Assembly: GCF_000746825.1 (NCBI RefSeq)
Contig: NZ_JQIV01000006.1
Location: forward strand, 2,346,501-2,410,500
Reading direction: 5' to 3'
Origin: Carnobacterium inhibens subsp. inhibens DSM 13024
GTDB taxonomy: Bacteria; Bacillota; Bacilli; Lactobacillales; Carnobacteriaceae
DNA length: 64,000 bases
Shown piece by piece: positions 1 to 64,000 of this stretch (positions within the stretch are counted from its first letter, which is position 1; each line of letters opens with the position of its first letter). A model generated the notes under the pieces. That model saw nothing but the letters and a program-made list of their open reading frames with translations, searched no databases and was not told where the DNA came from. Both the position numbers and the translations under genes were made by a program.

Positions 1-35
1 CTGCTTCATCTCTTTTTTTAGAAAAGAGTGAGGAT

Positions 36-1175
36 ATGGTAAAAGAAAATCCCTTTATTCAAATACGCAGAGAATTGCATTTGATTCCTGAAATTGGCCT
101 AGAAGAATACAAAACACATGATTATTTGATGTCTAAAATCAAAGAGCTGCCACAAGAACATTTAGAAATAAAAACTTGGGAAACTGCTATTGTGGTTCGA
201 GTAAAAGGTAGTATTGGCCAAAAAATCATTGGATGGAGAACAGATATAGACGGTTTACCAGTAGTGGAAGAAACAGAATTGCCTTTTCAATCTACTCACG
301 AAGGAAGAATGCATGCCTGTGGACACGATATGCATATGTCTATTGCATTAGGTTTATTGACTTATTTTAGCTCTCACCAAACGATAGATGATTTAGTCTT
401 TATTTTTCAACCAGCTGAAGAAAATGTTAGTGGAGCTAAAATTATTTATGATAGTGGTTTTTTAAATGACTACATGCCAGATGAAATATATGCTTTGCAC
501 GTAAAGCCTGATCTACCAGTAGGAACGTTAGGTACAAAAGTAGGAACATTGTTTGCTGGTACATGTGCCATTGATGTAGAATTTCGTGGTGTAGGCGGAC
601 ATGCTGCATACCCGCATGAATCTAACGATATGATAGTAGCTGCCAGTCAATTCATCAACCAAATCCAAACAATCGTCAGTCGAAGTGTTAACCCGATGGA
701 AGGTGCCGTTATTACTTTAGGAACGATGCATGCTGGAACAGCTGGAAATATTATTAGCGGATATGCTAGCCTTACTGGAACGATACGTACATTAACCTCT
801 GAAATGAGCAAATTAACTCAACAAAGGGTAAAAGATATTGTTAAAGGAATTGAACTCTCTTATAATTGTAAAATTTATTTAGATTTAGACCAAGCGGGGT
901 ATTATCCGGTTATTAACAGTGAGATAGAAACGATGGCATTTATTGATTATATGACTAAAAAACAAGGTGTCGTTTATAAAGAAATGGGAACAGAAATGAC
1001 AGGTGAAGATTTTGGTTATTATTTGGATAAAATCCCAGGCACGATGTTTTGGCTGGGTGTTGATAGTCCATATGGATTGCATCATCCAAAAATGACACCA
1101 AAGGAAGAAGCTATTCCTTTTGCTATAGAGCATGTGGGAGATTTCTTGGAAAAGAGAGCCAATAGACAATTATAA
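36..1175 (+). CDS. dapL: N-acetyldiaminopimelate deacetylase, M20 family
   Basis: Zinc-dependent hydrolase that removes acetate from N-acetyl-LL-diaminopimelate in the acetyl branch of lysine and peptidoglycan precursor synthesis; cytoplasmic. The 379-residue length fits the family. An aminoacylase-type metal site is visible: RTDIDG near residue 70, HACGHD at 93-98, and the PAEE motif with its catalytic glutamates near 130. The start has a GAGTGAGG ribosome-binding site. dapH usually lies upstream, but only 35 bases are visible. The nearby mscS gene recalls the Bacillus subtilis ykuR-ykuT neighbourhood. A generic M20 amidohydrolase is the alternative. Confidence 0.88.
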   Translation: MVKENPFIQIRRELHLIPEIGLEEYKTHDYLMSKIKELPQEHLEIKTWETAIVVRVKGSIGQKIIGWRTDIDGLPVVEETELPFQSTHEGRMHACGHDMHMSIALGLLTYFSSHQTIDDLVFIFQPAEENVSGAKIIYDSGFLNDYMPDEIYALHVKPDLPVGTLGTKVGTLFAGTCAIDVEFRGVGGHAAYPHESNDMIVAASQFINQIQTIVSRSVNPMEGAVITLGTMHAGTAGNIISGYASLTGTIRTLTSEMSKLTQQRVKDIVKGIELSYNCKIYLDLDQAGYYPVINSEIETMAFIDYMTKKQGVVYKEMGTEMTGEDFGYYLDKIPGTMFWLGVDSPYGLHHPKMTPKEEAIPFAIEHVGDFLEKRANRQL

Positions 1176-1188
1176 ACATAATAGATAA

Positions 1189-1235
1189 AAAAGCGTCTCG
1201 TAAAATCACTCATGATTTTGCGAGACGCTTTTATT
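1189..1235. terminator. Bidirectional intrinsic terminator between dapL and the glycosyltransferase gene
   Basis: Arms at 1189-1208 and 1213-1232 are complementary apart from one G-U pair, with a 4-nt loop and A/T tracts on both sides. It lies between convergent genes and can serve both. Confidence 0.85.
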
Positions 1236-1288
1236 GTAAAAATAAGACCAATGTTTATTGAATAAATATAGGAACATAAGATTAAGTG

Positions 1289-2473
1289 TTAAAAGATATT
1301 TCTATCAATTTTTAATCTCTTTTTCAACTCTTTTGAGATACTTTTTGTTTCTTTGCGAATCGGAGGGTTTTCGATCAGTGCTAAAGCTTTATCTATTATA
1401 AGTTCAGAAGCATGTGGATGGAAATGTTTCTCCATTTGATTCATTAAACTTCGAGCTAGAAGAGGCTGTTTTAATAATGATAAAACAGCAGGAACAATAT
1501 CATTTTCTGTTTTTGTAACAATAGCCATTCCTTCTTTTTCAAAAAATAGTGCATTGTCTCTTTCTTGCCCAGGGACAGCAGGAGTTAAAATTAATGGAAT
1601 TCGAATGGCTAAAGCTTCTGAAAGAGAAATACCACCCGCCTTACTGATCATCATATCAGATTGCTTCATTAAATCGGCCATATTCGAAACGTATCCAAGA
1701 ATCTTTACATTTTCGTCAAATTGATAATTCTGGCTCAACTCTTCAAAAAGCACTTTATTTGAACCGCAAACTACAGTTATATATAATTCTTCTTTAATTT
1801 TTAATTCTTCAATAATTTTCCCTAAATCACTCAAGACTCCATGAGCACCAGCTGAAATGAGTAACTTTTTAGTTTTATTAGAGTCTTTTTCTTCAGAATC
1901 AGGAATCTTTTCAGCAAAATAAAATTCCTCTTTTATAGGAATACCTGATACCGTAATTTTCTGTTCATTTATACCAGTATCAAGTAATTCTTTTTTTAAA
2001 CTATCACAAGCTACAAAAAAATAATCGATTCCATCCGAAATCCAACGTGTATGCAAGCAAAAATCAGTTAACACATTAATAAAAGGTATTTCTGGGTTCG
2101 TACGTTGCTTGTAGATAGGCAGAGCTTGCATAGGAAAAGTATTGATCACAAGATCAAACTCATGTTCCTTCATCAACTGGCTAATACGCATATATCCATA
2201 TCTGTCAATCATTCGATCGATTCTAAAATCTGTTAATCTAAAATCAGATTTATAATAAAGATAACCATAAATAGTCTGTCCTTTAGTAAAACTTTTGATA
2301 TATAACTTTCTCGTAACATTCGTTAAAAAAGGGTGAGCTTCATAAAATAAATCAGAGGTAACAATGTTTGTAATGCCACGTTTATTTAATTCCATTATGA
2401 GCGAACGAGTTACTTCAAGGTGGCCATTTCCATAACTCCCAGTCAAAATCAATATTTTAGGTGGTGCTGACAT
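1289..2473 (-). CDS. Processive diacylglycerol glucosyltransferase-like protein (UgtP/MurG superfamily)
   Basis: Transfers sugar from UDP-sugar to diacylglycerol to make glycolipids, which are membrane components and lipoteichoic acid anchors; acts at the inner face of the membrane. The 394-residue protein starts with a GSYGNGH loop (residues 12-18) typical of the MGDG-synthase N-terminal domain. A GT28-type C-terminal domain follows, with the KAGGISLSEA acceptor/UDP motif near 278-287 and a PGQERDNA segment just after it. AAGGAGG precedes the ATG. It sits convergent to dapL and 33 nt downstream of mscS, so the two minus-strand genes probably form one unit. The sugar and the number of residues added cannot be read from sequence. 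Confidence 0.82.
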   Translation of the reverse strand: MSAPPKILILTGSYGNGHLEVTRSLIMELNKRGITNIVTSDLFYEAHPFLTNVTRKLYIKSFTKGQTIYGYLYYKSDFRLTDFRIDRMIDRYGYMRISQLMKEHEFDLVINTFPMQALPIYKQRTNPEIPFINVLTDFCLHTRWISDGIDYFFVACDSLKKELLDTGINEQKITVSGIPIKEEFYFAEKIPDSEEKDSNKTKKLLISAGAHGVLSDLGKIIEELKIKEELYITVVCGSNKVLFEELSQNYQFDENVKILGYVSNMADLMKQSDMMISKAGGISLSEALAIRIPLILTPAVPGQERDNALFFEKEGMAIVTKTENDIVPAVLSLLKQPLLARSLMNQMEKHFHPHASELIIDKALALIENPPIRKETKSISKELKKRLKIDRNIF

Positions 2474-2506
2474 TATAGATTGCCTCCTTTTTAATAGTAG
2501 TAAGTG

Positions 2507-3409
2507 CTATGGTTTAATATTAAGGGGATTAATAGGTATTTCAATACCTTCTTTTGTTAAAGCAGTAATGTACTCTTGAGAGAAAGCATTTTGCACCCCA
2601 AATTCGTGTCCATGCAATGTAAAGATGACGATTCTTATTCCATAGTGTCCATTTCCAAGATCAATTAAGCCTAAATTTGCTGGCAACTCAGTAATTTCTG
2701 GATACTGTGGAACAAGTTTTTCATTTACATTTTCTATGATTCTATTTACTTTAGCTATGTCTGTATCTGGTAAAAGACGGATATCGATTTGAGCTCGCAT
2801 ATCTTCACGGGATTTATTACTCACAATTGTGATGTAACGATTGGGAATAAAATTAAGTGTTCCATCAAAGCTTTTTACTTTCGTCGTTTTTAGATTTACA
2901 TCAACGACCGTACCCGAAACAGCGTCTAAGTCAACCACATCACCCACATCGATTTGTTTTTCTAATAAAAGGAAAAATCCGTTTACGATATCGCTAACGA
3001 ATCCCTGTGCACCTAGTGAAAGTGCCAAACCAATAACCCCAGCACCGGCAAGTAGTGTTCCTACAGGAATACCGATAGCCGATAGAATAGCATAGGCTAA
3101 GAAAAAGCCTACAAAAGATTGAAATAAGTTTTGAGTTAAATTGTATAATGTGTTTAATCGGTTTGTAGAAATTTCTTTTTTCTTACGATAATTTTCAAAA
3201 GTCCGTTCAATGAAGAAATTTCCGATTCTTTTTACAGCGTAAAAGAAAATCATGAAAAATAGGATTTGAATAATGCCAGCTGTGGCTCCTGAAATAATCT
3301 TAGACCAATCAATTGAATTCCAAAAATCAGAAAAAATATTGGTCTGTTCTGTTATTGTATCAACAACATCAACGGCAATTGAACTATCTAATTGATTACT
3401 GCTGTCCAT
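2507..3409 (-). CDS. mscS: Small-conductance mechanosensitive channel, MscS family
   Basis: Membrane channel that opens on membrane tension to release solutes during hypo-osmotic shock. In 300 residues there is a first hydrophobic segment at about 39-60, a second at about 95-112, and a Gly/Ala-rich pore helix (GTLLAGAGVIGLALSLGAQGF) at about 117-137. The cytoplasmic beta domain follows, with GDVVDL and the FIPNRYI segment. The length is typical of the short MscS class (B. subtilis YkuT). It probably shares a transcript with the glycosyltransferase downstream. Synteny with dapL matches ykuR/ykuT. Confidence 0.9.
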   Translation of the reverse strand: MDSSNQLDSSIAVDVVDTITEQTNIFSDFWNSIDWSKIISGATAGIIQILFFMIFFYAVKRIGNFFIERTFENYRKKKEISTNRLNTLYNLTQNLFQSFVGFFLAYAILSAIGIPVGTLLAGAGVIGLALSLGAQGFVSDIVNGFFLLLEKQIDVGDVVDLDAVSGTVVDVNLKTTKVKSFDGTLNFIPNRYITIVSNKSREDMRAQIDIRLLPDTDIAKVNRIIENVNEKLVPQYPEITELPANLGLIDLGNGHYGIRIVIFTLHGHEFGVQNAFSQEYITALTKEGIEIPINPLNIKP

Positions 3410-3754
3410 AAATTTAATGCTCCCTTTATATGAATTTCTATTTAGTTACTCTACCTTATAGTAACAAATAATAAGACAAATTTATAGTTACATCTCTATG
3501 AAGTAAGTTTACTAACACTTACCGATCTATTTTCTAAGGAATTACTTATAGATAATAGATATAAAAAACAAAAAAGGTATTCGGTTTCATATTATTTGAT
3601 GTAAAAAATAAATAATGGTATTCTATACCTGTAAAAGATATTTTAATTCTAGATGAAAAGATTTTTTGGCAAACAACGATCATTTTGATTTTGTTTGTTC
3701 AAAGTAATTGGATTATCTAAAAAATTAAAGAATAGAGGGAAGTGAGGAGTTCAT
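3410..3754. other. Intergenic region between mscS and the DUF948 gene
   Basis: This is an AT-rich 345-bp divergent spacer and must hold both promoters. A 7-bp inverted repeat (CAAACAA at 3670-3676, TTGTTTG at 3691-3697) lies about 60 nt before the DUF948 gene and could be an operator. GGTATTC occurs twice about 40 nt apart. I found no convincing sigma-B-type promoter and no small ORF with a ribosome-binding site. Confidence 0.4.
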
Positions 3755-4186
3755 ATGACAGGTGGAGAAATTGCAGCTCTAATAGCTGCTATAGCTTTTG
3801 CAGCATTAGTCGTATTTTTAATTATCGTACTGCTTAAAGTTTCTAAGGTAGTTGGAGAAGTTCAAAAAACGGTTAATGAGGCTAATAAAAGTATTAGTGT
3901 TCTTACAAAAGACGCGGATAGTCTTCTAATTGAAGTAGAAGGATTATTGAATAAATCCAATACTACTTTAGATGATGTCAATGGAAAATTAGGTGAAACA
4001 GATCCATTGTTTAGAGCTATCGGTGATTTAGGAACAACTGTTTCAAGTTTAAATGATTCTACTCGTAACTTAACTAGCCATGTAGCTGGAGCAACAAAGA
4101 AAACTGCTCAAACAGGCATGGTGACTAAAGTCGGTAAAACGGCAATAAATATGAATAAAAAGCGAAAAGATAAAAAAGAGAACTAA
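3755..4186 (+). CDS. DUF948 domain-containing protein (YtxG-like)
   Basis: Small protein of 143 residues with one N-terminal membrane segment (about 7-28) and a long helical cytoplasmic or surface part that includes a weak heptad pattern (about 30-110). The tail is strongly basic (KKRKDKKEN). DUF948 proteins are usually encoded beside a YtxH protein and are stress-induced in B. subtilis; the molecular role is unknown. The YtxH gene follows 55 nt downstream, so the two probably form an operon. GTGAGGAG precedes the ATG. Confidence 0.82.
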   Translation: MTGGEIAALIAAIAFAALVVFLIIVLLKVSKVVGEVQKTVNEANKSISVLTKDADSLLIEVEGLLNKSNTTLDDVNGKLGETDPLFRAIGDLGTTVSSLNDSTRNLTSHVAGATKKTAQTGMVTKVGKTAINMNKKRKDKKEN

Positions 4187-4241
4187 TTTAAGCGTTTAAA
4201 AATAGTCTATACCATGAATTGAGAAAAGGGGAGAACTATAT

Positions 4242-4913
4242 ATGACAAAAAAAGGTGGATTTCTTTTAGGAGCAATCGTGGGAGCTGCAGCAGCAGGAAT
4301 TACAGCTCTATTATATGCACCAAAATCTGGTAAAGAATTACGTGAAGAGTTAAATCAACAAACAACCAATGTAAAAGGTTCTGCAAAAGATTATGCTGAT
4401 ATAGCTAAAGAAAAAGGTAAAGAAATGAAATCTGTTGCTAAAGATGCATCAGAAGACATTAAAATTAGTTTAAAAGAATCAGCTTCTCAAATGAAAGAAC
4501 AGTTGACTCGTGCATCAAAAGATGTGGGTGAAGGTTTGACTGATCTTAAAGAATCAGCAACTGAAGTAGCAAAAGATGCAAAATCAACAGTTACAGATGT
4601 AGCTCAAGAAGCTAAAACAACGGCTACTGAAGCTGCAGAAGAAGTAAAATCGACAGCTAAAGATACATCTGAAGAAGTAAAATCAAAAGCAAAAGATAGT
4701 AAAGAAGAAGCTGATGAAGTTTCTACTAGCTTAAAATATGACGGTACTTCTTTAAAAGAAGATGTTGAAAGAAACACAATGGATTTTGCTTATGACCAAG
4801 AAAAAGCAGCTGAAGGTCCTGATTACTCAACTGCGAACGTTAGCACAGAACAAACTAAAGAAAATGGTAAACAAGATCAACACAAAACTACTAATACAAA
4901 CGTAGGAATTTAA
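4242..4913 (+). CDS. YtxH domain protein with LEA-like 11-residue repeats
   Basis: The 223-residue protein begins with a glycine/alanine-rich membrane-associated segment (about 6-25) followed by YAPKSGKELR, the YtxH signature. Residues 107-161 are five consecutive 11-residue units of the form T-x-x-A-x-(D/E)-(A/V)-K-(S/T)-(T/K)-(A/V), rich in Ala, Lys, Glu and Thr. This resembles group 3 LEA or apolipoprotein-type amphipathic helices. The C-terminal 50 residues are polar and probably disordered. YtxH proteins are general-stress proteins of unknown mechanism. The gene follows the DUF948 gene and ends at a strong terminator. A role in envelope or desiccation/cold protection is inference. Confidence 0.8.
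   Translation: MTKKGGFLLGAIVGAAAAGITALLYAPKSGKELREELNQQTTNVKGSAKDYADIAKEKGKEMKSVAKDASEDIKISLKESASQMKEQLTRASKDVGEGLTDLKESATEVAKDAKSTVTDVAQEAKTTATEAAEEVKSTAKDTSEEVKSKAKDSKEEADEVSTSLKYDGTSLKEDVERNTMDFAYDQEKAAEGPDYSTANVSTEQTKENGKQDQHKTTNTNVGI
4560..4724 (+). repeat. Five tandem 33-bp units encoding LEA-like 11-mers
   Basis: Residues 107-117, 118-128, 129-139, 140-150 and 151-161 of the YtxH protein align as 11-residue units. The first three are the clearest (TEVAKDAKSTV, TDVAQEAKTTA, TEAAEEVKSTA). The DNA copies have diverged while the amino-acid pattern is kept, which suggests selection on the helix periodicity. Confidence 0.75.
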
Positions 4914-4923
4914 TTTATAAAGT

Positions 4924-4957
4924 AAAACAGTGGAGCAAATGCTCCACTGTTTTTTTG
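4924..4957 (+). terminator. Intrinsic terminator after the ytxH-like gene
   Basis: GC-rich hairpin formed by CAGTGGAGC and GCTCCACTG, followed by seven T. It also lies just past the 3' end of convergent pepQ. Confidence 0.88.
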
Positions 4958-4960
4958 TAC

Positions 4961-6061
4961 TTATATAGAAGTGTATGTTTTTGGTGTATGTGTGAAAACT
5001 TCGCAACCATCACTTGTGACTACCACACAATCTTCAATGCGGACGCCAGCAACATTTGGTACATAAATACCGGGTTCTATTGAAAAACACATACCTTCTT
5101 GGATAATAAAATCGCTGTCTTGCATGATAGAAGGAAATTCATGGACTGAGCTTCCCAGACCGTGTCCTAAACGGTGAGTGAAGTAAGTACCATATCCAGC
5201 TTCAGTAATAATCTCACGAGCAATTCTATCCAATTCACCAGCAGATATACCAGGTTTAACAGCAGCTAAAGCAGCATTATGAGCTCTTAAAACAATCTCA
5301 TAAATCTCTATAGCCTGTTTTGAAGGTTCTCCAAAAGCAATTGTACGTGTCGCATCACTAGTGTATCCATTATAGACAACACCTAAATCAAATAAAACAA
5401 ATTCATTTAATTGGACTTGTCTTTTCCCTGGAGTACCATGTGGGCTAGCAGCATTGTCACCTGTTAAGACCATCGTTTCAAAACTCATTTCCTTAATGCC
5501 TTCCTTTTTTAACTGGTATTCAATTTCTGCCACTATTTCTTCTTCAGAAATACCTTCTTTTAGTGCATTAAAGCCAATTTCAAAAGCTCTATCAGCCCAT
5601 TTTCCTGCTTCCATCATTTTATTGATTTCTTCAGTAGTTTTAATCAGCTTCATTGATTGTATTTTTGGAGTAATATCTGAAAAAGTAACAGTTGGAAAAA
5701 GGTTTTGCAATTGTTCAAATCGTCTAACAGTTAAAAAATCTTTTTCGATAGCAAAGTTTTTAATGTTAGCACTGCGTGAGTGAATCTGTTCTGCAATAAG
5801 TGCCCATGGATCTTCATTATCTAAATAACCATAGACATCATAATCCCATTCACTATTTATTGCATCTTCCTTTTCAAGTTCAGGAGTAAAAAGAAAAGGT
5901 GGTGCACCAGCGAATACTGTCAATGCTAAAATGCGTTCATGAGGATCGCTTTCGTATCCGCTTAAATAAGCAATAGTATTTGGCTCATTAATGAATGCAA
6001 CATCGATACTTTGTTTTGCTAACCATTTTTGCATTGCCGTTAGTTGTTTGTTCATCATCAT
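4961..6061 (-). CDS. pepQ: Xaa-Pro dipeptidase, M24B family
   Basis: Metal-dependent cytoplasmic dipeptidase that cleaves X-Pro dipeptides, the last step of proline-peptide use. At 366 residues it has a creatinase-type N-terminal domain and a pita-bread C-terminal domain. The two-metal ligands are visible: D in DLGVVYNGYTSDATRT (two Asp), H in HRLGHGLG, and E in IEPGIY and RIEDC. It is divergent from ccpA, an arrangement typical of lactic acid bacteria, where the two share a regulatory region. Three consecutive ATG codons open the frame and the exact one used is uncertain. Confidence 0.92.
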   Translation of the reverse strand: MMMNKQLTAMQKWLAKQSIDVAFINEPNTIAYLSGYESDPHERILALTVFAGAPPFLFTPELEKEDAINSEWDYDVYGYLDNEDPWALIAEQIHSRSANIKNFAIEKDFLTVRRFEQLQNLFPTVTFSDITPKIQSMKLIKTTEEINKMMEAGKWADRAFEIGFNALKEGISEEEIVAEIEYQLKKEGIKEMSFETMVLTGDNAASPHGTPGKRQVQLNEFVLFDLGVVYNGYTSDATRTIAFGEPSKQAIEIYEIVLRAHNAALAAVKPGISAGELDRIAREIITEAGYGTYFTHRLGHGLGSSVHEFPSIMQDSDFIIQEGMCFSIEPGIYVPNVAGVRIEDCVVVTSDGCEVFTHTPKTYTSI

Positions 6062-6182
6062 CCCATCTTTCGTTGAAAGTAATAAAGTAATTGTATCACT
6101 AAATGAATGAAATTTCTTAAGCTAGACTAAAATAGATAAAAGCTCTACAATATAAAATGAAAGAAATTATGAAATTTTCATG

Positions 6183-6214
6183 AAAACGTAATTGAAACGC
6201 TTGCATTACGTTCA
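6183..6214. promoter_or_regulatory. Palindromic candidate operator in the pepQ-ccpA divergent promoter region
   Basis: Inverted repeats AACGTAAT (6185-6192) and ATTACGTT (6205-6212) flank TGAAACGCTTGC, which resembles a degenerate catabolite-response element centred on CG. A possible -35 (TTGCAT, 6201-6206) lies within it, and an extended -10 candidate TGCTAAATT (6221-6229) lies 17 nt downstream. A second candidate -10, TGGTACTAT, is at 6229-6237. Matches to the cre consensus are only partial. CcpA autoregulation is inference. Confidence 0.5.
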
Positions 6215-6278
6215 AAATTTTGCTAAATTGGTACTATGAAATAAGTAAACGAATCTATCTACTCGAAGGAGATTAATT

Positions 6279-7289
6279 ATGGAAAAGCAAACTATTACTA
6301 TTTATGATGTTGCAAGAGAAGCGAACGTTTCTATGGCAACTGTCTCCCGTGTTGTAAACGGCAATCCAAATGTAAAACCAACTACTCGTAAAAAAGTTCT
6401 GGAAGTCATTGACCGTTTGGATTACCGCCCTAATGCTGTTGCGCGTGGATTGGCAAGTAAAAAAACAACAACTGTAGGAGTTATTATTCCTGATGTTACA
6501 AATTTATATTTTTCATCTTTAGCTAGAGGTATTGATGATATTGCAACAATGTATAAATACAATATTATTTTAGCAAACTCTGATCAAAATGATCAAAAAG
6601 AAGTTCAAGTGTTGAATACACTTTTAGCAAAACAAGTAGATGGAATTATCTACATGGGACACAAAATATCAGATGAATTAAGAGCAGAGTTTTCTCGTTC
6701 AAAAACCCCTGTTGTTTTGGCAGGAACAGTTGATCCTGATGAACAAATGGGTAGTGTAAATATTGATTATGAAGCTGCTACGGAACAAACGATTGCACAA
6801 TTGATTTCAAATGGACATGAACGTATCGCTTTTGTCTCAGGTTCAATTTCACAAGAGCCAATTAACGGTATTTATCGTTTGAAAGGGTATAAAACAGCTT
6901 TACAAAATGCAGGGATCGAATACGATGAAAGTTTAGTTTTTGAAACAGCTTATTCATTTACTGCTGGAGAAGAAGTATACTCTAAATTAGCTGAAGCTGG
7001 AGCGACTGCTGTATTTGCTGGAGATGATGAAATTGCTGTAGGTATCATGAACGGAGCTTTAGATCATTTTGTTAAAATACCAGAAGAATTTGAAGTAGTT
7101 ACAGCAAATAATTCAAAATTATCTGAAATGGTTAGACCAAAATTAAGTACGATCACTCAACCATTGTATGATATTGGTGCTGTAGCTATGCGTTTGTTAA
7201 CTAAGTTAATGAATAAAGAAGATGTAGACGAAAAAACAATCATTTTACCTCATAATATTGCTAATAGAGGAACAACTAAAGAAGTTTAA
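6279..7289 (+). CDS. ccpA: Catabolite control protein A, LacI/GalR family
   Basis: Global regulator of carbon catabolite repression in Firmicutes; binds cre sites with HPr-Ser46-P as co-effector. The 336 residues begin with a LacI-type helix-turn-helix ([22 protein letters not shown], about 6-27) and hinge ([12 protein letters not shown]). A periplasmic-binding-protein-like core follows, with [11 protein letters not shown] near 66-76. GAAGGAG precedes the ATG. It is divergent from pepQ and followed by its own terminator. No key residue appears missing. Conserved context with pepQ supports CcpA over other LacI members. Confidence 0.95.
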
Positions 7290-7293
7290 AAGA

Positions 7294-7325
7294 AAAAAGG
7301 CATCGATTTCGATGCCTTTTTTTTT
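7294..7325 (+). terminator. Intrinsic terminator of ccpA
   Basis: Hairpin AAAAGGCATCGA / TCGATGCCTTTT immediately after the stop codon, with a long T tract. Confidence 0.9.
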
Positions 7326-7458
7326 ATGATTGTTTTCCTTTAATATCTAAAGTAATTCTATAGTATGAGATTGTGACAAGTGAAACTCTCTTCTTGAAAA
7401 TAGTTTGTAACTTTATTCCAACGGAGATTTTTGTCTATCTCTATTTTATTCGTTTATA

Positions 7459-7495
7459 CAAAAATAGTGCTGGTGATTTTTACTCACCAACACTA
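7459..7495 (-). terminator. Intrinsic terminator of pbp1A (minus strand)
   Basis: Arms at 7466-7476 and 7484-7494 pair with one mismatch. On the minus strand the hairpin is followed by ATTTTTG. It lies 20 nt past the pbp1A stop. Confidence 0.7.
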
Positions 7496-7512
7496 AATAG
7501 TATAAACTCTTT

Positions 7513-10362
7513 TTATTCAGCTTTTTTATCTGCTTCGGCTTTTTTTTTCGCCTCATCTGCTTTTTTCTGAGCCTCTTCTTGTGCTTTTTTGTCTTTTTCT
7601 GCTTTGTCTTTAGCAGCTTTATCTTTAGCTTCCTCAGCTTTTTTAGTTTCGTCCTTTTTCTTATCAGTTTCAGCTTTCGCTTTTTTTGCAGCTTCATCAC
7701 TTGCAGTTTTAGAAGTCTTCTCCCAATAATCTGCTAATTCTTTATCAGAAGCAGAAAAACCAAAATTATAAGTGGTCGTTTTAGGAAGGAATTTTTTATT
7801 GAAAAGCTCAGTTTTTGTAGCACCAGATGCCGTAACTTCTTTTCCATTAGCTAATTTTACTTTTCCAGGTTGCATACCGGTAGCGGCTAGAACTTTTGCT
7901 TCAACTATGCCGTCTGGTTGCTGGAAGGCTTGATCAGTGCCTAAGATAGTTGGATTTGCATTGTAAATAGCATTCATTAAACGAGCCCAATGTCTTTTGT
8001 TTCTTAAACTTGGACTTTCAGATCCTGAGTTAGATAAATCATTAACAGAAGTAGTAACAGCATTGTCATATCCAATCCAAGAGCTTAAGGTTACTTGAGG
8101 TGTATAGCCAATAAACCAAATATCTTTTTGACCGTCAGATGTTCCTGTCTTGCCTGCAATATCTGCTGTGAAGTTTAATTGCCCTTTTACATCCTTAGCA
8201 GTACCTGAGTCTAAGACATCACGTAAAATATCAGTTGTTAGATAAGCAGTTTCGGGAGTGAATACCTCAACCGGTTTAACTTCATGTTGATAGATGACCT
8301 CTCCATTATGATCCTCGATTTTTTCAATGATATAACCTTCAGTATAGTTTCCTTTATTGGCTAAAGTAGAAAAGCCGTCAGTTTGGTCTAAAACAGTCGT
8401 TCCTTTAGTTATACCACCGATAGGAAGGGCATAATAAACTCCTTGATATTCTTCTGTCGTAATGATATCAGATCCAAATCCCATCTTATGCATATAGGAT
8501 TCAAGTTTTTCTTCCATATTATAGGTATCTTTCATTTGTTGATAAATTTTTGATGTAACGATATTACTTGATTGTGTTAGACCAGTCCGAACATCAGTCC
8601 ATTTATTTGGAATCACGTTTCCAGCATTGGTTATTTCATGAACACCCAAAGAACCATTTTCCCAACTTGGTACTTTAGCAGAACTTTCAAAAAGCATCGT
8701 CGCTGGTGTAATAATTCCTTCTTCCAATGCCGGAGCAAAGGCTAGTAAAGGTTTAATAGTTGACCCAGGCGAACGAGGAGATTGATAAGCATGGTTGACT
8801 TGAGTCAATTCATAATCTACACCACCTATAAAAGAAATGATTCGTCCAGTGGCATTGTCTCTTAAAACTGCTCCATTTTGGACCGGTTCAACGAGTGTTT
8901 TTGTTTCGTTTGTTTCTTCATCAATATAATCAGCAACTTTTACATTTCCCAGATAACTTGTATTGTTTATGATTGGATTATTATTTTCATTATAAGAGAT
9001 CTCTGGATTTGCATATTGTTCAACTACGTCATTCATAGCTTCATAAACGCCTTTATCAATGGTTGAATAGACAGTATAACCGTTCATTCTTAAGTCTTGG
9101 TCTGCTTGATTATAATACATATCACTCAGTTCTTGATCATTAGAAAGATCTTCAGCTGAATAACCATCAGCTGTATACAACTGTTCCATAATAATTTGTC
9201 GAGCTTGCTGCTCTACAAAGTTGTAAACATAATCAGTACTGTCTTTAACATCTGTTTCTTGAGGCAAAAAGTCTTGTGTCAAATCGTAAGCTACAGCAGT
9301 ATCGTATTCTTCTTTAGTGATATAATTTTCGCGATACATCCTAAATAAAACTTCATCTTTACGGCTCATACCAGCAGCTAAATCTTCTTTAAGAGTACCT
9401 GTTTGGGTATAAGGGCTATAAACAATTGGATTTTGAGGCAATCCGGCTAGAAACGCCGCTTGTGGTAAAGTTAATTCATTAGCTTTTACGCCGAATATAC
9501 CTATTGAAGCTTCATTCAAACCAGCAATATTTTGTCCTTTATTATTTCTTCCAAAAGGAGAGACGTTTAAATAATTTTCTAAAATTTCTTCTTTTGTAAA
9601 GTAATTTTCAACACGGAAAGCTAATAAAATCTCATTTGCTTTCCGTTTAAAGGAAACTTCGTTGGTTAAGATTTGTTGCTTAACCAATTGTTGGGTAAGT
9701 GTTGACCCTCCAGAAGTTGTACTTGCACCAGTGACTTCTTGAACTAATGCTCGAGCAACAGCTTTTGGAACAACTCCAGAATGTTTATAGAAGTACTCAT
9801 CCTCAGTAGCAATAATAGCTTCTTGAACTAAAGGAGACATTTCACTTAAAGGAATTTCAGATCGTTTTAGATCAGTCTTTAAATCACTAATTTTTTCTCC
9901 AGTTGCATAGTACATAGCAGAAGTTGTTGAAACATTTTCAATGTCTGCTTTCATTTCTTCATAAGTTGGAATTTCTTCGCCAGATACTAGATAAGCAAAA
10001 TATCCTATGCCTAATCCTCCTGCTAAAGCTGCCCCAATTAGCCCAATCACGACTATAGTAAGAATCAAATTTTTAATCACGCTGTAGCCAACATTAAAGC
10101 CAAAAAGAACTTTATCTAGTGCAGGTTTTTGTACGTTCTTACTTTGTGTTCTCTTTTGATCGTTATCTGATTGAGAATCAGATGTTGAGTTGATTTGAGA
10201 TTGATCTTTACGTGAAAGTGATTCTTTTAAGATCACTGATTGCTTTAAGATTATTGTTTTGAAAGAAATCCATTTATTCTTTATGAACGGCAGCACTTTT
10301 TTTAACGACACTTTTAATTTTTTAAAAAAAGTGGGTTCATTATTGTTTTGTGGACTATTCAA
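7513..10362 (-). CDS. pbp1A: Bifunctional class A penicillin-binding protein 1A
   Basis: Membrane-anchored peptidoglycan synthase with glycosyltransferase and transpeptidase domains; 949 residues. There is a cytoplasmic N-tail of about 95 residues rich in Lys, Ser and Gln and a membrane segment at about 97-125. The GT51 domain contains catalytic Glu187 (ATEDEYFYKH), and the transpeptidase has Ser534-x-x-Lys537 (SPGSTIKP) and AGKTGTSD. A very Lys/Glu/Ala-rich extracellular tail covers about the last 80 residues. The start is TTG with GAGGTG seven nt upstream. recU, often paired with this gene, is not next to it here. Confidence 0.92.
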   Translation of the reverse strand: MNSPQNNNEPTFFKKLKVSLKKVLPFIKNKWISFKTIILKQSVILKESLSRKDQSQINSTSDSQSDNDQKRTQSKNVQKPALDKVLFGFNVGYSVIKNLILTIVVIGLIGAALAGGLGIGYFAYLVSGEEIPTYEEMKADIENVSTTSAMYYATGEKISDLKTDLKRSEIPLSEMSPLVQEAIIATEDEYFYKHSGVVPKAVARALVQEVTGASTTSGGSTLTQQLVKQQILTNEVSFKRKANEILLAFRVENYFTKEEILENYLNVSPFGRNNKGQNIAGLNEASIGIFGVKANELTLPQAAFLAGLPQNPIVYSPYTQTGTLKEDLAAGMSRKDEVLFRMYRENYITKEEYDTAVAYDLTQDFLPQETDVKDSTDYVYNFVEQQARQIIMEQLYTADGYSAEDLSNDQELSDMYYNQADQDLRMNGYTVYSTIDKGVYEAMNDVVEQYANPEISYNENNNPIINNTSYLGNVKVADYIDEETNETKTLVEPVQNGAVLRDNATGRIISFIGGVDYELTQVNHAYQSPRSPGSTIKPLLAFAPALEEGIITPATMLFESSAKVPSWENGSLGVHEITNAGNVIPNKWTDVRTGLTQSSNIVTSKIYQQMKDTYNMEEKLESYMHKMGFGSDIITTEEYQGVYYALPIGGITKGTTVLDQTDGFSTLANKGNYTEGYIIEKIEDHNGEVIYQHEVKPVEVFTPETAYLTTDILRDVLDSGTAKDVKGQLNFTADIAGKTGTSDGQKDIWFIGYTPQVTLSSWIGYDNAVTTSVNDLSNSGSESPSLRNKRHWARLMNAIYNANPTILGTDQAFQQPDGIVEAKVLAATGMQPGKVKLANGKEVTASGATKTELFNKKFLPKTTTYNFGFSASDKELADYWEKTSKTASDEAAKKAKAETDKKKDETKKAEEAKDKAAKDKAEKDKKAQEEAQKKADEAKKKAEADKKAE

Positions 10363-10411
10363 AGTTAGTTCACCTCATAAATTATATTTTATTCCTCTAA
10401 TTACTTGGCCT

Positions 10412-10441
10412 ATTATAACAAAAAGAAAGGAGAAAGAGCAA
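10412..10441 (-). promoter_or_regulatory. Candidate pbp1A promoter
   Basis: On the minus strand TTGCTC (10436-10441) and TATAAT (10412-10417) are separated by 18 nt. This places a transcription start about 60 nt upstream of the TTG start codon. Confidence 0.6.
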
Positions 10442-10571
10442 TTTTTGATGAAATATTGTAGAAAGTTATCATTTTGTGTGAAAAATAACGATAGTGAGAT
10501 CGATATATATTCTTTATAAGTTTATGGTAATAAAAAAATGAGCTTATAGTGATAAGAATCTAATTTTATGG

Positions 10572-10600
10572 TTGACATTTATCATTTGTTTTTTTATACT
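10572..10600 (+). promoter_or_regulatory. Consensus promoter of the attenuator leader and amino-acid ABC operon
   Basis: TTGACA (10572-10577), a 17-nt spacer and TATACT (10595-10600): a near-perfect housekeeping promoter. Transcription would start near 10607, about 325 nt before the first structural gene. Confidence 0.85.
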
Positions 10601-10633
10601 AGTAAGAACAAATCGAAATTGTGAGGGATTAGT

Positions 10634-10705
10634 ATGACAAACCATTTAATCAACCAACCACAATTAAATACTTATTACTTTAGCTATTTTAGAAGCTGTT
10701 TGTAG
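10634..10705 (+). CDS. Putative leader peptide, 23 residues, Tyr/Phe-rich
   Basis: ATG at 10634 follows GAGGGAT at a normal distance (10624-10630). The frame has 23 codons and ends TAG at 10703-10705. Codons 14-19 read Tyr-Tyr-Phe-Ser-Tyr-Phe, a high aromatic density for a random frame. There is no Trp codon. A ribosome stalled at 10673-10690 would leave the downstream segment TGTTTGTA free, while one at the stop codon would cover it. This is the geometry of amino-acid-operon leader peptides. It is too short for similarity evidence, so function rests on context. Confidence 0.6.
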   Translation: MTNHLINQPQLNTYYFSYFRSCL

Positions 10706-10850
10706 TCATAATTCATTATGGATACAAACAGGAAACAGAAATGTTTGTATCTATGATGGCTAAAGCAATTTGATTTGCTGATGATTTGCCACATAGAAAT
10801 TATCTAGGTGGTAGATTAATAAAGCTTGTCGTTTATTTTGATATAAAATA

Positions 10851-10896
10851 AACACCCACTTAGATGATGTTTTCTCTAAGTGGGTGTTTTTGTTTT
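10851..10896 (+). terminator. Intrinsic terminator within the leader (attenuator)
   Basis: A 14-bp perfect stem (10851-10864 with 10875-10888), 10-nt loop, then a T-rich tract. It lies between a strong promoter and the first transporter gene, so it must be regulated for the operon to be expressed. Confidence 0.9.
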
Positions 10897-10932
10897 ACCA
10901 GAAAAGTAAGATCAAATTAGGGGGATGAAGAG

Positions 10933-11913
10933 ATGAGAACAAATGGAATGAAGAAAAAAATGCTTTTAGGATTGGCTACAGTTGCAACCGGATTGGTATT
11001 AGGAGCATGTGGCAATACAGAAGAAACAGGAACTACTGAAACAATAAATGTAGGTATATTGCAGTATATGGAACATGATTCTTTGTCTCAAGCACGCAAA
11101 GGATTTATTAGCGAGCTAGAGGACGCAGGGTATCTTGAGGGTGATAATTTAACCTTGAATTATCAAAATGCACAAGGAGATCAAGCAAATTTACAAAGTA
11201 TGAGTGAAAGTTTAGTGGGAGAAAATGATGTGATTTTATCTATTGCAACACCAGCTGCTCAATCATTAGCAACTGTCACACAAGAAGACCCAATTTTATT
11301 TACAGCTGTTACAGATCCAGTAGATGCCGGATTAGTTGCGGATAATGAAGTTCCAGGCGGAAACGTAACAGGAACAAGCGATATGGTTCCGATTGAAGAA
11401 CAAATTGCTTTGCTGTTGTCTCTGGCAAAAGATGCTAAAACCATTGGTATAATTTACAATTCCAGTGAACCTAATTCAAAAATCCAAGCAGATCTAGCAC
11501 AAGAAGCCATTGAAGCTGAAGGCTTGGAAGTAAAATCGTTGACTGTTACAACTACGAATGATGTACAACAAGTAATGACTACGTTGGCTCAAGAAGTTGA
11601 TGCTGTATATATTCCAACAGATAATACATTAGCAAGCACAATGCCGACAGTTGGTGAAATTGCTGAAAAATATCAATTGCCAGTAGTTCCAGGTTCTGCA
11701 GAAATGGTTGAAGCAGGAGGGCTAGCAACTTATGGTATTAACTATGAAGAACTAGGACGTCAAACAGCACAAATGGCCCTTCAAATCATTGAAGAAGGCG
11801 CAGATCCAGCAGAAATGCCAGTTGAAACATCTAACAAATTAGAACTAGTCATTAATGAAGAAGTGGCAAAATCATTAGGTATAGACCCTGAAAGTATTGT
11901 ATTACCCGACTAA
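10933..11913 (+). CDS. ABC transporter substrate-binding lipoprotein, TrpX/PF04392 family
   Basis: Extracellular solute-binding lipoprotein that hands an amino acid to the downstream permease. It has 326 residues with a signal peptide ending in LGAC and lipidated Cys26. The rest is a two-lobed periplasmic-binding fold (NVGILQYMEHDSLSQARKGF at the start, IGIIYNSSEPNS in the hinge region). PF04392 proteins in Lactobacillales are usually annotated as tryptophan/tyrosine binding. The Tyr/Phe-rich leader upstream suggests an aromatic substrate, which is inference. The permease gene follows after 26 nt. GGGGG precedes the start. Confidence 0.85.
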   Translation: MRTNGMKKKMLLGLATVATGLVLGACGNTEETGTTETINVGILQYMEHDSLSQARKGFISELEDAGYLEGDNLTLNYQNAQGDQANLQSMSESLVGENDVILSIATPAAQSLATVTQEDPILFTAVTDPVDAGLVADNEVPGGNVTGTSDMVPIEEQIALLLSLAKDAKTIGIIYNSSEPNSKIQADLAQEAIEAEGLEVKSLTVTTTNDVQQVMTTLAQEVDAVYIPTDNTLASTMPTVGEIAEKYQLPVVPGSAEMVEAGGLATYGINYEELGRQTAQMALQIIEEGADPAEMPVETSNKLELVINEEVAKSLGIDPESIVLPD

Positions 11914-11939
11914 CCGTAACGGATAAAGGAGAATTTAAA

Positions 11940-12830
11940 ATGGATATTATTTTATCAAGTATTTCACAAGGCTTATTATGGTCTATCATGGCTATCGGCG
12001 TCTATCTTACCTTTAGAATTTTAGATATTGCAGATTTAACTGCTGAAGGAAGTTTCCCATTAGGGGCAGCGATATGTTCTGTTGCCATCGTATCTGGAAT
12101 ATCTCCTTTGGTAGCGAGTTTAATGGCATTGGGTGGAGGAATGATTGCTGGAGTCGTTTCAGGTTTATTACACACCAAGCTTAAAATTCCTGCTCTATTA
12201 ACAGGGATTTTAACCATGACGGCCTTATATTCTATCAATCTCAGAATCTTGGGAAAAGCAAACGTCACTCTTTTAGGACAAGATACATTGATGCGGACTC
12301 TGCAGTCATACGGTTTAGAAAATCGTTTAGCCGTATTGATTGTTGGCGGGGTAGCAGTTGCACTGGTTATTCTAGTGTTGTATTTATTCTTTAGTACAGA
12401 AATAGGATTGGCCATACGTTCTACTGGAGATAATGAAGCGATGAGTGAAGCCAATGGTATTCATACAAATACTATGAAAATTCTAGGATACATGTTGTCT
12501 AATGGTTTGATCTCTTTGTCCGGTGCACTTATTGCCCAAAATAATGGATATGCGGATATTAGCATGGGTATTGGAACAATTGTAATTGGGTTAGCTTCAG
12601 TCATTATTGGAGAAGTTATTTTCCATCGCTTATCTTTTGCAAAACGCTTAGTAACAATTGCTATTGGGTCAGTTGTTTACCGTTTAATCATTGATTTAGT
12701 ACTACAGTTAAACGTAGAACCTCAAGATATCAAGTTATTCTCAGCTATCATATTAGCCATAGCTCTTTCTACTCCATTAATTAAAAAGAAATCAAAAAGA
12801 GTTAGCACGAAAGGAGCAAAAGTACGATGA
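11940..12830 (+). CDS. ABC transporter permease, TrpY type
   Basis: Integral membrane permease of 296 residues with about eight hydrophobic segments and a cytoplasmic region containing the EAA-like sequence STGDNEAMSEANGIHTN. It belongs to the branched-chain-permease-like family paired with PF04392 binding proteins. AAAGGAG precedes the ATG. The next gene overlaps by 4 nt (ATGA), indicating translational coupling. Confidence 0.85.
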   Translation: MDIILSSISQGLLWSIMAIGVYLTFRILDIADLTAEGSFPLGAAICSVAIVSGISPLVASLMALGGGMIAGVVSGLLHTKLKIPALLTGILTMTALYSINLRILGKANVTLLGQDTLMRTLQSYGLENRLAVLIVGGVAVALVILVLYLFFSTEIGLAIRSTGDNEAMSEANGIHTNTMKILGYMLSNGLISLSGALIAQNNGYADISMGIGTIVIGLASVIIGEVIFHRLSFAKRLVTIAIGSVVYRLIIDLVLQLNVEPQDIKLFSAIILAIALSTPLIKKKSKRVSTKGAKVR

Positions 12831-13630
12831 CAGCTATCCTAGAATTGAAAAATATTCATAAAAGTTTTGAAGTAGGAACGGTTAATGAAAATCATGTATT
12901 AAAAGGAATAGATTTGACGATAAAAAAAGAAGAATTTATTACAATTATCGGAGGAAATGGAGCTGGAAAATCAACTTTATTAAATAGTGTAGCTGGAACG
13001 TATATGGTAGATGAAGGTGCGGTCATTATAAATGGTAAGGATTCTACTTATAAGAGGACTAATGAAAGAGCAAAAGATATTGGACGAGTATTTCAAGATA
13101 CTAAGATGGGAACTGCAACACGTCTGACGATTGAAGAAAATTTAGCAGTCGCAGTCAATCGAGGAAAAAAAAGAGGGCTAACGTTAGGTGTAAAAGAGAA
13201 ACAACGGGAATTGTTCAAAGAACAATTAAAATTCTTGGAATTAGGGTTAGAGAACCGGTTGAAAATGGAGGTGGGATTACTGTCGGGAGGACAAAGGCAA
13301 GCTTTAACATTGCTGATGGCGACCATAGTCCCACCAAAATTACTTTTATTAGATGAACATACAGCAGCGTTAGATCCAAAAACTAGTCAAATGGTATTAA
13401 AGTTAACGGATAAAATTGTTCGTGAAAAAAGATTAACTGCAATGATGATTACGCATAATATGGAAGATGCAATTGCTCATGGAACGAGACTAGTCATGCT
13501 TCATAATGGAAAGATAGTAGTAGATGTTTCTGGGGAAGAGAAGAAGAGTCTAACTGTACCAGATTTACTAGCTTTGTTTCAAAAGAACAGTGGCGACACT
13601 GTTACAGAAGATGCATTGATACTAGGGTGA
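12827..13630 (+). CDS. ABC transporter ATP-binding protein, TrpZ type
   Basis: Cytoplasmic ATPase of 267 residues that powers the amino-acid importer. Visible motifs are Walker A GGNGAGKST (about 43-51), signature LSGGQRQ, Walker B LLLLDEHTA and the switch His in MITHNME. The DEHTA after Walker B is typical of this subfamily. It overlaps the permease by 4 nt and is the last gene of the attenuated operon. Confidence 0.88.
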   Translation: MTAILELKNIHKSFEVGTVNENHVLKGIDLTIKKEEFITIIGGNGAGKSTLLNSVAGTYMVDEGAVIINGKDSTYKRTNERAKDIGRVFQDTKMGTATRLTIEENLAVAVNRGKKRGLTLGVKEKQRELFKEQLKFLELGLENRLKMEVGLLSGGQRQALTLLMATIVPPKLLLLDEHTAALDPKTSQMVLKLTDKIVREKRLTAMMITHNMEDAIAHGTRLVMLHNGKIVVDVSGEEKKSLTVPDLLALFQKNSGDTVTEDALILG

Positions 13631-13684
13631 TTTTATTACAATTTTTTATTTGATAGTACTAAAAATGATTGGTTTTACTTAAAT

Positions 13685-13716
13685 AAAAAAAAAAACATCA
13701 AAAGATGTTTTTTTTT
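13685..13716 (+). terminator. Intrinsic terminator of the TrpX-type ABC operon
   Basis: AAAAACATC / GATGTTTTT hairpin with an AAAA loop followed by a long T run, 55 nt after the ATPase stop. It has few GC pairs but a strong U tract. Confidence 0.75.
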
Positions 13717-13850
13717 ATTTGCTGAGGCAATTAGTTTAGAGGACTTGAAATATATTAATTTGTGTTCCATTAAAGTTAAAGAAATCTGTCATTTTTTCAA
13801 AACAGCAATAAATATATCAGTCATCTTTTCTTTTAACCTAGCATTAATTT

Positions 13851-14816
13851 TTAAACTGATGCTGGAAGTTTTTCTCCAATTACAGCTAAACGTTCGGCAA
13901 CATCTTCTTCGCTTAAGCTGTTACGTTTTACGTATAAGTTTGCTGGCGCTACGCGGCATTCATGACAGCATCCACGCATATATTTATGTTCATTTTCTTC
14001 TGAAGATAAGATTTGACGGTTACAAGCTGGATTTGCACAGTTTACATAGCGTTCGCAAGGGGTGCCATCGAACCAGTCACGACCAACAATCACATGTTCT
14101 TTATGGTTGACAGGAACACTGATGCGTTCATCAAATACGTACATTTGACCATCCCATAAATCGCCTTGAACTTCTGGATCTTTTCCATAAGTAGCTATTC
14201 CTCCATGTAATTGCCCAACGTCTTTAAAGCCTTCTTTAACTAACCAACCAGAAAATTTCTCGCAACGAATTCCACCTGTACAGTAAGTTACGACTCTTTT
14301 ATCCATAAATTGTTCTTTATTATCACGGATCCATTGAGGCAGTTCTCTAAAGGTTCTGATTTCTGGACGAACAGCTCCTCTGAAGTGACCCAAATCGTAT
14401 TCATAGTCATTGCGGGCATCGATGACTATTGTATTTTCATCTAAGATAGCTTCACGGAATTTCTTAGGGTCTAGGTACTCACCCGTTACTTCATTAGGAT
14501 CAATGTCATCTTCTAAGTTTAGAGATACAAGTTCAGGACGTAAGCGCACAAACATTTTTTTGAAAGGAGCACGTTCTTCTTCATCTACTTTGAATACTAG
14601 ATCTGAAAAACGAGGATCGGCATGCATTTCATCCATGTATTGTTGAGTGATTTCATAAGTACCTGCAATAGTACCATTTATACCTTCTTCAGCAACTAGG
14701 ATTCTTCCTTTTAAACCAACTTCTTTACAGAAGGCCAAATGTTTTGCAGTATATTCTTCTGGATTTTCGATATGAACATATTTATAGTAGAGTAAAACAC
14801 GGTAATCTTTAGACAT
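13851..14816 (-). CDS. trhO: tRNA uridine(34) hydroxylase, rhodanese family
   Basis: Oxygen-dependent hydroxylation of U34 in tRNA to ho5U, the first step to mo5U/cmo5U wobble modification. The 321 residues comprise an N-terminal UPF0176 domain and a rhodanese domain with active-site loop [13 protein letters not shown]-terminal cysteine-rich part follows ([17 protein letters not shown]) and may bind metal. AGGAGG precedes the ATG. It is a monocistronic minus-strand gene. Confidence 0.9.
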
Positions 14817-14967
14817 AGTAAATCCTCCTAATTTGTTTCATAACACTAGGTAGGTGAACTACCTTAAGTTAATCTATACTAACAATACATTATACACTAA
14901 AAAAATAAAAGAAAGCAAGGTCTCAAAAATAAAAGGAAGTTAAATAAAAAATAAGGGATGTGCAACT

Positions 14968-15513
14968 ATGGAAAGATGTACTTGGGCAACCACAAAGTTA
15001 ATGAAGAAATACCACGATGAAGAATGGGGCAAACCCTTACACGATGATCAATCTTTATTTGAATTGTTGATTCTTGAAACGATGCAAGCAGGATTAAGTT
15101 GGGCTACGATTTTAGCTAAAAGAGAAAATTATCGCAAAGCATTGGATGGTTTCAATCCTGCTAAAATTGTTCTCTACAATCAAGAAAAATTAGAAGAGTT
15201 AAATTCAAATCCTGGCATCATCCGAAATAAATTAAAAAATGCATCTATTATAAAAAACGCAAAAGCCTTTTTTAAAGTCAAACAAGAGTATGAGACATTT
15301 GATCGGTATATTTGGTCATTTGTAGATGGACAACCGATTATCAATCATTTTAACAGTATGGAATCATTACCAGCAAAAACAGAATTATCCCTAAAGATGT
15401 CTAAAGATATGAAGAAAAGAGGGTTTTCATTTGTCGGACCAGTAACATGTTATGCGTTCATGGAAGCTGCTGGATTGGTAAATGACCATATTGAGGGATG
15501 TAAGTTTAAATAA
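14968..15513 (+). CDS. tag: DNA-3-methyladenine glycosylase I
   Basis: Base-excision repair enzyme that removes 3-methyladenine; cytoplasmic, 181 residues, typical length. The zinc site is visible as Cys4 (MERCTW), His16 or 15 (KKYHDEEWG) and the C-terminal His and Cys in NDHIEGC. The LSWATILAKRENYRKAF-like helix is conserved as LSWATILAKRENYRKAL. It is a single gene. Confidence 0.93.
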   Translation: MERCTWATTKLMKKYHDEEWGKPLHDDQSLFELLILETMQAGLSWATILAKRENYRKALDGFNPAKIVLYNQEKLEELNSNPGIIRNKLKNASIIKNAKAFFKVKQEYETFDRYIWSFVDGQPIINHFNSMESLPAKTELSLKMSKDMKKRGFSFVGPVTCYAFMEAAGLVNDHIEGCKFK

Positions 15514-15574
15514 ATTTGTGTTTCAATTGAAATATAGTTGTAATATAAAAGATACGAGTTTATCACATACTCTA

Positions 15575-15583
15575 TGCTATACT
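15575..15583 (+). promoter_or_regulatory. Extended -10 promoter of the NlpC/P60 gene
   Basis: TGCTATACT (TGn plus TATACT), about 70 nt upstream of the GTG start. There is no good -35, as is usual for extended -10 promoters. Confidence 0.5.
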
Positions 15584-15653
15584 AAAGACCGCTAAGAGAT
15601 CTAGGAAAGAACTAGATTTTTGAAACAAATTGTAACATGGAGGGGTAAAACAC

Positions 15654-17066
15654 GTGAATAAAAAATTATTAACTATTGCGATCCTAGGAACCTTGTCATT
15701 TAGTTCTCTTATTTTACCAACTGCCGCTAGCGCTGAAACTTATGAAGATAAAGTGAATAAATCTGAACAACAAGTAAATCAAACTCAAGAAGACATTGAT
15801 GCTGCTCAACAAAAAGTTGATGGATTAAAAGCTCAATCAAGTCAAACTGAAACTGAATTAGCAACTATCACAAATACAATCAATGCAAATAAAGATAAAA
15901 CAACCTCATTATTAGCCGAAATTGAAGCTTCTCAAAAAGAAAAAGAGACATTAGAATCTGAAATCAAATCTCTTGAAGAAAAAATTGCACAACGCAGTGA
16001 ACAACTTGAAGACCAAGCTCGTACAGTGCAAGTAAACGGAGATACAAAAAACTACATAGAATTTATCGTTGAAGCTGAATCTATGTCTGATGTTCTTGGA
16101 CGCGTTGATGTCGTTACTGATTTAGTAAAAGCTAACAAAGATCTTGTTCAAGCTCAAGCAGATGATAAAGAAGCTGTTGTTGGAAAGAAAGAACAAACTG
16201 AACAATCAATCGTACAACAAAATGCTCTTGCAGCTCAACTGGAAAATGCAAAAGCTGAAATGGAAAAACAATTATTAGAAAAAGAAGTAGTGGTTTCTCA
16301 ATTAGCTATCGAAACAGCTAGTGCTGAAACAGACAAAGAAAAATATATAGCTCAAAAAGCTGAAGCTGAAAGTCAAGTTGCCGAGTATACAGCAGCACAA
16401 GAAGCAGCTGAAATGGCAGTTTTAGCAAGTTTTGAAGAAGAAACTGAAGAAGCTGTTGTAGTAGAATCTTCAGAAACAACTGAAGTTGTAGAAGAAACAC
16501 AAGAATCTCAAAAATCAGTTGAAGAAACTAAAGTTGTAGCTTCTACACCAACAGAAACTACTAAGAAAACTGAAAAAGCAACCAATTCTACTTCAACAAA
16601 AACGCCAGTTAAAACAGAAACACCAGCTAAAACAGAAACACCAGCTAAAACAGAAACAAAGACACCTGAAACTCCAAAACCTACAACGCCGGCACCATCT
16701 ACAACAGGTGGTACGTCTTGGTCAGCATTACAATCACATGCAACTAGCGTGATGGGTACACCTTATTTATATGGTGGAACAACTACAAATGGTTTTGATT
16801 GTTCTGGTTTTACTTCTTATGTCTTTGCAAAAGTAGGTATCTCTTTACCACGTACAGCGGCAGGACAATATGCATCTTCTACTAAAGTTACAAATCCACA
16901 ACCAGGTGATTTAGTATTCTTTAAGGATGGCGGTTCAATTACTCACGTTGGGATCTATGTTGGAAATGGCCAATTTATTGGATCACAAAGTAGTACAGGT
17001 GTGGCATATACTTCAGTTAACTCATCTTATTGGGGACCAAAACTTGTTGGATATGGACGTTACTAA
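15654..17066 (+). CDS. Secreted NlpC/P60 peptidoglycan hydrolase with PcsB-like coiled coil
   Basis: Cell-wall endopeptidase that cuts within stem peptides, probably at the septum. It has 470 residues with a signal peptide (1-27, ending TAASA), then a long coiled coil (about 30-255, PcsB_CC type), a Thr/Glu/Lys/Pro-rich linker (about 260-355) and a C-terminal NlpC/P60 domain. The catalytic residues are Cys383 (FDCSGF) and His431 (THVGIY). GTG start with GGAGGGG upstream. Proteins of this design are often activated by FtsEX through the coiled coil; this is family knowledge. Confidence 0.9.
   Translation: MNKKLLTIAILGTLSFSSLILPTAASAETYEDKVNKSEQQVNQTQEDIDAAQQKVDGLKAQSSQTETELATITNTINANKDKTTSLLAEIEASQKEKETLESEIKSLEEKIAQRSEQLEDQARTVQVNGDTKNYIEFIVEAESMSDVLGRVDVVTDLVKANKDLVQAQADDKEAVVGKKEQTEQSIVQQNALAAQLENAKAEMEKQLLEKEVVVSQLAIETASAETDKEKYIAQKAEAESQVAEYTAAQEAAEMAVLASFEEETEEAVVVESSETTEVVEETQESQKSVEETKVVASTPTETTKKTEKATNSTSTKTPVKTETPAKTETPAKTETKTPETPKPTTPAPSTTGGTSWSALQSHATSVMGTPYLYGGTTTNGFDCSGFTSYVFAKVGISLPRTAAGQYASSTKVTNPQPGDLVFFKDGGSITHVGIYVGNGQFIGSQSSTGVAYTSVNSSYWGPKLVGYGRY
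16611..16658 (+). repeat. 18-bp tandem repeats in the NlpC/P60 linker
   Basis: The unit AAAACAGAAACACCAGCT occurs at 16611-16628 and 16629-16646, with a partial third copy after it. It encodes KTETPA repeats in the wall-spanning linker and is likely to vary in length between strains. Confidence 0.8.
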
Positions 17067-17072
17067 AATTTA

Positions 17073-17114
17073 TGAAAAAGGTCATCATTGCTTAGCAATG
17101 ATGACCTTTTTTTG
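17073..17114 (+). terminator. Intrinsic terminator of the NlpC/P60 gene
   Basis: 17-bp stem (17075-17091 with 17095-17111), 3-nt loop, T run. It also lies just downstream of the convergent GH13 gene. Confidence 0.9.
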
Positions 17115-17125
17115 TCTATTCATAC

Positions 17126-18820
17126 TCATTCAATGAGTTGTTTTCTAAAAACAACGGCACCAAATGGAGCTAACTGTAAATGCGTACCTTTTAAATGATT
17201 TCCTTGATTTTCAAGAATAACAGCCCATTCTTTTTGTAAATCTTCACTCACTTCTAGATTTTCAGCTTTATTAGAAAAATTACAGTAGATGAGTGCTTTT
17301 TCTGCTCCTAAAGTTCTTTCATAAATATATAAAGTTTCTTTAGTTGGTTTTAATTCAAAAGTCCCTTCTACAAATAAAAAATATTTTTTAAGAGAAAGTA
17401 ACTTTCGGTAATAATTTAAGATGCTACCGGGATCTGAATCTTGAGATTGAACATTATATTTTTCTTCTGTATTCCATTCGATCCATGGTTTAACCGTAGA
17501 AAAACCTGCAAATTCTGTATCATCCCATTGCATAACTCCTCGGCTGATATTTTTTGCACGGGCTTTGAGCTGTCTTTTGATTGTATTTACTGAATAGCCT
17601 TTTTGTTTAGCTTCCTCAACAACTTTCTCTTTTCCGGGGACTTCAAAGCCTGAAAGATCATCGATTGGACTATTTTTCATTCCAATTTCTTCTCCATAAT
17701 AAATGATTGGAACACCTTTTTGAAGATACATTAAGGTAGCTAATAGTTTACTGCTGTTGTCTCTATAATCCTCTGTATCACCAAATCTAGAAACGGCTCT
17801 AGGCATATCATGATTATTCCAATACAGAATAGGACCGCCACGATCTGCCATTTTAATTTGCCAAGCATTCATTTCATTTTTAAATTTTCCTTTATCTAAG
17901 GGACCAATTTGGATATCATAAGGGAGTTCTGAATCTTTGTCATCGTCTATCTCGGGAAAATAAGTAAATGAAATAACATTATCTATCATATCATTTTCAG
18001 ATCCTATATAGTCTAAAGCTAAATCAGCCCCAGCAGTGGGAGCTTCACCGATGACTAAAAGATCTTCATTGTATTTTCTTAATTCTTCGTTGAACTCTTC
18101 AAGGTATTTTCTAATATTTGGTCCATGTTCGTTCACTAATTTACCAGAACCTTCTCCGTCTTCAGGTGCATCGGGATCATCAGGTAATCCCTCTTTTTTA
18201 TCTATATATAGAACAGCATCTAAACGAAAACCGTCAATCCCATTTTGAATCCAGAATTTTCCAATATCTAGCAGTTCTTTTCGTACACTAGGATTAGCCC
18301 AATTTAAATCAGCCATACTATCTTTGTAAAGATGCAGATAGAATTGATTTCCATTCGGCTCTTTTGTCCAAGATGGTTCTTTATCATCAGAATACCAATT
18401 ATTTGGATAGTCTCTGCCATCAGGAGCGTCTGCCCATATATAATAATCACGATAAGGGTTATCTGGACCTTTAATGGCCTCTTTAAACCAATAATGCTCA
18501 GTAGAAGTATGATTTAAGGGGAAGTCATAAATAAGCTTCATTCCACGATCATGGACTTCTTTAACGAATTTTTCAGATTGCTCTTTTGTACCGAACAAAG
18601 GATCAATCGCATAGTAGTCTGATACATCATAACCATTATCTTCTTGAGGAGACAGCATATTCGGATTTACCCATAGCGTATTTACTCCTAAGGATTGGAT
18701 ATAATCAAGATGTTTTAAAGCTCCTTTTATGTCGCCAATCCCATCTCCATTAGAATCTTGGAAACTTCTTGGGTAAATTTGGTAGATAATTGCTTTTTGC
18801 CACCATTTCATTTTAGTCAT
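17126..18820 (-). CDS. GH13 alpha-glucosidase (oligo-1,6-glucosidase/maltase family)
   Basis: Cytoplasmic enzyme that hydrolyses short alpha-glucosides. It has 564 residues from the ATG at 18820, which follows GGAGG. A TTG 15 nt further upstream lies within that ribosome-binding site and is rejected as the start. A TIM barrel contains nucleophile Asp201 (GFRLDA), acid/base Glu259 (VIGEAP) and stabiliser Asp338 (NNHDMPR). Ala202 after the nucleophile is associated with alpha-1,4 preference, and Val with alpha-1,6. The first conserved region reads DFPLNH and the fourth NHDMPR, both variants of the usual DLVVNH and NHDQPR. Exact substrate is uncertain. It stands alone, with no sugar transporter nearby. 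Confidence 0.85.
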   Translation of the reverse strand: MTKMKWWQKAIIYQIYPRSFQDSNGDGIGDIKGALKHLDYIQSLGVNTLWVNPNMLSPQEDNGYDVSDYYAIDPLFGTKEQSEKFVKEVHDRGMKLIYDFPLNHTSTEHYWFKEAIKGPDNPYRDYYIWADAPDGRDYPNNWYSDDKEPSWTKEPNGNQFYLHLYKDSMADLNWANPSVRKELLDIGKFWIQNGIDGFRLDAVLYIDKKEGLPDDPDAPEDGEGSGKLVNEHGPNIRKYLEEFNEELRKYNEDLLVIGEAPTAGADLALDYIGSENDMIDNVISFTYFPEIDDDKDSELPYDIQIGPLDKGKFKNEMNAWQIKMADRGGPILYWNNHDMPRAVSRFGDTEDYRDNSSKLLATLMYLQKGVPIIYYGEEIGMKNSPIDDLSGFEVPGKEKVVEEAKQKGYSVNTIKRQLKARAKNISRGVMQWDDTEFAGFSTVKPWIEWNTEEKYNVQSQDSDPGSILNYYRKLLSLKKYFLFVEGTFELKPTKETLYIYERTLGAEKALIYCNFSNKAENLEVSEDLQKEWAVILENQGNHLKGTHLQLAPFGAVVFRKQLIE

Positions 18821-19020
18821 GCATACGTCCTCCAATAGTGAACAGGGTTAAATTTAATAAGATAATTTAATTTTAGCGAAAGAACATGGAATAATCTATT
18901 AACATGCTTGTGAAGAGAAAAAAGCTGTAAATAATAAAATGAGTGCATTCTATTCGATTAGAAGATAAATTATTGTTAAACTAAATATGGATAAAATTTT
19001 ATTAAGGATGGTGAGCGTCA

Positions 19021-19899
19021 ATGACTGAAAGAGAAAAAGATATCATCGAAACTCAAGCTCCAAAAGAAGATTATCGACAAGAAGATGCAAATAAAGAAAT
19101 GAGTCCGGTTCCAAAAAATGAGTCGTCAGATTACAAACCTGCTGGTAAATTGGAAGGAAAAGTAGCTATTGTAACAGGAGCAGACAGCGGGATTGGAGCA
19201 GCTGTTGCCATTGCATTTGCCAAAGAAGGGGCAGATGTTGTTGTAACCGATTACGAAAATAAAGAAGATGCTGAAAATTTAAGAAAACGAATTGAAGACA
19301 TCCGTGGTAAAGTTCTTTGGTTCACCGGTGATGTTGGGGATGAATCATTTGCACAAGAAGTAATTGAAAAAACGGTAGCGGAATATGGTAGTGTAGATAT
19401 TTTAGTGAATAATGCTGCCGAACAACATACGCGTAAATCGATTACTGAAATTACTGCTGCACAATTGGACCGTACTTTCCGAACGAATATTTTTTCAATG
19501 TTTTATTTTGTGAAAGCAGCATTGCCTCATATGAATGAAAATGGAAAAATCATTAATACGACTTCTGTAACGGCTTATCAAGGTTCACCAGGTTTATTAG
19601 ATTATTCATCTACTAAAGGAGCTATAGTAGCCTTTACTCGTTCGCTTTCACAAAATCAAGAAATCATTGATAAGAAAGTTCGTGTCAACGCAGTAGCTCC
19701 AGGGCCGATTTGGACTCCTTTAATTCCGGCAACTACATCAAATGATGATAAAGAAGAATTTGGTGCATCTGTTCCAATGAAACGAGCAGGAGAAGCTTAT
19801 GAACTAGCACCGGCTTATGTTTATTTAGCCAGTGAAGATTCTAGTTATGTTAGTGGACAAGTTCTTCACGTAAACGGCGGAACCGTAATTAATGGGTAA
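19021..19899 (+). CDS. SDR-family oxidoreductase (general stress protein 39-like)
   Basis: Classical NAD(P)-dependent short-chain dehydrogenase of 292 residues. It has a hydrophilic N-terminal extension of about 40 residues, the cofactor motif TGADSGIG (about 54-61), NNAAEQH, and catalytic Ser/Tyr/Lys (NTTSVTAYQ; YSSTKGA). The long N-tail and motifs match the B. subtilis YdaD/YhxC group, which is stress-linked. Substrate is unknown. AAGGATGGTGAG precedes the ATG. Single gene with its own terminator. Confidence 0.87.
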   Translation: MTEREKDIIETQAPKEDYRQEDANKEMSPVPKNESSDYKPAGKLEGKVAIVTGADSGIGAAVAIAFAKEGADVVVTDYENKEDAENLRKRIEDIRGKVLWFTGDVGDESFAQEVIEKTVAEYGSVDILVNNAAEQHTRKSITEITAAQLDRTFRTNIFSMFYFVKAALPHMNENGKIINTTSVTAYQGSPGLLDYSSTKGAIVAFTRSLSQNQEIIDKKVRVNAVAPGPIWTPLIPATTSNDDKEEFGASVPMKRAGEAYELAPAYVYLASEDSSYVSGQVLHVNGGTVING

Positions 19900-19957
19900 T
19901 GTTGATAGAAGCATTACTGATGAATGAATTAAATAAAGAATAAGTAAACAAATAAGC

Positions 19958-20006
19958 AGCAGTAAAGTAAGGTATTAAAGGACCTTGCTTTACTGCTTGT
20001 TTTTTT
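19958..20006 (+). terminator. Intrinsic terminator of the SDR gene
   Basis: 16-bp stem (19958-19973 with 19982-19997, one G-U) followed by TGTTTTTTT. Confidence 0.88.
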
Positions 20007-20033
20007 GCCGAATTGCTTATTTGTAGATATAAT
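20005..20033 (+). promoter_or_regulatory. Candidate promoter of the lipid kinase gene
   Basis: TTGCCG (20005-20010), 17-nt spacer, TATAAT (20028-20033), 70 nt upstream of the start codon. Confidence 0.6.
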
Positions 20034-20103
20034 ACGGCGATTAAGTTAAACTAAAATTAATAAAAACAACAGGTTTTAATGACATTAGAAAGGCTGATGA
20101 CCA

Positions 20104-21015
20104 ATGACAAAAGCTGTATTGATCGTAAATCCTTCCTCTGGAGGAGAAAAAGGAAAAGAATATACTGTCCTTGCTCAAGAGACGTTAGAATCGATGTATG
20201 ATAGTGTTAGTGTGAAGGAAACAGCAAAAGGCGGAGATGCTGAGCAATTTGCCAAAGCAGCCGCTAGAGAAAGAGTAGAAGCCGTTTTTGTTATGGGCGG
20301 GGACGGAACAGTTAATGAGGGTATCTGCGGACTGGCAGAAGAGGAATATCGTCCTAAATTTGGCATTATCCCGTTAGGTACAGTCAATGATGTTGGACGC
20401 GCCTTAGGGATCCCTTTGAATCCTGAAGCAGCTATTCGTATGTTGCCAAAAGCTATTACAAAAGAATTAGATATTGGAAAAGTAAATGATAGTTATTTCA
20501 TTGATGTGATTGCTATAGGGAAAATTCCAGAAGCAGTTAAAAATGTAGGAACCGAGCAAAAAACACGCTTAGGAGCGTTAGCTTATTTTATTGAAGGTGC
20601 CAAAGCATTTAATGTTAGTCAGAGCTATCCATTTAAATTAACGTTAGATGATGAGGTCATTGAACATGAATCTATTTTACTGCTCATTGCATTAACGAAT
20701 TCTGTAGGTGGCTTTGAAAATATGCTCCCACAGGCAAAAATAGATGATGGGTATTTGCACTTAATTGTTTTAAAAGGGAGTACTTTAATGGACAAAGTTA
20801 AATTGATTCCTAAAGTGATCCAAGGAAATACGGCGGAAGCAAATGAGACACTTTATCGGAAATTCAAATCCGGAAAAATAACTGTTACAGATGAAGATAT
20901 GGAAGTTATAAGCAATATTGATGGAGATGAAGGAGACAAGTTGCCACTTGCACTTCAGATTTTGCCTCGTCATATTACTATTTTTGTTCCAGAAAGCAAA
21001 TCATCAGTAAAGTAA
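20104..21015 (+). CDS. Diacylglycerol kinase family lipid kinase (YegS/BmrU type)
   Basis: ATP-dependent lipid kinase of 303 residues, possibly recycling diacylglycerol to phosphatidate. The N-terminal catalytic domain has the NPSSGG loop (9-14) and the ATP motif GGDGTVNE, then PLGTVNDVGRALGIP. The C-terminal domain is a beta sandwich. The true DgkB and the YegS/BmrU paralogues cannot be separated by eye. It follows the SDR gene's terminator with its own promoter. Confidence 0.85.
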   Translation: MTKAVLIVNPSSGGEKGKEYTVLAQETLESMYDSVSVKETAKGGDAEQFAKAAARERVEAVFVMGGDGTVNEGICGLAEEEYRPKFGIIPLGTVNDVGRALGIPLNPEAAIRMLPKAITKELDIGKVNDSYFIDVIAIGKIPEAVKNVGTEQKTRLGALAYFIEGAKAFNVSQSYPFKLTLDDEVIEHESILLLIALTNSVGGFENMLPQAKIDDGYLHLIVLKGSTLMDKVKLIPKVIQGNTAEANETLYRKFKSGKITVTDEDMEVISNIDGDEGDKLPLALQILPRHITIFVPESKSSVK

Positions 21016-21022
21016 AATATAA

Positions 21023-21067
21023 AAAAAGTAAGGTGATTTTCAATACGAAAAATCACCTTACTTTTTG
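21023..21067. terminator. Bidirectional terminator between the lipid kinase and pepF genes
   Basis: An 18-bp stem AAAAAGTAAGGTGATTTT with its complement, flanked by A and T runs, between convergent genes. Confidence 0.88.
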
Positions 21068-21071
21068 CTTG

Positions 21072-22883
21072 TTAGTTAATAAATTCTTGAGTCAATTCCA
21101 TAAAAGTATCCACATCGTTTTTCATGATTGCAATACCATCTTCCCAAAAGTCGGGTTTAGTTAAGTCAACATTTAAATGTTTCATCGCTAGATCTTCTGT
21201 AGACATAGAGGCAGTATCTCTCAGCAAAGCAATGTAGTCATCTTCAAAGCTAGAACCTTCCTCCAATGAACGAGCATAGATACCTAGACTAAACAAGTAC
21301 CCAAAAGTATATGGGAAATTGTAAAAAGGAACATCAGCAATAAAGAAATGAAGTTTACTTGCCCAAAAATGAGGATGGTAGTCGCTTAATGAGTCTTGAT
21401 AAGCTTCTTTTTGAGCTTCTTCCATCAACTCACCAAGGCGTTCATCTGTTACAATACCATTTTGACGTTCAGCATAAAAGCGAGTTTCAAATAAGAAACG
21501 AGCGTGGATATTTAAAAACATAGCTAAAGCATTTTGGATTTTCGTATCTAATAAAGTGATTTTTTCTTCTTTTGAAGCAGCTTCTTTAACTGTTGCATCA
21601 GCTATAATAAGTTCCGCAAAAGTACTGGCTGTTTCAGCAACATTCATAGCATATTGTTGATTAAGCGTTGGAAGATCCGTCATGACATGACTATGAAAAG
21701 CATGACCTAATTCGTGAGCTAATGTCGATACTTCGCTTGGAGATTGGGCATAAGTCATGAAAATCCGTGATTCTTTACTTTCTGGCAATTCTGAACAATA
21801 ACCGCCAGGCCTTTTTCCACCGCGATCTTCGGCTTCAATCCAACTGTGATCAAAAGCATATTGAGCAAAATCAGCCATTTTCTCACTGAATTTACGGAAA
21901 TTTTCTACAATGAAATCAGCACCTTCATCATAAGGATACACTTTAGCTTCAGCATCTCCAATCATTACAGGTGCTTCAGTATCTTGCCAAGATAATTTGT
22001 CTTTTCCAAGCAATTGAGCTTTGCGCTTTAAGTAATCCACAAATGGTTGTTTATGGTCACTAACGGCTTTCCACATAGCATCTAGTGTTTCTTGTTTCAT
22101 CCGGTTGTATTCTAATGGACGTTTCAAGTAATCTTTCACACCATGAGCTTTATAATCAGCCAAACGGAAACCTGCTAAATGATTTAGCGTATCACTGAAT
22201 AAAGGAGCCATGTTGCCCCAAGTTTCTTCCCATTTTTCGAATAATTGTTCACGGACTTTTGCGTCTGGATCAGTATTCATTTTGTTGTAGGCTTGTCCAG
22301 CAGATAGACGTTGAATATGTCCTTCACTGTCTTCAAAAGGAATCTCGATAGTAGCTACAAGTGAATCGTAGTGATCGCTCCATCCTTGGAAACCATCAAT
22401 AGAAAGTGCGTTGATCAGAGCTTCTTCTGCTTCGCTTAACAATTCCTTTCCTTGTGTACGAGTTTCGTTTAAACTAAACTCAATTTCTTTAAAAGCAGGA
22501 AGTTCAATTATTTTATTCCAAATGTCATCTGGTATGGCAACCATTTTTTTAGTAAGAATTGTTTGAAGAGTACTAAAAGCGCTGCTCAATTCAAATACTT
22601 GACCAAAAACTGCTCCAGCTTGTTTATCTGCAACATCTGCAGATTGAACAGCTTCTACAAAGGTAAAGACTTGAGAAAGGCCTTTCGTCAATTTTTCTTG
22701 AACGAGTAAAATAGTCTCAAGACTTTTAAATGCTGGACTGTCTTTTCCTGTGTCCCACTTTTTAATGAGTGCAGACAACTCATCTAGTTGTTCACGAATA
22801 AGTGCTAATTTTTCTTTTAATTGGGGCGAACTGCTTCCACCAGGGAAAACGGAATCAAGATCCCATTTCATACTGTATTTCAT
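21072..22883 (-). CDS. pepF: Oligoendopeptidase F family peptidase, M3
   Basis: Zinc metallopeptidase of 603 residues that degrades medium-length peptides in the cytoplasm. The HExxH motif is in TLAHELGHAFHSHV (about residue 388), and the third ligand Glu lies in the ETASTFAE helix. Length and all-helical composition fit the M3B family. GAAAGGAAG precedes the ATG. Monocistronic. Which M3B subgroup (PepF or a related clade) is uncertain. Confidence 0.88.
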   Translation of the reverse strand: MKYSMKWDLDSVFPGGSSSPQLKEKLALIREQLDELSALIKKWDTGKDSPAFKSLETILLVQEKLTKGLSQVFTFVEAVQSADVADKQAGAVFGQVFELSSAFSTLQTILTKKMVAIPDDIWNKIIELPAFKEIEFSLNETRTQGKELLSEAEEALINALSIDGFQGWSDHYDSLVATIEIPFEDSEGHIQRLSAGQAYNKMNTDPDAKVREQLFEKWEETWGNMAPLFSDTLNHLAGFRLADYKAHGVKDYLKRPLEYNRMKQETLDAMWKAVSDHKQPFVDYLKRKAQLLGKDKLSWQDTEAPVMIGDAEAKVYPYDEGADFIVENFRKFSEKMADFAQYAFDHSWIEAEDRGGKRPGGYCSELPESKESRIFMTYAQSPSEVSTLAHELGHAFHSHVMTDLPTLNQQYAMNVAETASTFAELIIADATVKEAASKEEKITLLDTKIQNALAMFLNIHARFLFETRFYAERQNGIVTDERLGELMEEAQKEAYQDSLSDYHPHFWASKLHFFIADVPFYNFPYTFGYLFSLGIYARSLEEGSSFEDDYIALLRDTASMSTEDLAMKHLNVDLTKPDFWEDGIAIMKNDVDTFMELTQEFIN

Positions 22884-23095
22884 ATAATAACTTCCTTTCT
22901 AGGTTTGAATAAATTCATTATACTCTAGTTTGCCGCAGTTTTAAAACGTGTTATTAAACAAATGATAATAAACCGTAAGCAGGAGTTGAAAATAAATACC
23001 AAAAGTAATTTAAGATAGGTTAAAATAGAACCAATCGATCTAGCTAAGCATTGAGTAAAGTTAGATGAAATAGTCGCGAAAGAAGGAAAGTACAG

Positions 23096-23626
23096 ATGCG
23101 CTCGACAGTAAAAGACAATTTATTTATTGCACTTGCTATTGTAATTATGATGGTGTTATTTTATAGTTCTTCACAACCTTACACCGACCAATCATTGACA
23201 GGTGTATTAGATGAAATTCTAGCTAAGGAACCTTTGAAAAATGTATTAAGTCTGATCCACTTTAATTATGCCGGCAGTGAAGTAAGTATTGCAGCACAAG
23301 GGTATAGTTCTTTTGTGGAATTTTTCATTCGAAAATTAGCTCATTTTGGAACTTATTTTTTATTAGGGCTGTGTTGGTTTTTAGGATTGAAAAATAAAAT
23401 GACGAGTATGGGGCTAGCCGCTTTTGTCTCTTGGTTGCTAGCATCTGGATATGCTGCTTTTGATGAGTTTCATCAAAGTATTACGCCAGATCGGACTCCA
23501 TTAATGGAAGATGTGATCTTAGATGCAACAGGGGCTTTAACAAGCATTCTGTTAGCTTTGATTTTTTTCCTATTCTTTTATAAAAAGAAGAAAATCAACC
23601 CTTCATTTAAAAGGGTAACACGGTAA
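23096..23626 (+). CDS. VanZ family membrane protein
   Basis: 176 residues with membrane segments at about 8-24, 82-98, 104-124 and 145-165, and the VanZ-type motifs RKLAHFGTYFLLG and YAAFDEFHQSITPDRT. VanZ homologues affect teicoplanin susceptibility in some species, but the usual role is unknown. AGAAGGAAAG precedes the ATG. It stands before the YebC-type gene in the same direction with 103 nt between them. Confidence 0.85.
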   Translation: MRSTVKDNLFIALAIVIMMVLFYSSSQPYTDQSLTGVLDEILAKEPLKNVLSLIHFNYAGSEVSIAAQGYSSFVEFFIRKLAHFGTYFLLGLCWFLGLKNKMTSMGLAAFVSWLLASGYAAFDEFHQSITPDRTPLMEDVILDATGALTSILLALIFFLFFYKKKKINPSFKRVTR

Positions 23627-23729
23627 CTAATACTGGTGAATAGTTGCTCTATATCAGGTTTTTTGATAAAATAAGTAGGGCTATTTATTCTAGCTAATTA
23701 CACTTATACTATGAAATGGGGAGTTTGGA

Positions 23730-24455
23730 GTGTCAGGACATTCAAAATGGAGCAATATTCAAGGGCGTAAAAATGCACAAGATGCAAAACGCGGAAAAGT
23801 ATTCCAAAAAATATCAAGAGAAATCTACATGGCTGTGAAAAGTGGTGGACCTGATCCGAGCATAAATCCTTCGTTGCGTATGGTTATGGACAAAGCTAAA
23901 TCGAATAATATGCCAAATGATAATGTTGAACGTGCTATAAAAAAAGGCAGTGCAACTGGTGAAAATGAAAATTATGATGAAGTGATCTATGAAGGTTATG
24001 GTCCAAAAGGAACGGCTGTTTTGGTGCACACTTTGACTGACAACTTAAATCGTACAGGAACGAATGTCCGTGTCGCTTTTAATAAAAATGGTGGTTCATT
24101 AGGTGAAAAAGGTTCTGTTAGCTACATGTTTGACCGTAAAGGCTACATTGCCATTGAACGTGAAGGTTTAGATGTAGATGAAGACACGATGTTGATGAGT
24201 GTTTTAGAAGCTGGCGGAGATGAAATGGAAACATCAGATGAAGTATTTGAAATTTATACTGATCCTTCTGATTTACCAGATGTGCGTGATGCTTTAGAAA
24301 AAGAAGGCTATACACTAGCACAAGCAGAGGTAACCATGATTCCACAAACAACCGTTGAATTACCAGAAGATAAAAAAGCTTTATTCAATCAAATGATTGA
24401 TAAACTTGAAGAAGACGATGATGTGTCAGAAGTCTTCCACAACGCTGAATTATAA
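23730..24455 (+). CDS. YebC/PmpR family protein
   Basis: Cytoplasmic protein of 241 residues beginning [21 protein letters not shown], the family hallmark. These proteins have been described as transcriptional regulators, and more recently some have been linked to relief of ribosome stalling. The start is GTG at 23730 with a GGGGAG element. A strong terminator follows. In Lactobacillales it commonly precedes comG, as here. This window also encodes EF-P, another stalling-relief factor. Confidence 0.93.
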
Positions 24456-24479
24456 ACGTTAAAATCTTATTATAAACTG

Positions 24480-24527
24480 AAAAGACAGCAGTGCCATATC
24501 CAATTGGATAGCACTGCTGTCTTTTTA
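24480..24527 (+). terminator. Intrinsic terminator of the yebC-type gene
   Basis: 14-bp stem AAAGACAGCAGTGC with its complement, an inner 5-bp stem (TATCC / GGATA), and a T run. Confidence 0.9.
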
Positions 24528-24709
24528 GTTTTTGAAAAAATAATTATCCTTGTGAGGAAGAATGCAATAGAAACTAGCAATGATTCATTTTGAAAAAACA
24601 TTACAAAGTTCGGTAGAGTAAAAAGATAAAAGAATAACGAAATACAGGGTTAATTGCACATAGTTTAAATAAGAACACTAACAAGAGCTATCTGGGAAGG
24701 AGAAGAAAA

Positions 24710-25777
24710 TTGGAAATTGAAGAATTTACACAATATGTCATCTCAAAAGCCCAAGAAGTAGGAACTAGCGATATACATATTTTGCCTGAAGAGAAGCAAT
24801 ACCATTTTTATTTTCGAATTGGAGGGAAATTGTGTTTTTGGAATGCAATACCAGATGAAGAAGGCAGACGATTTATATCTTATTTTAAATATTTATCAAA
24901 TATGGACGTTGGAGAGAGGAGAAAGCCGCAAAGTGGAGCAGCACAATTAATGGTTCAAGGAAAAAATATAGCACTTCGTTTTTCAACTATAACCAATTTT
25001 AGAACGCAAGAATCTATGGTCATAAGAATATTAAATCAAACCGTAAACTTATCTTTATCAAAGACAGCTTATTTTAAAAAAGAAGTCAAGTTAATAGAGA
25101 GCTTGGCTCAGTTTAATAGTGGGCTGCTTATTTTTTCAGGACCTGTAGGATCAGGGAAAACTACAACCATGTATCAGCTTGTTCGTGAAAGTTATCATAA
25201 AAACAAACAACAAGTAATTACCGTTGAAGATCCTGTGGAAATTGATGAACCAATGTTTTTACAGACGCAAGTAAATGAAAAAGCGGGAATTACGTATGAA
25301 ACATTATTAAAATCTAGTTTAAGACATCATCCAGATACAATTATTATTGGTGAAATTAGAGATGATGAGACGGCAAAAATGGTGATAAGAGGAGCTTTGA
25401 CCGGTCATTTAATTATTGCTAGTGTACATGCAAAGAATACTGTAGGGGTCATTTCTCGCTTATTGGAATTGGGAGTAACACAAGAACAATTAAAACAAAC
25501 ATTACTTGGAGTAATATTTCAAAAGTTGATTCCAAGGTATTGCTCTTTTTGTAACGGTGATTGTGTTCCCTCATGTGGACACATGCGTATATACGAAAAG
25601 AGAGCCGTTTTATATGAGGTTTTTTCGCGAAAAGAACTGAAACAATATCTCGCTCAGATAAAAACGGAAGAAGAAATTCAAAGAAAACAAACTAGGTCTT
25701 TTAATTTGTTGTTAAGAAAGGCGTATGCATATGGCTACATTACTGAACAAAACTTTATTCACTTTCAGATTCCGTAA
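24710..25777 (+). CDS. comGA: Competence pilus ATPase ComGA
   Basis: Cytoplasmic PilB/GspE-type ATPase that drives assembly of the competence pseudopilus for DNA uptake. It has 355 residues with Walker A GPVGSGKT (144-151), Asp box TVEDPVEI, Walker B IIIGEIRDDETA and the His-box region. A CxxC...C cluster (CSFCNGDCVPSCGH, about 278-291) fits the zinc site of some family members. Start is TTG with AAGGAG upstream. It is the first gene of a seven-gene operon and overlaps comGB by 53 nt. Confidence 0.93.
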   Translation: MEIEEFTQYVISKAQEVGTSDIHILPEEKQYHFYFRIGGKLCFWNAIPDEEGRRFISYFKYLSNMDVGERRKPQSGAAQLMVQGKNIALRFSTITNFRTQESMVIRILNQTVNLSLSKTAYFKKEVKLIESLAQFNSGLLIFSGPVGSGKTTTMYQLVRESYHKNKQQVITVEDPVEIDEPMFLQTQVNEKAGITYETLLKSSLRHHPDTIIIGEIRDDETAKMVIRGALTGHLIIASVHAKNTVGVISRLLELGVTQEQLKQTLLGVIFQKLIPRYCSFCNGDCVPSCGHMRIYEKRAVLYEVFSRKELKQYLAQIKTEEEIQRKQTRSFNLLLRKAYAYGYITEQNFIHFQIP

Positions 25778-26789
25778 AAAAAAATCATCAGCTGTTCAAG
25801 CATCTTTTTTAATAAAATTATCTTCCTTGATGGCAGAAGGCTTTTCGTTAAGAGAGTCTTTACTATTTTTACAAATGATCTTACCAAAAGAAAAACACTG
25901 GATTCAGGCTGTTTTAGAAGAATTGGAAGAAGGGGAACGTTTCGATAGTAGCATAAAAAAGCAAGGTTTTCCTGATCGAGTTTCTGCTCAAATTTATTTA
26001 TCTTTTATTCATGGCAATTTGACAGAAGCTCTAGCGGCAAGTGGAAGCTACTTGGAAGAAAAAGCAAAGCAACAAGGTCAGTTAACAAAATTATTGCAGT
26101 ACCCGTTATTTTTATTGGTTTTTATGATTGGTATTTTAATGGCTATTCGAGTTATGATATTGCCTAACTTTGAACAAATGAATGCAACAAATGGATCTAG
26201 TATCAATAATATTGCGATTGGTTTTATCTATCACTTCCCTACATTATTAGGAATAATTTCTCTAGTAGTGTGTTTAAGCACTCTGATTATCAAAAATCAA
26301 TTAGGAAAACGTACTGCCATTCAACGTACTACTTTTTTTATGAAGATTCCTCTTCTTTCTGCAATGCTAAGACTGTATTATACAAATTTATTTAGTTATG
26401 AATGGAGCCAGTTGTTAAAAAGTGGACTACAAATGAATAAAATTATTGAATTAATGCAAACAAAAGAAACCACTCAGCTTATGCAAGAGGTTGCGAATGA
26501 AATTGAAAAAGAATTGAGAAAAGGACTTAATTTTAAAGAATCAATGAGCCAGTTCACCTTTTTTAATAGTGAACTTGGATTTATTATTATGCATGGTGAA
26601 GCAACTAGTCGTTTAGGAATAGAATTAGCAGTATATGCAAAAGATTGTCAATTAAGATTAATGGATAAGATACAGAAAATCTTTAGTTGGATTCAACCGA
26701 TTATTTTTTTAGTGATTGCTTTTTTTATTATGTGTGTTTATTTAGCGTTATTATTACCGACGTTTACGATGATGGAGGAGATTCTATGA
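25725..26789 (+). CDS. comGB: Competence pilus membrane platform ComGB
   Basis: Inner-membrane platform of the competence pilus, GspF/PilC fold, 354 residues. Hydrophobic segments lie near 125-148, 165-185 and 322-345. It overlaps comGA by 53 nt, so the functional start may be the second ATG (25731) or later. comGC begins on its stop codon (ATGA). Confidence 0.9.
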   Translation: MHMATLLNKTLFTFRFRKKKSSAVQASFLIKLSSLMAEGFSLRESLLFLQMILPKEKHWIQAVLEELEEGERFDSSIKKQGFPDRVSAQIYLSFIHGNLTEALAASGSYLEEKAKQQGQLTKLLQYPLFLLVFMIGILMAIRVMILPNFEQMNATNGSSINNIAIGFIYHFPTLLGIISLVVCLSTLIIKNQLGKRTAIQRTTFFMKIPLLSAMLRLYYTNLFSYEWSQLLKSGLQMNKIIELMQTKETTQLMQEVANEIEKELRKGLNFKESMSQFTFFNSELGFIIMHGEATSRLGIELAVYAKDCQLRLMDKIQKIFSWIQPIIFLVIAFFIMCVYLALLLPTFTMMEEIL

Positions 26790-27103
26790 GATGTAAAGAG
26801 AAATTGAATCAAAAAGGTTTTACACTAATTGAAATGGTTATGGTTCTTTTTATCATTTCAGTATTGATGCTGCTTATTGTTCCAAACGTAGTAAAACAAA
26901 AAAATCAAATTGACACTCAAGGTACAGAAGCCTTAGTGACAGTCATTCAAACTCAAGTTGAACTATATGAATTGGACGGTCATACAGAAGCCGCTACCTT
27001 TTCTGCTTTGGAAAGTCAGGGTTATTTATCTGCTAAACAAGTTAAACAAGCAACAGCTAAATCGATTAGTATCACAAATGGTATTGTGAGTTCGAGTAAA
27101 TAA
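26786..27103 (+). CDS. comGC: Major competence pseudopilin ComGC
   Basis: The major pilin of the DNA-uptake pilus, 105 residues. The leader ends at KG before FTLIEMVMVLFIISVLMLL, with Glu at +5 and the hydrophobic assembly helix. The frame is open 99 nt further upstream, but GATGGAGGAG and the 4-nt overlap with comGB set the start at 26786. The prepilin peptidase ComC is not in the window. Confidence 0.92.
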   Translation: MRCKEKLNQKGFTLIEMVMVLFIISVLMLLIVPNVVKQKNQIDTQGTEALVTVIQTQVELYELDGHTEAATFSALESQGYLSAKQVKQATAKSISITNGIVSSSK

Positions 27104-27105
27104 TA

Positions 27106-27543
27106 ATGAGAGAGTTAGATGAAAAAGGGATGTTGCTGGTTGAGTTGGTCCTTGTTCTATTCATTGCAGCTGCATTACTATTCATTCCAACAATATATAC
27201 TAAGCAAACTAAAATTCATTTAGAAAATCAATTATTTGTTGAAGAATTACAAAGCCAACTAACAGCTATTCAAAACTATGCTGTTTTGTCTGGAGAAGTA
27301 ACCGCAATGATTGTGTCATCTCAACACAAGTCGATTCAATTTAGAGTTATTGATGATGAACAGAATGAACTGAATGGAGTGATTTACTTACCTGAGACAG
27401 TCACCACTCCTACATATAAAGTTTATCATTTTAATGCGTATAGTGGGAATTTACGTAATTTTGATACATTAGTTTTTTTTATAAATAATGAAAGACACAC
27501 TATGACATTTCAGTTAGGAAGTGGCCGTTATAAATGGCAATAA
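27106..27543 (+). CDS. comGD: Competence minor pseudopilin ComGD
   Basis: 145-residue minor pilin with the type IV prepilin signal DEKG then MLLVELVLVLFIAAALLF. Met at +1 instead of Phe is a minor variant; Glu+5 is kept. The start lies 3 nt after the comGC stop and the end overlaps comGE by 10 nt. It probably forms part of the pilus tip complex. Confidence 0.85.
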   Translation: MRELDEKGMLLVELVLVLFIAAALLFIPTIYTKQTKIHLENQLFVEELQSQLTAIQNYAVLSGEVTAMIVSSQHKSIQFRVIDDEQNELNGVIYLPETVTTPTYKVYHFNAYSGNLRNFDTLVFFINNERHTMTFQLGSGRYKWQ

Positions 27544-27872
27544 AAAAAATAAACCAAAAAGGATATTTGTTGATTGAAAGTTTAGTAGCATTTTCTATTT
27601 TAAGTATATGCATTGTTATTTATCTTCCATTTGTAGTAGGTATGTTAAAAAAAGTTGATGCTGAAAAAACAGCTGTTGAAATGTACCGTATCCAGTATGA
27701 ACAACTACAAAAAATCGAACAGCAACAACCGATTGATAAAATATGGGAGACCGGAGGAAAAGTATTTACGATTGAACAAGCAACCACTACTACTCAAAAG
27801 GGAGTAAGGATAAAATATGGAGAAGAAGAAATTTTTACTGAAATCCTTTCTTTTCAAAAATCCAATCCTTAA
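27534..27872 (+). CDS. comGE: Competence minor pseudopilin ComGE
   Basis: 112 residues with prepilin signal NQKG then YLLIESLVAFSILSI, Glu at +5. The gene overlaps comGD by 10 nt and comGF by 56 nt. Assignment rests on position and the signal, since ComGE sequences are poorly conserved. Confidence 0.8.
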   Translation: MAIKKINQKGYLLIESLVAFSILSICIVIYLPFVVGMLKKVDAEKTAVEMYRIQYEQLQKIEQQQPIDKIWETGGKVFTIEQATTTTQKGVRIKYGEEEIFTEILSFQKSNP

Positions 27873-28323
27873 TCAAAAAGGTTTTACGCTATTAGAAGCT
27901 TTAGCAGCTTTATTTATTTTAATGCTATGTATTTCTCTTTTAAGCTTTGTAACGACACAATACCATTCCATACGCAAGCAAACTTTTGAAGATCGACAGC
28001 TTGAGTGGCATATGTTTTTGAATCAACTGGACTATAGTTTTGAAGGTTTAATTTTTGTGAAAGCAAAATCTAATGAGCTTCAGTTTAAAGTGCTAGATGA
28101 AAAAGGAGAACTCAAAGAAACGATTTATTATGAACGGTACTATGAAATGGTCAGACGTCGAACTGGATCTGGGGGGCACCATCCTATGTTGATGAAAGTC
28201 AAATCCATTGATTTTAGCCAAAACGATTCATTTGTAGAAATAACCGTAACCTTTTTGAACCAAGAAACCTATCATGCACAAATATCTATCGAGAATAACT
28301 TAGAAGGTGTTCAAAATGAATGA
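27817..28323 (+). CDS. comGF: Competence minor pseudopilin ComGF
   Basis: 168 residues with prepilin signal NQKG then FTLLEALAALFILML. The length and the Arg/Tyr-rich C-terminal half match ComGF. It starts inside comGE and overlaps comGG by a few codons. Confidence 0.87.
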   Translation: MEKKKFLLKSFLFKNPILNQKGFTLLEALAALFILMLCISLLSFVTTQYHSIRKQTFEDRQLEWHMFLNQLDYSFEGLIFVKAKSNELQFKVLDEKGELKETIYYERYYEMVRRRTGSGGHHPMLMKVKSIDFSQNDSFVEITVTFLNQETYHAQISIENNLEGVQNE

Positions 28324-28675
28324 AAAAGGAGCTGTACTGCCGTCAGTAATGATTTTTGTATTGCTTATGAGTGTTGCCCTTTTAGGAACTAATCAAATTT
28401 TCAAGAATCAAATGAACCAATTAAGAATGACAAAACACTATTATGAAGTTGAGAGTATGCTGATCCTTTCAAAAATGGAACTCAATAGCCAACTTGATTT
28501 AAATAAAAATTTAGAAAAAGGGACCGTATTATTTACTGATGGAACGGTAACTATTCAAAAAAAAGGAGATAATACATTCAATTTGGAAGGGAAACTTAAA
28601 AATATTTTTTCAAAACAGCTAACAGTTCAACTGGAAAAAAAGTCTACTGAAAGTATAGAAAATACAGATGAATAG
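28316..28675 (+). CDS. comGG: Competence minor pseudopilin ComGG
   Basis: 119 residues from ATG 28316 with AAGGTG upstream; a GTG three codons earlier (28307) is possible. The N-terminus MNEKGAVLPSVMIFVLLMS is prepilin-like but lacks Glu at +5, as in other ComGG proteins. Last gene of the comG operon; no methyltransferase or acetate kinase gene follows, unlike in many streptococci and enterococci. Confidence 0.78.
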   Translation: MNEKGAVLPSVMIFVLLMSVALLGTNQIFKNQMNQLRMTKHYYEVESMLILSKMELNSQLDLNKNLEKGTVLFTDGTVTIQKKGDNTFNLEGKLKNIFSKQLTVQLEKKSTESIENTDE

Positions 28676-28728
28676 ATGGAAATATACTGGATTGCCCACA
28701 TCTGTAATCTATTTAGTAAAATAAATAA

Positions 28729-28772
28729 GGAATAACTTCACGGCGTCTTAAGTGGGGTTATTTCTTTTTATG
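28729..28772 (+). terminator. Probable terminator of the comG operon
   Basis: Imperfect hairpin GGAATAACTTCAC ... GTGGGGTTATT followed by TTCTTTTT. It is weaker than the others in the window. Confidence 0.55.
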
Positions 28773-28780
28773 GTTCTATT

Positions 28781-28789
28781 TGATATAAT
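28781..28789 (+). promoter_or_regulatory. Extended -10 promoter of pepP-efp
   Basis: TGATATAAT (TGn plus perfect TATAAT) just after the comG terminator and about 65 nt before the pepP start. Confidence 0.55.
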
Positions 28790-28853
28790 AATTGAAACAG
28801 TAGCAGCTAAATAACTAGTGCGCAGGTACATATAAGAGAAGGGGCGAAGAATA

Positions 28854-29915
28854 GTGACTAAACTAAGTAAGTTACGCGAAGGCATGAAAAAAAGAGGGAT
28901 AGATGCATTATTAGTGACTAGCCCTTATAATTTACGTTATATATCCAATTTTACGGGAACAACTGGTTTGAGTGTGATTACGCTAGATAAAGCATACTTT
29001 GTAACGGATTTTAGATACACTGAACAAGTGGCAACTCAAGCAGTAGGATTTGAAATTGTTACAAATGCAGGACCTATTTTCGATGAAGTAGCTAAAATAG
29101 TAGATGGAAATAGTATTGAAGCATTAGGTTTTGAACAAGATTTTGTAACTTTTAGTACTTATGAATTATTGGAACAAATTATTTCTAGTGAATTGATTCC
29201 AATAAGAGGACTGATGGAAGAGCTTAGAGAAGTTAAAACGGAAGCAGAAATCAAAATAATCAAAAAAGCTTGTTCTATTTCTGATGCAGCATTCAATTTT
29301 ATCTTAGGTGAAATAAAACCTGGAATGACAGAAATCGAAGTAGCTAACTTATTAGATTTTCATATGCGTGGCTTAGGAGCAACCGGTGTTTCTTTTGAAA
29401 CAATTGTAGCTAGTGGAGTCCGTTCAGCAATGCCTCATGGAGTTGCTAGTCCTAAAAAAATTGAAACTGGAGACTTTGTAACGATTGATTTCGGTTGCTA
29501 TTATGAAGGCTATGTTTCTGATATGACTAGAACAATTGCTGTAGGGGAACCAAGTGAAAAGTTGAAAGAAATCTATGCTATTACACTTGAAGCACAATTA
29601 AAAGTGATTGACGCAGCTAAACCAGGAATGTCAGGTGTTCAATTAGATGCTATTGCACGGGATCATATTGCAAGTTATGGTTATGGAGAAGCTTTTGGAC
29701 ATTCAACTGGTCACGGAATTGGATTAGAAATCCATGAAGGACCAAATGTTTCTAGACTAGCAGAAAAATTATTTGTGCCAGGGAATGTGATTACGAATGA
29801 ACCCGGAATTTACCTTCCAGGATTTGGTGGAGTAAGAATCGAAGACGATTTGATTATCACTGAAACAGGGAACGAAGTGATTACTCATTCTCCAAAAGAA
29901 CTTATCATTTTATAA
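28854..29915 (+). CDS. pepP: Xaa-Pro peptidase, M24B family (PepP/YqhT-like)
   Basis: Metalloenzyme of 353 residues that removes N-terminal residues before proline. It has a creatinase N-domain and a catalytic domain with DFGCYYEGYVSDMTRT (two Asp), HSTGHGIGLEIHE (His), TNEPGIY and RIEDD (Glu). GTG start with AAGGGGCG upstream. Immediately upstream of efp, as yqhT-efp in Bacillus; a functional link through Pro-rich proteins is plausible but not shown. It is a paralogue of the pepQ product in this window. Confidence 0.9.
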   Translation: MTKLSKLREGMKKRGIDALLVTSPYNLRYISNFTGTTGLSVITLDKAYFVTDFRYTEQVATQAVGFEIVTNAGPIFDEVAKIVDGNSIEALGFEQDFVTFSTYELLEQIISSELIPIRGLMEELREVKTEAEIKIIKKACSISDAAFNFILGEIKPGMTEIEVANLLDFHMRGLGATGVSFETIVASGVRSAMPHGVASPKKIETGDFVTIDFGCYYEGYVSDMTRTIAVGEPSEKLKEIYAITLEAQLKVIDAAKPGMSGVQLDAIARDHIASYGYGEAFGHSTGHGIGLEIHEGPNVSRLAEKLFVPGNVITNEPGIYLPGFGGVRIEDDLIITETGNEVITHSPKELIIL

Positions 29916-30006
29916 CAGTATTTAAATCTATAATTTATTAGGCAGAATCATGAAAAAATGATACACTTATACAGAAAATAGGAACGGACTCATAGGAGGA
30001 AATGAA

Positions 30007-30564
30007 ATGATTTCAGTAAATGATTTTAAAACAGGATTAACAATCGAATTTGACGGCTCAATTTGGCGTGTTGTGGACTTTCAACATGTAAAACCAGGTA
30101 AAGGTGCTGCCTTTGTGCGTTCAAAACTTAAAAACTTGCGTTCTGGTGCAGTACAAGAAAAAACTTTCCGTGCAGGCGAAAAAGTAGCTAAGGCTCAAAT
30201 CAATAATAATAAAATGCAATATTTATATGAAAGTGCCGGTTCTTATGTATTCATGGATAATGAAACGTATGAACAAATTGAATTACCAGGAGATTCAATT
30301 GTTGAAGAATTGAAATATTTAAAAGAAAATATGGAAGTTCATATTTTAATGTATGATACAGAAGTATTAGGTGTTGAATTACCAAATACAGTTAAATTAC
30401 GTGTTGCTGAAACTGAACCAGGTATTCGCGGAGATACTTCTTCAGGCGGAACAAAACCAGCAACCTTAGAAACTGGAGCAACCGTTAACGTTCCTTTCTT
30501 TGTAAATGTAGATGATGAATTGATCATCAATACTCAAGATGGATCATATGTATCACGTGCATAA
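30007..30564 (+). CDS. efp: Elongation factor P
   Basis: Translation factor that rescues ribosomes stalled at polyproline. The 185 residues form an N-terminal KOW-like domain and two OB folds. The modification loop [10 protein letters not shown] is conserved with Lys32 at its tip, the residue that carries 5-aminopentanol in B. subtilis. The C-terminal signature region [14 protein letters not shown] is intact. ATAGGAGG precedes the ATG. The putative modification genes ymfF/ymfH/ymfI lie at 55.9-59.2 kb. Confidence 0.97.
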
Positions 30565-30618
30565 TCATTTGATTTCTTTTAGTTAAATGAAATTTAGTTA
30601 ATAGAGGAGGTTTGCCTT

Positions 30619-31044
30619 ATGGCTGAAGAATCAACAGTTGCAATTAATGAGACTAAAGGTACACTTGGAGAAATTGAAGTAGCTCCTGAGGTAATTGAAG
30701 TTATTTCCGGTATTGCTGCGAATAAAGTAGAAGGCGTCTACGCAATGCAAGGAAAACTTTCTTCTGGTGTTTCAGAGTTGTTTGGACGTGTAGACCACAA
30801 AAAAGGTGTGCATTTAACAGCTGATGAAGATGGTTTAAAAGTAGACATTTATTGTTACTTTATTTACGGCGTTTCAGTACCAAAAGTTGCTTTAGAGATC
30901 CAAGAGAAAGTAAGAGAACAATTACTTCAAATGACAGATATAACATTAGCTGAAGTAAATGTTCATATTGTTGGAATTGTTCCAGAAAAAACAGAATTAC
31001 AAGAATTATTAGATCTTGATGATGAAGAAGATGGTGACGAATAG
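30619..31044 (+). CDS. Asp23/Gls24 family envelope stress protein (YqhY-like)
   Basis: 141-residue cytoplasmic protein with the Asp23 fold (VIEVISGIAANKVEGVYAMQG). B. subtilis YqhY is linked to control of acetyl-CoA carboxylase and fatty acid synthesis. The acidic C-tail (DLDDEEDGDE) is unusual in charge but common in this group. GAGGAGG precedes the ATG. It overlaps nusB by one base, so the two are coupled. Confidence 0.9.
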   Translation: MAEESTVAINETKGTLGEIEVAPEVIEVISGIAANKVEGVYAMQGKLSSGVSELFGRVDHKKGVHLTADEDGLKVDIYCYFIYGVSVPKVALEIQEKVREQLLQMTDITLAEVNVHIVGIVPEKTELQELLDLDDEEDGDE

Positions 31045-31487
31045 TGAGTTTAACACGACGCGATATTAGAGAAAAAGCTTTACAGTCTCTTTTCCAACTT
31101 TCAGCTAATGATGAATTGTCTAAGGAAGATGCAATGCAACAAGCCTTAACCAGTGAAGATGAATTAGTTGATGAAGTGGAAACCGTTCAAGTACCAAGCT
31201 ATTTGGACCTGCTTGTAACAGGTGTACTGGAAAAACAAGATGAAATAGATGAAAAAATCAAAGCTCATTTAGAGAATTGGTCATTAAATCGACTTGCTAA
31301 AACTGATTTAATTATCATTCGAGTAGCAATCTTTGAAATGATGTACGTTTCAGATGTACCGGACAGAGTTGCACTAAATGAAGCTCTCGAAATTACTAAA
31401 AAGTATAGTGATGAAAAATCTAGAAAATTTGTTAATGGTGTTTTAGCGAACATTGTAAACGAAAACAGTAAAAATGAAGCTGAATAA
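31044..31487 (+). CDS. nusB: Transcription antitermination factor NusB
   Basis: 147 residues, all-helical RNA-binding protein that with NusE acts in rRNA antitermination. Start RRDIREKALQSLFQL and C-terminal DVPDRVALNEALEITKKYSDEKSRKFVNGVL are family hallmarks. GTG start overlaps the preceding stop by one base. Confidence 0.95.
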   Translation: MSLTRRDIREKALQSLFQLSANDELSKEDAMQQALTSEDELVDEVETVQVPSYLDLLVTGVLEKQDEIDEKIKAHLENWSLNRLAKTDLIIIRVAIFEMMYVSDVPDRVALNEALEITKKYSDEKSRKFVNGVLANIVNENSKNEAE

Positions 31488-31640
31488 GCTTTGTTTTTAC
31501 TGTTTTTTTGTAATTAAGACGAGCTTTACTAAAAACAAAAGTGATCAAGATTTGAGGGTATATCTGTTGGTTTTCTTATGATAAGATAGATAAGGTAAAA
31601 TCAACTAGCCTTAATTGAGAAGAAAAGGACGGGATTCTTT

Positions 31641-32510
31641 ATGAGCGCAATAATCATGAGTGGCAAAACATTAGCCGATGAAATGACGATTCAGATGCAA
31701 GAGGACGTCAACAAACTAAAAGAACAAGGGCTAACTCCAGGTTTAGTTGTACTATTAGTTGGTGAAGATCCTGCAAGTCAAACTTATGTAAGAAATAAAG
31801 AAAAGCGTGCAAAAGCGTTGGGCTTTCATTCGCTTATTAAACGTTATCCATCAATTATAACAGAAGAAGAATTGTTAAATGAAGTTCAACGGTATAATGA
31901 AGATGCTTCGTTTCATGGAATACTGGTTCAATTGCCCTTACCAAAACAAATTGATTCAGATAAAATAGTAAATGCGATTGACTCAATGAAAGATGTCGAT
32001 GGTTTTCATCCAATAAATATGGGCAAATTACTGATAGGACAACCAGATAAAATACCATGTACACCTTATGGAATCATAAAAATGCTGGATCGTTATCAAG
32101 TTGAGATTGAAGGAAAAAGAGCAGTAGTTATAGGACGTAGCAATATCGTTGGAAAACCCATGGCGCAGCTTTTAATGATGAGAAATGCAACAGTGACGAT
32201 TGCTCATTCTAGAACGAAAGATTTGCCTGAATTAGCTCGTACAGCTGATATTTTAGTCGTAGCCATGGGTAAAGGACACTTTGTTACGAAAGACTTTATT
32301 AAACCAGGTGCTGCCGTTATTGATGTAGGAATGAATCGTGATAAAAATGGAAAGCTGATTGGCGATGTAAAAAGCGATGAAGTAGCTGAAGTTGCTGGCT
32401 ACTTAACACCAGTGCCAAAAGGTGTAGGTCCTATGACCATTACGATGCTATTGTATCAAACGATTGAAAGTGCAAAAAAGTTCGCTGCATTGTCAACAGA
32501 GAAACTGTAG
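31641..32510 (+). CDS. folD: Bifunctional methylene-THF dehydrogenase/methenyl-THF cyclohydrolase
   Basis: One-carbon metabolism enzyme interconverting 5,10-methylene-, methenyl- and 10-formyl-tetrahydrofolate. 289 residues with [19 protein letters not shown] (catalytic Lys), QLPLPKQID, the NADP-binding [17 protein letters not shown] and [11 protein letters not shown]. Separated from nusB by 153 nt, so it may have its own promoter; xseA follows closely. Confidence 0.96.
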
Positions 32511-32583
32511 AATAAAGGAAAAGAGAACTGGTATAGTAAAAGACATTAATAAAGATGCAATGTTGCTAAGAGGAGTGAATAAA

Positions 32584-33924
32584 GTGTCAAATGATTACTT
32601 GACGGTCACCGCATTGACTAGATACATTAAACGAAAATTTGAACGTGATCCATATTTGGAAAGAATCTATTTGACAGGAGAAATTTCTAACTTTAGAAAT
32701 AGACCAAATGCACATCAATATTTTAGTTTAAAAGATGATCATGCAAAAATTTCTGCTATCATGTTTAAGCCTGCTTTTCAAAAATTAAAGTTTACTCCTG
32801 AAGAAGGAATGAAAGTACTAGTCATTGGACGAATTTCGTTATACGAAGCAAGTGGGAATTATCAAATAACGATTGAACATATGGAGCCTGATGGAGTTGG
32901 TGCTCTGTATCAAGCTTTAGAAGAAATGAAGAAAAAGTTAAAAGCTGAAGGTCTTTTCGATGCTCCAAAGCAATTGATTCCAACTTTTCCTAAAAGAATT
33001 GCAGTTGTAACGAGTCCAAGTGGTGCTGTTGTAAGAGATATTATGACTACAATTAAAAGACGCTTTCCTATTGTACAATTGGTGGTATATCCAACCCTTG
33101 TTCAAGGAAATAAAGCTGCAGATGCAATTGTATCGAGTATCCGGATGGTGGAAGAAAAAGGAAACTTTGATACTGTAATTATTGCGCGTGGTGGAGGTTC
33201 GATTGAAGACCTGTGGCCATTCAACGAGGAAAAAGTTGCACGAGCTATATTCGAAGCTCAAACACCGATCATTTCTTCTGTGGGCCATGAAACGGATACA
33301 ACTATTGCTGACTTAGTAGCAGATGTGCGTGCAGCAACTCCTACTGCAGCAGCTGAACTTTCTGTACCATTATTGTCCGATGAGTTGATAAAAATTGATC
33401 AATTAAAGTTGCGACTTGTTCAAAGTTATGCTCGAAAAGTCGAAATATTGAATCAACGTTTAAGTAGCCAATTAAATTCTTATATATTCAATCAGCCACA
33501 AAGACTGTATGAAGGATATGCCCAAAAATTGGATCTTTTAACTGAAAGACTCGTTCGAGCAATGGAAGAAAAAAAACAGCAATTAAAAAATGATCTTAAC
33601 GTACACATGCTGCAGTTAAATGCACAAAACCCAACACAACTGGTCAAACAAAAATACAACGACTTAAATGGATTGAGCCGACAATTAACGACACAAATGG
33701 AATGGTATATGGAAAATCAAAACAAACGATTTCACTACGCTGTCCAGTCGCTGGATTATTTAAGTCCGTTAAAAATCATGAACCGGGGCTACAGTTATGC
33801 AACAAAAGATGGAAAAGTTATCAAAAACAGCAATCAAGTTGTAGTAGAAGACAAGATACACATCCACTTACACAAAGGAAATTTTGAAGCAAAAGTGATA
33901 AAGAAAGATGAGGAATCCAAATGA
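32584..33924 (+). CDS. xseA: Exodeoxyribonuclease VII large subunit
   Basis: Large subunit of the single-strand-specific ExoVII complex, 446 residues. N-terminal OB fold ([33 protein letters not shown]), central catalytic part with [15 protein letters not shown] and [12 protein letters not shown], then a long helical region. The frame is open 120 nt upstream into folD, but AGAGGAG before GTG 32584 and the usual family length set this start. It overlaps xseB by 4 nt. Confidence 0.93.
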
Positions 33925-34157
33925 GTACAGAGAAAAAATTGAAATTTGAAGAAGCTATGCAACAATTAGAAGAGATCGTAACCAATTTAGAACGTGGAGA
34001 TGTTCCATTAGAAGAGGCTTTAGATCAATTCCAAAAAGGGGTAAGTTTAAGCAAATTTTGTAAAGAAACTTTACAAAATGCTGAGCAAACACTAACTAAG
34101 ATCGTAGACGAAAATGGAAATGAAAAATTATTTGAAGAAAATAGTGAGTTGGATTAA
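33921..34157 (+). CDS. xseB: Exodeoxyribonuclease VII small subunit
   Basis: 78-residue helical subunit of ExoVII with [26 protein letters not shown], the family signature. ATGA overlap with xseA; ispA follows after 12 nt. Confidence 0.95.
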
Positions 34158-34169
34158 GAAAGAAGGTCA

Positions 34170-35072
34170 ATGATGGATTTGCAGTCATTTAGAGAAAAAG
34201 AAATCCCTTCATTTGAAAAAGAAATGTTGGATTACATTGGAAAAGATTTAACTAAAAAAGAACAAATACATGAAGCTATGTCTTATTCTTTAGCTGCAGG
34301 TGGAAAAAGAATACGGCCGTTGCTTCTTTTAGCTACGATCCATTCACTGGGAGGCAATCAGAAAAAAGGGTATGCTGTTAGTGCTGCTTTAGAGTTCATT
34401 CATACGTATTCTTTGATCCATGACGATCTTCCAGCTATGGATGATGATGATTTACGTAGAGGAAAACCAACCAATCATATTGTTTATGGTGAAGATATCG
34501 CGATTTTAGCGGGAGATGCTTTGTTAACACAAGCTTTTGAAATTATTGCCGCTTCAGATGATGAACCAGAGAAAAAAGTGAAATTAATTTTAGCTTTAGC
34601 CAAATCAGCAGGTCCAGATGGTATGATTTTGGGACAAATGGCAGACATTCAAGGTGAGGAAAAAGAATTAAGTTTAGAAGAACTTCAATTCATTCATAAA
34701 AACAAAACGGGTGAATTGTTAAAATTTCCTATTTACGCAGCATGCGTCATTGCTGAAGCATTACCTGAAATAGAAGAACAATTGATGGAGTATGCTGAAC
34801 ATCTAGGATTGGCTTATCAAATTCGTGACGATATTTTAGATGTTGTTGGACATGTAGAAGAATTAGGTAAAAATACTGGTATGGATGAAGAGCATAATAA
34901 AAGTACTTACCCTGGTTTATTGACACTTGAAGGAGCTAAAGCTGCTTTAAATCATGAATTGGCAGCTGCAAAAGATAAGTTGAAAAATGTAGAGCAAATC
35001 AGCAAAAATTCAGATAAGCCAGTTCAAATTAACTTATTAGTAGAAATGATTGATCTTTTGGTAATCGATTAA
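34170..35072 (+). CDS. ispA: Farnesyl diphosphate synthase
   Basis: Condenses IPP with DMAPP and GPP to farnesyl-PP for undecaprenyl and menaquinone-type chains. 300 residues with the first Asp-rich motif HDDLPAMDDDDLRRG (about 86-100) and the second DDILD near 223-227. Two adjacent ATG codons are possible starts. It lies between xseB and tlyA. dxs, found here in Bacillus, is absent, consistent with mevalonate-pathway IPP in lactic acid bacteria. Confidence 0.94.
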   Translation: MMDLQSFREKEIPSFEKEMLDYIGKDLTKKEQIHEAMSYSLAAGGKRIRPLLLLATIHSLGGNQKKGYAVSAALEFIHTYSLIHDDLPAMDDDDLRRGKPTNHIVYGEDIAILAGDALLTQAFEIIAASDDEPEKKVKLILALAKSAGPDGMILGQMADIQGEEKELSLEELQFIHKNKTGELLKFPIYAACVIAEALPEIEEQLMEYAEHLGLAYQIRDDILDVVGHVEELGKNTGMDEEHNKSTYPGLLTLEGAKAALNHELAAAKDKLKNVEQISKNSDKPVQINLLVEMIDLLVID

Positions 35073-35090
35073 GAAGATAGGAGCCGTTAC

Positions 35091-35918
35091 ATGAAAAAAG
35101 AGCGAGTAGATACTCTCTTAGTCAAACAAGGCCTTGCAGAGTCTGTTGAGAAAGCAAGAAGCATGATTATGGCTGGCCAAGTGTACAACACAAAAGAGGA
35201 ACGAATTGATACAGCAGGAGAAAAAATAGCATTTGACACGCAATTACAATTAAAAGGAAAACATTCTCGTTATGTAAGTCGTGGAGGATTCAAATTAGAA
35301 AAAGCAATGGAAGTTTTTGATGTAGTTATAACAGATAAAATTATGTTAGATATTGGTTCTTCTACTGGCGGATTTACAGATGCAGCATTGCAGCATGGTG
35401 CCAAACTAAGTTATGCTTTGGATGTCGGTACGAATCAATTGGCTTGGAAACTTCGCCAAGATCCAAGAGTAGTTGTAATGGAACAGACGAATTTCAGGTA
35501 TTGCAAACCAGAAGATTTTTCAAAAGGTAGACCTAATTTATCCTCAATTGATGTGTCGTTTATCTCGTTACGAGTGATTCTGCCAGTTTTAAAAAACATT
35601 ATTGCTTCAGATGGAGATATTTTGGCTTTAATCAAACCTCAGTTTGAAGCACATCGCGATGACGTAGGCGAAAAAGGAATCGTGAGCGATAAGTCGGTTC
35701 ATGAACAAGTGCTGACCGATATGCTTTCTTTTGCTACAAGTATTGGTTACGATGTTTTGAATTTGACTTTTTCTCCTATAACAGGTGGAGAAGGGAATAT
35801 CGAGTTCCTAGCCCATTTAAAATGGAACGATAAAACGACTGGTGATTTGTCTAAAGCCGTAGACATACAAATGGTTTTAACCGAAGCTTATGCAACATTA
35901 AAAACCGAAAAAAAATAA
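35091..35918 (+). CDS. TlyA family RNA methyltransferase/hemolysin-like protein
   Basis: 275 residues with an N-terminal S4 RNA-binding domain (RVDTLLVKQGLAESVEKARSMIMAG) and an FtsJ-like SAM domain with LDIGSSTGGFTDAALQHGA. In mycobacteria TlyA 2'-O-methylates rRNA; the target here is unknown. The usual motif has Cys after FTD and here it is Ala. Same position as B. subtilis yqxC. Confidence 0.9.
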   Translation: MKKERVDTLLVKQGLAESVEKARSMIMAGQVYNTKEERIDTAGEKIAFDTQLQLKGKHSRYVSRGGFKLEKAMEVFDVVITDKIMLDIGSSTGGFTDAALQHGAKLSYALDVGTNQLAWKLRQDPRVVVMEQTNFRYCKPEDFSKGRPNLSSIDVSFISLRVILPVLKNIIASDGDILALIKPQFEAHRDDVGEKGIVSDKSVHEQVLTDMLSFATSIGYDVLNLTFSPITGGEGNIEFLAHLKWNDKTTGDLSKAVDIQMVLTEAYATLKTEKK

Positions 35919-36082
35919 CATCAACGAATGTACCTGTTAAATAGGGTGCATTCGTATTTTTTTAAATTTCTAGTGTTTTTTTTGTTCTAAATTCTTTTAC
36001 TTTTTTCTTTTCTATCTGAAATAAGTACGCTATGATAAGAGTATTAAATGAATAATAGTGGTTATGAAAATGAGGTGGAAAC

Positions 36083-36532
36083 ATGAAAAAGAGAGAACGT
36101 CACCATTTACTACAAGAGTTGATTAAAGAAAATGTTATTGAAAAACAAGAAGATTTTGTACGTATATTAGAAGAAAGAGGTATAGAGGTAACCCAAGCAA
36201 CGATTTCACGGGACATCAAAGAACTTCAATTGGTTAAAGTTCCTTCACAATCAGGAGGCTACCAATATAGTTTGCCCCCTGATATACAGTACGATACATC
36301 TAAAAAGTTGGAACGTTTATTTAAAGATGCCTTTGTTTCAATGGACACGCAAGATTGTTTTCTGCTCATTCGAACCATTCCTGGAAATGCTTTTGCACTT
36401 GGAAGTTTGATAGACACATCTAATTTTGATAGTGTCTTTGGAGCTATATCAGGAGATGATACAGTGCTTATTATTTGTCGCTCACATGAAGAAGCTCTAC
36501 AGTTGAAAAATCATTTTATACAATTAATTTAA
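36083..36532 (+). CDS. argR: Arginine repressor family regulator
   Basis: 149 residues with an N-terminal winged helix (IEVTQATISRDIKELQLVKV) and a C-terminal arginine-binding hexamer domain (GNAFALGSLIDTSNFDSVFGAISGDDTVLII). In this position (tlyA-argR-recN) it corresponds to AhrC/ArgR. GAGGTGG precedes the ATG. Lactobacillales often carry paralogues, so the exact duty is uncertain. Confidence 0.93.
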   Translation: MKKRERHHLLQELIKENVIEKQEDFVRILEERGIEVTQATISRDIKELQLVKVPSQSGGYQYSLPPDIQYDTSKKLERLFKDAFVSMDTQDCFLLIRTIPGNAFALGSLIDTSNFDSVFGAISGDDTVLIICRSHEEALQLKNHFIQLI

Positions 36533-36566
36533 GGTATGAAGAAAGAAGTATTGGAGGTGAAAAACA

Positions 36567-38285
36567 GTGCTTCAAGAATTAACCATTAAGGATTTTGCTA
36601 TCATCCAGGATTTAAATCTTAGTTTTAACCGTGGTATGACTGTTTTAACTGGTGAAACAGGAGCAGGAAAATCGATTATTATTGATGCTGTTGGATTACT
36701 TGCTGGAGGAAGAGGATCTAGTGAATTTATCCGCCATGGTGCAACTAAATGTGTATTAGAAGCCTTATTTTCATTAGATGGAAATCCCGGAACATATGAA
36801 TTGCTAAAAACTTATGGCATCGACAGCGATGAAGATACGGTAATTATCCAACGAGATATCCATCGCAGTGGAAAAAGTGTTTGTCGCATTAATGGTCGTC
36901 TAGTAACAATAGCCATTTTGCGTTTGATTGGAGAATCGATTATTGATATTCATGGTCAAAATGAGCACCAAGAATTAATGAATCCAGAACGCCATTTGAG
37001 TATGTTAGATCAATTTGGCGATAAAGAACTATTCTTGCTAAAGAAAAGTTATCAGGAAACCTATACGCGCTATAGACAGGTAAAAAAAGCTTATGATAAG
37101 TGGCAAAATGGAGAACAAGAATTAGCTCAACGGTTAGATATGCTGCAATATCAAACAAATGAAATTGAAATGGCTGAACTTCTCGATGGAGAAGAAGAAG
37201 AATTACTTGAAGAAAAGAACTTGTTATTAAATTACCAAAAAATTATGTCAGCGTTGTCTATCAGTTATGACGTATTGCAAGGTGATGACGTAAATGGAAT
37301 CGATTTGATTGGAAATGCTATGACTGAAATGAGTTCTTTGGAAGACATAGATGATAAATTTAAAAACTTATCAGAAGCCATATCAAGCAGCTATTTTCAA
37401 CTTCAAGAAGCAGCTAGCGATATTTTAAGAGAACTCGATCAAATGGCTTATGATGAAGATCGGTTAAATGAAATTGAAAAAAGATTAGAGATCATTAAAC
37501 AATTGAAACGAAAATATGGTGATTCCATCGGAGAAATTAAAAGTTATTATGAAAAAATCGCGGCAGAACTAGAACAAATCTTGAATCGGGAAAACCATTT
37601 GACGAATATGACGGATGAGTTAGCTCGTTTATCGGAAGAATTGGTCAAACGAGGCAGTCAACTCTCTAAAAAGCGTCGAAAAGTAGCTAAAGACATAGAA
37701 CAATCCATTCATGAACAGCTTAAAGAATTGTATATGGAAAAAGTTGTATTTGAAGTTCAGTTTTTCAAAACAGTAGCAACTTTTTCGAGTGAAGGAGCAC
37801 ATGAATCTGGTTTTGATGAAGTAGAATTTTATATTGCTACAAATATGGGTGAACCGTTAAAACCATTAGCTAAAGTGGCATCTGGAGGAGAATTGTCTCG
37901 AATGATGCTAGCCATGAAGACTATTTTTTCAAAATCACAAGGCATTACCAGCATTATATTTGATGAAGTGGATACAGGGGTTAGTGGACGAGTTGCACAA
38001 GCTATTGCAAACAAGATCTATATGGTTGCAGTCCATTCACAAGTTCTATGTATTACACACTTGCCTCAAGTGGCAGCGATGGCAGATAATCATTTATACA
38101 TTTCTAAAAGCATTGAAAATGATCGAACAAAAACGCATGTAAATGCTTTGGAAACTGCAGAAAAGATAGAAGAAATTGCGCGAATGTTAGCTGGAACTGA
38201 AATTACAAAACTGACTTTAGAGCATGCGAAGGAATTAACCGTGTTAGCTAAAACAGAAAGACAAAAACAGAAACAAATTAGTTGA
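36567..38285 (+). CDS. recN: DNA repair protein RecN
   Basis: SMC-like ATPase of double-strand break repair, 572 residues. Walker A GETGAGKSII (about 30-39), a long coiled coil, the signature VASGGELSRMMLA and Walker B SIIFDEVDTGVSG. GTG start with GGAGGTG upstream, 34 nt after argR. It ends at a strong terminator. Confidence 0.96.
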   Translation: MLQELTIKDFAIIQDLNLSFNRGMTVLTGETGAGKSIIIDAVGLLAGGRGSSEFIRHGATKCVLEALFSLDGNPGTYELLKTYGIDSDEDTVIIQRDIHRSGKSVCRINGRLVTIAILRLIGESIIDIHGQNEHQELMNPERHLSMLDQFGDKELFLLKKSYQETYTRYRQVKKAYDKWQNGEQELAQRLDMLQYQTNEIEMAELLDGEEEELLEEKNLLLNYQKIMSALSISYDVLQGDDVNGIDLIGNAMTEMSSLEDIDDKFKNLSEAISSSYFQLQEAASDILRELDQMAYDEDRLNEIEKRLEIIKQLKRKYGDSIGEIKSYYEKIAAELEQILNRENHLTNMTDELARLSEELVKRGSQLSKKRRKVAKDIEQSIHEQLKELYMEKVVFEVQFFKTVATFSSEGAHESGFDEVEFYIATNMGEPLKPLAKVASGGELSRMMLAMKTIFSKSQGITSIIFDEVDTGVSGRVAQAIANKIYMVAVHSQVLCITHLPQVAAMADNHLYISKSIENDRTKTHVNALETAEKIEEIARMLAGTEITKLTLEHAKELTVLAKTERQKQKQIS

Positions 38286-38289
38286 AAAT

Positions 38290-38345
38290 AAATGATCCTG
38301 CAATCGATTGGACTTTTAGTCTGATCGATTGCAGGATCATTTTTA
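38290..38345. terminator. Terminator between recN and msrA
   Basis: A 19-bp perfect stem (38290-38308 with 38324-38342), 15-nt loop, T-rich on the + side and partly on the minus side; between convergent genes. Confidence 0.88.
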
Positions 38346-38369
38346 TGTGAGATCTATCCATAATTAGTC

Positions 38370-39020
38370 TTACCACCGAATGGTATGAAGCAAGTCCTTT
38401 AAAATGTACTTTTCATTTTCATTTAATCCCCAAAAGTCCAATTCTTTTTTGATATCTGCTAATAGACCGTATTCTCGAACAAAACCATTTAGACGTGCAG
38501 CAATAGTAGAATCAATATAATCAGTATACGTTGGAAAAAGAGCAGATACTGCTTCGAGAGCTTTAGGGTAACGTTTCAAAAAATATTTTTGGTGACGATC
38601 TTCGGCTCGATAAAAATGAGTATATGGAAGAATTTCGGTTTGTATTTTTTTACTGTGATTCTTTTCCCAGTCTTCTCTGACTTGATTAGCAACCTTTTGT
38701 TGTTCAGTGTCATGATAGAAAAGCAAAGAAAGATACTGTCGTCCTTTATAATTGCGATCTTTAGCAGCGTCATGACTATCCCAAAACAAAGTCAAAATAT
38801 CTGAGTAATGAATAACCTCAGGATCAAAATCAATTTCTAAAGTTTCGGTATGGTCTCCCATGGATTTATAGATAGGGTCAGGCGTGGTTCCACCTGCATA
38901 TCCCACACGAGTTCGTATCACTCCTGGTAATTGACCAAATCGACTATCTGGCCCCCAAAAACAGCCCATACTAAATGTAGCAGTTTGAATAGTGTTTGAT
39001 TGTCTATTAAAATTTGTCAT
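38370..39020 (-). CDS. msrA: Peptide-methionine (S)-S-oxide reductase MsrA
   Basis: Repairs oxidised methionine (S-epimer) in proteins. 216 residues with the active-site motif GCFWGP, catalytic Cys20, and YAGGTTPDPIYKSMGDHTET with the conserved Glu. The C-terminal 50 residues extend past the core domain. GGAGG precedes the ATG. No MsrB gene is adjacent. Confidence 0.93.
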   Translation of the reverse strand: MTNFNRQSNTIQTATFSMGCFWGPDSRFGQLPGVIRTRVGYAGGTTPDPIYKSMGDHTETLEIDFDPEVIHYSDILTLFWDSHDAAKDRNYKGRQYLSLLFYHDTEQQKVANQVREDWEKNHSKKIQTEILPYTHFYRAEDRHQKYFLKRYPKALEAVSALFPTYTDYIDSTIAARLNGFVREYGLLADIKKELDFWGLNENEKYILKDLLHTIRW

Positions 39021-39045
39021 AACAGTAAACCTCCAAATTTAAAAA

Positions 39046-39087
39046 TAAAAACCACATTAAACGATTTGCATACTCGTTTAATGTGGT
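39046..39087 (-). terminator. Terminator of the DUF4044 gene (minus strand)
   Basis: 14-bp stem ACCACATTAAACGA / TCGTTTAATGTGGT (39051-39064 with 39074-39087), followed on the minus strand by TTTTATTTTT. Lies between the DUF4044 stop and the msrA start. Confidence 0.8.
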
Positions 39088-39092
39088 GAACT

Positions 39093-39224
39093 TTAATTCA
39101 TAGTAACTAATGTATAGAGGACAGTTATAAATCCAGAGCCTAACATTGCTATTAGCATGATCCAAACAAAAACTTTTGTAAAGCGTTGTGTTTTAGAAAC
39201 TGATTTTTTATTTTTTGAAGCCAC
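39093..39224 (-). CDS. DUF4044-type small membrane protein
   Basis: A 43-residue ORF with GTG start and GGGGGAT at the right distance. It has a basic N-terminus (ASKNKKSVSKTQRFTK) and one membrane segment (about 18-40, VFVWIMLIAMLGSGFITVLY). It resembles DUF4044 proteins of Lactobacillales, which are about this size and of unknown function. A terminator follows directly, supporting a real gene. Family assignment is from general appearance. Confidence 0.7.
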   Translation of the reverse strand: MASKNKKSVSKTQRFTKVFVWIMLIAMLGSGFITVLYTLVTMN

Positions 39225-39297
39225 GATGTGATCCCCCACTTTCGTACGCATATTTCTTACATTTTACACCAAATAATACAAAAGAATCAATAGGGGA

Positions 39298-40254
39298 TTA
39301 AAAATAGTCTTTTTTTCGTAACATCCATACCGTTACTAAGCAGATAATAAGGCTAATCAAACAAAGTATCCAAAAAGCTCCCGGTGTATCTTCAAATGGT
39401 AAAGAAACATTCATCCCCCAAAGTGCTCCAATAATATTGGGAATCGTTAAAACAATTGTGATTGAAGTTAAAACTTTCATAATGTTGTTTAAGTTATTAG
39501 AAATCACAGAAGAGAAAATAGCACTGATTTGTTCAAGCATTTGATTGGATTGTTTAATCATAGCTTCGGCTTGTTGATTTTCTACAACTACATCGTGTAA
39601 AAAAGAAAGACTTTTTTTATTTTGATTGAAACGCTCAATATTTTTTAGCCGTTTAAAGATTGGATGATTGCTTTCAATCGCAGTATCAAAATAAACTAAA
39701 CTTTTTTGTAGAGCCATTAAAGAAAAAAGTTGTCGATTATTTGTTGTTTTTGTTAAAGTATCTTCTAATTTTTCGATTTTATAATTGATTTCTTTTAAAT
39801 AAGAAATGTAATCAGAAGAAATATGCCAAGCTATATCTAGTAAAAAGCGTTCTTGGTTAGTACTATCACTTGGATAGTTAGGTTTATTTGTAATCATATT
39901 TGAAATGAAATCGGGTGTTTGGACAGTTGCTGTAATAATAGTATTAGCTGTTAAGATTACAGCTAAAGGCCTCGTAATGTATTCGCTGTCGCTTAAGCCA
40001 TCATCTACCTTTAATGGATAAAGAAACATGGCTAACGAAGAACTTTCACTTTCTTTCATTTCTAAATTTTCGTATCTTGAAACTTCATCTGGATCTAGCA
40101 CACTTGAAAGATAATCTTTTGGAAAACCGAAATGTTTAACAACTCCATCAATTTCATTATCTGTTGGATCAGAAAGGTGTAACCATTCCGCATGAGTAAA
40201 ATCGATGTCATGAGTAATTTTACCTTGTTTTGTAGTGTAATAGGACTGAATCAT
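39298..40254 (-). CDS. corA: CorA family magnesium/divalent cation transporter
   Basis: 318-residue member of the CorA superfamily: large cytoplasmic N-domain, then two C-terminal membrane helices, the first followed by the selectivity motif GMN (ALWGMNVSLPF) near 277-287. The C-terminal end RKKDYF is basic. GGAGCG precedes the ATG. Ion preference cannot be read from sequence. Confidence 0.9.
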   Translation of the reverse strand: MIQSYYTTKQGKITHDIDFTHAEWLHLSDPTDNEIDGVVKHFGFPKDYLSSVLDPDEVSRYENLEMKESESSSLAMFLYPLKVDDGLSDSEYITRPLAVILTANTIITATVQTPDFISNMITNKPNYPSDSTNQERFLLDIAWHISSDYISYLKEINYKIEKLEDTLTKTTNNRQLFSLMALQKSLVYFDTAIESNHPIFKRLKNIERFNQNKKSLSFLHDVVVENQQAEAMIKQSNQMLEQISAIFSSVISNNLNNIMKVLTSITIVLTIPNIIGALWGMNVSLPFEDTPGAFWILCLISLIICLVTVWMLRKKDYF

Positions 40255-40534
40255 AGCAAACGCTCCTTAAAATAAAATTAATAGAAAATACAACTAAGAA
40301 GTAAAGACCACCTTATTACCTAGTGTACACTAATTTGGAATGAAAAAGATAAAAAGAGAGGTTAATTAAAGGGAAAGCGAGGTAGTTTAGTTAAACAGTA
40401 TATAAAATATTTTTTTAAGTAGGTATATTAAAGGAAACAACTTTTAATTTCTTCCTTTTTTTGCTAGGATAGTAAAGAACGAAGAAATACTATTTAAATA
40501 AAATCAGTTTTAATTGAAGGGAGTTTAAATAAAT

Positions 40535-41968
40535 ATGAGTAAGCAACAAATTGGTGTAGTTGGAATGGCTGTTATGGGGAAAAACTTGGCTTTAAACATT
40601 GAAAGCAGAGGTTATACTGTATCCGTTTATAATCGAACTACTTCTAAAACAGAAGCCGTTATTGCAGAAAACCCAGGTAAAAAATTAGTATTGACTCGTA
40701 CAGTTGAAGAGTTTGTAGATTCTCTTGAAAAACCAAGACGTATTTTATTAATGGTACAAGCAGGTAAAGGAACGGATGCAACCATCCAATCTTTATTGCC
40801 GCATCTTGATAAGGGCGATGTATTGATTGACGGAGGAAATACCTTCTTTAAAGATACGATTCGTCGTAGTGAAGAATTGGCTGAATCAGGTGTGAACTTT
40901 ATTGGAACAGGAGTTTCCGGTGGAGAAGAAGGCGCATTAAAAGGACCAGCTATTATGCCTGGGGGACAAAAGGAAGCATATGACTTAGTTGCACCTATCC
41001 TTGAACAAATTGCTGCTGTAGCTGAAGACGGTGAAGCTTGTGTTACTTATATCGGACCAAATGGAGCAGGTCATTACGTTAAAATGGTCCACAATGGTAT
41101 CGAATATGGCGATATGCAATTGATTGCTGAATCTTATCACTTGTTACGTAATGTTGCAGGTTTATCAGTTGAAGAAATAGCTGAAGTATTTGCTGAATGG
41201 AACAAAGGCGAATTAGATAGTTTCTTAATTGAAATCACAGCAACAGCTTTAACTAAAAAAGATCCTGAAACTGGAAAACCAATGGTCGACATCATTTTAG
41301 ATCGTGCTGGAAATAAAGGTACAGGTAAATGGACATCACAAAGTGCATTAGATTTAGGTGTACCACTACCATTGATTACAGAATCTGTTTTTGCACGTTA
41401 TATCTCAGCATTAAAAGAAGAACGTGTTGAAGCAAGCAAGGTTTTGCCGAAACCAGCTAGTTATTCATTTGATGGAGATAAAGCTGAATTGGTTGAAAAA
41501 ATCAGACAAGCTTTATACTTTAGTAAAATCATGAGTTATGCTCAAGGGTTCGCCCAAATGCGCACAGCTAGTGAAGAATATGACTGGAATTTACAATATG
41601 GGGAAATCGCAAAAATTTTCCGCGCCGGATGTATTATTCGTGCTCGCTTCTTACAAAAAATTACAGATGCTTATGATCGCAATGCAGATCTTAAAAACTT
41701 AATGTTAGATGAGTACTTTATGGATATCACAAAAAATTACCAAGACTCTGTTCGTGATATTATTGGTATCGCTGTCAAATCAGGTGTGCCTATCCCAACG
41801 TTCTCTTCTGCAATAGCTTATTATGATTCATATCGTACAGCTGATTTGCCTGCAAATATCATTCAAGCTCAACGTGATTATTTCGGAGCACACACTTATG
41901 AAAGAACAGATAAAGCTGGAACGTTCCATTTTGACTGGTACGGTAACGAAGGAGAAGAACAACTTTAG
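40535..41968 (+). CDS. gnd: 6-phosphogluconate dehydrogenase, decarboxylating
   Basis: Oxidative pentose-phosphate enzyme producing ribulose-5-P, CO2 and NADPH. 477 residues, N-terminal Rossmann [15 protein letters not shown] with NRT (NADP specificity), substrate motif [21 protein letters not shown], catalytic Lys in [20 protein letters not shown]. Single gene with its own terminator. Confidence 0.97.
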
Positions 41969-41984
41969 TCGGTTATTCTTTTAA

Positions 41985-42032
41985 ATAAAAAATAGAGGTT
42001 GAGACGATTGTTGTCCAGCCTCTATTTTTTTT
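41985..42032 (+). terminator. Intrinsic terminator of gnd
   Basis: AAAATAGAGGTTG pairs with CAGCCTCTATTTT (one G-U), 14-nt loop, eight T. Confidence 0.87.
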
Positions 42033-42257
42033 GTATCAAAGGAATAAAAATAGTAACGTAATAAAGATAATAGACAACTGTTTATTTGCTTAAGAAATTC
42101 TAAAATCCAAGTTTCAAAGTTCTCATTTAATTCTAATTTATGGTAAAATGATAACGGACACATTAAAAATTGATTGTGAAAAACCTTTTATCATGGTATC
42201 TTAACAAGAGCGAAAAAGATAAAAATAGCGATTTTAAAGGAGCAGGTGTACAATATA

Positions 42258-42950
42258 ATGAATAAAATTTTAATTATTGAAGATGAAAAAAATCTGGCTC
42301 GTTTTGTAGAACTTGAATTAAAACATGAAGGATATGAAACAGAAGTTCGTTACAATGGGCGTACAGGATTAGAAGCAGCAGTTGCAGAAGATGCACATTG
42401 GGATGTAGTTTTATTAGATTTAATGTTACCGGAATTAAATGGAATAGATGTTTGTCGTCGTATTAGACAAGTTAGCAATGTACCTATTATTATGATGACT
42501 GCGAGAGATTCAGTTATTGATCGGGTATCTGGTTTAGACCATGGTGCAGATGATTATATTGTTAAACCATTTGCCATTGAAGAATTATTAGCACGCTTGC
42601 GCGCTTTGTTCCGTCGGATAGAAATTGAAAGTGAACAAAACATTACAAAACAAACGACTGTAACGTATAGAGATTTAACAGTTGAAAAAGAAAACAGAGT
42701 TGTCCGTCGTGGTGACGAAGTTATTGAATTAACAAAACGTGAATACGAATTGTTATTAGAATTAATGGAAAACGTGAATGTTGTATTAGCACGTGATGTT
42801 TTATTGAATAAAGTATGGGGATATGAAACAGAAGTTGAAACAAACGTAGTAGATGTTTATATCCGTTACTTAAGAAATAAAATTGATGTTCCAAATGTTG
42901 ACAGTTATATTCAAACTGTTCGCGGTACAGGATATGTGATGCGTTCGTGA
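42258..42950 (+). CDS. OmpR-family response regulator
   Basis: 230 residues: receiver domain with the acidic pocket EDE (8-10), phosphoacceptor Asp54 (VVLLDLMLPELNG) and KPF switch Lys, then a winged-helix DNA-binding domain (KREYELLLELM, VDVYIRYLRNKID, VRGTGYVM). Similar to the LisR/ArlR/CsrR group. An in-frame GTG lies 12 nt upstream; the ATG giving the canonical MNKILIIEDE start is preferred. It overlaps the kinase gene by 4 nt (GTGA). Confidence 0.92.
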   Translation: MNKILIIEDEKNLARFVELELKHEGYETEVRYNGRTGLEAAVAEDAHWDVVLLDLMLPELNGIDVCRRIRQVSNVPIIMMTARDSVIDRVSGLDHGADDYIVKPFAIEELLARLRALFRRIEIESEQNITKQTTVTYRDLTVEKENRVVRRGDEVIELTKREYELLLELMENVNVVLARDVLLNKVWGYETEVETNVVDVYIRYLRNKIDVPNVDSYIQTVRGTGYVMRS

Positions 42951-44494
42951 AACTCTCATTTTATAACAGAAAAAAGGAAAGAAGAAAAAGAAGACGGCTT
43001 TCATTAAAATGGAAGTGGACAATTGGAGCCACTCTAGCCATTTTTTTAACATTTTCTATTTTTTCTGTTGCTATTTTTGTAGGTTTCAGACAAATTATGT
43101 TTACACAAGAAGAAGAAAATTTCAGAGAAATTTTATTTGGATCTTCCACCCGTTTGGCAGATGAGAATAAGATAAAGGATAGTGATTCAACCTCATTATC
43201 AAAGTCAACGGTATATTCTGCTTTCCATCCTTCATACTTTCCGGATGCTATGGAATTAATAGGAGAATATGATCAACGAAATGCAACTTTTGAAGATTCT
43301 GGAAATTACGAAGATTCTTTGTACGCTAAAATGAATGAAGAAGATGTAATCGTACGAGTCTATACTCCGTCATCACGATTACTTTTTGAGTCAAAATTAG
43401 GGGATTTTCCTTTTGAAGTAAGCTCGGAACCAGTTATAAAAATGATAAATGTAAATGGTGAAGAAGGTTATTATGGAGTTACGCCTGTTATTTCCGATGA
43501 AACAAAACAAATCATTGGTTATGTCCAAGTGATTGACGGAATGGCTGATTACCATAATATGATTGAAGTTACCATTATTAGTTTGGTAGCTATGGGTTTT
43601 GCTGCGCTGATATTTAGTGGAATTTTAGGTTATTTATTGGCATTAAATTTTTTGAAACCAATAAAAAATATTACAAATACAATGAATGATCTTCGACAAG
43701 ATACTTCATCCACCTCTCGAATTGAAGTTGATGAAGGCAACGATGAATTAGACCATCTTTCCATTGTATTTAACGATATGTTAGATAAAATGCAAAAATA
43801 TATAGAACAGCAAAAACAATTTGTAGAAGATGTTTCACATGAATTAAGGACTCCTGTCGCAGTTATGGAAGGACACTTAAAGTTATTAGACCGATGGGGA
43901 AAAGATGATCCTGAGATATTAGATGAATCTCTTTCTGCATCGCTACAAGAAATTACAAGAATGAAAAGTCTAGTTCAAGAGATGTTAGACTTGTCTAGAG
44001 CTGAACAAGTAGAAATTCATTATAAGAATGAAAAAACAGCTATTAAGCCGATTATTCAGCAAACCTACAACAATTTTAAAATGATTCATCCTGACTTTGT
44101 GTTCAATCTAGATGATGACATTTTTGAAGAGCTTTATGTATCGATTTATCGCAATCATCTTGAACAGATTTTAGTTATTTTATTGGATAATGCAGTAAAA
44201 TATTCTACTGATCGTAAAGAAGTGCACATCTCAGTTGCAACTGATGATAGAGAAGTTCAAATTGCTATTCAAGATTTTGGTGAAGGGATGACTCCTGAAG
44301 ATGCAGAGAAGATTTTTAATCGTTTCTATCGCATTGACAAAGCTCGTAGCCGACATAAAGGTGGAAATGGACTTGGTTTAGCAATTGCAAAAGAATTGTT
44401 AATTGGGTACAACGGAAGCATTACGGTAGAGAGTGTCCTAGATTATGGAACAATTTTTAGAATAACTTTGCCTATTTACAAAGATGAGGTGTAA
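42947..44494 (+). CDS. Sensor histidine kinase, partner of the upstream regulator
   Basis: 515 residues: very basic N-tail, membrane helix about 26-50, extracytoplasmic sensor region of about 150 residues, second helix about 205-230, HAMP, HisKA with His298 (DVSHELRTPV), HATPase with LDNAVKYS, DFGEGM and NGLGLAI. It resembles LisK/ArlS-type kinases. The signal is unknown. GTG start overlapping the regulator stop indicates coupled translation. Confidence 0.92.
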   Translation: MKLSFYNRKKERRKRRRLSLKWKWTIGATLAIFLTFSIFSVAIFVGFRQIMFTQEEENFREILFGSSTRLADENKIKDSDSTSLSKSTVYSAFHPSYFPDAMELIGEYDQRNATFEDSGNYEDSLYAKMNEEDVIVRVYTPSSRLLFESKLGDFPFEVSSEPVIKMINVNGEEGYYGVTPVISDETKQIIGYVQVIDGMADYHNMIEVTIISLVAMGFAALIFSGILGYLLALNFLKPIKNITNTMNDLRQDTSSTSRIEVDEGNDELDHLSIVFNDMLDKMQKYIEQQKQFVEDVSHELRTPVAVMEGHLKLLDRWGKDDPEILDESLSASLQEITRMKSLVQEMLDLSRAEQVEIHYKNEKTAIKPIIQQTYNNFKMIHPDFVFNLDDDIFEELYVSIYRNHLEQILVILLDNAVKYSTDRKEVHISVATDDREVQIAIQDFGEGMTPEDAEKIFNRFYRIDKARSRHKGGNGLGLAIAKELLIGYNGSITVESVLDYGTIFRITLPIYKDEV

Positions 44495-44495
44495 A

Positions 44496-44528
44496 AAAAA
44501 GACCTGCTCGTTTGAGTAGGTCTTTTTA
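44496..44528. terminator. Terminator between the histidine kinase and yidC genes
   Basis: AAAAAGACCTGCTC / GAGTAGGTCTTTTT with one G-U, A run and T run; convergent genes end on both sides. Confidence 0.88.
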
Positions 44529-44529
44529 G

Positions 44530-45453
44530 TTAACGATTTTTTTGTTGTTTCCCAGCATTTCTGCCACGAGCATTTGTTTTAACTGAAGATCCTGTTAAAG
44601 CGGTAGATTGTTGGTTAACAGGTTCAGCTTGTTTAATTGTCCGTTTTGGTTTTACCGGGCGTTTTTTAGCTTCTGCTTCAACTTGTGCTTTTATTCTTGG
44701 TTTAAAGATAAAGTTTGTAATAATTGTTTGGAAAACAGCGAAGATTCCTCCAACGAACCAGTACAATCCTAAACCAGCAGGAGATGTGAATGAGACCATT
44801 AAAATCATGATTGGACTGACATACATCATTGTACGCATTTGTTTCTTTTGTTCTTCTGGAAGACCAATCATAGAAACATATGATTGAACAAAGTAAACTG
44901 CACCAGCTGCAATAGCAAGAGCTATATTTTGATTACCCAAGCTAAAACCTAAGAAAGTACTGTTACTGATTTCTCCAGATAAATTGATTGCTTGGAACAT
45001 AGCAGTAAAGATAGGCATTTGAATCAACAATGGCAAGCATCCAATGCCACCTAACATACTCATGTTATTGTCTTTATATAAGCTCATTAATTCTTGTTGT
45101 GCAGCAGCTTTTTCTTCAGGTGTAACAGCTGCTTTTTGTTTTTTCTGAACTTCTTCCATTTCTGGTTTGATTAAAGCCATTTTTTCTTGTTGAATAATTG
45201 ATTTTTTAGATTGGTTTAGATTTAATGGTAAAATAATCAAACGAACGATCAATGTGATAGCAATAATAGCTAATCCATAACTACCATTAAACAAATTAGC
45301 AAGCTGTATGATTATCTGTTGAGTAGGAACCACTAAAAATTCATAAATCAAACCACTGGGGTTTCCATCTGAGTCATGTGCCATACACCCTGACAAAAAT
45401 ACCACAACGCTTAAAAGCGCTCCTGATAAAAATAATTTCTTTAAATTCTTCAT
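44530..45453 (-). CDS. yidC: Membrane protein insertase YidC/OxaA (lipoprotein form)
   Basis: Inserts and folds membrane proteins with or without Sec. 307 residues; lipoprotein signal with Cys23 (FLSGC), five hydrophobic segments including QMPIFTAMFQAI, and a strongly basic C-tail that may bind ribosomes, as in YidC2-type paralogues. The signal peptide and basic tail suggest the SpoIIIJ/YidC2 class. rnpA is not adjacent, so this may be the second copy. Confidence 0.93.
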   Translation of the reverse strand: MKNLKKLFLSGALLSVVVFLSGCMAHDSDGNPSGLIYEFLVVPTQQIIIQLANLFNGSYGLAIIAITLIVRLIILPLNLNQSKKSIIQQEKMALIKPEMEEVQKKQKAAVTPEEKAAAQQELMSLYKDNNMSMLGGIGCLPLLIQMPIFTAMFQAINLSGEISNSTFLGFSLGNQNIALAIAAGAVYFVQSYVSMIGLPEEQKKQMRTMMYVSPIMILMVSFTSPAGLGLYWFVGGIFAVFQTIITNFIFKPRIKAQVEAEAKKRPVKPKRTIKQAEPVNQQSTALTGSSVKTNARGRNAGKQQKNR

Positions 45454-45521
45454 TGTTCACAATCCTTCATTTTTATTAAATTAAGTAACGTTACCTACTA
45501 TACAGGATTAGTGTAGGGTTT

Positions 45522-45797
45522 TCAATTGCTTATTGTAAACTTATCTCTATTCGGTATTGAAGTGAGCTCCTCAATAGTTATAGAATCAACTCTGCCGCTT
45601 GGTGAAGGCGAATTTCTTATTTTTTCTATAAATTGGTCGATTTTTTCTGGTTCACCATTAGCTTCTATATATACACTTCCATCTGATTCATTACGGACAA
45701 TGCCATAAACGCCTATTTGATCAGCTGTCAATTTTGTCATATAGCGAAAGCCAACACCTTGTACAAGTCCGGTTACTTGTATAGAAACTTTTTTCAT
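45522..45797 (-). CDS. Acylphosphatase
   Basis: 91 residues from ATG 45797, which follows TGGAGGG. Family signature VTGLVQGVGFRYMTKLTAD with catalytic Arg, and catalytic Asn in GIVRNESDGSVYIEANG. Hydrolyses acyl-phosphates such as acetyl phosphate; physiological role unclear. The frame extends upstream to a second well-placed start at 45893 (GAGGAGG six nt before), giving a 123-residue form with a 32-residue N-terminal extension. Confidence 0.9.
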   Translation of the reverse strand: MKKVSIQVTGLVQGVGFRYMTKLTADQIGVYGIVRNESDGSVYIEANGEPEKIDQFIEKIRNSPSPSGRVDSITIEELTSIPNRDKFTISN

Positions 45798-46111
45798 ATC
45801 TATCCCTCCATTTTGGGTGTTATCATTTAACGGCTCTAATGAATTATTGATTGGAAAAAGAAACTTTTTGACTGTTGATAAGAACGAGTTCATACTATTC
45901 CTCCTCATTTCCAAATCATTATGCCTGTTTAGTTTATTTTAACGATTGCACTAAACTTGGTCAATCATTCTTTAGTCTGAATTTTATAAAAATAGGAGAA
46001 CATACTTTTGGTTTTGTTGCATTGAGTATAGAGATAACTTACAATGATTGTACAGTATTTAGTAGGATAATAAGAAATTATAAGCTGTTTTAAGTAAAGA
46101 AAGGAATTACC

Positions 46112-48187
46112 ATGAAGACATTAATTATCGCTGAAAAACCGAGTGTAGGTAAAGAGATTGCAAGGGTATTAGGTGCAACACAAAAAAGTAAAACATTTAT
46201 TGAAGGAAAAGACGTCATTGTTACCTGGGCGTTAGGTCATCTATTAGGATTAAAAATGCCTGAAGAATATAAAAGTGAATGGGCAACATGGGATTTGAAC
46301 ACTTTGCCATTAGTTCCAGAAAAAATGCTGACTAAGCCTTTAAAAAATACAAGTGGTCAGTTAAAAGCAATCAAGCAGCTGGCTAATCGAAAAGATGTTG
46401 GGTCAGCAGTGATTGCTACGGATGCTGGACGCGAAGGGGAATTGGTTGCACGATGGATATTAGAGTATGTTCATTTTAATAAACCAGTAAAAAGACTTTG
46501 GATTTCTTCGCAAACTGATAAGGCCATTAAGGATGGTTTTAAGAACCTTCAACCTAGTGAAAAGTATACTAACTTATATGAATCCGCTGTTGCTCGTTCT
46601 GAAGCAGATTGGTTAATTGGTTTAAATGTCACGAGAGCATTGACAGTCAAGTATCAAGATAATTTATCGGCTGGAAGAGTTCAAACGCCAACATTGGCTA
46701 TGGTAAGAAAGCAAGAAGCAAAAATTGCATCTTTTGTTCCAGAAACGTATTATACGGTCCAATTGATGATGGATGGAAAAAGAGCCTCATTAAAAAGCGG
46801 AGCTCCTCATAAATATACTAAACGCGAAGAAGCTGAAAATTTAGTAGCTTCGCTAAAAAACAAGCCGATAGTTGTAGTAGATGTAAAAGAAAAGCAATCC
46901 ATACAGCAAGCGCCATTGCCATATGATTTAACTGAACTTCAACGTGAAGCCAACCAACGCTATCAGTTTTCAGCAAAGAAAACATTGAGCTTGATGCAAA
47001 CTTTATACGAACGTCATAAAGTGCTGTCTTATCCAAGGACAGATTCTAAATACTTAACTCAAGATATGTTAGGAACAATGAAAGAAAGAGTAATGGCAAT
47101 TCAAGGATTTGCTCCGGATGATGTAAAAAAAATTCTTAAAAATGGTGCTCAAGTAACTTTGAAAAGTATTTTTAATACTTCAAAAGTGACAGATCATCAC
47201 GGCATCATTCCAACTGAAGAACGTCCGCGACCAGAAAAAATGGAAGCAGATGAACTGAAAATATATCGGATGGTTGTTGAACGGTTTATTGGGTTGTTTT
47301 TACCAGCTTATAAAGTATCTAAGACAACCATTGTATTTTCAGCTGAAGATATTTTATTTCATTTGCAACAAGAAGTTGTGCTGGAAAAAGGATGGAAGAA
47401 AGACATTCAGAAACTAGAAGGAAATGATTATCAGTTAAATGAACAATTCAACAGTCCGGTTTATACCATCCAAAAACAACTCACAGAAGCCCCAGCTCGT
47501 CTTTCAGAAGGTGCTCTTCTACAAAATATGGAAAATAATGGATTAGGTACACCTGCTACTCGTGCAGAAATCATTGAAAAACTCATTAGTAGTGATTTAA
47601 TGGAACGTACTCAAAATAAATTGAGTACAACTCCTAAAGGCCAGCAACTACTAACATTAGTCAATCCAGCATTAGTGACTCCAGAACTGACAAGTAAATG
47701 GGAAAAATCTTTAGAAGAAATTGCAAAAGGCATCTTGAGAAAAGAAGAATTTTTAACACAAATAAAAAAAGAAACAGCTCGATTAGTAACTGAGATCAAA
47801 AACAGCACGCAAACCTATAAAGATCATTCTCTAACCAGTAAAATTTGCCCAGATTGTGGTGAATTATTGAAAGAACGTAATGGACGTGATGGGAAAGTGT
47901 TGGTTTGCAGTAGTTCTACTTGTTCTTACAGACGCAGAAAAGATCCAAAACTATCCAATCATCGATGTGCACAGTGCCACCGTAAAATGGAGATTCATGA
48001 AGGTAAAACTGGGAAATACTTCAAATGCAAATATTGTAATGTGACTGAAAAGATTGAAGGGAAAAACAGTAAGAAACCAAGTAAACATGAAACAAAAAAA
48101 TTAATGAAAAAAATTAATCAGCAAGAGGAAGAAGCGGAAAGTCCTTTGGCTTTAGCGATGAAAGCAGCGTTGGAGAAAAAAGGATAA
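46112..48187 (+). CDS. topB: DNA topoisomerase III
   Basis: Type IA topoisomerase that decatenates DNA via single-strand passage. 691 residues with the Toprim start MKTLIIAEKPSVGKEIARVLG, TDAGREGEL, catalytic Tyr in YPRTDSKYL (near 309), and two C-terminal zinc ribbons (CPDCGEL...CSSSTC; CAQCHRK...CKYCN). AAAGGAATTA precedes the ATG. Single gene with terminator. Confidence 0.95.
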   Translation: MKTLIIAEKPSVGKEIARVLGATQKSKTFIEGKDVIVTWALGHLLGLKMPEEYKSEWATWDLNTLPLVPEKMLTKPLKNTSGQLKAIKQLANRKDVGSAVIATDAGREGELVARWILEYVHFNKPVKRLWISSQTDKAIKDGFKNLQPSEKYTNLYESAVARSEADWLIGLNVTRALTVKYQDNLSAGRVQTPTLAMVRKQEAKIASFVPETYYTVQLMMDGKRASLKSGAPHKYTKREEAENLVASLKNKPIVVVDVKEKQSIQQAPLPYDLTELQREANQRYQFSAKKTLSLMQTLYERHKVLSYPRTDSKYLTQDMLGTMKERVMAIQGFAPDDVKKILKNGAQVTLKSIFNTSKVTDHHGIIPTEERPRPEKMEADELKIYRMVVERFIGLFLPAYKVSKTTIVFSAEDILFHLQQEVVLEKGWKKDIQKLEGNDYQLNEQFNSPVYTIQKQLTEAPARLSEGALLQNMENNGLGTPATRAEIIEKLISSDLMERTQNKLSTTPKGQQLLTLVNPALVTPELTSKWEKSLEEIAKGILRKEEFLTQIKKETARLVTEIKNSTQTYKDHSLTSKICPDCGELLKERNGRDGKVLVCSSSTCSYRRRKDPKLSNHRCAQCHRKMEIHEGKTGKYFKCKYCNVTEKIEGKNSKKPSKHETKKLMKKINQQEEEAESPLALAMKAALEKKG

Positions 48188-48203
48188 CTAAAATATTCCA
48201 TGT

Positions 48204-48252
48204 GAAAAAGGATGAGGGAAGGCAATAAAGAATGTCTGCCTCATCCTTTTAC
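48204..48252 (+). terminator. Intrinsic terminator of topB
   Basis: AAAAGGATGAGG pairs with CCTCATCCTTTT around a 21-nt loop; short T run. Confidence 0.75.
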
Positions 48253-48315
48253 TGCATTTCGTTTACAGCTTATTTTGTGTATAATTAAAAGGAATTATAA
48301 GGAGGAAAGAAAACC

Positions 48316-50658
48316 GTGGCAAGTAAAAAAAAGAATACTACAGCTAAAAAGAACGCAAATTATCGTCATTCATTTGAAATTATTGGATTGATTTTTATTA
48401 TTTTAAGTATTTTTTCAGTTTCGCAAACAGGTTTTGCGGGTATTTTTAGTGCGAATTTATTTCGTTTTTTTGTAGGGAATACATTTACTATTGCAGCAAT
48501 CTTGATTGGAATCTATGGGCTTTACCTTATATTTAAAGGGAAAGAACCTCCTTTTAAAAATAAACGAATTGCAGGTTTTTTACTCATTTACAGCAGTTTG
48601 TTATTAGTCCAGCATGCTCGTTTATTTGCACCTATTATTCATGCGGATATGAACGTTATTTCTGCTACTTTCCGTTTCTTTATGATCGATATGGTGAATA
48701 ATGAGATTACACAATCTCTTGGTGGAGGAATGATTGGAGCTGTTTTTTACGCAGCTAGTTATTTTTTATTTTCTCAATGGGGAACTTATTTTATAGCAGG
48801 GCTTAGTTGTTTTTTTGGAATCTTTTTATTATTTCAATTATCCTTTAAAACATTCCTAAAAAAAATAGGGAATGGACTTATGATTGGTTGGCAAAAAATC
48901 AAAATACACTTATCGGAATTGAAAACAATTATCTTGAAAAAACGAAGCGAGTCAAAAGAATCTACTAAAAATGAACCTCAAAAAAAGGTTAAGAAAGAAA
49001 AAATAAATACTGTTAAAGCTGTACCCAATGTTAAAGAAGAACAAACTACTCAAAAAGAGAAGAATGAGCAATTGCAATTGGAAATTGAGAATTACCAAAA
49101 CCGTGTTAAGAAACCTGCTGTCGATGAAGCGAAAGCAATTAGTGCAGAGACAGATGACCATGATGGAGAACCTATTGATTTTGAGATAGGAGCTGAGAAA
49201 GAAAATAAGGATTATCAATTACCACCTTCTCATTTATTAAACGAAATCCCCCAAAATGACCAAACAAATGAATACGCGATTATCCAAAAAAATGTTAAGA
49301 AATTAGAAGATACTTTTCAAAGTTTTGGGGTAGATGCAAAAGTTATCAAAGCAAATTTAGGACCCGCCGTAACAAAATATGAAGTCCAACCAGCAATTGG
49401 GGTGAAAGTAAGTAAGATCGTTAGTCTCAGCGATGATATTGCATTGGCATTAGCGGCAAAAGATATTCGGATAGAAGCTCCGATACCCGGCAAGTCTTTT
49501 ATTGGAATAGAAGTTCCAAATAGTGAAGTGAGTTTAGTTTCCTTTAGAGATGTTATCGAAGGTCAGGTCCATAATAAAGAAAAGCTGTTAGAAGTACCAC
49601 TTGGAAGAGATATAACCGGCAGTATTGCTATGGCTGATTTAGCTAAAATGCCTCATTTACTTGTAGCGGGATCTACAGGAAGTGGAAAATCAGTTTGTAT
49701 CAATGGAATCATTACTAGTTTGTTGATGAAAGCTAAACCGAACGAAGTAAAATTGATGATGATAGACCCTAAGATGGTGGAATTAAATGTCTATAATGGA
49801 ATTCCACATCTACTAACACCTGTCGTGACTAATCCCAAAAAAGCAGCACAAGCTTTGCAAAAAGTCGTTGCGGAAATGGAAAGAAGATACGAACTATTTG
49901 CTGCTAGCGGGATGCGAAATATTACTGGATACAATCAATACTTACAAACACATAATCAAGAAAATGGCGAAAATTATCCAACATTACCATTTATCGTGGT
50001 GATTGTTGATGAGCTAGCTGACTTAATGATGGTAGCTAGTAACGAAGTCGAAGATGCGATCATTCGTTTAGCGCAAATGGCTCGGGCTGCTGGAATTCAT
50101 ATGATCTTAGCAACTCAAAGGCCAAGTGTAGACGTTATCACGGGCATTATTAAAGCAAATGTTCCTTCACGGATTGCTTTTGCAGTTTCCAGCGGTGTTG
50201 ATTCGAGAACGATAATTGACGGCAGTGGAGCAGAAAAATTATTAGGTAGAGGAGACATGTTATTCTTGCCAATGGGCGAAAATAAACCGGTTCGTGTACA
50301 GGGTGCATTTATTTCTGATGAAGAGGTTGAACATATTGTGACATTTGTAACTGATCAACAAGGCGCAAATTATGTTGAAGAGATGATGCCTACAGAGGAA
50401 ACTAAAGCTGCAGAAAGTGATGTCGAAGATGAAGTATATGAGGACGCAGTGGCTTTGATCGTTGAAATGCAGACGGCAAGCATCTCTTTATTGCAACGAC
50501 GTTTTAGAATCGGCTATAATCGAGCAGCTCGTCTGATCGATGAAATGGAGATGCGAGGCATAGTTGGCCCTTCAGAAGGCAGTAAGCCTCGTAAGGTGAA
50601 TATCACTCACGTTCCTGGCGACGAGCAGTTAAATGAATCAGAAATAGAACAATATTAA
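48316..50658 (+). CDS. ftsK: FtsK/SpoIIIE family DNA translocase
   Basis: Septum-associated DNA pump that clears chromosome from the closing septum. 780 residues: about four N-terminal membrane segments (20-190), a charged linker (about 210-310), motor with Walker [12 protein letters not shown] and Walker [15 protein letters not shown], and the C-terminal gamma winged helix ([19 protein letters not shown]) that reads SRS/KOPS-type DNA. GTG start with AAGGAGG upstream. Confidence 0.95.
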
Positions 50659-50661
50659 TAA

Positions 50662-50706
50662 AGAACATCTGTTAATGAGCTACTCATTTAGCAGATGTTT
50701 TTTTTG
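50662..50706 (+). terminator. Intrinsic terminator of ftsK
   Basis: AACATCTG-TTAATGA pairs with TCATTTAGCAGATGTT (one bulge), then a T run. Confidence 0.85.
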
Positions 50707-50798
50707 GCATAGGTACTTTTTGTCAGTAATTAGACCTAAAGACATACGAAAATAGTTTTAATACATTAGAAATCAATTAAAAACTGAACATTTTTTAG

Positions 50799-50812
50799 CT
50801 AAAACGTTTTCA
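50799..50812 (+). promoter_or_regulatory. Candidate catabolite-response element upstream of the BMP lipoprotein gene
   Basis: CTAAAACGTTTTCA matches the cre consensus at 8 of 10 defined positions, with the right half perfect. It lies 40-50 nt before an extended -10 candidate TGGTACTAT (50849-50857). Upstream placement would allow activation or repression. Confidence 0.45.
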
Positions 50813-50919
50813 ACAATCATTTTTGTTGTTTATTTTTTAAAATAAAGATGGTACTATAAATGCGAGGATGAATTAATGAGAATTTGATTCATACTAAAAA
50901 ATTATTGGGGGTTTTTTGA

Positions 50920-51969
50920 GTGAAGAGTAGAAATTTTAAGAGTCTATTGACTCTGGGTCTATTATCAAGTTTAACATTGGCTGCATGTGGAGCTGATGAA
51001 GGAAGTGATAATGCTTCATCTTCAGGTTCAGGAGAAGATTATTCAATTGTTATGGTTACCGACGTAGGTGGAGTAGATGATAAATCATTTAACCAATCTG
51101 CTTGGGAAGGTATGGAAGCTTGGGGAGAAGAGCACAAACTTGAAAAAGGACCTGATGGATACAACTACATTCAATCAGATGAAGATTCTCAATTTGTTAC
51201 AAATTTAAATACTGCTGTAAATAATAATTTTGATTTGATTTTTGGGATTGGATTTAAATTAAAACCAGCAATGATAGACGTTGCTGAACAAAATCCAGAT
51301 CAAAACTTTGTTATTATTGATGAAACAATTGAAGCTGACAACGTTTCTTCTGTATTGTTTAAAGACCATGAAGCTGCATTTTTAGCTGGGGTTGCTGCCG
51401 CTGAAACAACTGAAACAGACCATGTTGGGTTCATCGGTGGACAACAAAGTGCTGTTATTGACCGTTTTGAAGCTGGTTTTGTAGCTGGTGTACAAGATGT
51501 TAATCCAGATATTAAAATTGATGTTGAGTATGCTGGATCATTCGGAGATGCTGCTCTTGGAAAACAATTAGCAGCTGCAATGTATAGTTCAGGAGCAGAT
51601 ATTATTTATCATGCATCTGGAGATACAGGTAATGGTGTGTTCTCAGAAGCTATCGACCGCATGAATTCTAATCCAGATCAAAAACTTTGGGTAATCGGAG
51701 TTGACCGTGATCAAACTGCTGAAGGTGAATACGATGGCGGAAACTTAACACTTACTTCAACACTTAAAGGTGTAGGACAAGCTGTTCAAGATATCGCAAA
51801 TGCATCAATGGAAGGCAACTTCCCAGGTGGAGAAATCAGTAACTTTGGTTTAGCTGAAGATAGCGTAGGCATTACTGAAGGGGCATTATCTGAAGACGTA
51901 ATCAAAACAGTTGAAGATTACAAACAACAAATTATTGATGGAACAATTACAGTTCCAGAAGCACCATAA
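50920..51969 (+). CDS. BMP family nucleoside-binding lipoprotein
   Basis: Solute-binding lipoprotein of 349 residues for nucleosides (BmpA/PnrA/Med family). Signal peptide with lipobox LAAC, Cys23; then IVMVTDVGGVDDKSFNQSAWEG, the family signature. GTG start. A terminator at 52014 separates it from the cognate ABC genes, so binding protein may be made in excess. It likely corresponds to B. subtilis NupN (YufN). Confidence 0.92.
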   Translation: MKSRNFKSLLTLGLLSSLTLAACGADEGSDNASSSGSGEDYSIVMVTDVGGVDDKSFNQSAWEGMEAWGEEHKLEKGPDGYNYIQSDEDSQFVTNLNTAVNNNFDLIFGIGFKLKPAMIDVAEQNPDQNFVIIDETIEADNVSSVLFKDHEAAFLAGVAAAETTETDHVGFIGGQQSAVIDRFEAGFVAGVQDVNPDIKIDVEYAGSFGDAALGKQLAAAMYSSGADIIYHASGDTGNGVFSEAIDRMNSNPDQKLWVIGVDRDQTAEGEYDGGNLTLTSTLKGVGQAVQDIANASMEGNFPGGEISNFGLAEDSVGITEGALSEDVIKTVEDYKQQIIDGTITVPEAP

Positions 51970-52013
51970 TTTAATTTATACCAAACAACTAGTTTAAGGA
52001 ATGAATAAAGATC

Positions 52014-52050
52014 AAAAGACCGGATACTTATATTCCGGTCTTTTCCTCTC
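52014..52050 (+). terminator. Intrinsic terminator after the BMP lipoprotein gene
   Basis: AAAAGACCGGA / TCCGGTCTTTT with a 9-nt loop. The T run is short, so partial readthrough into the ABC genes is possible. Confidence 0.8.
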
Positions 52051-52140
52051 TTTTGAGTTATCAAGATCAGTATGATCAAAACTATATTTTCTATTAAAAT
52101 TAAAAAAGAAAATTTGATAACTACTTGTCTGTAAAACAAC

Positions 52141-52146
52141 TATAAT
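52141..52146 (+). promoter_or_regulatory. Possible -10 element for the nucleoside ABC genes
   Basis: Perfect TATAAT 40 nt before the GTG of the ATPase gene. No good -35 at the right spacing, so support is weak. Confidence 0.35.
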
Positions 52147-52185
52147 GGATAATAGATTGAGCAAGAGAAAAGGAGTGAAACCATC

Positions 52186-53763
52186 GTGTCAGAATCAGTA
52201 AATGTCATTGAAATGAAGGGTATTACGAAGCAGTTTGGTACTTTCAAAGCGAATGACAATATTAATTTGCAGCTTAAAAAGGGAGAAATTCATGCTCTTT
52301 TAGGAGAAAATGGTGCAGGTAAATCCACTTTAATGAATATTCTTTCAGGGTTATTAGAACCTACTTCTGGAGAAATTCTGGTAAATGGACAGGTGGTAAA
52401 TATAAGTTCACCTAGTGCAGCAAACAAATTAGGTATTGGAATGGTTCATCAACATTTTATGTTAGTGAAAAAGTTTACCGTTACTGAAAATATTATTTTG
52501 GGAATGGAAAAAACTAAAAATGGTTTTTTAGATAGACATTCGGCTAAAAATGAAATAAAAGAATTGTCTGAAAAATACGGTTTATTAGTTGATCCTAGTG
52601 CAAAAGTTGAATCTATTTCAGTAGGAATGGAGCAAAGGGTAGAGATTTTAAAAACTCTTTATCGCGGAGCAGATATCTTAATATTTGATGAACCGACTGC
52701 AGTGTTGACTCCTCAAGAAATCGATGAATTGATAAATATTATGAGAGCCCTAACAAAAGAAGGCAAGTCGATCATCTTAATTACACATAAACTTGATGAA
52801 ATTAAAGCTGTTGCTGACCGTTGTACGGTTATCCGTCGTGGACAAAGTATTGATACGGTGGATGTTTCAACTACTTCTCCTCAAGAATTAGCAGATATGA
52901 TGGTTGGACGTTCAGTTTCCTTCAAAACACAAAAAAAGGCTTCGCAACCAAAAGAAACTGTTTTGTCTATCGAAAATCTTACAGTCAAAGAAAACCGTGG
53001 ATTAGATGCAGTTAAAGGATTAAGTTTAGAAGTTCGAGCTGGAGAAGTTGTGGGAATAGCCGGAATCGATGGAAATGGACAAAGTGAATTGATTCATGCA
53101 ATTACCGGATTAACAAAGACTGAAAGTGGGAAAATCACGCTAAACGGTGAAGAAATCCAAAATAAAACACCACGTAAAATTACAGAATTAGGGTTAGGAC
53201 ATATCCCTGAAGACCGTCATAAATATGGCTTAGTGTTGCCGATGTCATTAGAAGAAAATATAGCATTACAAACGTATTATAAAAAACCTTTAAGTAATCA
53301 TGGTATTTTAAATCAAAAAGAAATAAAGAACTTTGCAATAAAATTAATCGAAGAATTTGACGTGCGCACACAAAATGAAACAACACCTGCTGGATCATTA
53401 TCAGGTGGGAACCAACAAAAAGCTATTATTGCTAGAGAAATTAATCGTAACCCATCATTATTGATAGCTGCACAACCGACACGAGGACTTGATGTAGGAG
53501 CGATTGAATACATTCATTCACGTTTGATTGAGCAACGAGATAATGGAAAAGCCGTCTTGCTAATGAGTTTTGAACTAGATGAGATTTTAAATGTTTCTGA
53601 TCGAATCGCTGTTATGTATGAAGGCAATATCGTTGCAATTGTGAATCCTAAAGAAACAACTGAACAAGAGCTTGGTTTGTTAATGGCAGGGACTTCTCTC
53701 GAAAAAGCTCGTTCTCTGATCAAACAAGGAAATGGAAAGGAGGGTGTTCAAAGTGAATCATAA
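52186..53763 (+). CDS. nupO: Nucleoside ABC transporter ATP-binding protein, tandem domains
   Basis: 525 residues with two ATPase domains in one chain. The first has GENGAGKST and VGMEQR in place of a canonical signature. The second has GIDGNGQSE at its degenerate P-loop and LSGGNQQK as signature. Same layout as B. subtilis YufO/NupO and sugar-type RbsA. GTG start; 3' end overlaps the permease frame. Confidence 0.92.
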   Translation: MSESVNVIEMKGITKQFGTFKANDNINLQLKKGEIHALLGENGAGKSTLMNILSGLLEPTSGEILVNGQVVNISSPSAANKLGIGMVHQHFMLVKKFTVTENIILGMEKTKNGFLDRHSAKNEIKELSEKYGLLVDPSAKVESISVGMEQRVEILKTLYRGADILIFDEPTAVLTPQEIDELINIMRALTKEGKSIILITHKLDEIKAVADRCTVIRRGQSIDTVDVSTTSPQELADMMVGRSVSFKTQKKASQPKETVLSIENLTVKENRGLDAVKGLSLEVRAGEVVGIAGIDGNGQSELIHAITGLTKTESGKITLNGEEIQNKTPRKITELGLGHIPEDRHKYGLVLPMSLEENIALQTYYKKPLSNHGILNQKEIKNFAIKLIEEFDVRTQNETTPAGSLSGGNQQKAIIAREINRNPSLLIAAQPTRGLDVGAIEYIHSRLIEQRDNGKAVLLMSFELDEILNVSDRIAVMYEGNIVAIVNPKETTEQELGLLMAGTSLEKARSLIKQGNGKEGVQSES

Positions 53764-54820
53764 AAAAGATACATTGAACAATTTACTTGTGCCATTACTT
53801 TCTGTATTAATGGGATTTGTTCTGGGTGCAATTATTATGGTTATTTTTGGGTACGATCCAATTACTGGATATACAGCAATGATTAATGGTGCTTTTGGTT
53901 CATCCTTTTATATTGGTGAAACATTAAGACAAGCTACACCGCTTATTCTAACAGCATTAGGTTTTTCTGTAGCTTACAATGCAGGATTCTTTAACATTGG
54001 GGTTGCTGGACAGGCTTTGCTTGGTTGGTTATGTTCTGTATGGGTAGCTACTTCTTTTGCAAGCTTACCGGGTATCATTTTACTTCCCTTAAGCATTCTT
54101 GGTGGTGCTTTGGCTGGAGCTATTTGGGCTGGAATTGCTGGATTTTTAAGAGCTTACTTTAACACTAGTGAAGTTATTGTTACGATCATGTTGAACTATA
54201 CTGCTCTTTATACAACAAATTATTTGATTCGTAATGTTTTAACAGAATCAGCAGATGCAACAGCACGTATTCCAGAAGGAGCGAGTTTACGAGCTGGATG
54301 GATAACTGAATTAACAAGTAATTCTACTCTTCATACGGGTATATTTATTTCTTTAATTATGGCTGTAGTCGTTTGGTTCTTAATGAAAAAGACAACTACT
54401 GGATTTGAAATTAGAACTGTAGGGCTAAATCCTAGTGCTTCTGAATATGCTGGTATGAGTTCTAAACGTAATATCATTATTTCAATGTTAATCAGTGGTG
54501 GTTTGGCTGGTTTAGGTGGAGTAATGGAAGGTCTAGGAAACTTCCAAAATATCTTTACCCAAGGAGCAATGCCAACTATAGGATTTGATGGTATGGCAGT
54601 AGCTTTGTTAGGGTTAAGCAACCCCGTAGGTATTATTTTCTCAGCTATTCTGTTTGGAGCATTGAAAATTGGTGGAAACAGCATGCCGATGATTTCAGGT
54701 GTCCCAACCGAAGTTGTAGATATTGTAATAGCTTCTATTATTTTCTTCGTAGGGGCTAACTACTTGATTCGCTATTTTATCGATAAACGAGCTAGAGTAA
54801 ATAAAGGAGGAGTGAAATAA
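53753..54820 (+). CDS. nupP: Nucleoside ABC transporter permease NupP-like
   Basis: 355-residue permease with about eight to ten membrane helices (first at about 13-36) and the conserved cytoplasmic TVGLNPSASEYAGM. GTG at 53753 with AAAGGAGGG upstream is chosen over the open frame 21 nt earlier. It overlaps nupO by 11 nt and is followed 1 nt later by the second permease. Confidence 0.9.
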   Translation: MNHKKDTLNNLLVPLLSVLMGFVLGAIIMVIFGYDPITGYTAMINGAFGSSFYIGETLRQATPLILTALGFSVAYNAGFFNIGVAGQALLGWLCSVWVATSFASLPGIILLPLSILGGALAGAIWAGIAGFLRAYFNTSEVIVTIMLNYTALYTTNYLIRNVLTESADATARIPEGASLRAGWITELTSNSTLHTGIFISLIMAVVVWFLMKKTTTGFEIRTVGLNPSASEYAGMSSKRNIIISMLISGGLAGLGGVMEGLGNFQNIFTQGAMPTIGFDGMAVALLGLSNPVGIIFSAILFGALKIGGNSMPMISGVPTEVVDIVIASIIFFVGANYLIRYFIDKRARVNKGGVK

Positions 54821-54821
54821 G

Positions 54822-55781
54822 ATGGATATCGTACAATTGCTTCAACTCATTGTTTCATCATCACTTGTGTATTCAGCTCCTCTTGTATTAACAGCCCTAG
54901 GTGGAACATTTTCTGAACGTAGTGGTATTGTTAACGTAGGTCTAGAAGGAATAATGGTTATGGGAGCCTTTAGTTCAATTGTATTTAATTTAACTTTTGC
55001 AAGTACTTTTGGCGACATGACTCCTTGGATATCCGCTTTAGTTGGTGGATTGATTGGTGTGGTTTTTTCACTGATCCACGCAGTAGCTACAGTCAATCTA
55101 AGAGCAGACCACATTATTTCTGGTACTGTTATCAACTTAATGGCTCCAGCATTAGCAATCTTCTTTACTCGTGTATTGTATAATGGAGCTGGACAAACGG
55201 ATCGTATCACTGAAAGTTTTGGTAAAGTAACTATTCCATTACTGAACCGTATTCCAATTATCGGCGATATTTTCTTTAAAGGAACTTCAGCACCCGCTTT
55301 TGCAGGTATTCTAATTGCTATCATTTGCTGGGTAGTACTCTTTAAGACAAGATTTGGTTTACGTTTAAGATCTGTTGGGGAACACCCTCAAGCAGCTGAT
55401 ACGTTAGGGATCAATGTTTACTTAATGAAATATGCTGGTGTAATGTTGTCTGGTTTACTCGGTGGTATGGGTGGCGCAATTCAAGCGCAATCTATTTCAT
55501 TGAGTTTTCAAGCTTCAACAATTGCTGGGCAAGGATTTATTGCTATGGCAGCAATGATATTTGGTAAATGGAACCCTCTTGGTGCAATGGGTGCAGCTAT
55601 ATTCTTTGGTTTTGCTCAAAGTCTAGGTGTTATTGGAAATTACATTCCTATTATTCAAGACATCCCAAGTGTGTGGTTGCAAATCGCGCCATATGTTATC
55701 ACTATTATTGTGTTGGTTGGTGTTATCGGTAAATCCGAAGGACCAGCAGCTGGTGGTAAAACATATATTAAATCAAAATAA
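54822..55781 (+). CDS. nupQ: Nucleoside ABC transporter permease NupQ-like
   Basis: 319-residue partner permease, with LTALGGTFSERSGIVNVGLEGIM near the N-terminus and RSVGEHPQAADTLGINV in the cytoplasmic loop, both typical of this family. Pairs with the upstream permease to form the transmembrane channel. Followed by a terminator, ending the operon. Confidence 0.92.
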   Translation: MDIVQLLQLIVSSSLVYSAPLVLTALGGTFSERSGIVNVGLEGIMVMGAFSSIVFNLTFASTFGDMTPWISALVGGLIGVVFSLIHAVATVNLRADHIISGTVINLMAPALAIFFTRVLYNGAGQTDRITESFGKVTIPLLNRIPIIGDIFFKGTSAPAFAGILIAIICWVVLFKTRFGLRLRSVGEHPQAADTLGINVYLMKYAGVMLSGLLGGMGGAIQAQSISLSFQASTIAGQGFIAMAAMIFGKWNPLGAMGAAIFFGFAQSLGVIGNYIPIIQDIPSVWLQIAPYVITIIVLVGVIGKSEGPAAGGKTYIKSK

Positions 55782-55791
55782 GATACTTTTT

Positions 55792-55836
55792 AAGCAACAA
55801 CGGACGTTCATGTCTGTTGTTGCTTTCTTTTTTTTA
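55792..55836 (+). terminator. Intrinsic terminator of the nucleoside ABC operon
   Basis: 14-bp stem AAGCAACAACGGAC with its complement (one G-U), followed by CTTTTTTTT. Confidence 0.9.
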
Positions 55837-55893
55837 GTTTTTATTTTAAGATAGACAATGAACGCTTTTCCAAGTTAGAGGAGGAATAAAGAT

Positions 55894-57162
55894 ATGTCTA
55901 TTCAGTTAAATGAAGGAGTTCATTTGCATGTACTCCCCACTAAAAAATATAAAACTATTCGTATTATGTTGAAATTTCGTGCACCATTAAATAAACATAC
56001 GATTACCAAACGAGCTATGCTAGCAAATTTATTGGAGACAAACAGTAAAAAATACCCTACACAAACAGCATTAAGAAGTGCTCTTTCAACTATGTATGGA
56101 GCTAGTTTTGGAACCGCTGTAACTAAAAAAGGGAATACTCATGTATTGACTTTTAGTTTGAATTTAGTGAATGAGAAATACTTATCAAAAGGAGATAACG
56201 TATTACAAGAAGGCATTGATTTTCTAAAAGAAGTTATTTTCTCTCCAAATGTTGAGCAAGGTCAATTTCATGAAAAGACTTTTAAAAGAGAAAAAGAAAA
56301 TTTAGAAGATTATTATGATTCGTTATTTGATGATAAACAAACTTATGCGAGTCTATCTTTACAAGAGCTCTTTTTTGAAGATGATAATCAAAAAACACCA
56401 AGTGTTGGTTCAAAAGAAGATTTGAAAGAAATAACTTCTAGCTCTTTGTATGAGTATTATCAAGAAATTTTAAATCAAGATAAGGTAGACATTTACGTAA
56501 TGGGTGATGTGAGTACAGGTGAGATTCAGTCAGCATTTGAGCAGTTCAACTTTGCTCCTCGACAATTAGAAGAAACAAATAGTTTCTATAAAGAACCAGC
56601 AGCTAAGAAAATAAAAAGTAAAACTGAATACCAAGATGTTATACAAGCGAAGTTTAACCTCGGTTATACAACGTCTGTTTTTTATCATGATCCGTCTTAT
56701 TATGCAGCACAAGTATTCAATGGTTTATTCGGCGGATTCCCGCATTCTAAATTGTTTATGAATGTTCGTGAGAAGGAAAGTTTAGCTTATTATGCTTCTA
56801 GTTCAATGGATACGTTTAGAGGGATGATGACTGTTCAAACTGGTATTGATGGTCAAAAGGTAGAACAAGTTAGAGAAATCATCGCATTACAGTTAAAAGA
56901 GATGCAATCAGGCAATTTTACTCAAGAAGCTGTTTCTCAAACGAAAGAAATGTTGAAAAATCAACTTTTTCAATCTGAAGATAACTCAGGATCTGTTATT
57001 GAGCGTATTTATGCTATGCAATTAGCTAGAGGTAATGGGAATGAACTTTCAATTGATGAGTGGGTACGTAGAATTGAAAAGGTTACTAAAGAGGACATCA
57101 TTGAAGTGGCCAACCAAGTGAAATTAAATGCAACATTCTTTTTGACAGCGGAGGCGAAATAA
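55894..57162 (+). CDS. ymfF: M16-family protein YmfF (EF-P modification-associated)
   Basis: 422 residues with M16 peptidase fold but without the HxxEH zinc motif, so probably a non-catalytic partner of the next gene product. Genetic work in B. subtilis linked ymfF/ymfH/ymfI to the 5-aminopentanol modification of EF-P. AGAGGAGG precedes the ATG. It overlaps ymfH by one base. Confidence 0.88.
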   Translation: MSIQLNEGVHLHVLPTKKYKTIRIMLKFRAPLNKHTITKRAMLANLLETNSKKYPTQTALRSALSTMYGASFGTAVTKKGNTHVLTFSLNLVNEKYLSKGDNVLQEGIDFLKEVIFSPNVEQGQFHEKTFKREKENLEDYYDSLFDDKQTYASLSLQELFFEDDNQKTPSVGSKEDLKEITSSSLYEYYQEILNQDKVDIYVMGDVSTGEIQSAFEQFNFAPRQLEETNSFYKEPAAKKIKSKTEYQDVIQAKFNLGYTTSVFYHDPSYYAAQVFNGLFGGFPHSKLFMNVREKESLAYYASSSMDTFRGMMTVQTGIDGQKVEQVREIIALQLKEMQSGNFTQEAVSQTKEMLKNQLFQSEDNSGSVIERIYAMQLARGNGNELSIDEWVRRIEKVTKEDIIEVANQVKLNATFFLTAEAK

Positions 57163-58463
57163 TGGAAAAAAAAGTCTATGAACAATTACAAGAAATAATA
57201 TATAGAGAGACACTAGATAATGGGCTACAAGTGATCTTATTGCCTAAAAATGATTTTCATAAAACTTATGGCTTATTTTCAACTAATTTTGGTTCTATTG
57301 ATAATCAATTTGTCCCTCGTGGGAAAACAGAAGCAACTACTGTACCAGATGGCATTGCTCACTTTTTAGAACATAAATTATTTGAAAAAGAAGATGGAGA
57401 TGTTTTCAATACATTTGGGCGCTTAGGTGCTTCTGCAAATGCTTTTACAAGTTTTACTCGTACAGCGTATCTTTTTTCCAGTACGAGCAATGTTCCAGAG
57501 AGTTTGACTACACTTCTGGATTTTGTTCAAGAACCTTATTTTACTGAATCAACGGTAAATAAAGAAAAAGGGATCATTGCTCAAGAGATTCAAATGTATG
57601 AAGATGAACCGGACTGGCGTTTGTTTTTTGGTATCTTAGGTAATATGTATCCTAAACATCCCTTGCACATCGATATTGCTGGAACGGTAGATAGTATTAT
57701 GGACATTACTCCTGAATTACTATATGAGAATCATGAGACTTTTTATCACCCGAGTAATATGAATCTATTTATTGTTGGAAAATTAGATCCAAAAGAAACC
57801 ATGCAGTTGATTCGAGACAATCAAGCAAAAAAAGACTTCGTACCTGCTGAAACAATTCAACGTATTTTTCCAGAAGAAACCATTCATGATATCAAACCTT
57901 ACGATTTTATCAAGATGTCTGTTAACCGACCAAAAAGTATTGTCGGAGTAAAAGGTTTAAACGAGGTCCCAACTGGCATAAAGGCTCTAGAGTATAAAAC
58001 AACAATGGATTTACTGCTAACGTTGTTATTTGGTCCTACATCGGCAAATTATTTAAATTTATATGACAAAGGAATCATAGATGATAGTTTCTCTTATGAG
58101 TTTAATTTGGACCGTACGTTCCATTTTGTAGATGTCAGTGGAGACACAAAAGATTCAGCTGCTTTTAGTGAAGAAATTAAAAAACTGTTGCTTAGTGCAA
58201 AAGATAGCTTAGAATTAACAGAAGAAAATTTAACAACGGTTAAGAAACGAATGATTGGCCAAGAATTGCAAGCATTAAACTCGTTAGAATATATAGCTAA
58301 TCAATTTAGCCAACCTATTTATGGAGAAGCAACGTTATTTGATATCGTTCCTATTATTGAAAACATTACATTAGCAGAGATAAAAGATGCTGCTGCAGAA
58401 TTTATGATTGAAGATCATATGACGACATTCCATATTTTACCAAAAGGAGCGAATGAAGCGTGA
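57162..58463 (+). CDS. ymfH: M16-family metallopeptidase YmfH
   Basis: 433 residues with the inverted zinc motif HFLEH (DGIAHFLEHKLFE, near residue 68) and a downstream Glu ligand region (NKEKGIIAQEIQMYEDEPDW). Catalytically competent partner of YmfF. Its natural substrate is unknown. Overlaps ymfI by 4 nt, so the three are translationally coupled. Confidence 0.9.
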   Translation: MEKKVYEQLQEIIYRETLDNGLQVILLPKNDFHKTYGLFSTNFGSIDNQFVPRGKTEATTVPDGIAHFLEHKLFEKEDGDVFNTFGRLGASANAFTSFTRTAYLFSSTSNVPESLTTLLDFVQEPYFTESTVNKEKGIIAQEIQMYEDEPDWRLFFGILGNMYPKHPLHIDIAGTVDSIMDITPELLYENHETFYHPSNMNLFIVGKLDPKETMQLIRDNQAKKDFVPAETIQRIFPEETIHDIKPYDFIKMSVNRPKSIVGVKGLNEVPTGIKALEYKTTMDLLLTLLFGPTSANYLNLYDKGIIDDSFSYEFNLDRTFHFVDVSGDTKDSAAFSEEIKKLLLSAKDSLELTEENLTTVKKRMIGQELQALNSLEYIANQFSQPIYGEATLFDIVPIIENITLAEIKDAAAEFMIEDHMTTFHILPKGANEA

Positions 58464-59185
58464 AATTTGCTTTAATTATGGGAGCTAGCGGTGATATTGG
58501 AAAAGAAATCGCGCAAGAATTAGCAGAAAAAGGATGGTCATTGTACTTGCACGCTCACTCAAATCCAAAGAGCGTTGACAATCAACTGCGAAGTTTTCAA
58601 GTCCTTTATCCAAAACAAGATTTTTACGCTTTAACTTTAGATATGACGAAAGAAGAGGATATTCCTCTTTTTCTTCGTTCTATCTACCAGTTGGATGCGG
58701 TTATTTTTGCTAGTGGGTTTACGACTTATCAGTTGCTAACTGAAGTTACTTCTATCGACATGGATCACATGTGGTCAGTGCATGTTAAGACACCCATTTT
58801 ATTGATCCAACACTTACAAGATAAATTAGCTCGTTCTAGACAGGGAAGAATTATTTTTATTAGTTCTATTTATGGAGAAATGGGTAGTGCAATGGAAGTA
58901 TTTTATAGTACTACAAAAGGCGCCCAGCTAGCTTTTATTAAAGCTTATAGTAAAGAAGTAGCTAGTCTGGGGATAACTGTAAACGCAATTTCTCCAGGTG
59001 CAATTGCTACTAAAATGAATCAAGATTTTACAGCAGCAGAACTGAAAGAGTTGGAAAGTGAGATTCCGGTAGGGCGTTTAGGAAGTGTGTCAGAAGTTAG
59101 TTTTTGGGTTGCTCAATTATTGGAAAAACGCAGCGCGTATATGACTGGTCAATCTATTGTGATTAGCGGTGGCTGGTTAAAATAG
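58460..59185 (+). CDS. ymfI: SDR oxidoreductase YmfI (EF-P 5-aminopentanone reductase-like)
   Basis: 241-residue short-chain dehydrogenase: cofactor motif GASGDIGKEI, catalytic Ser in ISSIYGEMG, YSTTKGAQ with Tyr/Lys. In B. subtilis YmfI reduces the 5-aminopentanone group on EF-P Lys32. Its place after ymfF-ymfH supports this over FabG-like reductases. Confidence 0.88.
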   Translation: MKFALIMGASGDIGKEIAQELAEKGWSLYLHAHSNPKSVDNQLRSFQVLYPKQDFYALTLDMTKEEDIPLFLRSIYQLDAVIFASGFTTYQLLTEVTSIDMDHMWSVHVKTPILLIQHLQDKLARSRQGRIIFISSIYGEMGSAMEVFYSTTKGAQLAFIKAYSKEVASLGITVNAISPGAIATKMNQDFTAAELKELESEIPVGRLGSVSEVSFWVAQLLEKRSAYMTGQSIVISGGWLK

Positions 59186-59242
59186 AAAAGCATCATCACT
59201 TTATAGTATAAAGAAAAATTAATGTTTCTAGAGTAGTAGTTA

Positions 59243-59251
59243 TGTTATAAT
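59243..59251 (+). promoter_or_regulatory. Extended -10 promoter upstream of rodZ
   Basis: TGTTATAAT (TGn plus TATAAT), 53 nt before the rodZ start. No good -35. Confidence 0.5.
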
Positions 59252-59303
59252 GCAAATGATATGAGATTTTCTCTCTAAACAAGAGAATAGGTAGGTGAGA
59301 CAG

Positions 59304-60155
59304 TTGAATGAAATTGGTGAAAAATTAAAAGAAGCAAGAAAAGCAAAAGGATATACACTAGATGATTTGCAACAAATGACTAAAATTCAAAAAAGATATT
59401 TAATTGCTATTGAAGAAGGCAATTATGATGTTATGCCAGGGAAGTTTTATGCACGTGCTTTTATCAAACAATATGCAGATACTGTAGGCTTGAATGGAGA
59501 TCAGTTATTAGAAGAATACACTGATGCAGTCCCTCATACCCATGATGAAGAATACGTTGAAAAAGTCTCTACAGATCAAACTCGGTCTGGAAAAAACCCG
59601 GAAAATATCTTTTTGACAAAAGCCCAAGATTATTTACCTACAATTCTAATCGGCATCTTAGCAGTAGCTATTGTAGCAGCTATCTATTTTGCTGTAATAA
59701 AAACAAACAATCAAGGCGATGAAGATATGATTACAAAGGAATCAGAAGAGATTTCTGTCTCAAGCGCTGAATCAATTTCAAGTGAAGAGTCAGTAGCAGA
59801 ATCTTCAGAATCGCAAGAAAGTGAAGAAGAGACTCAAGGAATTGAGATGCAATCTTCTACTGGTTCAACAACGACTTATTCTGTTACCGGGGTTTCAGAA
59901 GGCAGCAGTTTAACATTGACTGCTTCAGGTGGAGATTCATGGATTAGTGTTGAGGCTGATGGAACAACCATTGATGCTCAGTTGATTACAGACGGCTCTA
60001 ATTTAGAGTCAGAAGTTCCAGAGGGTACGTCATCTTTAGTGGTCATTATTGGGAATGCTCCTGCTACGAAAGTAAATCTTAATGGTGAGGATATTCCGTA
60101 TGCTCCAGAAGCAGAAAATTCTGTTCGTCAAGAAATTGAATTTCAATTCGAATAG
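59304..60155 (+). CDS. rodZ: RodZ-like cell-shape protein (YmfM)
   Basis: Links the MreB cytoskeleton to wall synthesis. 283 residues: N-terminal HTH_25 domain (NEIGEKLKEARKAKGYTLDDLQ), membrane helix about 110-130, Ser/Glu-rich linker about 140-175, C-terminal DUF4115 beta domain. TTG at 59304 with AGGTGA is preferred; an in-frame GTG at 59295 overlaps the ribosome-binding site. Followed by pgsA as in B. subtilis. Confidence 0.9.
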   Translation: MNEIGEKLKEARKAKGYTLDDLQQMTKIQKRYLIAIEEGNYDVMPGKFYARAFIKQYADTVGLNGDQLLEEYTDAVPHTHDEEYVEKVSTDQTRSGKNPENIFLTKAQDYLPTILIGILAVAIVAAIYFAVIKTNNQGDEDMITKESEEISVSSAESISSEESVAESSESQESEEETQGIEMQSSTGSTTTYSVTGVSEGSSLTLTASGGDSWISVEADGTTIDAQLITDGSNLESEVPEGTSSLVVIIGNAPATKVNLNGEDIPYAPEAENSVRQEIEFQFE

Positions 60156-60244
60156 ATAGTGAGAGGAAAGACTTGTAATACTTTTTTTATTGAAGTCTTC
60201 TTAAAATTAGTAGATGTATCTTGATAAAGAGAGGAAGCACAAAA

Positions 60245-60826
60245 TTGAACTTACCAAATAAACTTACTGTATTGAGAATTTTTATGATTCCGATATTTGT
60301 TATTATCGTATTAGCACCTTTTGATTGGGGTGTAGTTCATCTTTTAGGATCTACAGTGGAAGTGACACAATTGGTAGGAGCTGGTTTATTTGCTTTAGCA
60401 AGTTTCACAGACTGGTTAGATGGAAAAATCGCACGTAACCAAGGATTAGTAACGAATTTTGGTAAATTTGCGGATCCTTTAGCTGATAAGATGTTAGTTA
60501 TGACAGCTCTAATTGTTTTAGTTGGGCAAAACTTAGCTCCTTCATGGGTCGTTTCTATTATTGTATGTAGGGAATTAGCTGTTACAGGACTAAGATTACT
60601 ATTAGTAGAACAAGGTGGCACAGTCTTAGCAGCTGCATGGCCTGGAAAAATAAAAACAGCTACTCAAATGGTTGCTATTATCTTATTGCTTATTGATAAT
60701 TTACCTTTTGAAGGAATCGGATTGCCTATGGCATCTATTATGTTGTATATTTGTTTATTCTTTACAATTTATTCTGGGGTAGACTACTTTGTAAAAAACA
60801 GCTCCGTATTCAACGGTCCTAAATAA
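60245..60826 (+). CDS. pgsA: CDP-diacylglycerol-glycerol-3-phosphate 3-phosphatidyltransferase
   Basis: Makes phosphatidylglycerol phosphate, the committed step to phosphatidylglycerol. 193 residues, integral membrane. The CDP-alcohol phosphotransferase motif D-G-x2-A-R-x8-G-x3-D-x3-D is visible as DWLDGKIARNQG ... GKFADPLADK. TTG at 60245 with AGAGAGGA gives the usual NLPNKLTVLRI start. Confidence 0.95.
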   Translation: MNLPNKLTVLRIFMIPIFVIIVLAPFDWGVVHLLGSTVEVTQLVGAGLFALASFTDWLDGKIARNQGLVTNFGKFADPLADKMLVMTALIVLVGQNLAPSWVVSIIVCRELAVTGLRLLLVEQGGTVLAAAWPGKIKTATQMVAIILLLIDNLPFEGIGLPMASIMLYICLFFTIYSGVDYFVKNSSVFNGPK

Positions 60827-60847
60827 GAACAGAATACTATCAAGAAG

Positions 60848-60890
60848 AGAAGATCATTTGAAATGAGTATTTCAATGGTCTTCTTTTTTG
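60848..60890 (+). terminator. Intrinsic terminator of pgsA
   Basis: AGAAGATCAT-TTGAAA pairs with TTTCAATGGTCTTCT (one bulge and one G-U), then six T. Confidence 0.82.
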
Positions 60891-61018
60891 TCACCTAGAA
60901 AAGTATGGTAAAATAAGAACATTAAAGAATGGAAGCCTTTTATCTTAAGAGTTTAAGAAGGGCCAAATTAAAGTTGTATCATAGTGTTCGCGTATTATAG
61001 AAGTAGGAGTGAGTAGAA

Positions 61019-62302
61019 ATGAATGCAGAAATCATAGCAATTGGTACCGAGTTATTGATGGGGCAAGTAGTAAATACAAATGCTTCTTTTTTGTCTCGCG
61101 AGTTGTCATCATTAGGAATAAATGTCTATCATCAAATCGTTGTGGGAGATAATCCCACAAGAATGGCGGAAGTGATAGAAGCTGCTGAACAACGAAGTGA
61201 TTTAATCATACTATCAGGAGGTTTGGGTCCAACAAAAGATGATATTACAAAGCAAGTATTAGCTGAGCATTTAAACAAAAAATTAATTTTGGATAAAAGT
61301 ACGATGGAAAAAATTACTATGTATCACGAAAGTAGAAAACGATTAATGACAGAAAATAATCGCTTGCAAGCTATGGTTATTGAAGAATCAACTATCTTGA
61401 AAAATGAAACGGGTCTTGCTGCTGGTATGTTTTTAACCCAAAATAATCAATTCTATGTGTTGTTGCCTGGCCCTCCTAGTGAGTTAGAACCCATGTTTAT
61501 AAAAGAAGTAAAACCTTTATTGATGAAAAAAAATCAGAATGAAACGTATATCGTATCAAGAGTGATGCGCTTTTTTGATATAGGAGAATCCCAGTTAGCT
61601 GCTGAACTGGATGATTTGATTGAACACCAGGAAAATCCAACTCTTGCTACATATGCTGGGAAACACGAAGTAACTTTGCGTTTAACAGCCAATGGAAGCT
61701 CTGAGGAAGCTTGTTATTTATTATTGGATAATATGGAAGTGAGTATCCAAAAACGTATAGGAAGCTATTTTTACGGGTATGGAGAGGACAATAGGCTAGA
61801 AAATGTAGTGGCTGATTTGCTGAAAGAAAGAAAATTGACATTGACAGCTGCAGAAAGTTTAACGGGTGGAGCCTTTCAAAGTCAACTAACCAGTATTTCA
61901 GGTGCTAGCCAATATTTTAAAGGTGGAATCGTAACCTATAGTAATGAAAGCAAAAAAGAAATCTTGGGTGTGTCTAAAGAAACCATTAAAAACGAAGGAG
62001 CAGTTAGCGCTCAATGTGCCATCGAGATGGCACAAAACGCAAGAGAGATGTTTAATGTAGACTTAGGGTTATCCTTTACTGGTGTTGCAGGCCCAGATAA
62101 GTTAGAAAACCAAGAAGTGGGTACAGTGTGGATTGGCCTTTCTGTTAAGGGACAACCAACATTCGCTAAGGAATACCATTTAGGTAAAGGGCGTGAGAAC
62201 AATAGGGATAGATCAGTAATGTCTGGGTTAGAGTTGATTCGGAGAACTTTATTGAATTTACCTATTCATCAAAAGGTTTTTTCTGGAAAAAAAGTCGAAT
62301 GA
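61019..62302 (+). CDS. cinA: CinA family competence/damage-inducible protein
   Basis: 427 residues with N-terminal MoaB-like domain (MNAEIIAIGTELLMGQVVNTN, SGGLGPTKDD) and C-terminal CinA domain (LTAAESLTGG, GVAGPD), the latter acting as nicotinamide-nucleotide amidase in many bacteria. Upstream of recA as in streptococci, where both belong to a competence-induced unit. Here recA also has its own promoter. Confidence 0.94.
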   Translation: MNAEIIAIGTELLMGQVVNTNASFLSRELSSLGINVYHQIVVGDNPTRMAEVIEAAEQRSDLIILSGGLGPTKDDITKQVLAEHLNKKLILDKSTMEKITMYHESRKRLMTENNRLQAMVIEESTILKNETGLAAGMFLTQNNQFYVLLPGPPSELEPMFIKEVKPLLMKKNQNETYIVSRVMRFFDIGESQLAAELDDLIEHQENPTLATYAGKHEVTLRLTANGSSEEACYLLLDNMEVSIQKRIGSYFYGYGEDNRLENVVADLLKERKLTLTAAESLTGGAFQSQLTSISGASQYFKGGIVTYSNESKKEILGVSKETIKNEGAVSAQCAIEMAQNAREMFNVDLGLSFTGVAGPDKLENQEVGTVWIGLSVKGQPTFAKEYHLGKGRENNRDRSVMSGLELIRRTLLNLPIHQKVFSGKKVE

Positions 62303-62318
62303 ATTAAATAATGGACAC

Positions 62319-62332
62319 CGAATGTTTGTTCG
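62319..62332 (+). promoter_or_regulatory. LexA (SOS) box upstream of recA
   Basis: CGAATGTTTGTTCG matches the Gram-positive LexA/DinR consensus CGAAC-N4-GTTCG with one mismatch. It lies 9 nt upstream of the recA -35, a position suited to repression. Confidence 0.8.
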
Positions 62333-62340
62333 CTTTTTTC

Positions 62341-62369
62341 TTGCTTTGTTTATAAAAAAAAGGTATAAT
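62341..62369 (+). promoter_or_regulatory. recA promoter
   Basis: TTGCTT (62341-62346), 17-nt spacer, TATAAT (62364-62369); transcription would start about 65 nt before the recA ATG. Confidence 0.82.
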
Positions 62370-62440
62370 AATGGATGTAGCAGATGAAAATATGAATGAG
62401 TAACGAATAGATAAAAGAAGATTTGAGGAGGATTTATTTA

Positions 62441-63487
62441 ATGGCAGACGATCGTAAACAAGCATTAGACGCAGCGTTAAAAAAGATTGAAAAGAATTTT
62501 GGAAAAGGTTCTGTTATGAAACTAGGCGAAAAAGTTGATACACGTATTTCAACTGTTCCTAGTGGTTCACTAGCATTAGACGTAGCTTTAGGTGTAGGTG
62601 GTTTTCCGCGTGGAAGAATCATCGAAGTATATGGTCCTGAAAGTTCAGGTAAAACTACAGTAGCTTTACATGCTGTTGCTGAAGTTCAAAAACAAGGCGG
62701 AATTGCTGCTTTTATTGATGCAGAAAATGCATTAGATCCAAAATATGCAGCTGCTTTAGGTGTAGACATAGATGAATTACTTTTATCTCAACCAGATACA
62801 GGTGAACAAGGATTAGAAATTGCAGATGCTTTAGTTTCCAGTGGAGCAGTAGATATTGTAGTTATTGACTCAGTTGCTGCTTTAGTACCACGTGCAGAAA
62901 TCGAAGGAGAAATGGGAGACTCTCATGTAGGTCTACAAGCCCGTTTGATGTCTCAAGCTTTGCGTAAATTATCTGGATCAATTAATAAGACAAAAACAAT
63001 CGCTCTATTTATCAACCAAATTCGTGAAAAAGTCGGCGTGATGTTTGGTAATCCAGAAATTACCCCGGGTGGTCGTGCACTGAAATTCTACGCTACGATC
63101 CGATTAGAAGTTAGAAGAGCTGAACAAATCAAACAAGGTACAGATATTATGGGTAACCGTACAAAAATCAAAGTTGTAAAAAACAAAGTTGCTCCTCCTT
63201 TTAGAGTAGCTGAAGTAGATATCATGTATGGAGAAGGTATATCTCAAGTTGGAGAACTGGTAGATATGGGTTCTGACAAAGATATTATTGATAAATCTGG
63301 AGCGTGGTACTCTTATAATGGCGAACGAATTGGTCAAGGCCGAGAAAACGTCAAAAAATTCTTTAAGGAAAATCCTGAATTAAGAGCTGAAGTAGAACAA
63401 AAAGTTCGTGCAGCTTATGGATTTGGTGAACCTGGCACTGAAGAAGCAACAGCAGACTCTTCTGAAATTGATTTATTAGAAAAATAA
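62441..63487 (+). CDS. recA: Recombinase RecA
   Basis: 348 residues; central recombinase of homologous recombination, SOS co-protease and natural transformation. Walker [10 protein letters not shown] (about 67-75), [54 protein letters not shown] at 62441 with GAGGAGG is chosen over an open frame 18 nt upstream. The acidic C-tail is present. Confidence 0.97.
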
Positions 63488-63496
63488 GATCATAAG

Positions 63497-63532
63497 AAAA
63501 CCAATAAGTATTAGTCTTATTGGTTTTTTTTA
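63497..63532 (+). terminator. Intrinsic terminator of recA
   Basis: AAAACCAATAAG / CTTATTGGTTTT, 7-nt loop, T run. Confidence 0.87.
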
Positions 63533-63641
63533 TAAACTGTTTTTAATCGAATACTACAATTAATGAAGGAAAAAGGAACCTTATATAGGTATACTTAATG
63601 TTATGAAAGTTTATGAAAGGGTTACAAAACCATTATTTAAG

Positions 63642-63670
63642 TTGACATGTCTCTTCACTACAATTAAAAT
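63642..63670 (+). promoter_or_regulatory. Promoter of rny
   Basis: TTGACA (63642-63647), 17-nt spacer, TAAAAT (63665-63670). The 5' leader of about 120 nt contains a small hairpin GTTTTAT-TGGT-ATAAAAC (63709-63726). The rest of the recA-rny gap shows nothing else. Confidence 0.75.
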
Positions 63671-63795
63671 TAAGTTATCTATTAATTTATAATTAGATAT
63701 AGGGTAGGTTTTATTGGTATAAAACTATTCATGTTCTACCAAATAATGGATAAATAATAAATGACAAATTAAATAAATGATACGGAGGTGGAAGA

Positions 63796-64000
63796 ATGGA
63801 TTTTACAAGTGTTGCCTTCGCTATCGTTACTTTAGTTGTCGGTCTTTTTGTTGGATATCTCGTCCGCAAAGCAACCCATGAAAAAGAGCTAGCTGGTGCT
63901 AGAAACACTGCAACTGGAATATTGGAAGAAGCAAAAAGAGAAGCAGAAACCATGAAAAAGGAAGCGATGTTAGAAGCGAAGGATGAAAGCCACAAATATC
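63796..64000 (+). CDS. rny: Ribonuclease Y, 5' part (cut by window end)
   Basis: The first 68 codons are present. An N-terminal membrane helix (about 5-22, VAFAIVTLVVGLFVGYLV) is followed by a coiled coil rich in Glu, Lys and Ala (EEAKREAETMKKEAMLEAKDE), the hallmark of membrane-anchored RNase Y, which initiates mRNA decay. GGAGGTG precedes the ATG. Position after cinA-recA matches the usual recA-rny order. KH and HD domains lie outside the window. Confidence 0.88.
   Translation, partial: MDFTSVAFAIVTLVVGLFVGYLVRKATHEKELAGARNTATGILEEAKREAETMKKEAMLEAKDESHKY

Follow-up and report, generated by a model that had tools for sequence, protein, structure and literature searches.

A candidate seven-segment relay attenuator with a Tyr/Phe leader peptide precedes a putative aromatic amino-acid importer in Carnobacterium inhibens

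The leader RNA upstream of an ABC importer of Carnobacterium inhibens subsp. inhibens DSM 13024 is probably a ribosome-mediated transcription attenuator for a Phe/Tyr transporter that works as a kinetic domino. It lies in a stretch of 64,000 nucleotides (contig NZ_JQIV01000006.1, positions 2,346,501 to 2,410,500, forward strand; hereafter the window), whose first letter is position 1 of the coordinates in Table 1. Transcription should start at about 10607, 3' of a promoter whose hexamers have similar counterparts in four of the five relatives from the genus that were compared (the fifth was read separately). An earlier note, made from the letters alone, had read here a leader ORF with a Tyr/Phe-rich run and a terminator; the ORF is confirmed with its control codons in frame, and the lipoprotein gene begins about 44 nt past the terminator stem. 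Elsewhere in the window, a second stretch coding for YYFSYF (29085-29102, minus strand) runs antisense within a gene that by eye is peptidase-like and was rejected as chance, and the translations of a run of genes at 24710-28675 look by eye like those of a competence pilus (comG) operon.

Table 1. Features of the leader and of the genes behind it (window coordinates).
Feature	Position	Strand	Basis or remark
Promoter TTGACA-17 nt-TATACT	10572..10600	+	sigma-70 type, 11/12 consensus matches
Shine-Dalgarno GAGGG of leader ORF	10623..10627	+	sequence
Leader peptide ORF, 23 codons, MTNHLINQPQLNTYYFSYFRSCL and stop	10634..10705	+	homologous ORFs in 115 leaders collected, window included
Control codons Tyr-Tyr-Phe-Ser-Tyr-Phe (YYFSYF, codons 14-19)	10673..10690	+	
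Segment 0, 5' arm of helix A, inside control codons	10678..10693	+	pairs with 10750-10765
Segment 1	10696..10711	+	proposed to lie under a ribosome that has reached the stop codon
Segment 2	10713..10731	+	pairs with 1 or 3
Segment 3 with 3' extension pairing with segment 0	10742..10765	+	2:3, 3:4, helix A
Segment 4	10785..10797	+	4:5 pairing
Segment 5	10799..10815	+	5:6 pairing
Segment 6, terminator 5' arm and partner of segment 5	10850..10868	+	
Segment 7 (10872-10889) and U-tract, 3' part of intrinsic terminator	10872..10896	+	
ABC substrate-binding lipoprotein, Tyr/Phe-leader TrpX paralogue	10933..11913	+	PF04392
ABC transporter permease	11940..12830	+	PF02653
ABC transporter ATPase	12827..13630	+	PF00005

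Seven consecutive segments, each able to pair with the next, had been proposed in the earlier note, and duplex energies and shuffles bear out all six helices where they had been placed. With the segments as first drawn, the energies are -9.5 kcal/mol for 1:2, -22.4 for 2:3, -11.9 for 3:4, -8.1 for 4:5, -13.9 for 5:6, and -22.6 for the terminator 6:7, whereas pairings that skip one segment are weak (-0.2 to -6.6 kcal/mol). Three helices are longer than first given, namely, 1:2 (10696-10711/10716-10731), 4:5 (10785-10797/10803-10815), and 5:6 (10799-10811/10856-10868). A simple pattern scan for terminators found none, 6:7 being unlisted. The chance of such a chain was assessed from the best series of six helices ending in a U-tailed hairpin, with stacking energies summed. 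The window leader reaches 125.1, a value attained by none of 500 dinucleotide shuffles, which peak at 76.6, and by no fixed tile among 440 taken from the two strands of the window. Its minimum free energy has a z-score of -7.96, and none of 200 shuffles is equally low. The number of helices alone is not significant, as a chain of eight weak helices at a lenient cut-off is matched by 59 of 400 shuffles, and still by 18 of 400 when the U-tail is required. It is the strength of the chain, rather than the number of helices, that is unusual.

The comparison covered 115 leaders, 55 from loci with TrpX-like proteins and 60 from matches to the Rfam model RF02863, the two sets partly overlapping. The six-helix relay scores above all 40 of a leader's own shuffles in 102 of the 115 and fails this test in 13. 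Eighty-nine non-redundant leaders, picked by homology and not by pairing and with relay-test failures included, were aligned; an earlier alignment of 75 sequences, selected on the presence of the relay, was discarded as biased. Each helix was compared with registers in which its 3' arm was slid by 1 to 4 columns, maxima being quoted, and with a tree-based null in which substitutions are re-dealt along the tree. The percentage of cells paired, the number of both-side changes, and the number of branches with canonical double changes are, respectively, 86%, 68, and 21 for 1:2 (slid: 30-51%, 17-26, at most 3); 86%, 43, and 15 for 2:3 (slid maxima: 52%, 29, 4); 94%, 16, and 4 for 3:4 (slid: at most 56%, at most 10, 0-1); 78%, 112, and 26 for 4:5 (slid: 29-41%, 23-67, at most 4); 85%, 133, and 22 for 5:6 (slid: 30-48%, 32-65, at most 8); and 86%, 284, and 88 for 6:7 (slid maxima: 52%, 111, 13). 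Helix A, a seventh helix described below, has 94% of cells paired, 37 both-side changes, and 10 double-change branches (slid: 37-49%, 5-18, at most 3).

Pairs with p <= 0.01 under the tree-based null number 7/16 in 1:2, 4/17 in 2:3, and 2/10 in 3:4 (best slid registers 3, 4, and 1), 4/13 in 4:5, 8/13 in 5:6, and 13/16 in 6:7 (best slid 1 each), and 4/15 in helix A (best slid 3/15). In this test 2:3 only equals its best slid register and helix A hardly exceeds its own, so that the support for these two helices comes from double changes and arm swaps and not from the pair counts. When arms were swapped between species, the own arm paired better in 81% of cases for 1:2, 65% for 2:3, and 58% for 3:4, in 82%, 84%, and 96% for 4:5, 5:6, and 6:7 (6:7 in 82 leaders), and in 74% for helix A; non-neighbor controls gave 46-58%, with 1:4, 2:5, and 3:6 near 50% and 4:7 at 58%. 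The arms of 3:4 are nearly invariant and their swaps do no better than the 4:7 control, and this helix appears to be supported mainly by near-universal complementarity, with little covariation. Across these sequences, covariation is strong for 1:2, 4:5, 5:6, and 6:7 and moderate for helix A and 2:3. A strict all-pairs test (G statistic with APC, tree null) returned three significant pairs, all within 6:7; the power of such tests would be lowered because most segments have two partners, which fixes their letters. In 76 of the 89 leaders a U-tract stands behind 6:7 (of the 13 exceptions, 12 end too early to show one), but only 20 have one behind 4:5.

Helix A involves the control codons themselves. 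In the minimum-energy fold of the window leader, these codons (CUUUAGCUAUUUUAGA, 10678-10693) pair with 10750-10765 at -15.8 kcal/mol and so enclose hairpin 1:2. The constancy of the peptide end FSYFR (3' codons TTT AGC TAY TTT AGA) can be traced to this helix, because it constrains the RNA. Two Lacticaseibacillus loci have the peptide end FFFGFFG in place of YYFSYFR, and in one of them (L122) helix A consists of CUUCGGC with GCCGAAG instead of CUUUAGC with GCUAAAG, the partner having changed along.

The sequences suggest both the substrate of the importer and the following order of events. When charged tRNA-Tyr or tRNA-Phe is scarce, the ribosome would stall on the control codons, mask segment 0, and leave segment 1 free; each emerging segment would then take the next free one, giving 1:2, 3:4, and 5:6, with segment 7 left single and transcription reading through. 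With ample supply, a ribosome at the stop codon would mask segment 1, leading to 2:3, 4:5, and 6:7 and to termination. By footprint arithmetic, a ribosome at codons 14 to 16 would leave segment 1 free, whereas one at the stop would cover it. If no ribosome is present, 1:2 and helix A together would use up segment 3, leading to 4:5 and 6:7, a state that is off by default. Since 4:5 mostly lacks a U-tract and 6:7 has one, the ribosome signal would in most leaders reach the terminator only via 5:6, along a route that leads through 3:4 or 4:5 to 5:6 or 6:7. As 2:3 and 4:5 have the greater stability, the ON branch can only be kinetic; 1:2 and 3:4 would form first and persist, as in ordinary co-transcriptional folding.

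Masked folding, in which the nucleotides under the ribosome are blocked and the transcript ends after segment 6, reproduces part of this scheme. In the window leader, helix 5:6 has 0 bp in the naked transcript, 9.0 bp in the stalled state, and 6.8 bp in the completed state. The stalled state exceeds the naked one in 48 of the 89 leaders and exceeds the completed one by at least 3 bp in 35, the reverse occurring in 2; the 54 leaders without a 3-bp advantage of the stalled over the completed state include that of the window. When the transcript is cut before segment 6, equilibrium folding prefers 4:5 to 3:4 in all three states (86 to 88 of 89 leaders), and for the window leader 2:3 wins over 1:2 also under the stalled mask. 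Equilibrium folding alone does not yield the ON state, and as proof of a switch it is partly successful. None of the sequence-level outcomes that the earlier note had named as refuting it was seen: relatives keep the ORF, helices covary, and no T-box model is among the Rfam matches up to E = 10. The alternating relay of that note is supported, but its ON state is not an equilibrium state and needs the order of emergence, and helix A, which would give the default-off state when translation is absent, had been overlooked.

A shorter attenuator is an unlikely alternative, in which the ribosome governs only 1:2, 2:3, and 3:4, the downstream hairpins are separate tandem or back-up terminators, and 5:6 is a relic of terminator duplication. 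It would account for the U-tract behind 4:5 in 20 of the 89 leaders and for the related Trp class described below, which ends at 4:5 (U-tract in 30 of 30), and segment 4 does resemble 6 and segment 5 resemble 7, although this likeness is also required if all three pairings hold. In the other 69 leaders, however, 4:5 has no U-tract, and 5:6 covaries (8 of 13 pairs, 22 double-change branches, 84% of swaps). At position 10807, moreover, 67 of 88 leaders have the pair of 4:5 disrupted but 78 of 89 retain that of 5:6, and 5:6 continues into the loop of 4:5.

Sensing by the nascent peptide is known from TnaC, which responds to tryptophan in this way. For the present leaders it is distinctly improbable that the peptide, with QLN before the aromatic residues in many of them, binds Tyr/Phe or aids the stall as the sensor, since helix A explains the 3' codons at the RNA level, Tyr and Phe interchange, and induction by the free amino acid would be the wrong direction for an importer. 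Leucine is nevertheless the commonest residue at position -6 (58 of 98 distinct leaders) and is written with four codons (CTG 27, TTG 16, TTA 9, CTA 6), and QLN is also found in part of the Trp leaders. This pattern may reflect a role of the nascent chain in stalling.

The leader is present in all six genomes of the genus that were searched, its own included. TrpX-like proteins occur in 18 of 18 genomes of the family, and the nearest of 79 loci fetched from the genome collection is that of Carnobacterium jeotgali. At E <= 0.001, RF02863 matches 215 of 395 genomes of the order, from 52 of 80 genera, and none of 14 control genomes; 99 of the 395 have matches above the gathering cut-off. At E <= 1e-4 it is found in 13 of 151 sampled genomes of the class, 11 of these belonging to the order. 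Sixty loci were fetched, hand-picked among the RF02863 matches listed with strong matches and many genera first, and all 60 look like 5' leaders and have a Tyr/Phe ORF. The next long ORF encodes a binding protein in 40 of them (39 TrpX-like and 1, in L215, of another family), AroE in 16, PheA in 2, AroC in 1, and DAHP synthase in 1, as sorted by sequence motif, with six representatives checked with Pfam. The genes behind the leaders thus belong to aromatic amino-acid metabolism, the substrates of the importers being putative. Comparison of the sequences establishes the ORF with its Tyr/Phe codons, the terminator and its U-tract, and the aromatic genes downstream of relatives.

From the side of the proteins, 108 TrpX-like loci were read, of which 55 have a Tyr/Phe leader and 53 do not; the latter comprise 9 with a Trp-type leader and 44 with neither. 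The 44 leaderless proteins (L081-L106 and others) come mainly from Streptococcus suis and other streptococci, and no T-box was found at the gathering cut-off in those leaderless loci that were searched with Rfam. One genome (G390) has five Tyr/Phe leaders (L196-L200), located before three binding proteins, aroE, and aroC, and in Isobaculum melis (L080) RF02863 matches twice, at a distance of about 1.3 kb. In L215 (395-2470), a Tyr/Phe leader stands before the gene for a 692-aa protein that matches family-3 solute-binding domains three times, and this leader could serve to predict which amino acid the importer takes up. A search for a plasmid copy of the Enterococcus-type leader gave none.

The same genome encodes a paralogous importer, the leader peptide of which ends in NSSWQSQDR and the leader RNA of which scores 43.5 bits against the trpB motif (RF04312), under the cut-off of 59. 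RF04312 matches 114 of 198 genomes of the order at E <= 0.001, over the cut-off in 41, and the 14 controls contain one match, below the cut-off, in Lactococcus lactis. Thirty trpB-motif loci (L236-L265), the best-scoring among the RF04312 matches listed, were read, and all 30 have a short ORF with Trp codons that ends 9 to 21 nt before the motif; under stricter rules, this ORF is found in 29 of these 30 best-scoring loci and in 13 of 1,500 shuffles. The peptides often end in W-Q-[S/N/T]-W-R-R. The U-tract lies at the end of the match, after 4:5, in all 30 loci, so that the Trp class resembles the same relay with two segments fewer.

The binding proteins separate along the same line. In a tree of 169 of them, 31 of the 32 with a Trp leader fall into one clade (support 0.995), which also holds one leaderless protein and none of the 95 with a Tyr/Phe leader; the window lipoprotein lies outside it. 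Against the NCBIfam model NF041285 (TrpX), the window lipoprotein scores 354.2 bits, below the cut-off of 390, as do four of four Tyr/Phe-leader relatives (319.5 to 344.7 bits), whereas five of five Trp-paralogue proteins score 442.8 to 466.5 bits. By these comparisons, the importer genes begin with a TrpX paralogue of the Tyr/Phe-leader kind and not with TrpX itself.

The Trp class also bears on a third alternative, a metabolite riboswitch or protein-controlled antiterminator in which translation has no role, as proposed for the trpB motif. Narunsky et al. 2024 (PMC11109978) list this motif as a strong riboswitch candidate and leave a protein factor or an attenuator open. The Trp leader ORF in all 30 of the best-scoring loci argues against it, and the trpB motif is very probably, as judged from these loci, a Trp leader-peptide attenuator. 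The window leader carries, in addition to its Tyr/Phe ORF, the masking helices, and for this RNA a riboswitch or antiterminator is very improbable. The two hairpins of RF04312 align to 2:3 and 4:5 of the window (10715-10823, 30.0 bits), which is far below the cut-off of 59; the model lacks segments 6 and 7, and the codons are Trp. In some genomes, e.g., G084 and G125, its match overlaps that of RF02863.

RF02863 (sRNA_2410) is homologous to the window leader. Positions 10680-10875 span the full model with 59.6 bits (E 2.9e-9; cut-off 61), and relatives score up to 212.5 bits. The beginning of the model falls within the leader ORF of the window, and its end coincides with the first part of segment 7. 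Its consensus structure includes helix A, 1:2, and 4:5, but the family is typed as an sRNA gene, with one structure and no ORF or alternative pairing. The entry, named Enterococcus sRNA 2410, implies a trans-acting small RNA, and a 195-nt RNA with two Northern-blot transcripts is listed for E. faecium in PMC5593968. A terminated leader would look alike, however, and as all 60 fetched loci combine a Tyr/Phe ORF with a gene for a binding protein or for the aromatic pathway, it is highly improbable that action in trans is what this RNA is for, although its terminated product could conceivably have a second function. A T-box, the usual control of many Firmicute amino-acid genes (PMC2494555), is the least probable identity and is refuted at the sequence level by Rfam searches, which gave no match in the window at the gathering cut-off, no T-box model among the 28 matches with E <= 10 at 10500-11000, and none in 20 related loci at gathering nor in 10 loci up to E = 0.5.

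The relay also occurs in a condensed form. In the same genome, the aro operon has its own leader, with a peptide ending in QLNNYYFSFFMRKSIEAKDF (L009:1464-1710; L266-L271). This leader is without segments 1 and 2, and its ORF runs on through segment 3, with ten codons beyond the aromatic run versus 1 to 4 in most others. Its pairings reach -13.8 kcal/mol for 0:3, -14.3 for 3:4, -16.3 for 4:5, -10.2 for 5:6, and -22.8 for 6:7, and its skip pairings -3.1 to -4.1 kcal/mol; the chain finder, which allows one mismatch and no bulge, missed 3:4 and 4:5 as such. The leader was detected by DNA match and not by RF02863, which matches this genome once. Its DNA is full length in five of six genomes of the genus and nearly so in one other genome, and the peptide was read in five of six of those loci. 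The operon consists of a gene for a 178-aa protein (L012:2790-3326), which has no Pfam match at E <= 1e-8, followed by DAHP synthase (Pfam) and by aroB, aroA, and aroC (these three identified by eye). A ribosome that completes this peptide would cover segment 3 directly, giving the same chain with another entry point.

Taken together, these leaders are on balance likely to form a Lactobacillales superfamily of common origin, with five-segment Trp and seven-segment Tyr/Phe relays and the condensed aro form that enters at segment 3. Such relays would have grown when the terminator hairpin was copied and its older version turned into an inner domino.

The classic trp, phe, and his attenuators of enterobacteria have three or four segments, and the window leader shares with them the leader peptide, the stalled versus completed ribosome, and the choice between terminator and antiterminator. 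It differs in having seven segments and a control-codon helix, and therefore more pairing steps, and none of the classic-type attenuator leaders in Rfam matched the window. In the erm leaders of Gram-positive bacteria, a stalled ribosome also drives multisegment alternation, with several alternating hairpins as in the window leader, but these leaders are induced by antibiotics and mostly act on translation. The Lactococcus leu/phe leader (RF01743), also an amino-acid leader RNA from the same bacterial order, found no support as a match, with 17.7 bits for the window where the cut-off is 70.

The earlier note had regarded an extended relay in a Firmicute as new. Leader-peptide attenuators as such are known from Firmicutes; they are described for hisZ/hisS* of Bacillus (PMC2965389), for his genes in three Firmicute lineages (PMC9413887, which also describes the enterobacterial his attenuator), and for ilv-leu of Staphylococcus aureus (PMC5794164), and in Acholeplasma a Phe uORF (uORFC-13-1) precedes aroF, encoding DAHP synthase (PMC8632094). 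These concern other genes or lineages, and the available parts of the four papers describe no extended relay. The literature searched, with subscription journals mostly outside it and some sources accessible only in part, contains no Tyr/Phe leader-peptide attenuator in Lactobacillales and no extended relay; within that literature, the Tyr/Phe family, its length, and its breadth are new. The Tyr/Phe relay is real and widespread, and apparently undescribed.

If this reading is true, one order-dependent chain transmits the signal of the ribosome across more than 150 nucleotides and has an inherent off state for the case that no ribosome arrives. It would give a function to an Rfam "sRNA" that has relatives in more than half of the genomes searched in the order, and it would settle the trpB motif, a riboswitch candidate, as a leader-peptide attenuator. 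It also predicts the substrates, Phe/Tyr versus Trp, of two importer families that now stand near one name. The relay would show over what distance a series of re-pairing steps can hand on a co-transcriptional signal, and its natural variants with fewer segments would make the rules of the relay directly testable.
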